Below, piece by piece: positions 1 through 64,000 of a stretch of 64,000 bases of DNA. The notes beneath the pieces were generated by a model. It was not told where the DNA came from, ran no database searches, and worked only from the letters and a program-made list of their open reading frames with translations. Each line of letters opens with the position of its first letter. Positions within the stretch are counted from its first letter, which is position 1. The stretch covers positions 27,772,501 to 27,836,500 of the forward strand of contig NC_092568.1 of the NCBI RefSeq assembly GCF_037975245.1, written 5' to 3'. A program made the translations under genes and the position numbers. Origin of the DNA: Apostichopus japonicus. Taxonomy: Eukaryota > Echinodermata > Holothuroidea > Aspidochirotida > Stichopodidae.

Positions 1-243
1 AAATGGTTAACACTTGGGAATGATTTAAACGGCTTCAGTTTACATGGTTCAATTGCTTTTGATTTCTCTTTTGCTAACTGTTTTGGCAATTTCACAAATC
101 TGTTCAGGTGATGCAGAATTTATTTTGCAGGTGGTTCAATTCCACCAACAGAAATGACTCAGCCATACAGTTTCAAGAAGGTATACAAAGACATAAACAT
201 GTATATACCGATAACCGACAGTGAAACAGTTAGTTTCGCACAT

Positions 244-605
244 GGGCGGCAATCATGAGGGAGGGGGGGGGGGGGAGGGACGGGGACAAGTCTCCCCCAA
301 TATTTTAGGTAGGGGATATAGTATATAATATCCCACCAATATTTGGTGGCATAGTTTATTTTGTGTGGCTATGAATAGAAAATAATGCGTGACATTATTT
401 ATCCAAATCATATTTGGCGGTGGCGAAACCTTCATCCAACACATGCTGCATGAGGTAAGTGACACTTCGAGGTCGTTTCTTTGATCTGTGACCGTATAGT
501 TGCCACTCATCATTATTATCATGTCTGTACATCTATTGTGAATGAGTGTACAGTAAGTATCTGTTCGTACACTCATATATATGATCCACATCGATATGGG
601 TTCCC
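244..605 (+). repeat. Interspersed repeat beginning GGGCGGCAATC (family R1), copy 1
   Basis: From GGGCGGCAATC through the poly-G stretch to CATCGATATGGGTTCCC, the sequence is closely matched in reverse complement by 61768-62136. The end motif GGGCGGCGAT also occurs inverted at the other side of the 61-62 kb copy, so it is probably a terminal inverted repeat of a non-autonomous DNA transposon. No coding potential. Confidence 0.75.
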
Positions 606-669
606 TATTTAATTTCTTTTTTATGTTTTTACGATATTGTTAGTAATTTCAAAAGAGAAAATGCTGAAG

Positions 670-872
670 ATGCAATTTACAAGGCCTGGAAAGTGCCATT
701 TACAGCGATCTGGGAGGCATTTTCAGCCAAAATTTTCTTGTACGCTTCGCTCCAAAAATGGTGGCGCTAAGCTTAGATAGTTTTCAATGCCGTATCTACG
801 GCTGTGATAGTTTGCCTACAGTTTCGCCCCTCCCTTGGCAAATTCCTGGCTACGCGCCTGAAACCGAAACAA
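670..872 (+). repeat. Fragment of hAT-like repeat ending TACGCGCCTG
   Basis: Contains the family signature of a CCTGGAAAGTGCCATTT-like segment, TTTTCTTGTACGC, TGGTGGCGCTAAGC, and the terminus GGCTACGCGCCTG. The same series occurs at 27190-27360, 52105-52268 and, inverted, 61069-61175. Confidence 0.65.
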
Positions 873-943
873 AGCGAAATTTTGTTCCCCGCTTAAAAAT
901 TGGGCTTAGTGATGAAATTTGATAACCAAAAAAAAAAAAAAAT

Positions 944-944
<1 letters not shown>

Positions 945-1008
<64 letters not shown>
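945..1008. repeat. (TA)n microsatellite
   Basis: About 30 uninterrupted TA units follow an A run. Confidence 0.95.
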
Positions 1009-1012
<4 letters not shown>

Positions 1013-1084
1013 AAAGAGGAAATGAATCTCTAAATTTATTGGTGTTTAGTGTACATGCTGTACACTCGTCTTTCTTCTGACGCA

Positions 1085-1175
1085 GTAGTTTGATTTGATT
1101 TATTTATTTGTTTTTCACGTGTAAATTTACAGTGTGAAGGAAGTCTTCCAAAAAGCGTACAACAGCTTAACAAAC
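1085..1175 (-). mobile_element. LINE 3' end fragment
   Basis: Read on the minus strand it shows TTGTTAAGC, a short stem around GGAAGACTTCC, CACGTG and an AAATAAATCAAATCAA tail. The same 3' end closes the LINE pieces at 9370-9475 and 28815-28920, so this is a short 5'-truncated insertion. Confidence 0.6.
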
Positions 1176-1702
1176 AGTTTGGTTGGTTTGGTTGTTTAGT
1201 TTCCGTGCACAGGTGCTATGTAGTCACCGCTTTTCTTAGCAAGTTTTTTTTTTTTTTGTATATCATAATGTCACGTGACAATACAGGCTGCTATGCTGTT
1301 CTCCAGCTCCTTGGGCGTGACGAAAGCAGCATGTTTGTTTCATGACGTAAAATCCAAACGAATAAGCCATGGCACAATAATCATTTAAAACGTGCTAAAC
1401 TTATGTAATGTCGAAAAAGTAGGCCTATATAGAGCAAATTTGATTTCCAATCCGATGTCTATAGTTACAGATTTTGTCAATTATCTAAATGACTGAATCA
1501 AGGATGTAATGTTTATATTTAAATTTAACAAGAAACCCGATTGCGATGCTTCCTAATGCTAAAAATTTGGACGGGTCGGAGATTGATAGGACGGGAAGCG
1601 ATAGGACGGGGAGCGATAGGACGGGGATCGATTGAACAAAGAGCGATTGGACGTTGAGCGGGTGGACGGGAGAAGCTCTGTGCTCCCTCTGTATACTATG
1701 CT

Positions 1703-1733
1703 CAAAGAGGTAAATGAATCATTTACCTCGTTG
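1703..1733. mobile_element. 31-bp relic of two hAT-like inverted ends
   Basis: CAAAGAGGTAAATGAAT is followed directly by CATTTACCTCGTTG, that is, the two terminal inverted repeats of the 4415-5081 element with nothing between them. The flanks ACTATGCT (1695-1702) and ACTATACT (1734-1741) match at 7 of 8 positions, as expected for an 8-bp target duplication. Confidence 0.75.
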
Positions 1734-2069
1734 ACTATACTTTACGTAACATCGTTCAGGCTTAATTGTATAACGTTATTTTCAATTTACTGCGTAGTAG
1801 TGTCATTCTTTTTATTTTCTTGACACCAGTTTGTTTTGATACTCCTAACTATAATAAAAGTTAAATACGGGGTACCGTTTCGAGATAAATGTTGGTTATT
1901 TCCTTTCTACGTTGTTATTAAAGTTTAACAACTAACATGAACATTGATAGCGATTTTGTTTTTTGTAGGAATGAACATGATCAACCAACACTCTACCGTG
2001 CGTTTATCACACGGATAATGCAGGAACGGGAGCTCAACGCTATTGTTGGATGAACTACAGTACAGTAAC

Positions 2070-2433
2070 CAGTGGCGTAGGAAGGTACTTTTGAGTGGGG
2101 GGGGGGGCTAAAGACTGATGGCCGGCCTGGGGAGGGGTCTAAGGGGAGGGGTGTCCCCCTGGAATTTTTTGCATTTCCAGGTAGCCTCAGATGCAATTTG
2201 GTGCAATATAGCACACTTCAACACCCACTCCATTTTGTAAACTTAATTTTGTATTTTCACCAGGCCTTAGATGCAGTTTGGTGCTCCAAATGAGATTTTT
2301 TTTCTCATTTGGAAATGAAAAAGGGGTTTTCTGACTTGCGAAGCGGGGGGGGGGGCGGAATGATACTTCCGCCCCTCCACATTTTTCACTGGGGGGCTGG
2401 CGCCCCCCAGCCCCCCCGGTTCCTACGCCCTTG
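2070..2433 (+). mobile_element. hAT-type MITE, complete, copy 1
   Basis: The ends are CAGTGGCGTAGGAA and the inverse of CAAGGGCGTAGGAA. The element is flanked by a perfect 8-bp duplication ACAGTAAC at 2062-2069 and 2434-2441. Length is 364 bp with no ORF, and G/C runs sit at each end. The TIR start CAGTGGCG and the 8-bp duplication are diagnostic of the hAT superfamily. The copy at 21215-21575 is the same element, inverted. Confidence 0.9.
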
Positions 2434-2441
2434 ACAGTAAC

Positions 2442-3637
2442 TCTATGAGGCTTCGTGCATTACTTGCGCCATACACCCGTTCGTGCATTATCCTGCGATG
2501 AAAACACGGTACTGAGACTGTTTTGGTTAACATCTAGTTATTTTAAAATGGTAACATTTGCCCAAACTGTGTTACGTTAACCCGCGGATAGTTGAAATGA
2601 GCATGTTTCTCCTGCTTTAAATGAGTTATTTAGTCATGCTCATAATACCTGAGAGGTTTCACGTGACCGTGCATGCTGGTTTATACTCCATACTTGGGTA
2701 GTATGCTATAAACATTATGCGAGGGACAGGAGGACCGAGGTGTTTTGGGGCCTTCACAAGCATTATTTAATTATTGTAGAAATTACGGTGGCCCAGATGA
2801 GACATGGAATTTTCGAACGTTTCATGTCATATGTATTACCTTCTTTAAACTGTCCAAGTTTTGAGTGTGTGACTTTCTATAGAAGAAAAGAAATAAGATC
2901 GGAAATTAGATGTATTGTGTAGTGAATGAAACGAACATTGATTATTTGTTTGCCAAACACTCTTCTGCTAATACAATGGATCCAGTTGAATGATTTAGTA
3001 CTGCCGTGTAGTAAATCCCTCGTTGACGAGTAACAAATAGAAACGTAGGCTTTGTACTAATTTCCCCCATTTTTCTAAGTGAGAGGAGGTATGTCGGTGC
3101 ATGTGGTGGGGCAGTAGCCCTCTCTGCCCTCCTGTGTACGTAAGTATATATGTGGTTGTAACGGCATCCCACATTTGGGGTATCAGAAATGTCGATGTTC
3201 AAAAGCTGCGAATATTTACCGGACATTCGCTGAAATATTAACCATATTCAAGTTTTTTTTTTTTTTCTACCACTCATCCAGTTCCTTCCCGTGAAAATTC
3301 ATCCTGATAGAAAATTAATATGTTGTTGTAAAGTTAGTGGCGCTATTTGTATTTGCCTAAATAATAATTGCCAAGGACATCTCTTTCTCTTTTCAATCAA
3401 GTTGGTTTGAAAAACTCACTGTGAAAACAAACTCTCCTATTTGTTTATTTGAAATCTCGCTATGAATATCAGTCATTTAGACGGTTGTAGAAGCGAGATG
3501 TGTGAAGTAACTTTAAGTCCATCCAAAAAAATTAAACAAATACCTCCATAGCACCCAATGATCGATTACCATTTCTCTGTGACGAAAACTGGACCGAATT
3601 TGCTTGATGTGGGGTTTTCGAACTTCAAGGGAAGAAA
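2442..3637 (+). other. Upstream region of OXSM, promoter and 5' UTR expected
   Basis: Unique sequence lies between the hAT MITE at 2070-2433 and the OXSM start codon. No clear TATA box at a useful distance and no convincing coding segment were seen. The short open frames here look random. Confidence 0.35.
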
Positions 3638-3782
3638 ATGAAGAAGACCGTAGTCGGGCCTGCATCTATATTTCTCTTCTGTAGCGCGAAAAGAACTTTA
3701 AATATTCCATTTAGAAGCCAAGGTAGCTCGAGTGGTATAGTGAGTGAAAGTGGTAGAGTGAGGGTTGGAGTAACAGGAATAG
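3638..3782 (+). CDS. OXSM: OXSM exon 1 (start codon, presequence)
   Basis: Encodes residues 1-48 plus one base of codon 49. Begins [10 protein letters not shown] and ends RVRVGVTGI, the first strand of the ketosynthase fold. Donor is ATAG|GTAAGT, phase 1. The reading frame has a stop at 3605-3607, which fixes this ATG as the start. Confidence 0.9.
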
Positions 3783-6700
3783 GTAAGTGGATTGTCATAT
3801 TATCTCAATTATGAAGGTTACAGAGTTGTGCATGTACTAGATTCGCGACTAGGTCTAGCCTACTTAGATTGCTGTGTAGTAATAGCATGGTGTACGGTAC
3901 TGTAACTTCGCGTGTTCCCTAAATTCGCGTTACTGTGTTATACATATGTAGTTGCACAAATAGTCAAATTGTAACCACTTTCATTCATAATTTCAATATA
4001 CAAAGCATAAACAAATGCAGCCAAAACAAGGCATCATCAATTTTGTGATCTGAGACACTTTCATGGATTATTCCACAGAGTCAGGGAAATTTTTCCTTGC
4101 TTTGAGCAGTTTGACTCCCAACCTTTACAAGTATAAATTTTCTATTTCCCGCGGAATCTGATCAACTAATTGATGAAATCACATAGCTGAATTGAAAGCA
4201 CTAAGCCACCGAGCAAAGTAAGCTAGATGATAGATCGTGATCGCAGTTATCTTTTAAAATAACTTTAATGCTATTACTAAAGCGAATTTACAGTATAGGC
4301 CTACCATCATCTAGTATTTCTACCGGGAATTTACTGTCTTGGATCGAGAATTGGCTTGGTAATAGGAAACAGAGGGTGGTAATTAAAGGCTGTGCTTCTT
4401 CTTGGCAGGACGTTCAACGAGGTAAATGAATCTGGAGAAACTATCACACAGTAAATACGTGAGTACGCGCGTACCATGTATGGAGGGTCATGTGATGTGT
4501 TCCAGGGTGGTACTAATATACTACTCTCCCTATTACGCATGATGATTTCACCCAACTAGAACGTAAATGTGTTTGCGTGCTTAGGGCAGCAGACGACACC
4601 CGTTACCTAGCAATAACCGTGCCTGTAGCCTAACGCGATAGCTATATTCCCGTCGAGCAGCATTAGGCTCTGTTCCATGGAGAATTCCGTAGTTGCACTG
4701 AACTAAACATTTCCCCACATTTCCCATTTCTACATTCACTTATAGCGTGTAGTAATAACGTTAGGCCATATGAGACAAAGCTTGCCCCTATAGCTGTATT
4801 AATAAGTAAGATTATGTAGAAAGCCTGCCTTCATTCAAGAGAATAAGGTTGAACGTTAGCATATTAGCACTATTTCGTAGGCCTGAAGTACCAGTACCTT
4901 CTTATGCCGTTAGTTCCCATGTCCGAACCGACCAATCTTTCACGAAGTCACTAACACTGTTCTCGAACTGCTACAGAGAAATATCAGTATAGTACCACCC
5001 TGGAACACGTCACATGACCCTCCATACATGGTACGCGCGCACCCAATTGACATGAATCCTCCAGATTCATTTACCTCGTTGAGGACGTTACTAGTGGGGT
5101 TCCACAATGGTCTGTAGTGGGTCCCTTGTTGTTTGTTGCTATATAAATGACATCGACGGAGATATTTTGTGTATGTACAGCTAAAAAGTTTGCTGATGAC
5201 ACCAAATTGTATTCTGAGGTCTCTTCCAAAACCTATTATAAGAAGTTTCAAATGGATTTGGATCAGGTTTTTTCCCGGTCTCAGGGGTGGCAAATGCTTT
5301 TTAATATTGATAAATGCAATGTAATGCACATTGGTAGTACAGTAACCAAAAGTTTATATACAATCTTAACGGTGTGGAGTTACAGTAGGTCTCTGTTGAA
5401 AGAGACCTAGGTATCTACATTGACTCATCTCTACAACCTTCTAAACATTGTCTTGAAGCTGCTAAAAGAGGTATATAATAGGGTTTTAGGTATGATCAAG
5501 AGGAAGTTCAGTTTTCTGAAAGAGGACATCGTAGTTAGGCTTTATAAGCAGTTGGTTAGGCCTCATCTGGAGAATGCTGTGTAGGCTTGGAACCCATATT
5601 TTGCTAAGGATAAGGAAGTACTTGAAAAGGTCCAGGGGAGGGCTACTAGGATGATTAGTTCCTTAAAGAGTGTTCCTTAGTATAGGCAGTGTTCTGTTGA
5701 ATCTCACCACACTAGAGCTTAGGAGGTTACGTGGGGACTTGATCCAGGTTTTCAAGATTGTGTATGGTTTCGACAATTTATCCTTTACCGACTTTTTCAT
5801 GTTTGCTAACAGTAGTTGTACCAGAGGTTATTGTCTTAAACTCCATAAGTCACATAGTAGGATTAATATTCAGCATAACTTTTTTTTCTAATAGGGTTGT
5901 GAATGAGTGGAATGGTTTGCCTGAGAAAGTTTTACTTGCAAGTAGTGTCAATGGGTTTAAGAATGCTTTGGACAAGCACTTTAAGCATTGTAATCGGGTC
6001 TGAGTGTTGTGTCTTCAGTTTTTCTTTTCTCTCTCTATAGGGTCCTTGATGGGGACTTGAGTGTCCCTCCTGATCCTTTTTTTCTACTAAACTAAACTAA
6101 ACTAGTATTAGTAACCAGACCCTGGAAGTGGAAATCATCACAAAGGATCTCAAGGACTTAAATCAAAGCCCCCCCTCCAACACCCCCCCCCCCCCCTTTC
6201 AGCACAAGTTTTTATCTGGTATAAGAAGCTTTATGATCTTGGTGGAACTTCAGGGAGAATGTCAGACATCTCTTACCAAACCATGATCAGATGGTCACAG
6301 CTAAAAAGATAAAAATGCAGGGTAGTCTGCAATTTACAGTAGGTTAACACTGATAACTTACAGTGTCCAATTACAGTACAAACTACAAAGTAATCACTTA
6401 CCTGAATGTTATGAAGATGACCAAACTTGTCAGAACTTGTTCATTTTTTGTTGTTGTCTGAAATCATTATTTTCATACCATCACAGTCTCTTGTGAATAA
6501 TTTATATCTTCCAGGAGTTGTAACACCATTGGGGATTGGTGTCAGCAATGTATGGTCAAAATTACTTCAAGGCAAGAGTGGCATTGGATTGCTGAGTGGA
6601 GAAAAATATGAAGGAATACCAAGTAAAGTAGGTAAGATGTTTGAGGATGAAAGAACTGAACCATTTATTTCGTTTTCATGTCTTTTGTGGGTAGCCAAAA

Positions 6701-9700
6701 CAACTTTGGCAAATCTTTTCACTGGTCACTGAGTTATTAGTATCCTCGATAGTTTGCAAATCGTGTTTAATCAGAATTCATGTCTATAATCAGTATGAAA
6801 TCATGTTTGTCAATATTTACATTTCTACTCAATGTAAATTTTTCGACAAAAAACGTTTTGTTATCAGTGATGATAATACCGGAGAGAATACCGTAGAGAA
6901 TACAATGTGGTGTGCCACAAGGCTCTATTCTTGGTCCATTGTTTTTCATCCTTTATGTCAATGACATTACCAAAGTTTTTGGTAAAGTTAAAGTTGTTTT
7001 GTTTGCTGACGACACAAATATCTTCTTCGTACCACAATCGAGTACTTTATTTCATATTGAAGTATCAACTGAATAAAGACAAGTTCAGGGACTGGTTTGC
7101 TGGCAACAAATTATCATTGAATATTGATAAAACAAACTATATAGTTTTTGGTTTCGATGATAATCGTAACCTTTGCAATCATGCGTATGTGTGTGTGTGT
7201 GTGTGTGTGTGCGTTTGTGACGCCCAGCTTGTAAACACGATATCTCAAGAAGGGAAGCTTGGACAGTTCTCATATTTGGTACATAGGAGTATCTTATTGA
7301 GTACAAGAAGCCTATTGTTTTTGGTTTAGGTCAAAGGTCACTTGGGGTCACCAGGGGTCAAATAGTGAAAAGCTTGTAAACATGATATCTCAAGAAGCAA
7401 AGCTTGGATTGATTTCATTTCTGGTATGTAGGTTGACCACATTAAGTACAAAAAGCCTATCGTTTTTGGTGGATATCGAAGGTCATTTAGGGTCACCAGG
7501 GGTCAACTTGTAAAAACCTTTTCATAATATACAGTATCTCCCATCGTCCAGCCCATAAGTATATGACATGGGCGATTCGCCTCATAAGAATAGGAGAGCC
7601 TACTGACAATTGAAAATGATCTTACGGGCATCCGTAGATTTGAATCTGAACTCGCGACAATATCTCCATTGACTTAAGTGTGTCGCTAGAAGTCCTGAAT
7701 TGCTATGTACATATCTACATACAGTACATGTACAGTGTCTTCCAAGGCTTGCTTGCAGACCATAGATATATAAAAGTGCTAGAGCTACTTCAACACTTGT
7801 GACTCATCCGTATGGATATTTTGCTAAAGAGTTGATGTGATTTCGATGGAATAGTGCACTTGAATGGCAAAGCATGCCTTCTCTAGAAAATATTTGTAGA
7901 TCATTGGTAGTTCTGGTTGGATGTAAGTTGCACAGGTACCCCGAATTTCAAAACATTTCTTGGCCAGCTGCCAAGGAGAAACTAGGTCAAGCACCTGTGA
8001 ACTTGAGATTTGCTTTCACTCCATGGAGTTGGCTGTAATGTTGGCCTAGTTTTTCTCAATAACTTGTGAAACTACCATTGACAGGGTGTGACAAGGTTGA
8101 TATTTGGGACTAGTTGTGAATGGGGTAAGGGATTGTTTCAAAACATAACAGTCATGTCATCCAATGTCAACAAAGGTCAATCAGGGGTCAAAAACTAGTA
8201 TTTTTGCAATAACTTGAGAACCAAATGTCCATTAAGGTTGGGAGTTAAGCTATTGTAATACAATAGTAGACCTGCATTTGGGTGACCTTTGACCTCAGGT
8301 TGACCTCCAGTGACCTGTATTAGCTTCTTTCAAGTTGATTCTTTGAAGTTTTGTGGGCATATTCCAATCTAAATTGTCCATAAGTGGACTCCTCTGCAAC
8401 CTTAATATGCGAAGTTATTAGAGATTTGGTTTGGTTTGTAATACTTGGTGTGCGGATTCATAACATTGAGTACAAGAACCCTACTGTTTTTGATGGAGGT
8501 GTGTATAACCACGTACAGACTGACCTGTGTTAGCATGCCATAGTGTTATTGTAACAGCTAGTTCTGGTTATACTAACAAGCAGAAGTCTAGTGCATTGAA
8601 GTTATCGAAACCTCAATGCATTTTGCATTCTGGTTAATACTTCTTACAATTTTACATGGAATGCTGATATAACTATGGGCGGTCAACGACTACAACAAGT
8701 CAAAAGCACTAGATTTTTAGGCGTTTATATAGATCATAAACTTAAATGGTGTGAAGACATTACAACTGTCTGTAAAAAAGTTGCAAAAAACACTGGTGTT
8801 TTAGCTAAGCTTAAGCATTATCTGCTACAACACATATTAAAGATTCTCTACCAGACATTAGTCCTGCCACATATTACGTATTGTTGTAACATATGGTCTG
8901 GTACTAGATACACCAATCTGAATCCCATTTATATTACGCAGAAGAGAGCAGTCCGCCATATAGCACATGCCAAACCACGGGACCACACAAATCATTCTAG
9001 GTTGTTAAAAACTGATGACATTATTCGGGTTAATCTTGCTACATTTGCTACATTTGCTTATAAGGCATGGAATGGACTGTTACCAAATGCTTTTAATGAC
9101 TACTTAATAAGTAACAGTGATGTTCATCATTACAATACCAGATTTTCAGGCAATGCACATTATAACAGATATAATTCTACAATGGGGATGTTATCACTAA
9201 GGGCACGTACAATCAAAACATGGAATTCTCTATCAGACAATATTACAAATAAACCTTCTGCAAAATCATTCAGAAGAAACTTTATTCAAAAAATTATTGC
9301 ATCTTATTAATTGAACATGTTCATTTTTTCTTATATATTTTGTTTTCTTTTTCCTTTTCTTTACAGGTAGTCCTCTACTTTGTTAAGCCATCTGAAGGTT
9401 TTTTAGAGGACTTCCTATCACATTATATATATTCACGTGATGAAATAAAATAAATCAATCAATCAATTAATCAATAATGGTTTTATCAGTATTACCTTAG
9501 ATCTACATATATGCTCTCAGCAAAATGAGCATGACTAATCCGTTCGATATCATTCATCTGGACAGTAAAATATTTCTGTACCCAATATTGCTTGGTGTGG
9601 TTTATAAACGTAATTGTTATATTTACATTTTTAATCTGCATTTGTTATTCGATTATATTTAATGTGCTTTTATCAATATTATTTGATGCTTACCAACAGC

Positions 9701-12700
9701 TGGATTGGTTCCAAGGGGCGAGGGCGACGGCCAGTTTCATGCTCCGAGTCACCTTACGAAAGCTGTGAGTACAGTATGAGTGAAAGTGTGTAAAATTTAT
9801 CCCAATTTAGCCTTTTGTTGAACTGAGATAGTACAATCTTAAGTCACATTTTTTTTTTTTTTGGGGGGGGGGTTACTAGTAGGTGCCCCCAGTTTAGCTC
9901 CTGATATCACCATTTACAATATCAAAACCATCAAATTATCTACTTTTTAAAATATTTATATTCAACCTATACATGTACAGGCATATTTTTTTGGTAGGCA
10001 ACAACGAAACAAATGTCATTGCAAATAAACTTAGCTATTCAAAAATGTGGCTTTAAATGATAAAGTAACAATGATTGATTGTATCTACAACATATTTATT
10101 TACAACCCAGTTTTCTTGAACTTTGGAAAGAGTCTTTCTTACTAAATTTATGAGATAATAGTTTTAATCCAGGCAGATTATTTAAAAAACACAAAAAACT
10201 ATCAGCTATTAGTGTAGCCTAGTTACAAGGCTGAAAGTAAGGCTTGGTCAGGGCAAGGCCATTGGGCCTCTTTGTTATAAATTTGGGAGGGCCCCAAGGT
10301 CATCAAATAGGGCACCAAGGTCAAACATTGTTTGGTAGTAGGGCACCAAGGCCAAAAACAATTATGTTGCTGGACAGTCAAAGAAACATCAGTATTAGCT
10401 TTATGTGATATTATGAATATGAAGCAGAACACATAACACATACTATTGGTTGGTTCAATCATGTTTTAACTCTGCTAACATAATGTAAAAATCACTAAGT
10501 ATGCAAACACATATATGTGACTCATAGTTTGATATTAACTGATCTTTATCTTGTGGAAGTTTATTTCGTGGACTTCATTTTGTAAAATGGTTTTATTTAT
10601 CTACTTGGAATTGCATTCAAGTGACAGGGCACAGCTGCCAAATTACAGCCAAAGAATTTGGGCAAGACAGCCGTTGTGACCTTCCACGATGGGTGCTTTT
10701 GTAGGCTATCGTGGAGAAATACAACAGCCTTTGTTTACTTCCAGCACTGAATTATGTATTATGTATTTGTCCAGGTGTATCTAGCCTTGTTAACATTGCA
10801 TACAGATAACAACCAGTATTTTAATTGCAACTCTTTGGACCAGGAGACAGCACTCTGCCGAGGTTTTACTACAGAACTTCAAAGTCATAAACTGGGTGAC
10901 TCTTGAGTGGAGTGGGAATTGGTTATTGTAAAAAAGACAACTGTTTATAAGAAGGATGATGAAGATTCTGAAAATCTCTTGCTCTTACTTATCCTGTAGG
11001 AGTTGAAGATAGCAGAAGATGTGACTCAGTTCGCTCTTGTTGCCTCAGAGGAAGCCCTCTGTCAAGCCAAATGGAAACCGACATCAGATCAAGATAAACT
11101 GGACACAGTAAGCTATTGATTTTGAGTGAACAAATGTTGAATATGAGAAAGAAAAAGATCAAAATATAAAATAGAAGAAATAAACAATATAAAAGAGAGA
11201 AAAAAATAAAAGCACTCAATCTGAGTAGTTCTGCAAACTCTTTAGTTGCTTTTTCTTACCTGTCTTAATTCAATTAAATTAGCCCATCTCTAGGGCAAGC
11301 TTTTGACCAGTACTTCGATTGTATGCGATGACCAAATTTCTGTTTGGACAATCACGTAAGCTTTTGAGATCATCAGGTGAAGGACTTGTTGTTTACATCA
11401 TATACAGATTGCATTGTAAGTAAATACTGTACCTTCAAAATAGTAGATTGGCATCGCCCTATCACCTTGGAGGAACTGAAATTAAACAAAAAATAGTAGT
11501 AGGCCGTTGATCCACTCAAAGTTAAATTTTAATGGCCCAAAGCTGGTGTTCTATTCACCAAACCCAGCTCTCCTGCCATATACACCTTGGTTGTTGTTTT
11601 TGCTACCTTTTTTCGGCATCAATATTTGTTTGGACCATCAAGAAATACAATAAGAATTTTTTGTCCAAGGGATAACCTGAAAGAATCTTTAAATATCTTG
11701 TCCAATTGGTTATAATAATGATTCTGTTTTGTAGGGTATGGCTGTTGGTGTCAGTTTACCAGGACTCCAGGAAATTGTTGACACTGGTAGAACACTAGAG
11801 ACAAAGGTAAGTCATCTGTTTTGTTCCATTTTCCTTAATGAAAAAAAAATGATTTTGATTTGCATCAATCTAGAACATGCAGTGAACAACACTTACTGGT
11901 CAGTTATACGTTTATGTGTTTAACAAATAAATAAAGATTCCAGTCACCAGAGGGCAATATTTGTCACTACGCCAAAGTGTATTTGTTGCCAAACTTCAAA
12001 GTAGTCTTACCAAGATATCTTATCTTTACAAACAAAGTAATACCAATATAACAGGACACGTCTTGTCTTTATATACTCTAAGTAATAACTGCCTCCTAAT
12101 CCGTTCCAAACCCTATTTAAAGAAAACATGCGCAACACGCACCATTCAAACAAATCATGCACCACACACATCCCAAGCAACACGCACAACCGACACACGC
12201 ATAAACATTGTTAACACCGTCACACGCACAGTTGACGCCAACATTAATTCAATCACACATTACAATGTGATAGAACTTGAATGGATCAGCATGTGTAAGG
12301 GAACAAGGAAGGATTTGCAGGTTTTTCTTGTGGGAGACATTTTGGTTTGTATAAACTTATAGAACTGCAGTCATTTTTGCAGCATAGCCTGCAAAAAGTT
12401 GAGACATTCTCTTGTTCTCTCCCCCACCCCCCTTTATGCCATCCCTGACAAGGTCTGTATTTCTTTATAGATTACTGTATCATCATTACCTGTGACAATA
12501 AGTTCAGCACATAGTGCAGAAAGAAAAGACTTTATTCTCATCTTCTCTCTCCATGATACCAATTAGTGTCCCCCATTAAGTCACTGTATCATTACCAGTG
12601 ACAGTAGTTTAAAGAACCAGTGACATCCTTTAATATAACCTTTTGTTTTCCATTTGTCTACAGGGGTACCGCAAAGTCAGTCCTTTCTTTGTGCCAAGGA

Positions 12701-15700
12701 TCTTACCTAATCTCACAGCTGGACACATTGGCATCAGGTATGGCTTCCAGGTAAGAGTGATGTACACAGAGAAAGGAAGGAATCAGAAGGGGACAATCAA
12801 ATAATCCCTTCTGCTGTGCTCTGCCATGTGGTTATTTGGCCTCTTTCCTATTCAGATCTATAAAGAATCCATGATTGAGATGTATCGAATGTCTCCCTTC
12901 ATTAAATCTTCTGTTTTCGTTTAGAAAAAATAAGACACGTATTACTTGTTGCCAATTTTTGCTATAATACAAAATCGACAGGTAGAGGTTGTACCCATCG
13001 CCCTTACCTCTCCACGATGGTACTACTCCTCTCCCTCCTCAACAGGGCCCCTTCCCCACCAGATTACTATGTAAACTATATATCTCATAGATCTGTTATG
13101 TACACATCTGTCATGACCTATATGAGAACTCTTGCCCCTCTACATAACGTAGCTGCTCCTTCCATGCACCCCCACCAGGTGAGACCCATCTGCTAACACC
13201 ACTGGTAGTATCTGGAAGTTTTCTCTAACTGTTTTTTTATTCCTTTACTCATAGGGACCTAACCACTGTGTGTCGACTGCATGCACCACAGGCTGTCACG
13301 CAGTTGGTGATGCCATGAGGTTTATCCGTAATGGTGATGCCAAAGTCATGGTAGCAGGAGGAGCGGAGGCCTGCATATGTCCGGTAGCGATGGCAGGCTT
13401 TTCAAGGTATTAAGAAATGCAAGTGATTGTTTTTTTCCTCAAGACTAGTATCAGATTTTTCTTCTTCTGTATCTGTCAAAAGGAAGAAAACAAAATCTAA
13501 CAGATAGAAATGTGAAGATGGCAAAACATCTTTTTCTTTGCTGAAACCTGTTAAATAGTTATATCTTCACAAGTGATCTGTTTTACCAACAAATTTTATC
13601 CTTAACTATTCATAAATATTGTTATTATTTTGTCAGAAAAAAATTGACTAAGTGAAAGTGTTACATGATAATAACAATGTATTCATATCATGGTTAAGGA
13701 TCAAATAATAATTTATTATTTATCACAGTTTTGTCTGTGTGGCATGCCTTAGAAAATGTTTCAGCTAGACAATAACTGTCTTTATATTCTCAGAAGTAAA
13801 TGCTGAAATAAGGAAACAGATTCGATGGAATTTATGAATATACTTGTTGTGCCCATATGTTAGGATGTTATAGTAATCTTCTACAGTAAACTATATTTAA
13901 CAGCTCTTTGGATGATTAACATATAAAAACATGTGACAGCAAAGAATACAAATGTGCTGCCCTCTGAGTAGACATTTAGGATCCTTGGTCAAAAACTTTG
14001 ATCCCTTATCATTTATATTTCCCAGGGCACGTGCTCTCAGCACCAAGTATAATGACAGACCACAAGAATCTTCCAGACCTTTTGATGCAAGGAGAGATGG
14101 TTTTGTGATGGCTGAAGGGGCAGCAGTTCTCATATTAGAGGTTTGGTCTGCTAAGGTTGATCTGATCAATCAAAAATAGACATATTTAGATGGTTACAAT
14201 TGTCAGTCAACAATTTGCCTGTTGAAATATGGATTTATTTTAGCTACTAGTAGTAGGTGTGTCTGCAAGATCAAGGGTAGGGACAGTTTATAGTGGGGGT
14301 GGGGGTGGGGAAGCAGAGGATGGATGTTGCTTAGTGGCAGGATTCCACGATCGATTAGATCAAAGTATTGTTTACTTGTACAAGGCACTTTAGCTCAATT
14401 GCCTCTTAGCAACCAGGTGTATAAACAGGGACTTATGTATATAGCTTGTGTATATAGTTGTGTGCACTGGATTGTGGCTGCATCCTTTGGGATACTCTAT
14501 AAAGGACCCATAGATGTGGTGCTGTGTAATGCTCAGACAGCAATGTGCTGAATTGTTCACAGCTTGTGTGTCTTGGTTTGACAGTTTAACCATTGAAAGT
14601 TATTTGACAGACCTGTCAACCCCTAAATTTGTAAATCTGGAGAGATTTGAAAAGACAAAACCCAGGGGGTTGGTACCTGAAACCAGGAGATTTTACAAAC
14701 TATTGTAAAGCCCAGTAAGACTCTGAGTGTTGGAATGTCAGGTATAGGAAAGCCATTGATACAAATAAACAATCAATTTGTAAACTTTAAATTGATAATT
14801 TCCTTTCTTATCTGACTCTTTAAAGCTAACACTTGTCATGTTTTCTCTCACTTAGGAGTGGAATCATGCGGAGAGTAGAGGGGCAAACATTCTAGCAGAG
14901 ATACTCGGCTACGGTCTTTCAGGTGAGGTTGAACAACATTTGTAGCAATAAAAGGAATCTTGTTAGAATAATAGATGATAACAAAGTGCTGTGAATCAAA
15001 CAGAATAAACAAGGAAAATGGGATATTTTGCTAGAAACATAAAAAAATCAAAATCACAAGGGAGTCTAATATCAACAAAGCTTTAGTTTCTCAAAAGACT
15101 CATCTACAACTTTGCCATTTTTTGTACAAAAGAATTTTACTGGTTCCTTTTTTCTATTGGAATATTTACAAATTTATTTGATGGTCACATGTATATTAAT
15201 TTATTGCACAATTATTGTTATATGTGTTTTCTTGTTTCTTTTGAGAACTAAAGTACTCATTTTCAGTATTCTCCCTGTAAAAGTCTAGTTTGATATATGC
15301 AGATGCTGGAAATTCAATGCTAATGGTACCAGTAAATAAAGGACCATATTTCATGTTCTACATTGGTTTACCACTTACAACTTTACATTTAATGTAAACA
15401 AATGAGTTAACCTATGATACATTGTCCTGTGAAGTCTAGTTACTACTGTCCCAAGCTCTGCTAGTTTTGTAAATTAAACTTTTTCCCATCCAATGACAGG
15501 TGATGCCAGTCACATCACCGCCCCTAGGGGAGATGGATTCGGTGCACAACGATGCATGAAGGCTGCCCTGAGGGATGCACGTGTCAGAGTTGAGGATGTT
15601 GGATATGTTAATGCTCATGCAACTTCAACACCTCTAGGTAAGGTGAAAGTATTGTAACATTCAGGTAGTGGGTTTGACACCCAATGAAACAGCAGTTACA

Positions 15701-17968
15701 TTCCAGTTTGATGTTTACCATTTAAAGGGAGTAGTCATTAATAAATGTCAAATATATTAGAAATGTTTAAGTAAGTTTAAAATTCATTGCAATTGTTAAC
15801 ATCAAGATCTGATCACATCACAAAGATGGAGGGGGGATGGGGTTATTGGGTTGGAGAGAATCACAGCACTGAGTTAGGGTAGTTTGGTTGGAAAGAGAGT
15901 TGTGCCCTTTATTTGATCAAATTTCCTGTTTGCTTGCTGCAAGTAGTAGTTCTTCCCTCCTGTCCTGCCCTCCAAACTGTTTACTGCTTTAACCAGTGGC
16001 TGCACTTGGTGAATGGATTTCTTAATATTTTGAAGTACTCCATTAAATTTAACAGATTTGAGAAGTCCAATTCATTTCCTGGAAAATTTGCTAGTACTCT
16101 AATGAGAGACTAAGTTTTTTATGCAACCAATGGGGCAATGATTGGTTATAGAGTTTGAAACATTAACTGTATATGTATTGCTCCCGATGGTACCGTAATA
16201 AGTTGTCATACATTTTTAAGGGACATTTTACATTTGCAGATTAATTTTTGGTGATTTTGTGAATTACCAGATGAGAAAGATTATAACTCTGGATACTAAA
16301 CAAATTGACCAGAACATGTTCATTAACAATTGCATTCAGATTTATATCTCATATTATTGTACAGAAAAAAAACAACATAACATACGGCACAGTAATAAAA
16401 TAACATAGTATGAAAATAGTGATTCTGTTAATAAGGCTAGTGACCATAGAACCAAAAAAAAAATAGTGAAGAATGATAAGAATCTCAATTCAACAAAAGA
16501 TATTTACAAAATATAAGGAAAGAAAGAAACAGGACAGAGAATAAGCTGAAAAGTAATAAAAAGGAAATAAGAAATAAGAAAGGGATAGAACGCAATCAGC
16601 AAAAGAACAAATTCACAAGAGATGGCCAGGAAGAAGAGTAGCTCACAAATAATTGCTTAAAATTTTAACCCAATGAACCCAAATGACTGTTGATCTCTTC
16701 TAAAAGAATGAGGTATCTGAGCAGATTTAACAGAAGGAGAAAGTGGCTGCCACATGGTAATTGTTGAGGTGTAATTTGCCATGCTGATTATTTGTGACAG
16801 GTAACTGTCAAAATATGGTACAAATGGGTATGATCAGTACCAGATTATGCAATGGGAAGATCAGATCAGTGCTTAAGGCCCCCCAAATTCAAGGGGCTTG
16901 AAAGGTGAAGCATCCCCCAGAGGTCACAGACTGCTGTGAACACTGCCAAGAAAGACTTCTGGTTTTGGGTTGTGCATTCACACTTTAATGGGGATGTGGA
17001 AAGAATATGGTGCTGTAGGATCACCAGAGGTTGTTAATGTGGCACTGGGTGATAAACAAGTATTTCATCACTTCTCCTACAGGCGATGAAATTGAGAATC
17101 AGGCAATCAAGTCTGTCTTTGGTTCCCATGCCAACAACCTGGCTGTGTCTTCCACCAAAGGAGCGACGGGTCATCTGTTAGGTGCTGCTGGAGCATTAGA
17201 AGCAATATTCACTGTACTAGCATGTCAACATGTAAGTGATAATAAGCTTAATTATCTTCCGTGTTAAAATATAATTTAAATCTACACTTCACATTGAGCA
17301 TCGATTGCTGGTTGGAGTGTTAGCTCAGTGGTTAGCGCCGGTGCCTTTCAATCATAAGATCCCGAGTTCGAGTCACTCAAAGATTAATTTATGTCGTCCA
17401 GTTACAGAGTTGTTGACAATTGACAATTCATAATCATGGACATTAAATATGAATGTAAGAGACTGACTTCGGTCAGCTTGCGGATGGCTTCTTCGCGAGT
17501 TCCTGCTTGCAGGAGGATCTAAACTACATACATACATACATACATACATACATACATACATACATACATACATACATACATACATACATACATACATACA
17601 TACATACATACATACATACATACATACATACATACACACATACATACATACATACATACATACATACATACATACACACATACATACATACATACATACA
17701 TACGTAATCTTTAGTACCACTGTGAAGTTATTTAAACTATTTCTACTCCTCCCTAAAGTATTTTTTTATTTTCATCTCCAATTTTCCTCTCTTCCAGGGT
17801 CAGCTGCCTCCAACAATTAATCTAGAAGAGACAGACGATGAATTTGATCTGAATTATGTGCCTAATAAATCTCAGGTTTGGCTGGGAGATGGTAGACAGA
17901 TTGGACTCACAAACTCTTTTGGGTTTGGCGGTACCAATGCCTCTTTATGCATTGGAAGCGTCAGATGA
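3638..17968 (+). CDS. OXSM: Mitochondrial 3-oxoacyl-ACP synthase (beta-ketoacyl synthase), complete 12-exon gene
   Basis: The enzyme condenses malonyl-ACP with a growing acyl-ACP in mitochondrial type II fatty acid synthesis, the route that supplies octanoate for lipoic acid. Twelve exons join in frame: 3638-3782, 6515-6631, 9700-9764, 11000-11107, 11735-11806, 12664-12750, 13255-13406, 14026-14140, 14856-14922, 15500-15637, 17083-17231 and 17798-17968. They total 1386 nt, or 461 residues plus TGA, about the length of human OXSM (459). The first ~40 residues are basic and Ser-rich, as in a mitochondrial presequence. The catalytic Cys lies in STACTTG (about C208), the two His in [10 protein letters not shown] (about H349) and [11 protein letters not shown] (about H386, with K381), and the Gly-rich loop [10 protein letters not shown] is near the C-terminus. 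All introns are GT-AG; the donor after exon 8 (GTTTGG) is weak. The ATG at 3638 is chosen because an in-frame TGA stands at 3605 with no ATG between. Human OXSM has far fewer coding exons (from memory). Confidence 0.95.
4320..4414 (+). mobile_element. CR1-like LINE copy A, 5' part of RT
   Basis: Translates as a reverse transcriptase segment [20 protein letters not shown], then is interrupted by the MITE at 4415 and resumes at 5090. The left edge is uncertain. It lies in OXSM intron 1. Confidence 0.75.
4415..5081. mobile_element. hAT-like MITE inserted in a LINE
   Basis: 667 bp with terminal inverted repeats CAACGAGGTAAATGAATC..., continuing with mismatches for about 110 bp. Flanked by a perfect 8-bp duplication AGGACGTT at 4407-4414 and 5082-5089. 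Removing it rejoins the LINE frame (…SSWQDV then TSGVPQ…), so it jumped after the LINE. No transposase frame is visible. Confidence 0.9.
5090..6112 (+). mobile_element. CR1-like LINE copy A, RT to 3' end
   Basis: RT motifs [40 protein letters not shown] and [10 protein letters not shown] are present, with several stops and frameshifts, so the copy is dead. It ends in CCTTTTTTTCTACTAAACTAAACTAAACT, an ACTAA-repeat tail shared with the copies at 18565 and 19399. CR1-clade assignment rests on the remembered RT signature. Confidence 0.85.
6515..6631 (+). CDS. OXSM: OXSM exon 2
   Basis: Acceptor TATCTTCCAG, donor GTAG|GTAAGA, phase 1 in and out. Encodes [10 protein letters not shown] and [11 protein letters not shown], which match the N-terminal ketosynthase segment around residues 49-88. 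Confidence 0.93.
6903..7182 (+). mobile_element. LINE RT fragment (GVPQGS, FADD box)
   Basis: Encodes [20 protein letters not shown] and [14 protein letters not shown], then shifts frame toward NKTNYIVFG. It is probably the 5' half of the LINE whose 3' half is at 8640-9475. The intervening 1.4 kb looks like later insertion. Located in OXSM intron 2. Confidence 0.8.
7187..7212. repeat. (GT)n microsatellite
   Basis: About a dozen GT units. Confidence 0.9.
7224..7510. repeat. AGGTCA-rich tandem repeat, two units of about 150 bp
   Basis: Two diverged units share CTTGTAAACA, GATATCTCAAGAAG, AGCCTAT and a closing block AAGGTCA…GGGGTCACCAGGGGTCA. More AGGTCA and GGGTCA motifs occur at 8170-8320. 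They resemble nuclear receptor half-sites but are a repeat-family feature. Confidence 0.65.
8600..9475 (+). mobile_element. LINE C-terminal RT domain and 3' tail
   Basis: An intact frame runs from about 8675 to 9310 with [32 protein letters not shown] and [14 protein letters not shown], the C-terminal part typical of non-LTR reverse transcriptases. It is followed by a 3' UTR with GAGGACTTCC and CACGTG and a tail of AATAAATCAATCAATCAATT. The unbroken frame suggests a fairly young insertion. Confidence 0.85.
9700..9764 (+). CDS. OXSM: OXSM exon 3
   Basis: Acceptor TTACCAACAG, donor AAAGCT|GTGAGT. Encodes [13 protein letters not shown], matching the AxVPRGxxxGQF segment of animal OXSM (residues 88-109). 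Phase 1 in, phase 0 out. Confidence 0.9.
11000..11107 (+). CDS. OXSM: OXSM exon 4
   Basis: Acceptor TTATCCTGTAG, donor GACACA|GTAAGC. Encodes residues 110-145, including the helix [10 protein letters not shown], which corresponds to the FxxYALxAAxEAL helix of ketosynthases. Phase 0 at both ends. Confidence 0.9.
11735..11806 (+). CDS. OXSM: OXSM exon 5
   Basis: Acceptor TTCTGTTTTGTAG, donor ACAAAG|GTAAGT. Encodes [14 protein letters not shown] and following residues (146-169). Phase 0 at both ends. Confidence 0.92.
12664..12750 (+). CDS. OXSM: OXSM exon 6
   Basis: Acceptor TTTGTCTACAG, donor TTCCAG|GTAAGA. Encodes [15 protein letters not shown] and [11 protein letters not shown] (residues 170-198), the conserved segment just before the nucleophile elbow. 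Phase 0 at both ends. Confidence 0.94.
13255..13406 (+). CDS. OXSM: OXSM exon 7 (catalytic cysteine)
   Basis: Acceptor TTTACTCATAG, donor TCAAG|GTATTA, phase 0 in and 2 out. Encodes [13 protein letters not shown] with the nucleophilic Cys at about residue 208, then [13 protein letters not shown]. Residues 199-249. Confidence 0.95.
14026..14140 (+). CDS. OXSM: OXSM exon 8
   Basis: Acceptor TATATTTCCCAG, donor TTAGAG|GTTTGG, a weak donor but the only one that keeps the frame. Encodes [10 protein letters not shown] and [17 protein letters not shown] (residues 249-287). Confidence 0.92.
14856..14922 (+). CDS. OXSM: OXSM exon 9
   Basis: Acceptor TCTCACTTAG, donor TCAG|GTGAGG. Encodes [20 protein letters not shown] (residues 288-310). 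Phase 0 in, 1 out. Confidence 0.93.
15500..15637 (+). CDS. OXSM: OXSM exon 10 (first active-site His)
   Basis: Acceptor CAATGACAG, donor CTAG|GTAAGG, phase 1 at both ends. Encodes [13 protein letters not shown] and [12 protein letters not shown]; His349 of [10 protein letters not shown] is the first catalytic His. Confidence 0.95.
17083..17231 (+). CDS. OXSM: OXSM exon 11 (second active-site His)
   Basis: Acceptor TTCTCCTACAG, donor CAACAT|GTAAGT. Encodes [20 protein letters not shown], with Lys381 and His386 of the active site. Phase 1 in, 0 out. Confidence 0.95.
17311..17528 (+). mobile_element. tRNA-derived SINE, copy 1
   Basis: The head has pol III box A (TTAGCTCAGTGG) and box B (GAGTTCGAGTC). 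The body ends in GACTTCGGTCAGCTTGCGG, TTCGCGAGTTCCTGCTTGC and GGATCT. The same body and head occur inverted at 51510-51755. It sits in OXSM intron 11. Confidence 0.85.
17526..17703. repeat. (TACA)n tail of the SINE, about 178 bp
   Basis: Some 44 TACA units with only a few CACA changes. It begins exactly where the SINE body ends, while the other SINE copy carries only about four units, so the array is an expanded SINE tail. Confidence 0.95.
17798..17968 (+). CDS. OXSM: OXSM exon 12 (stop codon)
   Basis: Acceptor CCTCTCTTCCAG. Encodes [20 protein letters not shown], then [20 protein letters not shown] and TGA at 17966-17968. The GFGGTN loop lines the active site in this family. Confidence 0.95.
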
Positions 17969-18560
17969 CAGTGGTCTATGATTGTTCATGTCTTTGATGG
18001 ACAAGGGAAAGAACAGACGAAGGCAATTTAAGATGTTAATTCTTGATCTGTCGTGATGAAATATCGATGTTCGATGAAAAGTAATATCCAATTAAAGGAA
18101 TGATTACAGCTATGACTATTTAAATTTTATTAATATGAGATTTAAAGAAGTCAAATGGGAAGATGACTGATGATATCATCCTTTGATATGTCAAATTTAC
18201 CACTTTTTACGTTTTTGTTATCAAATTTACAAACCAGTTAAAGCAGAATTTTTGGATGTTCTTGTAGTCTCAATTAGCATCTGCTTATTCATGAATATAA
18301 TTGTGCATGCATATGTTAAAATTGTTGTTTTGACATGTATAAGGCCTTTAAATTTGAATTGTTCAAAGTGTACTTTGTGATGTTGTGTAAGTGCAACATT
18401 TTACATATAATCCTGTGTCTTAAACAGTGTTTCATATTCGGTCGCTACTGCAGCAATATTAAAGGCTTTACTATGCATTGAGCTGCATATCATTGTCAGA
18501 CATATTACGTATATAGTTACCTTTCCAGTCCTTACTCCTGAATTGAACAGCATATTTGGC
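17969..18560 (+). other. OXSM 3' flank, probable 3' UTR
   Basis: Unique AT-rich sequence follows the OXSM stop up to the inverted CR1 fragment at 18565. No AATAAA was seen; ATTAAA-type hexamers occur near 18094 and 18458 and could serve as the cleavage signal. The real transcript end cannot be set from sequence alone. Confidence 0.4.
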
Positions 18561-18564
18561 TAGT

Positions 18565-18900
18565 TAAGGTTAGTAGAAAAAGGATCAGGAGGGACACTTA
18601 AGTCCCCATCAAGAACCCTATAGGAGAGAAAAAACACAGAAAACACAAACACTTAGACCCGATTACAATGCTTAAAGTGCTTGTCCAAAAGTTTTCTTTA
18701 ATCCATTTTTACTTCTTGCAAGTACAACTTTCTCAGGCAAACCGTTCCACTCATTCACAACCCTATTAGAAAAAAAAGTTATGCTGAATATTAATTCTAC
18801 TTTGTAACTTTTGGAGTTAACGTCAATGACCTTTGGTACAACTACTATTAGCAAACATGAAAAAGTCAGTGAAGGATAAATTGTCAAACCATACAAAATG
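18565..18900 (-). mobile_element. CR1-like LINE copy C, 3' fragment
   Basis: On the minus strand it encodes [20 protein letters not shown] and NGLKKTF, followed by the family 3' UTR ending CCTTTTTCTAC. It is heavily 5'-truncated and oriented opposite to copies A and B. Confidence 0.85.
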
Positions 18901-19398
18901 TAGGAAACTGTGTTAATAACTGATGGGGGAGAGATGTGTAGGTTTGAGTGAATATACCATATGCCGAATGTCTACTTAGAAATTACATTAAAACACCGTG
19001 ATGACATTCGTATCAACTGGTTACATTGAACTTTTTTTCTAATAAGCTTTATGCTCTATTGAAGTTTTTTTAGACGAGAAGAACACAATGAATGTGATTG
19101 AGAGAGAGCAAGAGAATAAAATGTCATTTTGGTTTTTTGTTGTTGTTCATGTCAATGTTACTGGAATGCTATTTTCCATTAATTAATGCCTATTAAGTGT
19201 CCAGTGTCCTGGAACTTTTTCACATCCAGGACAATTTGAAGGTGAAATAATCTGAGACAAATTGCGCTAAAACAGAATTGATGGTAATTGCAACATATTT
19301 ACATTCACAAGGGCAGGGCTATGATTTTATATTTAAATCCGTAAAAATATCAAATCTACACCATTACGATAAGAATGATCCATCCTTTGACACATTGG

Positions 19399-20345
19399 TG
19401 TGAATTCGACTGAGATATTTTGTGTAAAGCTAAGAAGTTTGCTGATGACACTAAATTGTATTCTGAGGTCTCTTCCAAAAGCTATTATGAGAAGTTTCAA
19501 ATGGATTTGGATCAGGTTTTTTCCTGGTCTCAGGGGTGGCAAATGCTTTTTAATATTGATAAATGTAAGGTAATGCACATTGGAAGTAGTAACCAAAAGT
19601 TTACATACAATCTTAATGGTGTGGATTTAGAGGAGGTCTCTGTGAAAGAGACCTAGGTATCTACATTGACTCATCTCTGCAACCTTCTAAATATTGTCTT
19701 GAAGCTGCTAAAAGAGGTAATAGGGTTTTGGGTATGATCAAGAGGAACTTCAGTTTTCTGAAAGAGGACATCGTAGTTAGGCTTTATAAGCAGTTGGTTA
19801 GGCCTCATCTGGAGTATGCTGTGCAGGCTTGGAACCCTTACTTTGCTAAGAATAAGGAAGTACTTGAAAATGTCCAGAAGAGGGCTACTAGGATGATTAG
19901 TTCCTTAAAGAGGGTTCCTTATTATAGGCGGTTACAACTGTTGAATCTCACCACACTGGAGCTTAGGAGGTTACGTGGGGACTTGTCCAGGTTTTCAAGA
20001 TTGTGTATGGTTTTGACAATTTATCCTTTACTGACTTTTTCATGTTGGCAAACAATAGTTGTACAAGAGGTCATTGTCTTAAACTTCAAAAGTCGCATAG
20101 TAGGATTAATATTCGGCATAACTTTTTTTCTAATAGGGTTGTGAATGAGTGGAATAGTTTGCCTGAGATAGTTGTACTTGCAAGTAGTGTCAATGGGTTT
20201 AAGAATGCTTTGGACAAGCACTTTAAGCATTGTAATCGGGTCTGAGTGTTTGTGTCTTCAGTTTTTTCCCTCTCCTATAGGGTCCTTGATGGGGACTTAA
20301 GTGTCTCTCCTGATCCTTTTTTCTACTAAACTAAACTAAACTAAA
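19399..20345 (+). mobile_element. CR1-like LINE copy B, 5'-truncated
   Basis: Encodes [53 protein letters not shown] (with an intact downstream frame), LVRPHLEYAVQAWNPYF and [17 protein letters not shown], ending in CTACTAAACTAAACTAAACTAA. It has fewer stops than copy A. A few frameshifts remain. Confidence 0.88.
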
Positions 20346-21205
20346 TTTGAGATTTTACACTCACACACTGCTGATCCAGTTCCAAGCTATTCACTGTTAA
20401 AATATGCTAAACCTCCGATATGTTCTTTTAAAGGCTAACTTGATGATGTTATCAGCTCTTCTAGAACAGGCTTTAATGTTAATGTTAAGTTTTGTTAACC
20501 CATTGCTTTACATAAATTCTCACTCAACCAAAGCATGTTCCTTTAACTTGATATTAAAACAACAACACCCTTGCACCCATTGAAAGAAAATTAAACACCA
20601 TCTTTCTATCCAAAAGTTGACAAATTTGTACTACCACTGTAAACATGTCATTTGAGACAGGTAAATATCTTTTTGTGATTTTGTGCTGGATCTGAGGAAC
20701 TCAGCTAAATGGATAAAGTATTAGACTAAATAGTCTTGTCACTCTAAACCGATGAACCTCGGCAAATTAATGGGTCGTTCCCGTACAAATTAAAAGTGGC
20801 ATAAAAAATCTAGCCTGGTCTGATAGCACTGTTTTTCAACCATTCACAACAAATTAACTGAGGTTTGTTAAACTTTGTTTCTAAAGTCATCTTTTTTATG
20901 AATTTTTCCTTCATGTCTTTCCATTGTAATATAGCTTGTAAATCTATTGCAATCAAAAACTTTTACATTTTTTTTTTACATTTTATAATAATATTCTGTA
21001 ACTACTGTAGTTGATACAACAATACTAGACATTTCACTAGTAGATGGGTTATAAATAATAATAAAAAAATTGACATTTCTGACATTACATAAGTTAGGGA
21101 AATCATTAAATGTTCTTAGATCTCTGTCTGTGGCTCTGACTCCCTCCCACCAAGAAAGTGTTAATCCCCCACCCCCTCCTATCACCAAAAGCAATCCATT
21201 TTCGC
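20346..21205. other. Intergenic, no feature seen
   Basis: AT-rich unique sequence. No splice-framed coding segment or clear repeat was found. Confidence 0.5.
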
Positions 21206-21214
21206 CCTTAAAAT

Positions 21215-21575
21215 CAAGGGCGTAGGAACCGGGGGGGCTGGAGGCGCCAGCCCCCCCAGTGAAAAATATGGGGGGCGGAAGTATCATTCCGCCCCCCCCG
21301 CTTGGCAAGTCAGAAAACCCCTTTTCATTTCCAAATGAGAAAAAAATCTCATTTGGAGCACCAAATTGCATCTAAGGCCAGGTGAAAATGCAAAACTTTT
21401 TAAAAAATGGAGTGGGTGTTGAAGTGTGCTATATTGCACCAAATTGCATCTGAGGCCACCTGGAAATGCCCAAAAAATCCAAAGGGGAGGGGGACACCCA
21501 TCCCCTTAGACCCCTCCCCCAGGTCGGCCATCGGTCTTCAGCCCCCCCACTCAAAAGTACCTTCCTACGCCACTG
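21215..21575 (-). mobile_element. hAT-type MITE, complete, copy 2
   Basis: Inverse copy of the 2070-2433 element, with ends CAAGGGCGTAGGAA and TTCCTACGCCACTG. A perfect 8-bp duplication CTTAAAAT stands at 21207-21214 and 21576-21583. The two copies share nearly all internal sequence. Confidence 0.92.
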
Positions 21576-21717
21576 CTTAAAATTACTGGCTATCGTTGAC
21601 TCATTCGAGTCTTCAAATGTAACATGCATGATCTACACTTTATGCAGAGTTCTTACGTCTACATGGCTTGTGTATTCCTATCTAGTAATTTTCTTTCATA
21701 CTCTTTTATGGACAGAA

Positions 21718-22110
21718 CCACCTATGGTGTCCACCATGGAACTGCTCACCGAGAGACCTCCAGAAGACTTAAATTTGGAAGACACTTGGGAAGATGACGA
21801 AACATCAGACAGAGACAATAAATTGGAATCCCAAGCCCCTGTAGCTGATTCAGATCCCTACTCTAGTCTCATTATGGACATGAAAGCCTCCATCTCACCT
21901 CCGAGTTAAGTACAGTCTAACTCTTACCAGATCAGGAAAGGCTTACCAGACCGATAACCTCCTGAAGGCAGAAGAAGACAAAAAAGTTGGTTCCAATTCT
22001 GGTAGCGACGTGCCGAACGCTTCATCGATCCAAAATGACAAGCTGATGGAAGTTTCCACCGAAGGGTTTAGAAATAGGACTAAAGTTGAAGAAGAATCGG
22101 AAAGTGATTC

Positions 22111-22112
<2 letters not shown>
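21718..22112 (+). pseudogene. Coding-like acidic segment with a frameshift
   Basis: Two stretches have a protein-like, polar and acidic composition. One is in the frame of ERPPEDLNLEDTWEDDETSD and SDPYSSLIMDMKAS (to about 21908). The other, one frame over, has [18 protein letters not shown] and [18 protein letters not shown] (21930-22112), running into the (TA)n array. I do not recognise the protein. It may be an exon of an unknown gene with an indel, or a retroelement ORF relic. Confidence 0.35.
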
Positions 22113-22204
<92 letters not shown>

Positions 22205-22239
22205 ATATATATATATATCGAATATATATATATATCGAA

Positions 22240-22290
<51 letters not shown>
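22113..22290. repeat. (TA)n microsatellite with GATATTCGATAT-type interruptions
   Basis: About 175 bp of TA, with three ATCGAA interruptions spaced evenly at about 18 bp near 22201-22240. Confidence 0.95.
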
Positions 22291-22724
22291 AATTGTACAA
22301 TTGTGCTATGAAACCAACTGTGGCTGGTCTGGAACTCGACCGAGTCGTCGGGAACACGATGCGTTTCGGTATTAGACCAGGATCTATATGATCCGTAACT
22401 CATACAGTGAATCTAAAAATAAATTCCGCATGTGATTGGAGAATTGAGCACATCTCCTGTGAATATCATGTAGTGCGTGGGGGGGGGGGCAGGCGGATGC
22501 ACCTATCACTTCTTGAGATTGTTCCAATCTGCGTGAAAATGCCCCACCACCCACACCCCACAACCCCTACGCCCCACCCCTCTTATCACTTCCCGATGGG
22601 TTACAAAACTTAAACAATAACCTTCGCCCGTAGTACCAAACCTTGACAAAATCCGGCAACACACCACTTCATCGATAGATAACGAGTCTAGTGATCGGGC
22701 TGTGTATTAGTGATGCTAGAGGTC

Positions 22725-23925
22725 GTGCATATGGCAAGCCCTTTAACATTTACCTCGCAATTAGACTTAAGTCGAATACATTTCACTTAAGTGGAATACA
22801 TTCTACTTAAGTGAAATGTTATTCCACTTAAGTAAAATGTATTCCACTTAAGTGGAATTCAATATCCCTTAAGTAGAATTCCATTTCTCTTAAGTGGAAA
22901 TGGACATTTCTATTTCACTTAAGTGGATATGCCTCCCACTTAAGTGGAATTGTATTTCACTTTAGTGGAAATGCATTCCACCTAAGTGAAATTGTATTTC
23001 ACGTAAGTGGAATACATTTCCACTTAAGTGGAATACATTTCCACTTAAGCTAAATAGCCCATCTATATCACTTAAGTGGAATACAATTCCACTTAAGTGA
23101 AATGCATTTCCACTTAAGTGAAATACAATTCCACTTAAATGGAATACAATTTCACTTAAGTGGAATAATATCTTTTGCTCATCAATTTCACTTAAGTGGA
23201 ATTCTATTCTGCCAAAGTAAAATACAATTCCACTTAAGTGGAAGTGTTGATATGTGGCTTATATATAAATACAATTTAGGGTAATGTTCGGTAATGTTAT
23301 TTTGGTAATGGTATTCATCTGGTACCAGGTCAGGTATGTACGTACTCACCTTGCACGGATGTTAAGTGCTAGCTGGATCCCGATGGACAGCCGATATTCA
23401 TTGTGCACATATCGACACCACGTATCGCGGCAAGTTGTTTATAATGGCGCGCAAAGGCATGGGCAAAGTTTGGCGTTGAATGTACTAGCCAATCACATTC
23501 CACTTAAGTGGAATAGACTAGCCAATCACATTCCACTTAAGTGAAATAGACTATCCAATCACATTTCACTTAAGTGGAATTGTATTCCACTTAAGTGAAA
23601 TAGAAAGGAAATTCCACTTAAGTGGAATTGTATCCACTTAAGTTGAATACAATTCCACTTAAGTGAAATGCATTTCCACTTAAGTGAAATACAATCCCCT
23701 TAAGTGAAATAGATTAAGCTTAAGTAAGATGCAGTGACAAGTTGATGAATTCAGCTTAAGTAAAATACAATTAAGCTTAAGTGGAATGGTATTCCACTTA
23801 AGTGAAATAGAATTCCACGTAAGTTAAATAGTATTCTGCTTAAGTGATATTGAATTCCACTTAAGTGAAATGTATTCGACTTAAGTCGAATTGCGAGGTA
23901 AATGTTAAAACGGCTTGCCATACGT
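22725..23925. mobile_element. Foldback element built of CTTAAG palindromes
   Basis: The outer arms ATGGCAAGCC…TTAACATTTACCTCGCAATT (from 22730) recur as an inverse ending GCGAGGTAAATGTTAAAACGGCTTGCCAT at about 23922, followed by the palindrome GACTTAAGTC at each inner edge. Between them lie more than 30 CTTAAG sites, mostly inside TTCCACTTAAGTGGAAT-like units, plus a unique core at 23265-23485. No transposase is visible. It is best described as a foldback DNA element with satellite-like arms. Confidence 0.8.
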
Positions 23926-24324
23926 GCACTGACCTAAATGGAGTGTAACCACTCTCGATTTTGCAATTTCCCAAGATCAGGCCCGAAAAATCCCAAGACA
24001 TTCCAAGAACACTGTGCTGTATGGATTTCTAGCAATATCCAGCGATATCTAGGGATGAATATCCCAAGATCTTACCTAAACTGAAGGCAGATAGAGAATC
24101 GAAACCTTCAGTGTACTGAACTTGAAACTGCGTCTTTCGAAATGAAAAGAATGTCGGGAATTGCACAATAAACAAATCAAAGTTATTTATTTCAGTCTCA
24201 TTTCAATTATTCGAATTTGTTAAGCAAACAGCAGATATCACATCATATAAGTGAGCATGAAAATGGCGTTCCAGGATGAACAGCCTCTAAACCATGGGCG
24301 CAGATCCTGGTGCCGACAGCGGGA

Positions 24325-24462
24325 CGCGTCCCCATCAACTTTTTCTTGTCTTTTTCTTGTCAATTTTCTTGTCTTCTTGTCAATTTGTCTTGACAATTTC
24401 TTGTCTTGACAATTTGTCTTGACAATTTCTTGTCAATTTTCTTGTCAATTTGTCTTGACCAA
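24325..24462. repeat. Short tandem repeat of TTCTTGTCAATT / GTCTTGACAA
   Basis: Repeated TTCTTGTC and TTGACAATT units with internal inverse symmetry over about 135 bp. No coding potential. Confidence 0.7.
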
Positions 24463-25194
24463 TAGCTGCATTTCAAGTTCCCCTGTATTGAACCTTGGCG
24501 CAGTTAGGTCCAGCCCAGCCCCCGGTTCCCACGCCCTTGCTAACCACTGCGTCACAGCAACTGTTGAGAAATAATGCTATTTTTTTCTTCAAAATGGAAC
24601 CCAGGGAGATGTTCAAAATGCTGTACTTGTAAACAGGATAACTCAACACGTACACCTTTATTGAACTTCATATTTCAAATGGTCTTAAAATTGGCATTAT
24701 TTTCAGTGATTAATACTACATGACTCTAGGTTTGGCAGTGACTTGTGAAAATGTTTCATAGTGAAAATAAAACAATGTCATGTAACTCATTAATTATTAA
24801 AGGGGTGGCAGAGCTGCTTTTCTTGCTCAAATTGATCAAAGAATATGTCCATGTGCTCATACATAGAGCATCTGTATGTCTTTATTTCACATAGGAAGAC
24901 TGTTCTCTCTGGGTATTGAAACAGTTTGGAATATAAATTCTACATTTTTGTGTCCTTAAAAGATCTTAATTCTTTTGATTGCCTTGTTGCTAAAGTAATG
25001 GTCAAGGCAACGTTTCCTGAATCTGCATAGCTCATGTCGCAGAGCGGTTGAAAACTATTAATATACAACAACCAGTTAAAACAACAGTATCAGGCAGTAT
25101 TTTAGCACCCTCCGTTCCATTTTTGAAGAAAAAATTACGATTAAAACATTGAACACTTCTATCGCTTAGCATACAATTTCCGAGGAAACAACAC

Positions 25195-25330
25195 CGTGAA
25201 ACTGGAGAACATTTATGAATGAGAAAGGTTTGATTTGACTGCTTTGAAATAACGTATGACTGGCAAGATGCGTCGAGCGCTCTCTATCGGCCTCGTTTTT
25301 GGTCAGTTTGCAACTTCAGAGGAACAATAG
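25195..25330 (+). repeat. Copy of the hairpin-MITE centre
   Basis: GAAAGGTTTGATTTGACTGC…GGCAAGATGCGTCGAGC…AACTTCAGAGGAACAATAG matches 27825-27931, which is the loop and inner part of the hairpin element at 27600-28140. Confidence 0.65.
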
Positions 25331-25517
25331 AAACCCGAAAAAAACTTTTAAAACGAACAAAGGATTCACAAACCTTTGTTCTGCCTAAAAGATAAGCAGA
25401 ATGAAAATAAAATAAAACTGTTAGCAAACTGCTTATCCACTAGAGAGCCTGTGCAATAGAATGTGTAAAAGTTTCGATCCTGGCAGGATCTTCTTCAGAG
25501 GCTAAAAAAATAAGATA

Positions 25518-26885
25518 AGCAGAAAGTTTGGTTTATTGTAGATTTGTGTGTGCGGAATTAGCCCGATTGATACGGGAAAGGTGATTAATTTGCTCTAGGT
25601 GGGTTATGGTGCGGTTATCTATAATTCTTTCGAAAATCTTACCTAAGGCTGGGAGGAGACTAACTGGTCGATAGTTTTGAATTTTGGTGCGGTCTTTAGT
25701 TAGTTTCGGTATTAAAATCTTTTTGGCGGATTTCCATGGGGTTGGGAAATAACCCAGTGTAAGGAGTTCGTTAAATAGTGGGAAAATATGAGAGTTAATG
25801 AATATCGGAGGGGAGTTTTTAGGCATTTGGTCATTTATGTTGTCAGGACCAGTGGAGGATGCATGTTTTAGTGGCACTATACCAATTGTTTATATCTATT
25901 TTATTGAGCAGAGGAATGTTTGTGTTGAGACATCCTAATGGGTTGGTGTGAAAGCTTGTTGCATGACTGATAATTGTACGACCTATTTCGTGTTTACAGC
26001 TGATATCGAATGGGGGGCCATCGTATATATTGCATATACTTTTAAAGTACGATTCAATTAGCTTCATTTGGTCTTGAGTTTTTGTGATGAGGTTACCTAC
26101 GTTATCTCTAAGGCCTTGGTCTGTTTTACCTGTGTTTGGTGTTGTAATGGGGTTAATGTTTTTTTTTTAATTAAATTTTCCAAAAGTGTTTCGGGTTTTT
26201 ATCATTAATGATTAAATCGCAGTTGTTTTGGACGCGGTTTTGTTCATCCGCCAATATTTGTCTGTTTATTGCTATTTAAGTTGGTTAATTTGGGTTTTTA
26301 GGGTTGGGTCTCGGGAGATGATATAAGTTCTACGTAGGCGACGTCTGAGTTTCATAAGTGTAAGAATATTCTTGTTTAGTTTTCGTTTGCTGTTTAGTTT
26401 TTAAGGGACAGTGTCTTTTGAAAGTATAGAAGATATGATGGGCAACGCTGTCACAGTAATTGTCGATGTAATTTAGCTCGTTGTTTTGGTTGTTGTATTT
26501 TGGGAGTCTGTTTTATTGTAATTATACGTCAATTCGTTATTTGGTATGCAGTTGAGGTTTATGTCTAGCTCAAAAACGAGTGGAAAATGGTCACTGATTT
26601 AGTCATCTTCTAGGATTTGTATCGAATGTGTTTTAGTTGCGAGGTGATTTGAGGTTATATGGGTAGTCAAGTAGTTCTGTAATATTGTTTATTGGGTTCA
26701 TCCTAGGTTTGGTATTTTGGTTAATTATCGTTAAGTTGTATTAATCACATATTTCTAAGAGAGACTTGCTTTTTTCAGAAAAAATAATGAGGTGGGCATT
26801 TACTAGGAGTTTTTTTTCTTTTTATTAGAACATTTTTTTTTATTATATCGGTGGATATGGGCTCATTTGGGGGACTATAATCATA
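25518..26885 (-). mobile_element. Jockey-like LINE, internal fragment (copy 2)
   Basis: On the minus strand it encodes RT start motifs SSTGPDNINDQMPK, LGYFPTPWKSAKKILIPK and YRPVSLLPALGKIFERIID (25877-25533), preceded by degenerate endonuclease-to-RT linker. It is colinear with 35535-36950 of the longer copy. Both ends are truncated. Confidence 0.8.
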
Positions 26886-26991
26886 CCACCAAAGTGTCCA
26901 TTAGCTATAGGTTGCATTGAGGGTGTGTTATTCTTGCGTCAAATGGCGTACCATGGAAGGGGAGGGGGAGGGGGTTGGGTGGTCTATCTGG

Positions 26992-27360
26992 CAGTGGCGG
27001 AGCGTCCATACAGTCAGGGGGGCGGATGCCCCCCTGACGGACTCAAATGGACTGCTGGAGCCCTTTTCAGCTTTTTACCACTTTTTATTTATATGCGATT
27101 ATCGACGTTTTTAATGCGCTCTCATCTACCTATTGACATTCGCACATTTTTTTTGGCGATGACACCTATTTATTCTTCATTTATCTGCATATTAGCAAGG
27201 CCCGGAAAGGGTCATTTCCGGCGATCTAGGGAGCATCTTTATTCAAAAATTTCTCTACGCTCCGCGCCAACCCGTGGTGGCGCTCCGCTTAGATAGTGTC
27301 GAAAGCGCCCCTACAGACCATCCTCGCCCCTCTCGACCAATACCCCTAGCTCCGACACTG
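26992..27360 (+). mobile_element. hAT-like MITE (CAGTGGCGGAG ends)
   Basis: Ends are CAGTGGCGGAG and CTCCGACACTG, imperfect inverted repeats typical of hAT. The interior carries the same TGGTGGCGCTCCGCTTAGATAG block as the repeats at 670, 52190 and 61090. No convincing 8-bp duplication remains at the flanks. Confidence 0.7.
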
Positions 27361-27599
27361 CAAAAGACCCGATAGAAATACGTATTCTTTATAAGTGCAC
27401 AAGTTTGAAAAACCCCTCTTTTCAGCCCCCTCTCATGTCCTCTCTGAATCACCCATCAACATTGAAATAAGACGTGGAGTAGAAGACGCCCTTGTCTTTG
27501 TTATACACAAATTTCGTGTAATTATCTGACCGGGAAAGTCTTGTTGTTTATAGGCCTATGATTTCTACAGTTTTTCATAAATCATATATCAGGTTTTTT

Positions 27600-28140
27600 G
27601 CCCCTCCCCCACCCGCACGCCCCCACACAACACCCAATTCCAAAATAAACTTCAGATTCGTAATCAGCGTGTCGCGAACTACCAGAAAAGATACACATTT
27701 ATCGCCTTTGCGACAAAAAGTTTTTTCACCTAAAAAAACCGTAAGGGGTACGTACCTCTTGCAGTTTTTTGCCAAAATTGACCCATTTATTCATAAATGT
27801 CAAGATAAAACTCAAGATGACAAACAAAGGTTTGATTTGACTGCTTTGAAATCACGTATCACTGGCAAGATGCGTCGAGCACCCTCTTATGACACTTATT
27901 TCGCTCAGTTTGCAACTTCAGAGGAACAATAGAAAACCGAAAAACTTTTAGCGACAACAAAAGGTTTTATAACCTTTGTTCGTCGTAAAAGTTTTTCGGT
28001 CTTACTTTTCTTTGAGGTGAAAAAAAAATTGTCGCAAAAGCGATAAATGTGTATCTTTTCTGGTAGTTCGCGACACGCTGATTACGAATCTGAAGTTTAT
28101 TTTGGAATTAGGTGCTGTGTTGGGGCGTGGGGGCAAAAAA
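27600..28140. mobile_element. Hairpin MITE with about 130-bp inverted arms
   Basis: 27600-27735 (CCCCCACACAACACC, AAAATAAACTTCAGATTCG, GTGTCGCGAACTACCAG, GCGACAAAAAG) is repeated in inverse order at 28010-28140 with few differences. The spacer of about 270 bp contains a second small inverted pair (AAAACTTTTAGCGAC / GTCGTAAAAGTTTTTC). Confidence 0.8.
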
Positions 28141-28297
28141 CCTGATTTGCAGTTTTGCCAAAACTGACCAAAAATCGATCCAAAATCGATTTCACCCAAA
28201 TGACGTAACAGGGGGTAACCGATGCTCAGGAGCCCAAATTTGCAACTCCCAGGTCCATATCTGCTTCCGTGCGGGAGATACGTGGTCCCAAAGGAAT

Positions 28298-28920
28298 CTG
28301 CATAGCCCTCCAAAAGATTTTATTGATAAGATCCAAAGTACTATTTTTGATTTATTTCGAACGGGAAAACTGATAAAGTAAGGAAAATTACTATGTATAA
28401 CCCCATTGAAAAGGGGGGTTTAAAAAAATATATGTTCACAGCTTTGTTGGTGCTCTCAAAACCTCTTGGGCCAAGCGTTATTGTAATAATGCCAACACGG
28501 GGTATTGGAAGCTCTTTTATTTCATTCCTCTCTGTCGCCGTCCGGTAAAGAGTTGCTTTTTAATTATAATTTTCATGACCAGGATATTTCCTGTATTTAA
28601 AAATACCTTCATTGGACAAATTTGTATGGTTTTGAGTAAGCTTAGCTACCTTTAAGAAACCATCGGAAATTGGGTGTGCAAATCCCTAATAATTTTATTA
28701 GAATTGATAATACCATTGTTTATGACAAAAAGCTTTTACGACGCCGGTTTACTGTTCGTTAGGGATATGTTTTTGCTAGATGGGAAGCAATTGTCCAAAT
28801 AATGCTTTTCTGACCAGTCTTCTACATTGTTAAGCTATTGTATGCTTTATAGAAGACTTCCTTTCACATTGTATATTTGCACGTGAAAAAAAAACAAAAT
28901 AAATCAAATCAAATAACTAA
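28298..28920 (+). mobile_element. L1/Tx1-like LINE 3' fragment
   Basis: Broken frames read KDFIDKIQSTIFDLFRTGK, NPIEKGGLK, LGQALL…CNNANTGYWKL and YDKSFYDAGLLFVRDMFLLDG, the post-RT region of L1/Tx1-type elements, as far as I recall it. It closes with TTGTTAAGC…GAAGACTTCC…CACGTG and an AATAAATCAAATCAAAT tail. Confidence 0.7.
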
Positions 28921-29282
28921 TAATTATTTCTAAACAGTTACGGTGGTTAGTGTTATGTACTTAGAAAGTAAGACAAACTCTCTGTCTAGAATTCAACTCC
29001 CAGAGGATGTATTGTTTTGGTATTTCTTTTCCTCATTTTGCAGTTAAAATATTAGAAAAGCCTATCATTTCTCAATTAACAGTTACTGTGGCGAAGTTGT
29101 TATGTTGTATAATTTTGCATATTTATTATTGTTTTGTACAATGAAATTGTCAATAAACTGAATAAAATGAGACGTACTCCTTGTCTTGAATTCAAACACC
29201 AGAGGATGCATTTGATTTTCTATTTATTTGCCTTCTAATGTTGTGAAGATTAAATATTAGAAACGAGTATTCAATCTCAACA

Positions 29283-29361
29283 GTTCTCGTGGCGCAGTTG
29301 GTAGTGCTCTGGACTGGAGAGACAGACAAACTCCATGTCTCCGGTTCGAACCCCAGACAGC
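29283..29361 (+). tRNA. tRNA-like unit 1
   Basis: Box A TGGCGCAGTTGG and box B GGTTCGAACCC are present. D-stem GCGC pairs with GTGC. TTTT follows as a possible pol III terminator. Two bases of the acceptor (AG before CATTTT) are lost relative to the other units. Confidence 0.4.
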
Positions 29362-29441
29362 ATTTTATATTTTTGCTCTTTTACTGACTCCATTCTGGAC
29401 TTTGAAGTTTAAATATTAGAAACGAGCATTAATTCTCAACA

Positions 29442-29522
29442 GTTCTAGTGGCGCAGTTGGAAGTGCTCTGGACTGGAGAGACAGACCAACTCCATGTCTC
29501 CGGTTCGAACCCCAGACAGAGC
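29442..29522 (+). tRNA. tRNA-like unit 2
   Basis: GTTCT at the start can pair with AGAGC at the end. Boxes A and B are intact. The anticodon loop, if read CTGGAGA, would give GGA (Ser), but the stem pairs in only three of five positions. A 6-bp stem GAGACA/TGTCTC could form instead, as a long variable arm. Confidence 0.42.
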
Positions 29523-29601
29523 ATTTTATATTTTGCTCTTTTACTGATTTCATTCTGGACTATGAAGTTTAAATATTAGAAACGAGCATTAATTCTCAAC
29601 A

Positions 29602-29682
29602 GTTCTAGTGGCGCAGTTGGTAGTGCTCTGGACTGGAGAGACAGACAAACTCCATGTCTCCGGTTCGAACCCCAGACAGAGC
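29602..29682 (+). tRNA. tRNA-like unit 3
   Basis: Same structure as unit 2 and almost identical in sequence. Boxes A and B are intact and it is followed by CATTTTATATTTTG. Confidence 0.42.
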
Positions 29683-29761
29683 ATTTTATATTTTGCTCTT
29701 TTACTGATTTCATTCTGGACTATGAAGTTTAAATATTAGAAACGAGCATTAATTCTCAACA

Positions 29762-29842
29762 GTTCTAGTGGCGCAGTTGGTAGTGCTCTGGACTGGAGAG
29801 ACAGACAAACTCCATGTCTCCGGTTCGAACCCCAGACAGAGC
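29762..29842 (+). tRNA. tRNA-like unit 4
   Basis: Appears identical to unit 3 including the spacer, which points to recent duplication. Confidence 0.42.
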
Positions 29843-29921
29843 ATTTTATATTTTGCTCTTTTACTGATTTCATTCTGGACTATGAAGTTTAAATATTAGA
29901 AACGAGCATTAATTCTCAACA

Positions 29922-30002
29922 GTTCTAGTGGCGCAGTTGGTAGTGCTCTGGACTGGAGAGACAGACAAACTCCATGTCTCCGGTTCGAACCCCAGACAGA
30001 GC
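29922..30002 (+). tRNA. tRNA-like unit 5
   Basis: Same tRNA-like segment; the spacer differs slightly after the T run. Confidence 0.42.
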
Positions 30003-30082
30003 ATTTTATATTTTTGCTCTTTTACTTATTCCATTCTGGACTTTGAAGTTTAAATATTAGAAACGAGCATTAATTCTCAACA

Positions 30083-30163
30083 GTTCTAGTGGCGCAGTTG
30101 GTAGTGCTCTGGACTGGAGAGACAGACAAACTCCATGTCTCCGGTTCGATTCCCAGACAGAGC
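30083..30163 (+). tRNA. tRNA-like unit 6
   Basis: Box B is GGTTCGATTCC, which is closer to the tRNA consensus. The T-run after it is lost (CATCATGTC), so termination would differ. Confidence 0.38.
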
Positions 30164-30261
30164 ATCATGTCTGCGGTTCATGTCCAGACAGAGCCTTTTA
30201 CTTTTCTACCCTCTGGAGGGAGTGGAAGTATAAATATAAGAAACGAAGTTTCTCCAGAGGG

Positions 30262-30338
30262 AACCGAAATGGTGTAATTGGTTATTCCATCGTTCAGTAA
30301 GCGATTGGTTTGGATTGCAGCGGTTCAAGTCCCAGGTG
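30262..30338 (+). other. tRNA-like sequence outside the array
   Basis: Box A TGGTGTAATTGG and box B GGTTCAAGTCC are spaced as in a tRNA, but the stems pair poorly. It is probably a tRNA pseudogene or SINE head. Confidence 0.35.
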
Positions 30339-30349
30339 AGTATTTGCAA

Positions 30350-30575
30350 AAGGAGTTCTGACAAGTGGATGAGGTGAATCCCGAAGGTGGGCGGCCCCTC
30401 CTCCTGACAGGTGGGTAAGGCGAGTACCAAGGTGAGAGGGGGTGAAGGTGTGGACAAGGTGAGGTCGCCGCCCCCTCTCCCTGACAAGGTAAAGGCGCGG
30501 ACAAGTGGAGCTCGCCGCCACCCCCCCCCATGACAAGGTTCACTCGCGAACAAGTGGAGTTCGCCACCCCTCCCC
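30350..30575. repeat. GC-rich imperfect tandem repeat
   Basis: Repeats of TGACAAGGTGAG / GCGGACAAGTGGAG(C/T)TCGCC with CCCC blocks, period roughly 55-60 bp. The open frames here are by-products. Confidence 0.6.
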
Positions 30576-30687
30576 CCTGACTAGCTAATCGGTAGTCGGG
30601 GGAGGAGTAGTGGAGAAAATGTTTTATAAAAACGAAACAGCAGGATCCAAACAGCAGGATCTTTAAATATTTGTAAAGCTTTAGAAA

Positions 30688-30762
30688 CCAGAGTCCCACC
30701 TAATGGTCTAGTGGTAAAGGCTTTTGCATCTCAAGGTCCATGGCTCAAACTCAACCTCTGCT
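30688..30762 (+). other. tRNA-like sequence
   Basis: Box A TAATGGTCTAGTGG and a box B-like GGCTCAAACTC. The loop lacks T33, so it is unlikely to be a working tRNA. Confidence 0.3.
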
Positions 30763-30763
30763 T

Positions 30764-32308
30764 TTCCTTTTACAATACTCATGTAAAAGGAAGAAAAAAA
30801 AAGGAAAAAAAAATAAGAAAAAAGAGTGATACTTTGAAATAACTCCTTTTTTTTAATGACAAATCAGTTCATGGACAGGATATACCTTCATCCCTCCCAC
30901 CACAGTTAATACCCTTCAACTACCTGTCCAGAAACAGGTAATCCCTCATGAAATTATTATGCAAATACTAATCAAAACATGCAATACATATTTCATAAAC
31001 ATTCTTAGTGATACCTGCATCTACTATTGAGATGGTTGGGTGACAACAGACAGTTATTTTCTATAATGTGTCTATTATTTATAATATCAGCCTGGAGGGC
31101 AGTTATTTAATGATACTAAGCAGTCACATGTACATATGGGATAAGCCTATGGCCTTTTTACTTCACACTAAGTGGCTATCCAATTCACACCGGTACATTC
31201 TTTTTGGACATTTTTTTTAAAACATTTGGAAGACCATTTCAACATGAGGGGAAAATGAATTGATTTCTCCTAGATAAAAAATAATAACCCCATCTTAATT
31301 TAGCCAGACAGGGCTTGAATCCATAGGTTTGCTTGACAACAAGTTCCCAACAAAAAGGAGTTGGCCTTCCATGGCTGATTGATTATTGAGTTTACAATAT
31401 CATGGCACCCCTGCTACCATCGATAAAATTTTCTTTAACTTTCATTTATTAACTAAACCTGATTTTGAATTAATTTTAGATAACTTAATTTTTACACTTT
31501 TTGCCCTTCAGTTTGAAAAAGGAAACGATACTACCATAGAACAAACAACGTATATGTGGAAAGGTTGCTCCCTTTCATTGCTGTCTCAATCACACCCCCC
31601 CCCCCCCCGCTCCGACTACCACACCCCAAATTATATACACGAAGAGTGCATTATTGAAAGTTTCTTTAAATATAGCCTTTTCATGCAGTAAACCTGTGCT
31701 GCTGGAAACTGAAAATTCAATTCAAAGATTCTCCCTTTTTACTTTCAACACTTTCATTTCTCCTTCTCTATCCTTCGCCTCACCACCCACCCCCCCCCCC
31801 ACCCCTGGTCCTGACAACTATCATCCATGACTCCTGCCAATATCAAATTCAGTCACCTTAACATCCTCCCATAAAGTGTCAGTCAGTCAAGCACCACAAT
31901 GTTTGTAGACCAAGAAATCAACACCCGAAACCCATTTTTAAAACTCTAAAGCCCCATCAAATAAAGATGCTGTTTTTTTCTTCTTTTTCTCTAAACAAGA
32001 TAAACACACAAACACCAAATCCAAAATATATAAAATTCCAATTCCCATTTTGAATATTCTTCAAATTTGGTTTGACAAGCCACGTTAAAAAAGTGAGTGT
32101 TATTCTTTTTGGCCTTCCCCATCTTTGTGTTTGCATTGCAACAAGGTGTAGTTTTCTATACTAAAAAAAAACAAATGAAATCAAAACTTAAAAGATGATT
32201 ACAGCACATGCAGGAGAAGAGTGAGAGCCCTCCCAAATACTACCGGCTTATGTATACAAAAGACCTTTTTTCCTAAATCCTTTTTCCGACATCGTGGCAA
32301 ATCGAGAG
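30764..32308. other. Intergenic, including probable SRP68 3' UTR at its right end
   Basis: AT-rich sequence with C-runs (31597-31608, 31790-31800). No coding segment was identified. The part next to 32309 should hold the SRP68 3' UTR on the minus strand. Confidence 0.4.
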
Positions 32309-32607
32309 TTACTTTTCACCCCCGCTCCACCATCCACGCAGGAACCCACCCAGACCCCCCTGCGGGGACGATTTATTCTGTTCCAGTTTCTCGTCCAAGG
32401 AGGGTAACTCTATATGGTTCAGAGATATGTCAAAGAAGAGCGGTTTGCACGGTGACGGCTTAAAGTCCAGTGGAAATGTGGTGAAGTTGGGCTTGGCGGC
32501 CAGGTCCGGCTGGTTGGCGTTGTACCAGTCAAGCCATTCCGCCAGCGGTCGATTGTCCTTCAGACCTAGTTGCGCCATTCCTTTGCTGATGGAAGGTTCA
32601 TTGGAAT
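32309..32607 (-). CDS. SRP68: SRP68 terminal exon (C-terminus of signal recognition particle subunit)
   Basis: Encodes the last 98 residues and stop of SRP68, the 68-kDa SRP subunit that dimerises with SRP72 and binds 7SL RNA in the cytosol. The frame reads MAQLGLKDNRPLAEWLDWYN, then FPLDFKPSPCKPLFFDISLN and HIELPSLDEKLEQ, matching the vertebrate C-terminus (FQPIPCKPLFFDLALNH… PPLEDKLEQ, from memory). It ends GFLRGWWSGGEK. The acceptor GTTCATTTTTCAG places the exon start at 32607, one base into a codon, and removes the upstream ATG of the open frame. No other SRP68 exon was found within the window; the adjacent intron would contain the Jockey-like LINE. The next genes on this strand are unrelated. 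Confidence 0.9.
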
Positions 32608-33900
32608 CTGAAAAATGAACGCAGAGAGGTTCTTGGTAAGCCATGTTTTTTTTTTTAAAGTATTCTTGGGTGGAGGGTATTTTCTATGGGTGAGGATAAT
32701 CCGGAGGGTGGGGGAAGTCAATTCAATTAACTGTGAGAAACGTCATTGAATTAGGAACCACCTAAGGCCTATTCTCATCTTTGTAGTAAGTTTGTCACCT
32801 TGAGCTACGTGACAGTTCATAAGTAGGGGGGGGGGTATATTCAAGTGGAATTTGGGATTCGAATCCCTGAATAGAGAAAGTTTACAAAAACTTGTTACTT
32901 TGCAGTCATTTTTTGTTATTGATGTCACAAACAGAAATGGATACCGACTTTCTATTATTTGTAGATGACAGAGACTGGTTCAATCGCAGTCTACAAGGCC
33001 AGATAAACTCTTTATATTTTGGCTTTCAATTTCTTTATTCTGACAAATTTTGATAGTACAAAAAACGGCAGTTTTGATCGGGCTTCCTTGTGATCCCTGG
33101 ACATCATACATTCAGCTACAAGCAAAAATAACTGTTGTCTGTCCTGTCCACCACAATAATCCTATTGTAATATTTTCAGACCCTAAGGGCTAATAGGTCT
33201 CTTCCCCCCCCCCCCAAAAAAAAAAGGGGTGAAAAGGGGCGGTGCTGCTTCCAACCGAATGAATCTTTTCACTCATTGTTTAACCAAAGAGAAAAATTTG
33301 GGAAAGAAAACAACAGATTATTAATATAAAGGCCATATTTCTCTGAATCATTGTCTATGCTCTGATGGAATACATTTGTTCCAGTAGCAGGGTTCAATTC
33401 CCAGGTTCCAAATGGACACGGCAGTTTAATCTGCATTTTCCTGACGATCAGACCCAAAAGAGAACATCGATATGTCTCTCCACCGTTATCTCAAAGAAGA
33501 AACCTTTCAGAAACTCAAGGGTACTAAAGGGATTTCTTCCTTTTAAATTAACCAGGGCAAGGGACGAAATAGTTTTAGAGAATTGATTAGCAATAATTGC
33601 TCGACAATTCTTGGAAATAGCAATTAGCATTAGCAGGTACTGCATCTTTTGCTAATCAAAAGTAATATTGATTAGCAACTGGCAATTCTTGGGTAGCAAA
33701 TTGCTATGCGAACCCAGTTATTTCATCCCTGCAGGGTCCTACACAAAATTAACAGGGTAGTAACATGATGGTCTCTGCCTGATTCCCCCTCCCCCCCCCA
33801 CCCAATTTCTTTTCTTAATTTTTTGGTATCAGAGTGTCAAATTCCTCTACCTCCACCTATTGATTATTGATTAAATGAAACCAAAATCTAATCATGATGT
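32608..33900. other. SRP68 last intron (part), unique sequence
   Basis: Contains a C/A run at 33205-33229 and a box B-like GGTTCAATTCC at 33390 on the + strand, but nothing convincing as an exon. Confidence 0.35.
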
Positions 33901-33919
33901 CTTCCACATTAAGTTTTTA

Positions 33920-34070
33920 GGGAGTGTCACTACCTGACAAGCCCTATAGGGTTTTTTAGTACACTTCCTTTCACAAGTTTTGTTTCTTATCTCCTTTTAT
34001 GTCATATGTCATACTTATGTTAAAATAGAACAAAAATCAATAAATGAAATGAAATAAATGAAATTAGTTA
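33920..34070 (+). mobile_element. LINE-like 3' tail fragment
   Basis: ACAAGCCCTATAGGG…TAGTACACTTCC…TTTCACAAG and an AATCAATAAATGAAATGAAATAAATGAAA tail resemble the 3' ends at 9370 and 28815. The match is weaker than for those. Confidence 0.45.
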
Positions 34071-34695
34071 CCTTTTTTTTTAATTCGAGTAAAAGTTTTG
34101 TTTTTGTTGTTGTTGATATCAAATCCAAAGGAGTTTAACCCCTGGTCGACCTGGCGAGAGGTCCTACGGGGGATAATAAGTTTGTTTTTATAGAATAGAC
34201 ATTTTTTTTTTTTTTCTTGGAAAGGTTGTCTATGTTCAGTCAGGGAATTGCTGGTAAATGAAGTCTTATATATTTACATTGGACAGGATAGCCATAATCA
34301 TACCCGAGGTCAGAGTCGAAGAGTCAATTATGGAGGGATTTCTAAAGGAGAGGAATTTTTTATGTACTGAGAATTGTGGAGACGGAGTGGTTTCTATTGT
34401 TTGGGTAGGGAGTGGTTGTGGTTTCTATTGTTTGGTAACAATATAATCTGTATTTATAAGTATGCTTGGGCCTAGAACCATTTAGGAAAGGATTTTATTA
34501 ATGGAATGAGACTTTAAGTAGTAACAATTGTGAATACAGAAAGGGTTTGGTTTTGGGGTAGTGAGTTGTTGCGACTTTGTATTTCAGGGGGAGGTCTTCA
34601 ATCAAAGGGTCGTTCTTGAGGTTGTTTTTGTATAACCTGGTGTTGAATTCTTGAAGTCGGGTGAAAGTAGATTTTGTGTTTCCTGCACGGAGAAC

Positions 34696-35169
34696 CTACA
34701 AAGTAGCAATATAGGTAGGGATTTTGAGTGCAAGTCGATAAGCTGTGGTGTGGATTCTGTTTAAAATTTGTTTATTGGGATTAGAGATGGTAAGCAGGGA
34801 GATGCTCCCGTAACTGAGAATCATTTTTACTTTGGATTTATAGATTTGGATAATTTTTTTCGGAGGGAAGTTACATTTGTGTGAGAGGATTTGAATGGAT
34901 TTAAGTTGGAACCAGCAGCGTCCTGCAGTTCTGTTACAAAGTAGATTAAACGATAATTTGCTATCGAAAGTGGTACTAAGGAAGGTTGCATTAGGAGTAG
35001 CAGTGATTGAGGTGTTGAAAAGATTAATTTTGGAAATATGGTTATGGTATTTTGAGTTTATTATGGAGAAATTGGCTAGGTTAGATTTTGAGGGATATAT
35101 TTTTGTTCTCCACATCGAGCACCAATTTTCGAGATGTGTAATTGCTCTTTTAATATTTAGTTCCATCAT
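34696..35169 (-). pseudogene. LINE post-RT domain
   Basis: Open frame of 157 codons: AITHLENWCSMWRTKIYPSK, VKMILSYGSISLLTIS and ILNRIHTTAYRLALKIPTY. It follows the RT core directly and is typical of Jockey and I-type elements. Confidence 0.8.
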
Positions 35170-35189
35170 ATAGATATTTTTACTGGTGC

Positions 35190-35900
35190 TCCAAATGTCT
35201 ATGTCGTCAGTGTACTGACTATAGTTGCATCTGATAGAGGGGGATGTTCAAATCATTAACAAATAGGGTGCAGGGGAGGGGGCTGAGAACAGCGCCCTGT
35301 GGAGTACCTGCACCAAGTGGAAAAGGTTTTGATTGTTGGTTTTTGTAGCATATTTTGGCATTGCGCTCACTAAGGAAAGAGGAAAGAAGTCTGGTGTAAT
35401 TGGAGGGGAGATTAAAGTTAAATAGTTAAATTCTTATGCCGTTGTGCCAAGTTTTGTCGAACGCCTTTTCGGCATCAAGGAAGAGGGCAGTGGTATCATG
35501 TTTTTTTATGAAGCCGATGCAAATTTCTTTGGAAAGGTGGAAAGTTTGGTTTATTGTAGATTTGTGTGCCCGGAATTAGCCTGATTGATACAGGCAAAGT
35601 GATTAATTTGCTGAAGGTGGTTTCTGGTGCGGTTATCTATAATTCTTTCGAAAATCTTACCTAAGGCTAGTAGGAGACTAATTGGTTGATAGTTTTGAAT
35701 TTTGGTGTGTCTTTTCTTAGTTTCGGTATTAAAATCATTTTGGCGGATTTCCACAGGGTTGGGAAATGACCCAGTCTAAGGAGTTCGTTAAATAGTGGGA
35801 AAATATGAGAGTTAATGAATATAGGAGGCCGACGGAGGGGAATCTTTTAGCATTAGGTCATTTATGTTGTCAAGACCAGGGGAGGAGGCATTTTTGCATA
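35190..35900 (-). pseudogene. LINE reverse transcriptase core
   Basis: Shows KIQNYQPISLLLALGKIFER (near 35690), GTPQGAVLSPLPCTLFVND (near 35300) and QYTDDIDIW (near 35205), the last being a variant of the YADD catalytic box. Several frameshifts. Confidence 0.82.
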
Positions 35901-37059
35901 TTCAGTGGCACTATACCAATCATTTATATCTATTTCTTTGAGTAGAGGGATGTTTTTGTTGAGACATCCTTAGAAGTTGGGGATAAAGCTGGTTGCATTA
36001 CAGATAATTGTACAGTCTATTTTGTGTTGGAATCTGTTATCGTATGGAGGGCCATCTAAGATATTGAATATAGTTTTCAAGTATGATTCACTAAGCTTTA
36101 TTTGGTCTTAAGTTTTTGTGATGAGGTTACCTACTTTATCTCTAAGGCATTCGTCTGTATTACCTGTGTTTGGGTTGTAATGGGTTTATGATATTTTTTT
36201 AATTTTTCCAAAAGTGTTTTGGGTATTTGTCATTAATGATTGAATCGCATTTGTTTTGGACTCGGTTTTGGTCGACCGCAGATATTTGTCTATTTATTTG
36301 TTTTTTAAGTTGGTTAATTTAGGTTTTTAGAGTTGGATCTGGGGAGATCATATAGGTTCTATGTAGTCGACGTCTGATTTATTTAGTGTAAGAATATTCC
36401 TATTTAGTATTGGATTTCTGTTTTGTTTTTAAGGGGCAGTGTTTTTTGAAGGTATTAAAGATATGTTGGGCAATGCTGTCACAATATATGCCAATGTAAT
36501 TTAGCTTGTTGTTGTGGTAATTGGCAATAGTGTTGTTTGCTATGATCCCTTTTTAAATGATGTCCAGTCTGTTTTATTGTAATTATACGTTAATTCGTTA
36601 TTTTGGATGCGACTGAGGTTTATGACTAGCTCAAAAAGGAGTGGAAAATGGTCACTGATTAGGTCATCTTCTAGGATTTGAATCGAATGAGTTTTAGTTG
36701 CGAGGAGGTTTGAGGTTATGGCATAGTAAAGTAGTTCAGTATTATTGTTTATTGGGTTTATCCTAGTTTTGGTATTTTGGTTAATTATTGTTAAGTTGTG
36801 TTTATCACGTATTTCTAAGAGGGATATGCCTTTTTCAGATGTTTTGGTGCTACCAAAAATGATGTGGTGGGCATTTAAATCTCCTAGTAGTATTGTATTT
36901 TTATTAGAACTTTTTTTGATTGTGGTTATGGGCTCATTTGGGGACTATAATAGCTAATAATGTGGAGAGGTTTATTGTCTCTTTCGAGTACAATTTCAAT
37001 TGTTTGGGTTTGTTAGGGAGGAGGGTGGCTTTGAGGTTGTTTTTTTCAGCAATAAGTAC

Positions 37060-37263
37060 TCATCCCATAGATCGAGAGATATCGTGTCTGAAAGTTTGGT
37101 AACCAGGAATGCTAAGGTGGGAATTTGTATTTAGTTTAGTTTCGTTTAACAGATTGATATCCGGGGAGTGGTTGGCGAATATACTAAGTAGGAGGCTTAA
37201 TTTTGGAAGGATGTTGATGTTTAGGTGGAGGAACTTGACCGAAGGAGGGAGTGTGCTTGTCAT
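37060..37263 (-). pseudogene. LINE endonuclease N-terminus
   Basis: Reads VKFLHLNINILPKLSLLLSI, then SPDINLLNETKLN with the Glu of the APE active site, then IPGYQTFRHDISRS. Typical start of a LINE apurinic-like endonuclease. Confidence 0.8.
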
Positions 37264-37499
37264 GTAGGTGATTGAGGAGGGCTAAATATTGAAGGATGGT
37301 GGAGACGTTCCATAATTACAGTTTCTGGGATATTTAAGTTTAGGTGTTTTAGTGCTAACACGGTGGCGTAACTGGCAAGGTTGTCAGATTTAATATTAAT
37401 ATTGGCTTTTTGGAAGGTGTATTGTACTAATTCAATTACAAAGGTTGCGATATTAAGTTTTTTTTCAGTGAGGATTTTATTTGTTATTTCAATTTTAGG

Positions 37500-37745
37500 G
37501 GTAAATTGGTTACATTCGCGTAGGTTCTTTGTTCTTGTTGTTTGTTATTAGCTTCAGTTTTAGCTTCTTTAAATTTTGGGCATCCTTTGTAAAGGGTGAC
37601 ATGAGTCCCTGAGCAATTGGCACATTTTGGGTTTTCTTTTGGTTTGGGACAGTCTTTAACTCTGTGGTTTTCGCCACATCTGAGACATCTGGTTTGATTT
37701 TTGCAAGTATGGTGGGTGTGTCCAAAAAGTTGACGCTTGAAACAT
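37500..37745 (-). pseudogene. LINE ORF1 zinc-knuckle region
   Basis: Contains two knuckles, CLRCGENHRVKDC and CANCSGTHVTLYKGC, preceded by RQLFGHTHHTCKNQTR. This is the nucleic-acid-binding part of Jockey-type ORF1. The frame is open in this stretch but broken upstream. Confidence 0.8.
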
Positions 37746-38400
37746 TGAGTGATTTGGGGGGGGTTCGTGGTATTATTCTGTTTTGTGTTTAGAGTATCCT
37801 AAGTAGAAACCTTGTTTGATTAGGGATTGTTGAAGCTCTTGTTCTTCAAACGTCATTTTTACTTTCTAAGTTGTATTGTTTGTGGCATGACTAATGAGTC
37901 TTTTAGTTTGTATTGGGGTGTATTCTTGGTCTTTGAGTTCTTGTTCAATATCTTTGATTTGAATTTCAGGGTTTATGCCACAGGCTACTACGGAGAAGTT
38001 TCTTTGTCATACTTTTTTGGGGATTCTTGGTTTGGGGTTGCCTAGTTTAGTCTTTCGAGTCCATGGTTTCAGGAGGATATTTGCAGATTTAGGGTAATGG
38101 GGGTGATTAGGATGTCGTTACTACGAAGACGGTTTATATTTGAGATCATGGCATTTGGTTTTTCTTCATTGATTAGTTTAGCAAGTGTTTATTGGGTTTT
38201 TTGATAGTTCTGGTAAGATTCCTGATACAATGATTGTTTGAGCGGACTTTTTGGTGGTTGGTTTGGAGTTAGAACATAGGTTTATTTCAACGTAGATTGG
38301 ACGTTGTCGTTTTCTGCTATTTTTGTACAGGGATCCAGTCATTAATGTCTACGTCAAAATCAGAGAGGTTTAAGTTTTCGACTAAGGGGGCGGTTATAGG

Positions 38401-38985
38401 TGGGTAAGGGGTTGTCATATTGGCAAAACAGCCCCTCCCTACGGGTTTTAAATGGCTTCTATACAATGAAATTGATCATAAACTTCACTTACCAGAAAGA
38501 ATTAGTCTCTAGCCTAAGACGGCGGACGGAAAGAATAGGAACTCCTTTTGAAGAGACACACTATGAATCGAAAGTGTACTCGGCAGCGTTGTGTTGGTAT
38601 CCAAGGACGCGTACGTTTTGTAAATGGTGGGTAAGTCATAGAGTGAAGGATGATGGGAAGGCGCTATGTCAAAATGCTAACTGTTGACCAATATAGTCCA
38701 CAGAACCCTAAGGAAAGGAGAGGAATGCACAAGAATAGCCAGTTTTCTTCAAAGTAAGTCTCGTACATTTAGCACAAAACATAAAACACTAATTAGCAAC
38801 TAATTCCAACAAAGTTTAGACTGTGATTGAAACTTTACTGGTGGAAACATAATTAAATATATATTACATTTTATGAACCTTTCTTTCTTATGACTAACCT
38901 TGACTGTATATTGCAGCTTTCCAGCTTAGCTGGTGTTTTTCCATCAAATGAGTTTTCTGATCTTGACAACAATCAACTGTCTTTT
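38401..38985. other. Intergenic or LINE flank, nothing assigned
   Basis: The 95-codon frame at 38400 is not recognisable. No repeat match was seen. Confidence 0.35.
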
Positions 38986-38989
38986 TAAT

Positions 38990-40505
38990 TTACCACAACC
39001 CAGACCACACTAATTGGCAACTCTTTCCAACAATCTAAGGTAACAATCATCAATTTAAGATAACCAAAATACTAATTACAAAATGATTCCAACAAACTAA
39101 GGCACCAGGTCTCATTAATTTAGCACAAAACAGACCACACTAGTTAGCAAATCATATCAATAAACTAAGGCAGAACTTATCAATTTAATACAAACACACC
39201 ACACCAATTACCGACTGGTTCCAATAGGCTAAGGCTAAGATCTTATACATTTAGCACAAAAATGTCTCCTACATTTCTAATTAAAAACTAATACCAATAA
39301 ACTAAGGCACCATGTCTCCATAATTTAGCACAAAAACAGACTACATTAATTAGCATCTCATGCCAATAAACTAAGAAACCAATTAGCTTCATTTTGATGT
39401 TGTCATGGTTGCTTGGAATGAGTGGACTGTGTCACTCTGTACAAACTATATCATGGAACTTGTTCAGCCTTTCTGTAAGAATAGTAGTTTAGCACAAAAA
39501 AAACAACATCAAATACCGACTGGTTCCAACAGGCTAAGGCACCATGTCTCATACATTTAGCACAAAAACAAGAACACACCAAATACCCACTGGTTCCAAC
39601 AGGCTAAGGCACTGTGTCTCGTACACTTAGCACAAAAACAGACAACACCAAATACCGACTGGTTCCAACAGGCTAAGGCACAGTGTCTCGTACATTTAGC
39701 ACAAAAACTGACCACACCAAATACCAACTTGTTCCAACAGGCTAAGGCACCGTGTCTCATACATTTAGCACAAAAACTGACCACACCAAATACCAACTGG
39801 TTCCAACAGGCTAAGGCAACTGTCTCATACAATTAGCACAAAAACACACCACACCAATTACCTTTTTCAATAGGCTAAGGCACTGTGTCTCGTACAGTTA
39901 GCACAAAAACAGACCACACCAAATACCGACTGGTTCCAACAGGCTAAGGCACCGTGTCTCATACAATTAGCACAAAAACACACCACACCAATTAACTTTT
40001 TCAATAGGCTAAGGCACTGTGTCTCGTACAGTTAGCACAAAAACAGACCACACCAAATACCGACTGGTTCCAACAGGCTAAGGCAACTGTCTCATACAAT
40101 TAGCACAAAAACACACCACACCAATTACCTTTTTCAATAGGCTAAGGCACTGTGTCTCGTACAGTTAGCACAAAAACTGACCACACCAAATACCGACTGG
40201 TTCCAACAGGCTAAGGCACCGTGTCTCATACAATTAGCACAAAAACACACCACACCAATTACCTTTTTCAATAGGCTAAGGCACTGTGTCTCGTACAGTT
40301 AGCACAAAAACAGACCACACCAAATACCGACTGGTTCCAACAGGCTAAGGCACCGTGTCTCATACAATTAGCACAAAAACACACCACACCAATTACCTTT
40401 TTCAATAGGCTAAGGCACTGTGTCGCGTACAGTTAGCACAAAAACAGACCACACCAAAGTACCCACTGGTTCCAACAGGCTAAGGCACCGTGTCTCCTAC
40501 ATTTA
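38990..40505. repeat. 67-bp satellite with 134-bp higher-order unit
   Basis: Each monomer has TTAGCACAAAAACA, CCACACCAA, a variable middle, AGGCTAAGGCAC and TGTCTCGTACA. Type A monomers carry ACCGACTGGTTCCAACAGG and type B carry TTACCTTTTTCAATAGG. From 39897 they alternate A-B with a period of 133-134 bp (39897, 40031, 40164, 40298, 40432). The left part (38990-39830) is more diverged and mostly type A. Confidence 0.93.
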
Positions 40506-40593
40506 GAAATGATCTTGACAACAATCAACTGTTGAGAGGACAAGACTGATGTTCATGATACTGGCTCACACTGATGTTTTCCTTGAATCTTAC

Positions 40594-40695
40594 TTTTTCT
40601 CCAATGTCTGTTAAATCACCTCCAGATAACACTTCCAGATCTCTCTGTAGAGGACAGGCTTGAAGGATCTTCTCGTATTTGGTGGAGTTTATGAT
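40594..40695 (-). CDS. Lone ABCC-type transporter exon (first nucleotide-binding domain)
   Basis: Reads STKYEKILQACPL, QRDLEVLSGGDLTDIGEK, then a donor GTAAGA. This is the segment between Walker A and the signature motif in ABCC/MRP transporters (…ACAL..DLEILP.GD.TEIGEKG, from memory). The 102-nt length fits one exon of that family. The proposed acceptor (TTGAAAG) has no pyrimidine tract, and neither the Walker A exon nor the LSGGQ exon was found nearby, so it may be a duplicated or dead fragment. Confidence 0.55.
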
Positions 40696-41072
40696 CTTTC
40701 AACCACTTGTTCTAAACCTGATCCAGCTTCATTACAGACATCCAAGACTCACAATTTTCCTTCAATTTTCTTCATCTTCTTCTTTCACCTGAGACAGTAT
40801 TGTAAAAGATAAGAAGATTTCATATATTGGAAAGCAGATAGACATTGCAACTAGACTCATTTTTATACACTCCCTCCCTTCCTCCCCTCCCTCCCCCTGA
40901 CTACCTAAACAACCCTGACTGCTGCCTCATTGATATAACTATGTATAAACAAATGTATATGATTGTGGTTTAATGGCAGAAATAAACAAAACAAATACCA
41001 GAGCTTAAATATTTCTGTGTTACTATAGTAAACTGCATACCCAAACGGAAGCATTACAGAATCTTCAATGTC

Positions 41073-41144
41073 TCAGACCTCCAGCAGGATGTTACAGTCA
41101 CAGTTCATGGAGTCTCCTTGTGAATCAGTGTGGCCAATGCAATG
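41073..41144 (-). CDS. Exon-like segment, possible terminal exon
   Basis: After an acceptor TTTGTCTTTACAG, 23 codons read CIGHTDSQGDSMNCDCNILL and end in TGA. Not recognised. The good acceptor is the main support, and it could be chance. Confidence 0.2.
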   Translation of the reverse strand, partial: HCIGHTDSQGDSMNCDCNILLEV

Positions 41145-44100
41145 CTGTAAAGACAAATATCAAAGCAATATGTACAGTATATATATACCTTTGGTGTGAA
41201 ATAATTTTTAGTATTTTTTTTAAAGTAGTTTTACATAAGATCATCTTCCAGTTTGCGTATGCAGATACCTTTTTGATGAATGTTTACAAACATGAATAAA
41301 CTGTACCTCTTTTTTTTACTAAGTGCCTGTTTATTTTTAATACTTGCAATATAACTCTTTAATGAACCTTACTAGACATTGCTATCAAACCTATGGAGTA
41401 CTTCGTAAAATGCCAAAACTTCCTTTGATGTATATTGTTCACTATAATGGTCAACCTGATTGAAAGGAATGAATTCAACACAATTTGAGAACATTTCATC
41501 AGCCAAACAATTTGGAGAGCATGTACTAGTTAAAACAAACTTAGCAAGCACATTCATGAGGAACTGGAAAATTGAAAAATGTCTGAAATAAACATCATTC
41601 TTGAAACGAGAAACTTGACAAGTGAAATAAGGACCGACACTTAAGCTACAACATGTACACTTAGCAAAGATGAAAACTGGCTTTTCAGCCAATACACAAG
41701 TACCAACAACATATTAGTATATTCATGGTAAACCCTCATGTGCTTCCATGACTTCTAGTACCTGTGTAATAATATTCTATATCAACAAGGACAGAGATAC
41801 TATATCTTGTACTTATCTCTCAATACTCTTAATATGTGTTTACCATGAGTTGTGTTCCTCACAACTTTCAATCAATGTTTTCAAATTAAAAACCAAATTA
41901 AAGACAATTACTCAACAATGAGAGGTTGACTTAGCAAAGTTTGAATTCGGTTTAATAATAATCATAGTTTCAGTGAAACAGTTCTGCAGACCATAAAATC
42001 ATGCCTTAGGCATCAAAAGAAGGCTATGATCTGATAAAGATATGCCAAGAGTTGGACCAATACTGTTAAGCCTAGCTTCAGGTCAAAATTATGCTAGTTG
42101 ATCAAATTAATACATGTATATCAATTTAGTTGCCTATGCTAGGTAACATCAGCTTTCATGGAGAGTTTTCTCCATACTTGAACCATCACTAACGTCAATT
42201 AGACCACAGAGCTAGGCCTAATTGCTTGAGAATTTCATTTTACAAAGTACCGTTGCTTGTATAAGAAGCCTAGAATAGGCTAGTTCGTCCCTAGGTTTCC
42301 CATTTTCATTTGGTGGTAGGCCTAGCCTGGGGCCATTTGTTCCCTCCCCTAACAATGTTATTTTCCTCCCACTTAAAAGTTGAGTAACTTACCTCCCCTA
42401 CATCATAGGGGAGTCAAGTACGTTTTCACTGGAAACTAACATTTCCAGGGGAGTTAACTAAGGTTTTTCAGGGGAGGCATATTGGCTAGGCTATGTGGGA
42501 AGAATAGATGTTGTAAGTGGAATAACTGTAAGAAAAGATTTAAAGCAGAAAGGTAAAGTTAAGGGTGAAAAATAACATGGTTAAGGAAACTAACATACTA
42601 TTTTCAAGGGAGGAGACTGTTGTTCTGTAGGCTCTGACTGCATATTCTTGTAGAGTAAGCTAAAGAAAGTTGTGATAGTATGAAAATAGAAAATGTGACC
42701 AGGTATCTTCCTTGTGTAACTGTTCAGTGATTGGAAGATAAAAAATGTTTGTGAATAGGCCGGATTGTTTGCATAGGATTGTATGCGAACATGGGGTAAT
42801 TTACATGCGTGGAATTCATTGTGGTAATGGGTTGTTTGCTTGTATGGCATTCATTGTGGGAATGAATAACATAGACAATTTAGCCTATACAGTAGGTATG
42901 CCCTCCTTGGTTCCTCTCCTTGTTTTCCTATTTACAAGTTTCTTCAATTACTACAAGTACAAGTGTCTCTTTGAAATATGTTCCTTTCTTTCACCAAACT
43001 CTCCTAAATCACAAGACACATTTACTACGTACAGTTGCTTCACTACCTAAATTAATTCTTTCCACAGCCAAGCCGTCTTTCTTTCCTCCCCTGAAAAACG
43101 TTGGTTTCAACCCCTAAAAATAATTTCAGGGAGGAAACTATTGTTTTTATTCTTGAAAGTTGGAGAAGAAACCAACGGCCTTGCCTGTCATGATGGAACA
43201 AAAAAGGAAAGAGAGAGCTTTCATCCTAAGCTAATTTGTCTGGCTGCGAGTTAGTTTCTTGAGGATGTGTTACTGTTAGTGTTAAGTGCTAGATGGCATA
43301 GCCTAGGCTCTGGTAGGCTACTCTGGTAGGAATTTAAAGACATTTATGCCTTTTATACTTGATATCTCTTTCTTAACGTACAGTTAATGTTTTGTTCCAA
43401 TATTTCTCTGCATATTTCAGCTATTATTTTCAATAAAATTGAAAGTGTATTGATGTCTTTCAGTTCCTTTTTTATATGAGCACACATGTACTTGTGATTT
43501 TCCTACCATGAAAATGGAGAAAACTATACCCCTTAATTACTCAAAAGCATTAAGTAACAAATAAAAACGTGAAAAAATAGAGGCATGAAATATAAAGAAT
43601 AGAAATACCGATATTTTTGATGAACCAAGCACAAATATTGTCATATTTTGGTAAAATAATAGCACACTATACAGGGAAGACGGAGCACATTTATCAATGG
43701 GGGGGGGGGGGGAAGGAGCAAAGTGGGGAAAAGAAAGGAGTGCACTACCAAGTAACTTACTTGAACATTCTGTATCGATCTCTCTTTTCTGAAACTTTTA
43801 TCTCCAATGGGGAGGGGGGCACATAAAGTCATCTTCACTGTGAAATAAGTGTAGCAAAAAGTGGGGGTCTGCCTCCCATGTACCTTACCTCCTCCCTCCC
43901 TGCTACACCCTCTTTGTTTCATAGTTTGGTAATGGTTTAAAGAGAGGAAACGGCTGGCCTTAAATTAACAGGCTAACATCATTATTCATGTATATATATT
44001 AGGTGGTCGAATAGTGTATAATGCTGGTCGAATTCTGCATTCATGCGGTCGTATTCTGCCCATGAAATATCATCAAATATATTTTGTGGTATACTGCAAG

Positions 44101-44690
44101 TACAAAAGACAATATTTTAATTCTTTTTAATAATCAATAGTATATGCATCAATCCTGTATTATAAACTAAAAATATATATTTTTATTTCGTTTCGCGAAA
44201 GTAGGAAAGCAAAATGTGTTAAACGGTCATATACTATGCACGCTACCCTAGGCTAATTTAGTTAGGCCTAGCCTAACTGTACTAGCCTTAACCAGAAAGT
44301 AATTAGGCCCAACCAGCTAGGTCTAGTATTTTGTCGGAAGATATAAAGTGACTTACTTTACTTACGTTAATTGTCTAGTGAATATCATATTAGGCCTAGA
44401 TTAGCATTCCAACTAGTATAGACGCCAGTGCCTACGTGAGCTAGCCTATCGTTAGGCCTAAGCGATACTATTATATGATAGGCTAGCGTAATTTCTCATG
44501 CTCGCTGACTCAAACAATGTGAAGTACTAACTTGCTCCACAAAACTAATACACAACCTTCGAGCTGGCGAATATATCTGCCATTCACATTCTTTGGCAGT
44601 TACCACCCATACAGAATAGGCTACAAATTACAATTACGTATGAATTGTTAGCCAACGGCTGCCAGGAAGCGAACTGCACTGCTCGTGTAA
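41145..44690. other. Unique sequence, no supported gene
   Basis: AT-rich, with a G-run at 43699-43712 and several TAGGCCTA palindromes from 42315. The open frames look random. Confidence 0.4.
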
Positions 44691-44701
44691 CCATTCGTGA
44701 G

Positions 44702-44710
44702 CTTTATATA
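44702..44710 (-). promoter_or_regulatory. TATA-box candidate for a minus-strand transcript
   Basis: TATATAAAG on the minus strand is followed, about 30 bp on, by GAGCAGTGCAGTTCGC, a possible initiator. The surroundings are CpG-richer than the neighbourhood. The target gene is not identified. The ABCC-like exon 4 kb further along this strand is one candidate. Confidence 0.3.
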
Positions 44711-45119
44711 CAGATCATAATTCGCGCTCCGTTGCTTAACCTTTGACCACGACCGTGTGCGTCTATGGCAAGCCATGTGGGACAAACACCGCATAATATA
44801 TCAACGTATTAATTGAAAACAAATAAACTAGCAATGACATGCTAGATGCATATCCATTTGAAATCATTACATTTACAACGAAACAATTCAAATGGTCTCA
44901 TAACATAGGCCTAAGGTCATTAAACATGTTGGTCAAGATAACTTATTGAGTTCGCTGCGAATCTCGTCAGAAAAGTTGTTTTAATGACCAATATATCATT
45001 ACCCGAATGGGTTGGTCTGGCATTAGGCCTAGGCGGGACAGTAGGCCTACTGTCATGATCAACCCGGGGGGGGGGGGCGAAGGTGTAGGTCTGACGTATC
45101 CATGGGACAGACATTCTAA

Positions 45120-48100
45120 AGATAATAATTTACACTTTTGGAGGGGGACTCTTGGGGCGAATCTTGACATAAAAATGCCAGCCTAAAATTGTTTAGCTAG
45201 CTGCATGAACATTTTCAGATACAACAAATTTTGGCAAAAACTGCTTGAATTTTGTGATAAAATGTCACATTTGAGATTTTTTAGATAAATTGTCTGAATT
45301 TTTAACCCAGTCTCCAATATAAATGAAGGTATTAAATGAAATTCACTGTTTCTGTGATCCATGTAGAGGTTTTGTTCTTAAAGTACAGTCTTATACCCTT
45401 TTGTGAAGAGTTCTAGAGCATCTGTTCCTTATGTATGTCTTGAAGTAGACATTGGGTAAAGTAGAGGTTTGCTAAATTTTAATAGAATCAATAGATATAT
45501 CTACTTCAGTTGCTGTAACTGTATCTTAGGTGCTCCCCCCCTCCCTCTGCCAGGTTTCATCTAGGATGAACTACTGGTGCTGTGATCGAGTGGATAAAGG
45601 CAATGGCATTTGAAGCAATGAGGTTTGGCGATCAGGAGGTTCTATGTAAGGTGGGTTTATCATCCAAGAGCAGTCTACAGTTTTCCCATCTGAAATGAGT
45701 TTCTAAATTTTATATAAAATGTTGAATTGGAAGCCACCTGTAGTGTAAGTTTCTCCCACATTTGTGTTTGGTTAAGCTTTGTAAAAATAACTGCTCATTA
45801 TTATTATTACAAGGGCTGTGTAACCCCATTCTTATCTTTGGAGTGGGGGGAGGGGGTATCTGCACTTGTTGGATATCTAGTGCAATTGGACGCCAAGATT
45901 AAGAAACAGAAAACCACATTTACATAATGTTACAGCTCTGATATAAATCTTAGCTTTATAAGAAACTCAAAGGACAGCCATATATTTTACCACTCCGTGG
46001 AAGCTGGAATCCTTTTTATTTATCAACAGCATACATACACACCATAATTGAATTATAATTAAACAGTAACATAAAAGATAAAAGTACTAAAACTGAAAAC
46101 ATGATAAGAAAATGACATCCCTTGATGATAGTACAGTGAACTGGAGCCTCTGGAGAGAAATGTATACTAATACAAGCCTTTTAATTAGGTTGTGATATTG
46201 TGTGTTGCACATCTATAATAATCAACAATGTGGGTAATCATTAATAAGTACTCATTTGAGTGTGAAAATAAAGCCTACAGGTTGTCAAATAATTCATTGT
46301 TAACAGTTAGATCATATAGCAAACAGAACAAGAAGCTACAAAGGAACGTACTTGCTTCATAAAATATCGCCCCAAGTGTCTTGCAGCATATATTATGTAA
46401 CTTAATTATACTCAACTATCAGAGTGAACAACAGAGTAAACAACTCTACAGTAAAGGCCACCATTTGAATACTGTACTATCTTCTAAATGAATGGAAACA
46501 GTTAAAAAGATAGTTCATACTCCAGTCTTTGATACACTGTGTATGAAACCGGTGGGGATTATAAAGGTAGGTTTTACACGCTTCACCATGATGTAAGAAA
46601 TATAGGGGTAATAAAAGGAATATCATACCATCAAAGAATATATAACATTAACTCAAAGGTCACTGTACATCTTGTTTAAGTCTCACTATGCATTCCATCT
46701 GGACGGTCTGAATAATAATGTCTATTCTCGCTCGTTCTCTGAGATTCAGCCAAAATATTTGGCAAACAATGCACCTACAAGATTGTCTGCTTATTAACTA
46801 CACAATGGTACCAAAATAGGGTTAGGGAACAGTTTGTTCGTGTTTATAATGGAAGGCATAATGGGGCTTTATACCTAAATATCACATGAAAGTAAGTACA
46901 AACAATGAAGGATATTCATCAGAACAAAACTACGAGGCAAGTTATAAAACCAACCAATTTACTCAGTTTTGAAAAGTAAGTTAAAACAGAGGACCTGTGT
47001 GCTATTCATGACCAACATTTTTGTTTGTGTTTACGTCATATGAAAAACTCAAAACACCCATATCCCAATGGATTTAAAGAAAAAATTGAAACCATAGAAA
47101 ATAAGTTGACAGTCAGGTCCAGTAGCTACTGGATAGTTCCCTAAAAACACTTTAATGAGTTTTACTTCAGCACCGTCGAAATGGGTGCAATTGGTCCGTA
47201 AATATATGATGCTTGGCATGGCAAAACATGGATGGGACAGATATTGAGACTTTCATATTTAGAGAGGACAGAAACAAACAAACAAGCAGAGACTTAAAGT
47301 TGAATCCAGATGTCCTTTTATCACTGAATGGAGAATCGGTTGAGAGAGCATTTCAGAGATGAAGCCTGAATTGAAAGCTAAAAGATCAATCAATTTTGTG
47401 AAGTAGCAGTTAACGTACTACACTTTTCATTCAATTCTAATTACCACCAGGTGAAGGCAATATTATGCAATATTTCTGTACGAAACCCTTGGTGTATTTC
47501 TCCCCCTCCAACCCATGCCCAAAGAGGTGCAACTTCACATGGCTAATTAGCCTGATCACCTCTGTCCCTTCTGCTATATGAAAAGTAAAGTAAGACATCT
47601 TAATCCTCTCTTACATTTGATCTTTCTGTGGTTTTAAGAATTTGCATATTTTAAATATTCAGGGTGGCATTTAACCCCCCCACTTCCCCACACCCATCAC
47701 CCTTCACCACCAAGAAAAATGAAAATGGATGAAGTAAACAGGGTGAGAGAGAACTTCAGTTGCTACTGATGTTTGTTCTAATAATGTCCTCATAGATAAT
47801 ACGGAAACCTCAAGTCTGCAATATAAATCCACCGTGACAAAATGATGATATTTCGGTTGCTTTTATTCCCAAGATGCGCTATTGTTCTTGTTTTGTTATT
47901 AAATTTATTTCCTATTCCTGTTGGCCTGGTTAAATACCGTCATGAGAATCCGACAGTGGCGCATCCTGGTCGACCAAGTGGGGAAGGAAAACCAAAACTT
48001 GCAACAACATCAACAACAACGACAGAGTAGATACAGACTTGTGACACGTTGTGACAAGTTGTGACAACGATCACAGCAAAATCACATCATTGTAGCAAAT

Positions 48101-50200
48101 GCCCAAAAAGATGGCTGAATTAAGAAAGAAAACAGTTTCTCCTTTCTCCCCTCTTTTTGGTCGAGGCAACATCCCAGTTTGGAGAGAAAGTCAAGCAATT
48201 TTGGGGGATCTAGTTTAAGGAAATTGAAGAAAGACAGGGTTTAAAGGTGACATGCACTACTGTAATTTGACTAAAAGTGGAGCTATATTCCATGCAGGCA
48301 ATTTAGATTAAAGGAGCACTTTTTTCCCCATTTTTTTTTGTTTTAAACTGTTTGTTAGCCAAACACTAAAGCTAGAAACAGTAAAAACATGGTAAAGACT
48401 AACGCTAACAGCTAATATGGACATAGTCAGAGGTTAAAACTTCCTCTTTGTGTAATTTCTCTCATTTGAACATCAATTATGTTCGTATTTGATATGGAAT
48501 ACATGGTTTGGTTTTTTATTGAGATTTTTGAAGCTGAATGCTACTTTAACTGAACAATAAACATAGAGTCTGGCAGGATCAGAACCGATGTTTTCAGAAA
48601 ATCTGGCAAATCTAAAATAATATTCTTTGAGAATCTCCTGGGTATTAATTCTCTAAACTATAGTTTCATTATGAAATTATCTTCTTGTATTTTTTTTTTC
48701 TTTCTGATGTTCAGCAAAGATACACACATTACCATAAAAACATTTTTTCATGCAAAAAAAGGGTGAAAGTGAAGCTTACGAAAACAATATCACTTCAAAA
48801 ATAATTTCAAAACAAAACACTCAATTGAAAAGTAAACAAAAGCTGCAGGCAAGTCCTTTCAAACATGTGAGTCTCGTCAAACCAATCCAAAAACAACTGC
48901 AATTTGGGGGGTGGGGATAGGTGGGGGGTAGAGGTTGGGTAGAACAGCACTGATCAAACCGAGTTCACCAACAAAAGTAAAGCAAAGCATTGATTTATGA
49001 CTCACATAAAAGGTGACATGAGTTCTACACTTAAAACCAATCACTTTGTGTAATCATTAATGAAGAATATCAAAACAAGCCATAACTGAAAGATATTTTT
49101 TTCCGAGTATTAAAGCTGGCTTTAGTAAGTTGAGATTGATCAATTAATTCGATCTTATCAATGGAAGTTTGTTCAACCTATTGATTTTAACATGAGGTGC
49201 AACTCCAGTGGCATGTCCAAGTACTAGCTTCAGTGTCAATTTACCCACACATTTTACTGGGTGGAGTGGGGTGGGGGGAGGAGGGGGGAGTGGCTAATAT
49301 CTCAACTTTTCCCCGTAGCTCATGTACTTTCTTGTGGTACATTCACTGATATTACTTACATAGAACCTAACGGAAGGAATGTCGAGACCATCCGTCATTT
49401 TCACCACACTTTAATAAGTATACACATGAATCGTATCCTAACGACTGTCACACCAGGCACATTGATAAAACAAAATTGCCCCCCCCCCTCCCTTTTATTT
49501 TCTCTCTTTCTATTACTTAGTGCTTGTTTTGGATTAATGATGAAGATTTTTACAATTTTTCTAAGCAAGGATACTTAAGTTTTTGGCAGCCCATTGGTAG
49601 GTGCGGTCAAGATAATGCTTAATCAAATAACATAAAAATAATTGTTGGGATTGGGGGATAGGCCAGCCAAGCTATTACCTAACTACAGACAGAAAAAAAA
49701 AGACTTTCTATTCTTAAGTAAACCTTGATCAAACTTTACCATATTATTAGATCTTGATCAATGTTTACAATATTACTTGAGGGTCATCGGGCTGATACAG
49801 GTGGTTTACTCTCGAACCAGTGTAAAAGCTTAAATGAAACAGGACACTGTTGTGCTGGTATGAGACGCGTTAGAACACAACAGGTAGCAAGGGCGCGTTA
49901 TTCTGTCCTTGTCTACAGTAGCACACCCGTACAACTGCTGTGTAACCCTACACCAACTTATTACGGTCTTGTCCATGAAACAAAAAGCCTTATCAGCTGA
50001 CATACTACCGAACTTAGTCGGTATACTTTATACTAGTATGCAAATCATAAACAATCTATAAACAGAAATAGGTGGGTGGCTCTGCTCTTCATAATCTAAA
50101 ACAAGAGATATCCTTTAAGAATGTGGACTTAATAGATAAATGCAGAGGGGGTGGGGAGAAGAATGGAAGGTAGAGGGGGCCAGAGACAAGGAAAATTCCA
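45120..50200. other. Unique AT-rich stretch, possibly adducin 3' part or UTR
   Basis: No adducin tail exon with the Lys-rich C-terminus was found. The 62-codon frame at 47842 (+) starts with a hydrophobic run but has no splice or homology support. G/C runs occur at 48905 and 49260-49290. Confidence 0.35.
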
Positions 50201-50206
50201 ACGCAC

Positions 50207-50299
50207 CTGTTTTCTGCAAGCATCTCCATAAGTTATACCTGCCAGAACTTCAGAGATGGGTCCAGGGTGCGTCTTATCCCCAAAACGCTCTTGCCTAAT
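50207..50299 (-). CDS. Adducin exon, conserved tail segment
   Basis: Acceptor TTTGAATTTCAG; donor AAACAG|GTGCGT; 31 codons, phase 0. Reads IRQERFGDKTHPGPISEVLA and GITYGDACRKQ, matching NKIREQN…KTAGPQSQLLAGI of ADD1. Confidence 0.85.
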
Positions 50300-53200
50300 C
50301 TGAAATTCAAAGAGTAGACAACATCCTCGTTGGTAACATTATAACACTTCTATTCATAGTCTCTCTGCCATTAAGGATGAGGCATTAAAAATTCATGCCT
50401 TTTGCCACCGCGGTCCTGGCACCAGCTGCAAGGAGCATGTGGCATGAGTGCTAAATGCCTCGTTCTATTGGATGCAGGTGTGACCTCATCAATTTTTCAT
50501 TTCTGGGTAATATGGTTACGGAAACTTCACCGGCAGACACTCTTTGGGACATCTATCAAAGGTGTCGGAATGACAGAACACATAACATAGCACTAAGAAG
50601 ACACATAACATAACACTAAGAGGACATTGAATAGTGATACTAAGGAGGAGAGATTTAAGAATGTTTAAAGTTCTCACAGCAAATTTTTGAGGTTTGCTAA
50701 GGGTCTGCTGTGTGTAAAATGATCCTGGGTGGGAAGGGGGTCGGGGGCGTGAGGAAATATACACCCATCCGCTTCAACCTACCATAAAAATACAAAAGTA
50801 GTAAATAGCACAACTTAAAAAACTTTCTTGGGTGAACCCTCCCTACATGTGGAAATGGCTCCCTAAATGGGGAGTCCGCTCCCTACAAGGGGAGAACCCT
50901 ACCTACGTGGGGAGTCCGCTTCAACGAATCCAGGGCAACACCCACTGATACACTTTTACATTATCTTTTTTTTTTTACCACTTTTTCTATAACATACCAG
51001 ATACATCATTCACTCCTCGGAAGACTGAATTAGGGGAAAGGCGAAAAAATGGGAAAGAAGTGAGAGGAAGGAGAAAGTGGTGACAAATAACAAAAATAAA
51101 ACAATCAATTAGAAATAACATTGTATAACGTCATCAACGTACTGTTTAAACCTTCTTCTTGTACTCCTTATGATCTTGTCCCTGTCTTGCAAACTGTTGT
51201 GGATCGGTGATAGCGACTGCATCACCACTCTTGGGGTCCGTGTCACCTACCCACTGTGAAAAATGTAACCAGAGAGAAGAGTTGTGGATGACGCATAATC
51301 ACTGGGTTTCCATTTGGCCTGTTTCCTACAAGATTTCTAACCGCAGGAGCATAGCCAGGGGGGGAAGGGGGAGACCGCCCCCCCTCGATTTTTTTTTGTA
51401 TTTTTTTTTATGATATCGAAGTTTTATAGTAGCAAGAGGTTTTAATATTTGTTCACCAATAAATTAACTGTGTCTGAATTTTCGAAAGTTCCCTGACCAA
51501 CATTCTTCATCATGTATGTATGTATATGTGATCTTCCCGCAAGCAGGAACTCGCGAAAGAAGCCATGGAGGCTTATAGACTCGCAAGCTGACCGAAGCCA
51601 ATCTCTCGGCACACATCCATTTAACGTCCATGTCGGGAAGTTGTTATTGAACAACACCCTTGCCAGACGACACACATTGCTGTCGGCGGGGAATCGAACC
51701 GGGGATCTCATGACTGGGAGACGCCGGCGTTAACCACTAGGCTATACACTCCGCAAACTTGCTATACACTTCCCTCTACTCGTGCAATTTTGACCGGTCT
51801 GTTAGGGGTTGAAGGTTTTTTTCTATATTGGTTGTCCATAGATGATATTTTGTGCAACATTATGGGCATGTTTGAAGTGAATTTGTTTATTCAAATTCTG
51901 AACAAATAATGGGCTTTAAAACCTTGAAAAGTGGGGCTGACGGGTATTGTGGGCCGTTACGTAGTATTACCTACAAAAGCAATGATCCACAGGAGATGCA
52001 ATGAGTGTGACTGGTGTCAATCTTAAAATAGGTAATGGATGAAAAAAAAACTATTTGGAAAAAACTTGGTTCTCAGGCAAAAGTGTTCATCTGGTTGGTC
52101 ATTTTCAAGCCTGAGAAGTGCCATTTTTGGTGATCTGGGGGCTATCAAAACCAGAAATTTTCTTGTACGCTGCGTGCCAACCGATGGTGGCGCTCCGCTT
52201 AGATAGTAATATACAAAATATCACAAAGCGCAGGAACAATTTGGGGGATGAAAGTTGCTACGCGCCTGCACCCAAGCAAATGTACCCCATCAATATTTGA
52301 AACAAATCACCGCCCCGGATCACATTGTCCAGAATGGTGACAATCCCGCTTCCCCCTCCCCCCAACAACCCTTCTATCCCTGTTCTCCCTCTGAAAAGAT
52401 CAAACATTTGCTAAATAAATAGCAAACAAACAAAGGATGACTAACTTCTGATAATTCCATCTGTAGGACATTTTAGATTTAGATTTTTTTGTTTCTGGAA
52501 AGTGCTAAAATCAAAACATTTTCATCACCCTGGCAAGTGCCTCTTCGATGTCTTGAATTGTCAAAGTCCCCAAATTGCCCAAAATTAAGGATTGTGTCGG
52601 GTGATTCTGTCAAACGGATGATGTGCCTACCACCAATTACATGTCACTACTACTCAGGTTTATCTTTGTCTTGTAGCCCTCGTCTTCCCCTTTCTCTCCC
52701 CAGTTGGCGTACTTTTGAGCTACCTCCACCTTGGAGTATGTGTTTGGCGTGTTCAGCCATTTCGTCTTCTCCTCTGCCTGCCTCCTGTTCAACATCTTGA
52801 TCGGTGACTCGTATCTGCTCTTCTCAAATTCATTGTCGTAGATGTAGATGAAGTTGGTGGAGGCTGCTGGGTAGGCGACGTCGCTCTTGGGCTTCAGTTT
52901 GTGTCTCACAAACGGCTGGCCGTACACGTTGCCTGTTATGTAACCCTGTAACAAATTAAAAAGTTCCTGTGATCAAATTTTTGTGCTGGTTGCAGATCTA
53001 AGTCACTCTTACATCTAACATCAGCAGCACAACATTCCTCCATCTTTGTCTTCTTTGCTGTTTTACTTATGAAATGATTACATATCAAGTCTTCCACAAG
53101 TATCTCTTTGAAAATCTCACACATTCGCTGTCTTTGTTGCATTCAGGACAAACTAATTGGAACATTCCGTTTCTATGCCATTTCCATGAAATACTGCACA

Positions 53201-56200
53201 ATTTTGGATGCAGGTGATCTTGAAAATATTTTCAAAATGGGTGGGGTGTGCGACAGATCACTTGTAGGGAGCTTCATGAAGTTCCCCAAACCGATAAAGT
53301 TTGGATTATGTTCAATAGCCTATGAAACCATTCTGATTATTAAGTCAAGAGCTTGAGTTTCAAGAGAGTTTCAAGTAAGACACAAATCAAATCAAATGGT
53401 GTATCCAACCATCCTGATACGTCACAGCTGTTTACTTTGACTGAACGAAGCTACCTGCTTATCCACACTGACTTCCTACAACTCACTTCTCACTGAATTA
53501 TCTCACTTAATAAAGCGTATTAGCTTGGTACACATATGATCAAAAACCTTATACGTTAACTAGCGACTCCATCGGTTGGCAATTAGCATAGTGAATGCTT
53601 GCTATGTCTGCCCAGATCTTTAAATGCAAATAAGGCTAGTTGGTCTGCTGCACAGACGTTGCAGGCCAAGTGAGTTGGAATTTTTGCATTTTGAAATCTT
53701 ACCATATTGTCCAAATGTCTCATCATGGCTTCGAACTCCAGTTCACCGACCTTCAGTTTGTGTCCTGTCTCACTGACCCCACCTGCGACCTTGGCAGTCC
53801 CTTCGCCGACCTTGTCTCTGACTTCATCCGGTAGGTGGATGACATTATCCAGGCCTACGGCATGTATCTGTCACGAATAATTAGCATACGGTAAAGCGTT
53901 TGAATGCAGTTTGTTGTTACATTATCGAACACAAGTCTTACGAGCGACTCTTTTAATCTCTCTTATTCCTCCTTTGTCGTTTCTTGTCGCTGACTTTGCT
54001 CTGCTGGTCCTAACACTACTAAGGAGATTCTTATATTTGTCATCTTGTATATGCCATCCGAGGAATGAAACTCAACAATTTCATATAAGAGGACGACAAC
54101 ATCGTACATAATTTGCCGAAGAAACCATCCGTTTGGCGTTCATGCTTCAAAAATACAAGACCCACTAAAGAGTCGTTTTTAGCTTAAATCCGGTTTGAAC
54201 TTTCATCTTTTTGATGAAACCTTTGAATCCTTCTCAATTGAAGCATTTTGTCTTCCATCTCTCTGTCAAGGTACAAAAGAGCTAAATACTGCCATTACAG
54301 AACAAACACAGAAATGCACTTCTCCTTCAACAGGCAAATATTTGAGCAACTGTCTGTCTGGGCAATAATACTTCATTTGTTCCTATCCAACAAAAAAAAT
54401 TTGTCTGTCAACAAAACTGGACCAAACTTGGCTATTTGATAATTTGCTCTTTAATGAACAAAAAGATGTCAACTTCTCTATGGTGGATATAACCAATGCC
54501 TGGATTCTGCAAGGCACCTTGATAGCAAATAGGCAAAAGCATTATGTACAATATGTATGAGGTACAATAGAAGCATTGTAACACTATCAGGAAAACGGAA
54601 GTTTGTGTTTATAAGCCTCTTCTCCAAACGATTTGATACAGAATCCTGTGGACGCCTGCGGGCGCAAGCTGAGCTCATCAAACTTACAAAGACCCTCAGG
54701 AGCATCCCAGCTTTCCTTTCATGATGTTAGTGTCATCACATTAGTATTTATAATACGCTTTCTGGCCAAGGTGAAGTGCACAGGCGCGGCAGTATTTGAA
54801 TATACCGCGGAGGATTGAAAACTGAAGCCTTTCCAAAATCTCATCGATCATATTCATAGACTTACTGTTTTAGTATTCTGTGCTTAATACTCCCTTTTGA
54901 ATAGATATTTATTCCTCTTGAATGTTATTCAAATTTTATTAGCAGATTGAATTTGAGTTAGCAGAAATAAATGTTTCAGTTTTTGAGTCGGACTAAATTT
55001 ATTCCAGTCCTTGCAGCCCGACTGTCTTTATTAACATTAGGCTGAAACTTGGAAGAAAATAAATTTTATCCCACAGCGATAGGCCTAGGCCTAAATATCT
55101 AATAATGGATGTTCAGAACTTGCTGCAGTTATCCAAGAATATGGAAAATATTGTTGACCCATCGAAGAAGACCAAGCCTCAAAAATGTGTTATTTATTGG
55201 ATGAAAGATCAACAAGTTAGTACTGAGTCGGTGATGGACAAAGAAAATGCAACTGAAAATGCAGTCTGCTTGATAAAGTGGAGAGGAAAGGGGCCGTATT
55301 CTAGAAAAATCATCAAAATAAGTGGTATGTTGACCTTTCTTCTGTTTCATTTCTATGTGTAATCATTTGAAACTTTCTGACAGTGGCACAATAACCAAGT
55401 TCAACTTCTAAATTTCTCCTGTCTTGTGCCAGGATAAACAGCATATTTGCAGTTAATAAAATTAATAATCAAATTAAAATAAGACAAGGCTACATGTGTA
55501 GTATATTTCTTGTTTAGGCCTAAACTTATAGGGTTACTACAGTTAAGCTTATTCTTATGGGTGCATGGGGCAATGCCTATGTTTGGTAATTATTTGGACA
55601 TTCAGTACTTGGATTTTCCTAGTTTTACCTAGTCAAACTTCACGTTCAAGTCTGACGTTTCTCTTACCGTACTACAGAGATTTTACTTACCATTGAAATA
55701 GCGTTATAAAAATGCAAAACATTTAAGTGTTGGGCATGCAGGGTTTAATGTGATTACATTTCTGTTTTTCATATGTGGTTATATGCAAGGAGCCAAATTT
55801 TTCATCATTTTAATAATTATTACAGGGGGGGGGAAGCTGTATTTTATTTTTGTTTTGTTTTGTTTTGTTTTGTAATTTTATAGTTGTTGCATAAAAAAGG
55901 AGACTTCAGAATTCTGGTTATTCTCAATATTTGTTTGGAGAGTTTTAATCAATAACTAGGACAACAAGCTGGCCAAATTCCTAACTCTCCTTACTTGGAA
56001 CTGATTAGCATACAAGTATTCAATAAGTATTCGAGTAAGTATTCAGAAACCTGTTAAGCCTTCATAAAATAACTAATTAGCATACAAGTATTTGAATACT
56101 AGCGAATAAGTATTCAAGTAACTATAAGTATTCATCAGAGCCGAATTATTTAAATTAGCAAATACTTATATGTAAATGAGCTAAGTATTCAAATAGCTAT

Positions 56201-57804
56201 TCCAAATCTACTCGAATGCCTATTCGAATACCTATTTGAATACCTATTTGAATACCTAACAGGTATTCGAATACTTCACTCATTTACATATTTTGGCTCT
56301 GACGAAGGCTTATAGTTATTCGTATTAGTATTGGAATACTTATTTTGTACTGTGTGTTATATGGTAAATTTTCTGAATACTAAGGAAATCTTTGAATACT
56401 TTTTGAATACTTATCGACTATATTCGTGTTAGGTAAGGGTAACTTTATTAGAAAGCAGATAATCCGCTTTGTAACGACCATTGTTTGTTACCCAGACTCG
56501 ACAAAAAAAACCGCACACACACACCGATTGATAAAATTGTAGGTTGACAAAACCCAGACAACCAACTCTTGATGCTGCAGGGAGAAGAGAGGACCAAGTA
56601 CTCCCATTCCTGCCCATCAACACCCCCCACTTCCCCCACCACTTGAAATCCTAACCCACTAGTAAAGTGTGTTGCTGAACCTTCAAGACATACAAATAGA
56701 AAACTCAATTATGACTTTCATCAATGATCTCTAAGGGAAATTTTTCCCACAGTTTCAACTGGTAGCTTTTCTAAGGATTTACATTAGCCAAAAGACCCTG
56801 GTTTCCAAGGTCAATAATGAAACACATCTCCCAGGTGGGTAACCTTGCCCTTGGGGTCAGACATCAAAAAGAATATTATGGGAACTTTATCGCTGAATGT
56901 CAACATTATTAGTGCACATACATGTTAGAAAGCAAACATCCCCTACTATGCCTTAATCCAAATCCATAAATCCGATTTGGAGTCGGCAAGTCGCATCAAG
57001 ACTAGCAATTATTCCAGTCAAACATACTCTTTCAACCGCTGTTATTTTCTTTTCATTTCATGGAGCAGGCTTTGCTATTGCGGGTGGCTTTCTGCTGTTA
57101 CTCAGAGCCTAGTTTGACTCAGGAAATAGCAAACAAAAGTTTGTACAGAAGCGGAATCTTCGGGGGGTGGAGAGAGTTGAGGAGAGTGTAATGACTACAT
57201 ATTGATACAGAAGTAGACTATGCTAATGGCAAAATCAAGTTCCGTGTAGGCTAGGAGATACAATCATTCCCAAGACAATAAAAATTCCAAATTGATTATA
57301 TTGTTTGGAAACAGTTTGAAAATTTCAGATAACTTTTCTCAGAGGAGAGGGTCATAACAAAGATTAACTACCCCATTCCCGGCTCTTTAAAAAACAGCTT
57401 AAAAAAGGAAAACTCTGTAACTTTCACACCTAGGTCTCCAAAATATTCTGAAATGGAGGAGAATGAACAAACTGTAACATAACCAGAAAACATTTGGCCT
57501 CACACTGCTAAGTTTTACAAGCATTCCGACCACGTTGGACCAAGTCCAGCTAATTCTTTACCTGTATCTCACATGCTGCTACACAGTTGAGGGCTAGGAA
57601 GTATGCCTCCTCTATGGACCCACCACAGCAGACGATACATGGTTACGCAAGAATAGGATCTTGTTTTTGGGTCCAGGGGCCCTGATGATTTGATCCTTCT
57701 GTTCCTCCTCGACCACGATCTCCGTGTAGTCATAGTATAGAGACCTCACCACAAATCAAGGCATCTTGACTGATCGGCAATAGGCCACACTTCATAGTTG
57801 AGAC
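50207..57804 (-). CDS. Adducin (membrane-skeleton protein), partial gene of five exons
   Basis: Adducin caps fast-growing actin ends and joins spectrin to actin beneath the plasma membrane. Five minus-strand exons follow in order: 57804-57562, 53867-53703, 52945-about 52654, about 51246-51152 and 50299-50207. They cover the end of the class II aldolase-like head (MKCGLLPISQDAL, ILFLRNH, EEAYFLALNCVAACEIQ), the neck (KVGELEFEAMMRHLDNMGYI, EKTKWLNTPNTYSKVEV) and the tail start (KKK/IRQERFGDKTHPGPISEVL). All match human ADD1 segments from memory (e.g. VGEIEFEGLMRTLDNLGY, EKTRWLNSPNTYMKV). The N-terminal half and the Lys-rich MARCKS-like C-terminus were not found. The first exon has two compensating indels. 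Vertebrates have three paralogues, so I give no symbol. Confidence 0.88.
51152..51253 (-). CDS. Adducin exon, tail start
   Basis: Reads DTDPKSGDAVAITDPQQFAR, then HKEYKKK. Two acceptors are possible: ACAG before TGGGTAGG (51253) or the internal TAG before GTGACACG (51246). The second restores the frame. The donor AAG|GTTTAA is weak. The segment corresponds to the PIKIEDPNQFVPL region of ADD1. Confidence 0.75.
51299..52317 (-). repeat. Composite repeat R2, copy with nested SINE
   Basis: Matches 61018-61768 in reverse complement: the flank ACTGGGTTTCCATTTGGCC, hAT-like ends CAGGAGCATAGCC (51344) and CTACGCGCCTG (to 52268), and the outer end TTTGAAACAAATCACCGCCCC. It is interrupted by a SINE at 51510-51765. 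Flanking adducin exons are intact, so it sits in an intron. Confidence 0.85.
51510..51757 (-). mobile_element. tRNA-derived SINE, copy 2
   Basis: Minus-strand head with GGAGTGTATAGCCTAGTGG, box B GGTTCGATTCC, body GGCTTCGGTCAGCTTGCGAG, tail ATACATACATACATG. The uninterrupted sequence CTTCATCAT|ACTTCCCTC is preserved in the repeat copy at 61540-61555, giving an empty-site comparison. Confidence 0.88.
52654..52945 (-). CDS. Adducin exon, neck region
   Basis: Acceptor AATTTGTTACAG. Reads GYITGNVYGQPFVRHKLKPK, SDVAYPAASTNFIYIYDNE, MLNRRQAEEKTKWLNTPNTY, then GEDEGYKTKINL. The donor is uncertain: CTGA|GTAGTA (52654) keeps frame with the next exon if that starts at 51246. Confidence 0.85.
53703..53867 (-). 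CDS. Adducin exon, head-neck junction
   Basis: Acceptor TTCGTGACAG; donor AATATG|GTAAGA; 55 codons, phase 0. Reads IHAVGLDNVIHLPDEVRDKV, then GHKLKVGELEFEAMMRHLDN. It continues directly from ACEIQ of the upstream exon. Confidence 0.92.
55105..55324 (+). CDS. Possible first coding exon of an unknown gene
   Basis: ATG is followed by 73 codons of ordinary composition: MDVQNLLQLSKNMENIVDPS, CVIYWMKDQQVSTESVMDK, KWRGKGPYSRKIIKIS, then AGTG|GTATGT as donor. The pattern of a basic KW..G..S.KI segment resembles the start of BEN-domain-type proteins, but this is weak. It lies on the opposite strand inside an adducin intron. A TAGGCCTAGGCCTA motif precedes the ATG by about 20 bases. Confidence 0.4.
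55980..56420. repeat. AT-rich inverted repeat of AAGTATTCGAATA units
   Basis: Arms near 56040-56180 (TTCATCAGAGCCGAA, TATGTAAATGAGC) reappear inverted at 56270-56320 (ACTCATTTACATA, TTGGCTCTGACGAA). Dozens of GTATTCRAATA-like units fill the interior. It could fold into a long hairpin. No coding potential. Confidence 0.7.
57562..57804 (-). CDS. Adducin exon, end of head domain, with two 1-bp shifts
   Basis: Acceptor AATCTTGACAG; donor ATACAG|GTAAAG. It starts VSTMKCGLLPISQDALICGE, needs a one-base correction near 57738 to read YYDYTEIVVEEEQKDQIIRA and ILFLRNH, then another near 57638 to read VCCGGSIEEAYFLALNCVAA. Total length 243 is a multiple of three, so the two shifts cancel. Uncorrected, a TGA occurs after the first. 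Confidence 0.82.
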
Positions 57805-59528
57805 CTGTCAAGATTCAAAGCAAAAAAATCAAAATCCTCCATATTCTATGACATCTTTGCTTTTAATGATTTGCTTTGGTCAACAACTTGCAGGAAGGGT
57901 AATGCTAGGCAAACATATTGAACATTCAAAGAACATTTAAAATCCTCCATAATCTATGACATCATTGCTTTTAAGGTAGTTTTTTTTTTCTTCTTTTTCT
58001 TTTCTTTTATGTGGTCAGCAAATTTATAAAGTCAACCAGGTATTAATCAAAACAAATCGAAATGTGACAAGTCAAGCTAAAGATCTTCAAAAAAAGTGAT
58101 CAAAATCCAAGTAAAGAAAAAAGGAACCTGCTCTAAGAATCATGAAAGTAATTATAAAGGTGGATACTAACAGCAGCGGCTGCCGAAGTGTGCACATGTT
58201 AAATGCATTTAGTACCTGGTCTGGATTTATTATTATTATTACTACTGCTTTGGCAGACTTTTAACTTTGAACACTATCTATCAATATGTAGCAACTGCTT
58301 TGAAGTTGATGAGAAAAACATCTTTTGGCCGAGAAGCATCCAACATTGGGGTTATTCCACTTATCTCCAGAAGTTATCTGTTGATCCAAAAAAAATCCCT
58401 TAGTTCATTGTTGCCTTTAAATAAAACAGTGAGTGACTTAATTATTTAGATTACACAAAAGAAGGCAAAACTATATCAAGAAAAGAATGCAAGACAATTG
58501 ATCAAGTTAGCCATTAGCTAGCATTTGAAAGCAGTAGAGAAGACCAGCATATGCAGAGAAGTCTCCTTGATAATTGAAACAAACACTGTTGTTCTATAAC
58601 TCTATAAACACTACCTGGCAGTTGATTGGACATTGTTTATATGTAAAGGATTGGGTGGTTAGAGAAGTCTGGTTGCGACATCCAAGGGGGGGGGAGGGTG
58701 GGTGGGGGGAGATATAGTATGGCAAGGGAAGGCAGAACTCAGTTTTTCTCTTTAAGCGCTGGTATTTTGTTCCCCACTAGCAAGCTCTACATCAAAAAGT
58801 AGGAGGAAAAGGAAAACAAATGTGTAATAAACAATGCTTGATAAAATCATAAACTAGCTTTTAAATGTTGGAACACTCCTTTAATGCTCAGAAATTATTA
58901 AAGAGTGAATGGCTCCTTTAATATTAAGGAGTAGAAGGCTCTTTTAAATGCTTAAGCCATGCAACCCACAATGCATCTCATGTCAAAAATTAACCTTCTA
59001 TTCTAAAAATCATGGCTATAACCGACATATGATAAAAAAAAATAAGATATAAAATCTTAAATTTGTCCAAAATCCATAACCATCTAAAAAAATATTTGCT
59101 TTGTCAATAGATGACAGCTGAAGGGAATCAATACAGCTTATTTATTACAACTCTGAGTGTACATATGACCAACTAATCCCAATGCCATGGAATACTATTA
59201 TGTACCAACGCCAACAACAATATGTACACAACAGTTACCTTTATCGAACACATGGACACGGCCATTTTATACTACAAAAACTTGTGATAAAACTGAGGGT
59301 GCTACTGGCAAATACCGCAGAATATGTACAACCTATCTAGCCTTATGCTGTCTACCAACAGAAATCACCTACAATATAAAAATGAAATGCAAGCAAATAT
59401 GAATACTTGTAACGTCTTCGTTCACATACTGAAATAATTATTCCATCTAGTACAGTAGTAGCAGGCATATCACATAATATAACACATGCTTGGACCTAAG
59501 ATGTTTAAAAAGTAAGGAACGAACTTAC
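57805..59528. other. Presumed adducin intron, nothing else seen
   Basis: AT-rich. A G-run lies at 58686-58712. No adducin head exons (e.g. the segment around GWSQLIYNHIT) were found. Confidence 0.35.
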
Positions 59529-59609
59529 CTGATTGTACCTGGTCTCCATAGCTGCCCTCAGCATACACTGCAAACGTACATTTTCTGCAACACCTAACTT
59601 CACGTCAAA
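59529..59609 (-). CDS. Exon-like segment, unrecognised
   Basis: Acceptor GCTTTTTTTGTAG and donor AATCAG|GTAAGT are both strong and bound 27 codons in phase 0: FDVKLGVAENVRLQCMLRA, AMETRYNQ. It does not match the adducin head I remember. It may belong to another gene or an adducin isoform exon. Confidence 0.4.
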
Positions 59610-59834
59610 CTACAAAAAAAGCATCATATCAGTCAAAATCTTAGAAAAGTTACAAATGAAACATTTTATTACCTCATAGAGCTTTTGATGATAAACTGAC
59701 GCAGGGAAAGTTAATTAAAAATAACTGATATTTTTGGATATATACATAAATCTTAGATTTCGTGTATAAACCACGTTGTCAATGGTCCTGACCACAAACT
59801 TTTTCAGGTTCCTTACCCGCAACTTCCTGGAGTT

Positions 59835-60112
59835 TTGAAGGCTGAAATGCAAATAAACTAGTGCATATCCCTACACCAGTTTGAAGGGTCACATTGCAAA
59901 TAAATTAATGCATATCCCTACACTAGTTTGGAGGGCTGAAATTGCAAATAAACTAGTGGATATCCCTACACTAGTTTGGAGGGCTGAAATTGCAAATAAA
60001 CTATTGCATATCCCTACACTAGTTTGGAGGGCTGAAATTGCAATTAACTATTGCATATCCCTACACTAGTTTGGAGGGCTGAAATTGCAATTAACTAGTG
60101 CATATCTCTACA
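59835..60112. repeat. 47/48-bp tandem repeat, six units
   Basis: Unit CATATCCCTACACTAGTTTGGAGGGCTGAAATTGCAAATAAACTAGTG, shown here by its start CATATCCCTAC at 59864, 59911, 59959, 60007, 60054 and 60101. The short open frame across it (EIANKL.HIPTLVWRA) is a repeat artefact. Confidence 0.92.
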
Positions 60113-60439
60113 TATAAATAGACCTATCAAAAAGCCCAATCCTTGAGATCAATTTTAAGTTGGTCTGACTTCATGAAGTCAAAAAATTGGATAACCAACC
60201 GTTATTGGATAACCAACCGTCAACCTGTTAACACTGTTCCTTGAGGAGCTCTTATATTTTCTACTTTCTAATGATCTCCGAGGTTAAATAGAGTGTGGTT
60301 TTCACTACATCATTGCAAATTGTATTATTTGAGACACTAATTGAGACAATATTTAGCTGAAAATTTTATTTTATTCCAATTTTGGAATACTTTTTCCGCT
60401 GGAGATCTCGGCAATGACGTCTTGCGACGTTCGTTAGCC

Positions 60440-61017
60440 TACAAGATTTGTTAGTACGGATTCTGCGACAGTGGAGAAATTAAAGGAGTGTAGCATCAGA
60501 GTTGCCGACAGTTCATATAAAGATACTGAGATATTGTATGCTATCATGAATGATGTTGGTAGAGATGGAATTGCAAGTAGTGTGAAATCTTTGGGATGCT
60601 GGATTATCACATTAAAAGCAAAGGAACAAGCTGATCTTATTTTGGACAGTGGACTCCTCGTGAATGGGAATCAGTCTCTACTGGTGTCAACAGAACGTTC
60701 CTAACTGTTAGTGTTTTCGGAGTACCTTCATTCATACAGGACAAAGATCTAACAGGAAAACTTTGTGAGTATGGGTGTAAAATAAGAGGCGAATGGAAAC
60801 AAAAGACCTTCCCCAGATTCCCAAATATCGAGAACGGAATACGATATGTACAGTTAGAACTACCTGAAGAACACAAGAGCTTGCCTTACGCAATTAGAAT
60901 TAACGGGATTAATATGAACTTAACGCACAATGGTCAAACTAAAGTATGCAATCTGTGTTTGGAAAGCGATCACATCAGGAGAAACTGTCCTAACTACAAA
61001 TGTAAAGTTTGCGATGT
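60440..61017 (+). pseudogene. Retrotransposon ORF1 (gag-like) relic with zinc knuckle
   Basis: The first part reads VEKLKECSIRVADSSYKDTE and SVKSLGCWIITLKAKEQADL (to about 60700). After a one-base shift it continues VFGVPSFIQDKDLTGKLCEY, then QTKVCNLCLESDHIRRNC, a CCHC knuckle. The knuckle stretch is cut at 61018 by the composite repeat. Confidence 0.75.
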
Positions 61018-62131
61018 CTAGGGGCGGCGATCTGTTTCAAATATTGGGGGGGACATTTGCTTGGGTGCAGGCGAATTACTATCTAAGCGGAGCGCCACCA
61101 TTGGTTGGCGCGCAGCGTACAAGAAAATTTTTGATTTTGATAGCCCCCAGATCACCGGAAATGGCACTTCTCGGGCTTGAAAATGACCAACCAGATATAC
61201 ACTTTAGCCTGAGAACCAAGCTTTTCCCAATAGTTTTTTTTTTCATATATAACCTTTTTCAAGATTGTCACCAGTCACACATCATGTTCGACCTCATCGC
61301 ATCTCCTGTGGATCATTGTTTTTGTAGATAATTCTATACGTAACGCCCCACAATACCCGTCAGCCACACTTTTCAAGGTTTTAATCCCATTATTTGTTCA
61401 GAATTTGAATAATAAATTCACTTCAAAACATACCCTACCCATTATGTTGCACAAAATTTCATCTATGGACAACCAATATAGAAAAACCTCCTTCAACCCC
61501 TAACAGACCGGTCAAAATTGCACGAGTAGAGGGAAGTATGATGAAGAATGTTGGTCAAGGAATTTTCGAAAATTCAGACAGTTAATTTATTGGTGTACAA
61601 ATATTAAAACCTCTTATAACGGCTACTATAAAACTTCGATATCGTAAACAAAATACCCAAAAAATATGCTCGAGGGGGGGGGGCGGTCTCCACCCTTCGC
61701 CCCCCCCTTAGCTACGCGCCTGCGGTTAGAAATCTTGTAGGAAACTGGCCAAATGGAAACCCAGTGAACCCATATCGATGTGGATCATATATATATGTAT
61801 GATTGTACGTACTTACACTCATACACAAGATATGTAGGGGCTACAGACATTATGATAATAATCATGAGTGACAACATGCTATACGGTCACAGGTCACAGA
61901 AACGACCACGAAGAGTCATTTACCTCATGCAGCATGTGTTGGATGAAGTTTTAGCCACCGCCAAATATGATTTGGATAAATAATCTCACGCATTATTTTC
62001 TTTTTATAGCCACACAAACAAATTATGCCACCAAATATTGGGGGGATATTAGTTACTATTAGATACTACCGTATATTCCCCACCTAAAATATTGGGGGAC
62101 ATGTCCCCGCGCCCCCCCCCATGATCGCCGC

Positions 62132-62136
<5 letters not shown>
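61018..62136. mobile_element. Composite repeat R1+R2, full copy between GGGCGGCGAT ends
   Basis: The left end is GGGGCGGCGATC and the right end GATCGCCGCCC, an inverted pair. Inside are a hAT-like block (61068-61726, ends CAGGCG and GCGCGTAGC inverse) and a segment matching 244-605 in reverse. TA dinucleotides border both ends, so a TA target is possible. It interrupts the ORF1 relic, so it is younger than that. No ORF of note. Confidence 0.8.

Positions 62137-62191
<55 letters not shown>
62137..62191. repeat. (TA)n microsatellite
   Basis: About 27 TA units directly next to the composite element's right end. Confidence 0.95.
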
Positions 62192-62193
<2 letters not shown>

Positions 62194-62579
62194 CCGACCG
62201 TTAGGCAACATTTCATGTGAAAAAAGTAGCACTTAGGGCACCATTTGACTTAGGGCAACATATATACTGTCGCCCTAAGTTCTGCCTTTTAAATTGGAAC
62301 GATAGAGTTACATTCTGCAAATATTGTTGGAAGCGAGTCAAGGGGGGTTGAAAAATGTTCGTTTCTATTAAGATTTATAAAAATTAATTAAAAACTAGGT
62401 AAATTAGAAAGCATTGAAGATAGGCATTCTGATATTGGCTATATGTGCGTGTGTTAAAAACAGCACTTCCGGCAACATTTTGATTATGGCCTTTAAAATG
62501 AAAATCGATACGTATATCTTTATTATAAAATCACCCTTTTAAACATATTACCCAAAGGAAAAATATATTAGCCTCTTTT

Positions 62580-62799
62580 AAGCAATGAATCGCGAAAATG
62601 AAGATATATTGCCAATATTGTATTGCACGGTATCTTATTGCACCGAAGAGAAGCCCGCCCTCTATTACGTTACGCTCTTCGCGCAGTACAGCTATACGTA
62701 CGTACGCGAACCTCGATCGTGCCTAGCTAGTCTATCGAGTATATGCCTATACAGTTCATCCAAATGCAGATGTGCGAGTCACACGGCGCGGGAAGAACG
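62580..62799 (+). other. Possible first exon of a gene leaving the window
   Basis: CpG-richer than its surroundings (TACGTACGTACGCG, CACACGGCGCGGG), ending in GAACG|GTAAGT, a strong donor. An ATG frame from 62585 is open but not recognisable, so the exon may be untranslated. Several TAGGCCTA motifs follow in the putative intron. Confidence 0.35.
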
Positions 62800-62819
62800 G
62801 TAAGTTAACTATTTGTGTA

Positions 62820-64000
62820 GTTCATTTAATGGCATAAGCGGCCGTATTATATTTTCGAAGCACACTCTCCTTGGCTATTATTTATGGCTTTCTCCTAATT
62901 ACGCCAGCTGGTTAGGTCTATAGGCTGTGCATAACGTTAGGCCTAACTTAGTTAAAACGTAACTATGCCTATCATAGGCCTAATTGATATTATCGTGTAT
63001 TACTATTAGCATAGTACTTGGTAGTACTAGGGCAATTCCAAACGTTTCGCGTCAGGGCTTCAGAAACTTAGAAGATAGTTGTGTTTGGAGTATGGATAGG
63101 TTTTTTTCACAATTTTGTTTTTCTTTTTGCTGAGCACTCATATGAATATGTATTTGAGCTAGGTTGAGCTTCATTGATAAACAATGATTCATTATTTGAC
63201 CGATTTTGGACTAGGGCCTAGCCTAATTATAAAGGCCTAGTGCCTACTGCATTTTGTATGGAAAAAAAGGTCATTAATTGCAACAAAACATTTATCTTGG
63301 GATTTCTTTGAAAGTACTAATTCAAATCACCTGTTAACAATACCACCAATACTATTGGCCTATGTGGCAAATACCACCTGTAAGCTTGGAAAAATATGGC
63401 ATTATCGCTGCCCGCGGGGGAAATTTATTATAATGCTCCAAGAAGTCCCACTCAAAAAAAAAAATGATCAAAGAGTTCCATTGACAACACAAATCATTTT
63501 TTCTGTAATACAAAAGTTCAATAAAGTCCTTTGCAAAATTACTTCAAGATACTGATTACAAACAATTCATTAAATCATACCCATAACAACCATTGTAAGC
63601 ATATCAATTCCTCAGCGCCATTCCCTGTGCGGCACGCGAACTGAGTTCGACCGCCACAGTTTTAGGCCTATGACTTAACCATATAGACCATTTTCCTACA
63701 GCCATAATGTGAAAAGTTTATACCGAAAAAACTTAGTTCAAACTGCACTAAACAGAGAAATGTGTTGTCTCTCAAGTTCTGTTCTTTTCTTAACAATACA
63801 GTTTAAAATTCCACCGGACTTGGGTGATTTACGATGCAAGGTTAATAAATATCAAACTCAAAACCCTCATTGATAACACACAGTAAATACTGAAGAAAAT
63901 CACCATTTGATAGCCGTACTTTGTTTGCGTAACCTTCCTCTTGAATATTCATTGACAAATTTAGTTCAAACGGTTGTGGGAAGTATTTTTTCTTTATATA
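62820..64000. other. Right end of window, no supported feature
   Basis: Unique sequence with TAGGCCTA motifs at about 62938, 62975 and 63663. No convincing exon. Confidence 0.35.

What the first reader, a model, noticed from the sequence alone, without database searches (positions are those of the whole stretch)
22725..23925. Foldback element made of more than 30 CTTAAG palindromes
A 1.2-kb element has about 45-bp inverted termini, each ending in GACTTAAGTC, and arms filled with TTCCACTTAAGTGGAAT-like palindromes (33 CTTAAG by my count). Each unit is itself a palindrome, so the DNA could extrude many small hairpins or one large one. A unique core of about 220 bp (23265-23485) contains no ORF. 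I know of no named family with this structure. Basis: sequence seen; the mobility claim is inference.
Basis: partly seen in the sequence, partly recalled or inferred. Interest (0 to 1): 0.8.

Follow-up and report, generated by a model that had tools for sequence, protein, structure and literature searches.

The report
Jumping-DNA remnant packed with near-palindromes
This 1.2-kb stretch of probably animal DNA looks like a gene-less transposon whose ends match a little-studied class (IS3EU), and whose arms carry 39 copies of a near-palindromic unit that may be protein landing sites.

Summary
In detail: 33 CTTAAG lie in 22766-23885, in two arms of near-palindromic units around a unit-free core. 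The boundaries are 22730-23922. The element reads TATGGCAAGCC...GGCTTGCCATA, has 68/69-bp inverted ends (66 of 69 columns identical), and sits between exact 6-bp direct repeats, CGTGCA. Of 486 TAYGG/CCRTA pairs in the window only this one combines matching ends with a 6-bp duplication; none did in 30 simulated windows. Published IS3EU DNA transposons have TA..TA ends and usually 6-bp duplications; a set from rust fungi has TAYGG..CCRTA ends and TIRs over 30 bp. I read it as a non-autonomous, foldback-type IS3EU (GingerRoot-related) element, moved in trans by an unseen transposase. The units are not simply palindromes: at position 6 from the centre C..A (17), T..G (10) and C..G (8) occur but T..A never (0 of 37; p 0.0003, 0.0017-0.0071 after removing near-duplicates). 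Units are thus oriented copies of TTCCACTTAAGTGAAAT. That speaks against selection for hairpins and suits repeated protein-binding sites, as shown for Galileo. Novelty: a new variant of a known kind.

The parts
22724..22729 (+). left copy of 6-bp target-site duplication CGTGCA
   Evidence: identical to 23923-23928
22730..22797 (+). left terminal inverted repeat, starts TATGGCAAGCC, includes the outermost unit GACTTAAGTC
   Evidence: 66 of 69 alignment columns identical to the right end
22764..23245 (+). left arm: 22 near-palindromic units (the first lies in the inverted repeat), mostly 20-21 bp apart
23246..23484 (.). unit-free core, no Pfam match above cut-off, folds no better than resampled sequence (z about 0)
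23484..23580 (+). about three tandem 33-bp copies, each holding one unit (local expansion)
   Evidence: Tandem Repeats Finder, 2.9 copies, 93% matches
23485..23891 (+). right arm: 17 near-palindromic units
23854..23922 (-). right terminal inverted repeat, ends GGCTTGCCATA
23923..23928 (+). right copy of target-site duplication CGTGCA

Best explanation
22730-23922 is one inserted copy of a non-autonomous DNA transposon of the IS3EU (GingerRoot-related) kind with foldback-like architecture. An integrase-type transposase supplied in trans would pair the TATGG..CCATA ends, cut and paste the element and leave a 6-bp duplication (CGTGCA here). The arms are tandem arrays of an oriented near-palindrome (TTCCACTTAAGTGAAAT, about 21 bp period) that most likely act as repeated binding sites for a dimeric DNA-binding protein, the transposase itself or a host factor, and so help end recognition and synapsis. 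Shown: boundaries, inverted ends, duplication, arrays and unit asymmetry. Inferred: superfamily (from ends and duplication only), trans-mobilisation, and the protein-binding role.
For: Exact 6-bp duplication at the very boundary where TATGGCAAGCC..GGCTTGCCATA starts and ends. Of 486 TAYGG/CCRTA pairs in the window only this one has both a matching 11-bp end and a 6-bp duplication; 0 of 30 simulated windows had one. IS3EU: complete families 'always' have TA..TA termini, TSDs usually 6 bp (PMC10045372, passages); a set of IS3EU elements from rust fungi has TIRs over 30 bp, ends TAYGG..CCRTA and 6-bp TSDs (PMC12730594, passages). Precedent for arrays as binding sites: the Galileo transposase THAP domain binds repeats inside its long TIRs (PMC3688188, abstract and passages). 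Position-6 bias: 0 of 37 body units are T..A, p 0.0003; 0.0017-0.0071 after removing duplicate units. The 8-mer CCACTTAA is present exactly in 26 of 39 units and at only 1 place outside the element.
Against: Single copy seen; no second copy in the window and the host genome could not be searched. No transposase to classify. The TAYGG end signature is documented, in what I read, for fungi only; this host is probably an animal. No binding data exist for the unit. A tandem array can grow by slippage without any function, and inherited asymmetry of one founder unit could give the same position-6 table. Only 6 of 39 units have the exact 8-mer on both sides and 13 have it on neither. A bare TA/TA duplication (2 bp) is also readable at the ends.
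Confidence: 0.62

Rival explanations
1. Tc1/mariner-type MITE with a 2-bp TA duplication and ends TGGCAAGCC.
For: TA precedes the left TGGC and follows the right GCCA.
Against: Leaves the adjoining 6-bp match CGTGCA unexplained (a 6-bp match at a fixed boundary has a chance of about 0.00035 in this window, 20,000 random pairs).
Confidence: 0.12
2. Foldback element of another superfamily (Mutator-like, hAT, P, or like the sea-urchin TU elements), convergent in the first five bases.
For: Most described foldback elements are said to belong to Mutator (PMC4079207, passages); hAT6 elements with 6-bp duplications exist (PMC12730594, passages).
Against: The Mutator-type foldbacks I read about have 8-10 bp (Tetris) or 9-bp (Tm1) duplications; within 12 bases of the boundary no duplication longer than 6 bp is found.
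Confidence: 0.15
3. Structure-driven element: the units exist to extrude as cruciforms or to form RNA hairpins.
For: DNA folding energy of the whole element is -334.6 against a mean of -113.1 for 8 Markov-resampled versions, z about -23; left arm z -19.7 and right arm z -14.6 with 40 resamplings each. With all 40 units, position 5 paired more often than chance (p 0.004).
Against: That position-5 excess goes away without the two TIR units and one score-12 unit (27 of 37 against 24.9 expected, p 0.16). Position 6 pairs less often than chance (8 of 37 observed, 17.7 expected). The fold follows automatically from repeating a near-palindrome.
Confidence: 0.06
4. Local palindrome or satellite expansion, never mobile.
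For: Internal duplications (111-bp and 33-bp) show local growth; only one copy seen.
Against: Exact 6-bp duplication at ends that match a known superfamily.
Confidence: 0.05

Closest known systems
IS3EU (Repbase superfamily; treated with GingerRoot in PMC10045372)
   Same: TA..TA termini, TAYGG..CCRTA, TIR over 30 bp, 6-bp duplication
   Different: No transposase here; arms of near-palindromic units are not described in the passages I read
Galileo (P superfamily, Drosophila)
   Same: Foldback-like long ends with internal tandem repeats; there the repeats hold extra transposase binding sites
   Different: Galileo belongs to the P superfamily and its sites are bound by a THAP domain; here the end signature is that of IS3EU and no binding protein is known
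Tetris and Tm1 foldback elements
   Same: [quoted passage not shown] in Tm1 the number differs between the two ends of one element; non-autonomous copies
   Different: 8-10 and 9-bp duplications, placed with Mutator by their authors; near-palindromic units not described in the passages I read
TU elements of sea urchin (recalled; only a mention of sea-urchin foldbacks seen)
   Same: Foldback family in an echinoderm, the host group I suspect here
   Different: Recalled as having 8-bp duplications and 15-bp units; not compared by sequence

Membership tests
IS3EU / GingerRoot | termini TA..TA (rust-fungus members TAYGG..CCRTA) | tested here: met
   TATGG..CCATA at 22730 and 23922 (definition)
IS3EU / GingerRoot | 6-bp target-site duplication | tested here: met
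   CGTGCA on both sides, one copy only
IS3EU / GingerRoot | TIR longer than 30 bp (rust-fungus members) | tested here: met
   68/69 bp, 66 of 69 columns identical
IS3EU / GingerRoot | IS3/IS481-type DDE transposase | not testable with these tools
   no coding match in the element; host genome search unanswered
IS3EU / GingerRoot | multiple copies sharing ends | not testable with these tools
   no second copy in the window; the genome search busy in all 12 tries
Dada | no terminal inverted repeats (Dada-U6, Dada-U1); inserted in small RNA genes | tested here: not met
   long TIR present; no Rfam match at gathering threshold and no tRNA reported in the window; definition from PMC3706591 passages
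Tc1/mariner | TA as the whole duplication | tested here: inconclusive
   TA readable, but a longer 6-bp duplication fits
Foldback architecture | long inverted ends holding tandem repeats around a middle domain | tested here: met
   two arrays around a core; but beyond the outer 69 bp the arms are not clearly in-register copies: score 339 against 314 +/- 16 with shuffled unit order, 15 of 200 shuffles as high

The most novel reading that the evidence does not exclude
An IS3EU-kind transposon that spreads a ready-made array of oriented, half-site-biased protein-binding sites (CCACTTAA, which I recall as resembling NK-2 class homeodomain sites). It would act either as a transposase-concentrating device new to integrase-type transposons, or as a moving regulatory array or decoy for a host homeodomain factor.
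Probability: 0.18. Interest if true: 0.62.

Novelty: new variant of a known kind. Interest (0 to 1): 0.42.

Why it matters
If right, it shows that foldback architecture with arrays of repeated sites also arose in the integrase-like IS3EU superfamily. It would give a simple testable substrate for whether subterminal arrays recruit transposase or a host factor. It also warns that arrays of palindromes need not be selected for hairpins.

Tried and rejected
Host-genome copies: the genome search 'own' was sent 12 times in the same form and never answered. Exact TIR pattern: 0 in GTDB genome contigs and, one base shorter, 0 in IMG/VR. Two-unit array pattern: 0 in both. These are prokaryotic or viral collections, so a miss says little about an animal family. 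Phage BLAST of 22680-23980: no match. Second copy in the window: none. An exact TATGGCAAGCC at 44764 is the only one besides the two ends; I saw no array or partner in 43500-46500 by eye and the pair scan found none. A second TAYGG..CCRTA pair with perfect 11-bp ends, 4479-5026, has no 6-bp duplication and is the inner inverted repeat of another element. Core as coding remnant: six frames read, nine open stretches searched, no Pfam match above cut-off. RNA families: 0 at gathering threshold. Dada rejected (long TIR). Helical phasing not claimed: 30 of 38 gaps are 20-21 bp, but the others (27, 29, 33, 36) do not follow 10.5-bp steps. Homeodomain motif: paper searches for the 8-mers gave listings with nothing I could use (listings only), so the NK-2 likeness is recalled. 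Searches for print on such palindrome arrays in transposons: (the last returned none); no claim wider than those. No paper on GingerRoot alone was among the 4 listed. Host: eukaryote by content; likely an echinoderm or similar marine deuterostome, inferred from 16 TAGGCCTA against 0.8 expected and recall; not tested. Results against my reading: 15 positions outside the element score 13 of 18, so the two weakest units (23214, 23721) are marginal; one further score-12 unit (23276) was dropped before the counts, and the two TIR units were left out of the pair counts (37 of 39 used); with them in, position 5 showed excess pairing (p 0.004).

Full report
OBSERVATION. The window holds 44 CTTAAG, of which 33 lie in 22766-23885. 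Scoring every position against ATTCCACTTAAGTGGAAT (C/T allowed at position 4, G/A at position 15) finds 37 positions with 14 or more of 18 inside the element and 0 outside; at 13 or more it is 39 inside and 15 outside. I use 39 units: 22 in the left arm and 17 in the right. Gaps between neighbours are 21 (23 times), 20 (7), 27 (2), 33 (2), 36 (2), 29 (1) and 270 across the core (1). The core (about 23246-23484) folds like resampled sequence, and nine open stretches from its six frames have no Pfam match above cut-off.

BOUNDARIES. The inverted ends extend to TATGGCAAGCC..GGCTTGCCATA (22730-23922). Their alignment is 66 of 69 columns identical and then breaks down. Directly outside lie identical 6-mers, CGTGCA (22724-22729 and 23923-23928). 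Shifting the boundary by up to 12 bases gives no longer duplication; TA (2 bp) is the main alternative reading. Of 486 TAYGG/CCRTA pairs 100-6000 bp apart in the window, 6 have 11-bp ends with at most one mismatch, 1 has a 6-bp duplication, and only this element has both. Thirty first-order Markov windows gave on average 772 pairs, 3.2 and 0.37, and none with both.

IDENTITY. In PMC10045372 (passages) complete IS3EU families always have TA..TA termini and usually 6-bp TSDs, and GingerRoot has 6-bp TSDs and mostly TA..TA ends. In PMC12730594 (passages) a set of IS3EU elements from rust fungi has 6-bp TSDs, TIRs over 30 bp and ends TAYGG..CCRTA. The present element meets each of these. It shows no transposase (longest open frame 98 aa, made of the repeats), so the assignment rests on ends and duplication alone. 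Dada, which also makes 6-7 bp duplications, lacks terminal inverted repeats (Dada-U6 and Dada-U1) and targets small RNA genes (PMC3706591, passages), and is excluded.

ARMS. Beyond the outer 69 bp, the arms are not clearly in-register inverted copies: global score 339 against 314 +/- 16 with shuffled unit order, reached by 15 of 200 shuffles. Since the unit is nearly its own reverse complement, any array of it is automatically an inverted repeat, and the low folding energy (whole element z about -23 on 8 Markov resamplings; left arm -19.7 and right arm -14.6 on 40 each) follows from that. If pairing were selected, changes on one side should be matched on the other. In the 37 body units (two TIR units left out) pairing is at chance at positions 4, 5, 9 and 10, and at position 6 it is far below (8 of 37 units against 17.7 expected; none of 5000 shuffles as low). 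Positions 1-3, 7 and 8 hardly vary and say little. With the TIR units and one score-12 unit included, position 5 did show excess pairing (p 0.004). The table at position 6 is C..A 17, T..G 10, C..G 8, A..A 1, A..G 1, T..A 0. The absence of T..A has p 0.0003, or 0.0017 (32 distinct 20-mers), 0.0071 (25 distinct 18-mers) and 0.0032 (30 units after dropping second copies of internal duplications). So the basic unit is an oriented near-palindrome, TTCCACTTAAGTGAAAT. Orientations are mixed in the left arm (7 +, 9 -) and mostly + in the right (10 +, 1 -; Fisher p 0.018). A protein dimer that needs at least one strong half-site would give this pattern; so would descent from one asymmetric founder. 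Units are not independent, so the p-values are guides.

MECHANISM. Shown: an inserted element with long inverted ends, duplication and arrays. Inferred: movement in trans by an integrase-type transposase, and use of the units as repeated binding sites. The precedent is Galileo, where the THAP domain of the transposase binds repeats in foldback-like TIRs and the authors propose that multiple sites give specificity or offset length (PMC3688188, abstract and passages). That CCACTTAA resembles NK-2 class homeodomain sites is recalled and was not confirmed by the searches made.

LIMITS. The genome and viral collections scanned are prokaryotic or viral and gave nothing. The host is a eukaryote by content (an SRP68 match above cut-off, a LINE-type endonuclease match above cut-off and a reverse-transcriptase match below it); that it is an animal, probably an echinoderm, is inference only.

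VERDICT. 'No named family' is replaced by a probable IS3EU non-autonomous element with an unusual array; the hairpin idea is disfavoured. New variant of a known kind.

Noticed in passing
4415-5081: 667-bp element with TIR CAACGAGGTAAATGAATC and exact 8-bp duplication AGGACGTT (4407-4414, 5082-5089); a second inverted repeat lies nested inside it.
   Followed up: partly
1703-1734: Bare palindrome CAAAGAGGTAAATGAATCATTTACCTCGTTGA that looks like the two ends of the 4415-5081 element placed back to back.
   Followed up: no
22747-22757, 23894-23904, 4418-4428, 5068-5078, 1720-1730: The 11-mer CATTTACCTCG is shared by the TIRs of the IS3EU-like element and of the 8-bp-duplication element, in opposite orientation to the ends: 8 hits with at most one mismatch (5 exact), 0.59 expected. 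Unexplained.
   Followed up: partly
29244-30165: 5.8 tandem copies of a 160-bp unit that holds a tRNA-like (SINE-like, by eye) stretch with GGTTCGAACCC; ARAGORN reports no tRNA.
   Followed up: no
18577-20321: Long inverted duplication with arms up to 93% complementary; open frames there look by eye like LINE fragments, but the one searched (19617-20141) has no Pfam match.
   Followed up: no
24339-24459: Short array of TTGTCTTGACAATTTC-like units, themselves partly self-complementary, about 420 bp from the element.
   Followed up: no
window-wide: TAGGCCTA occurs 16 times against 0.8 expected from base composition.
   Followed up: no
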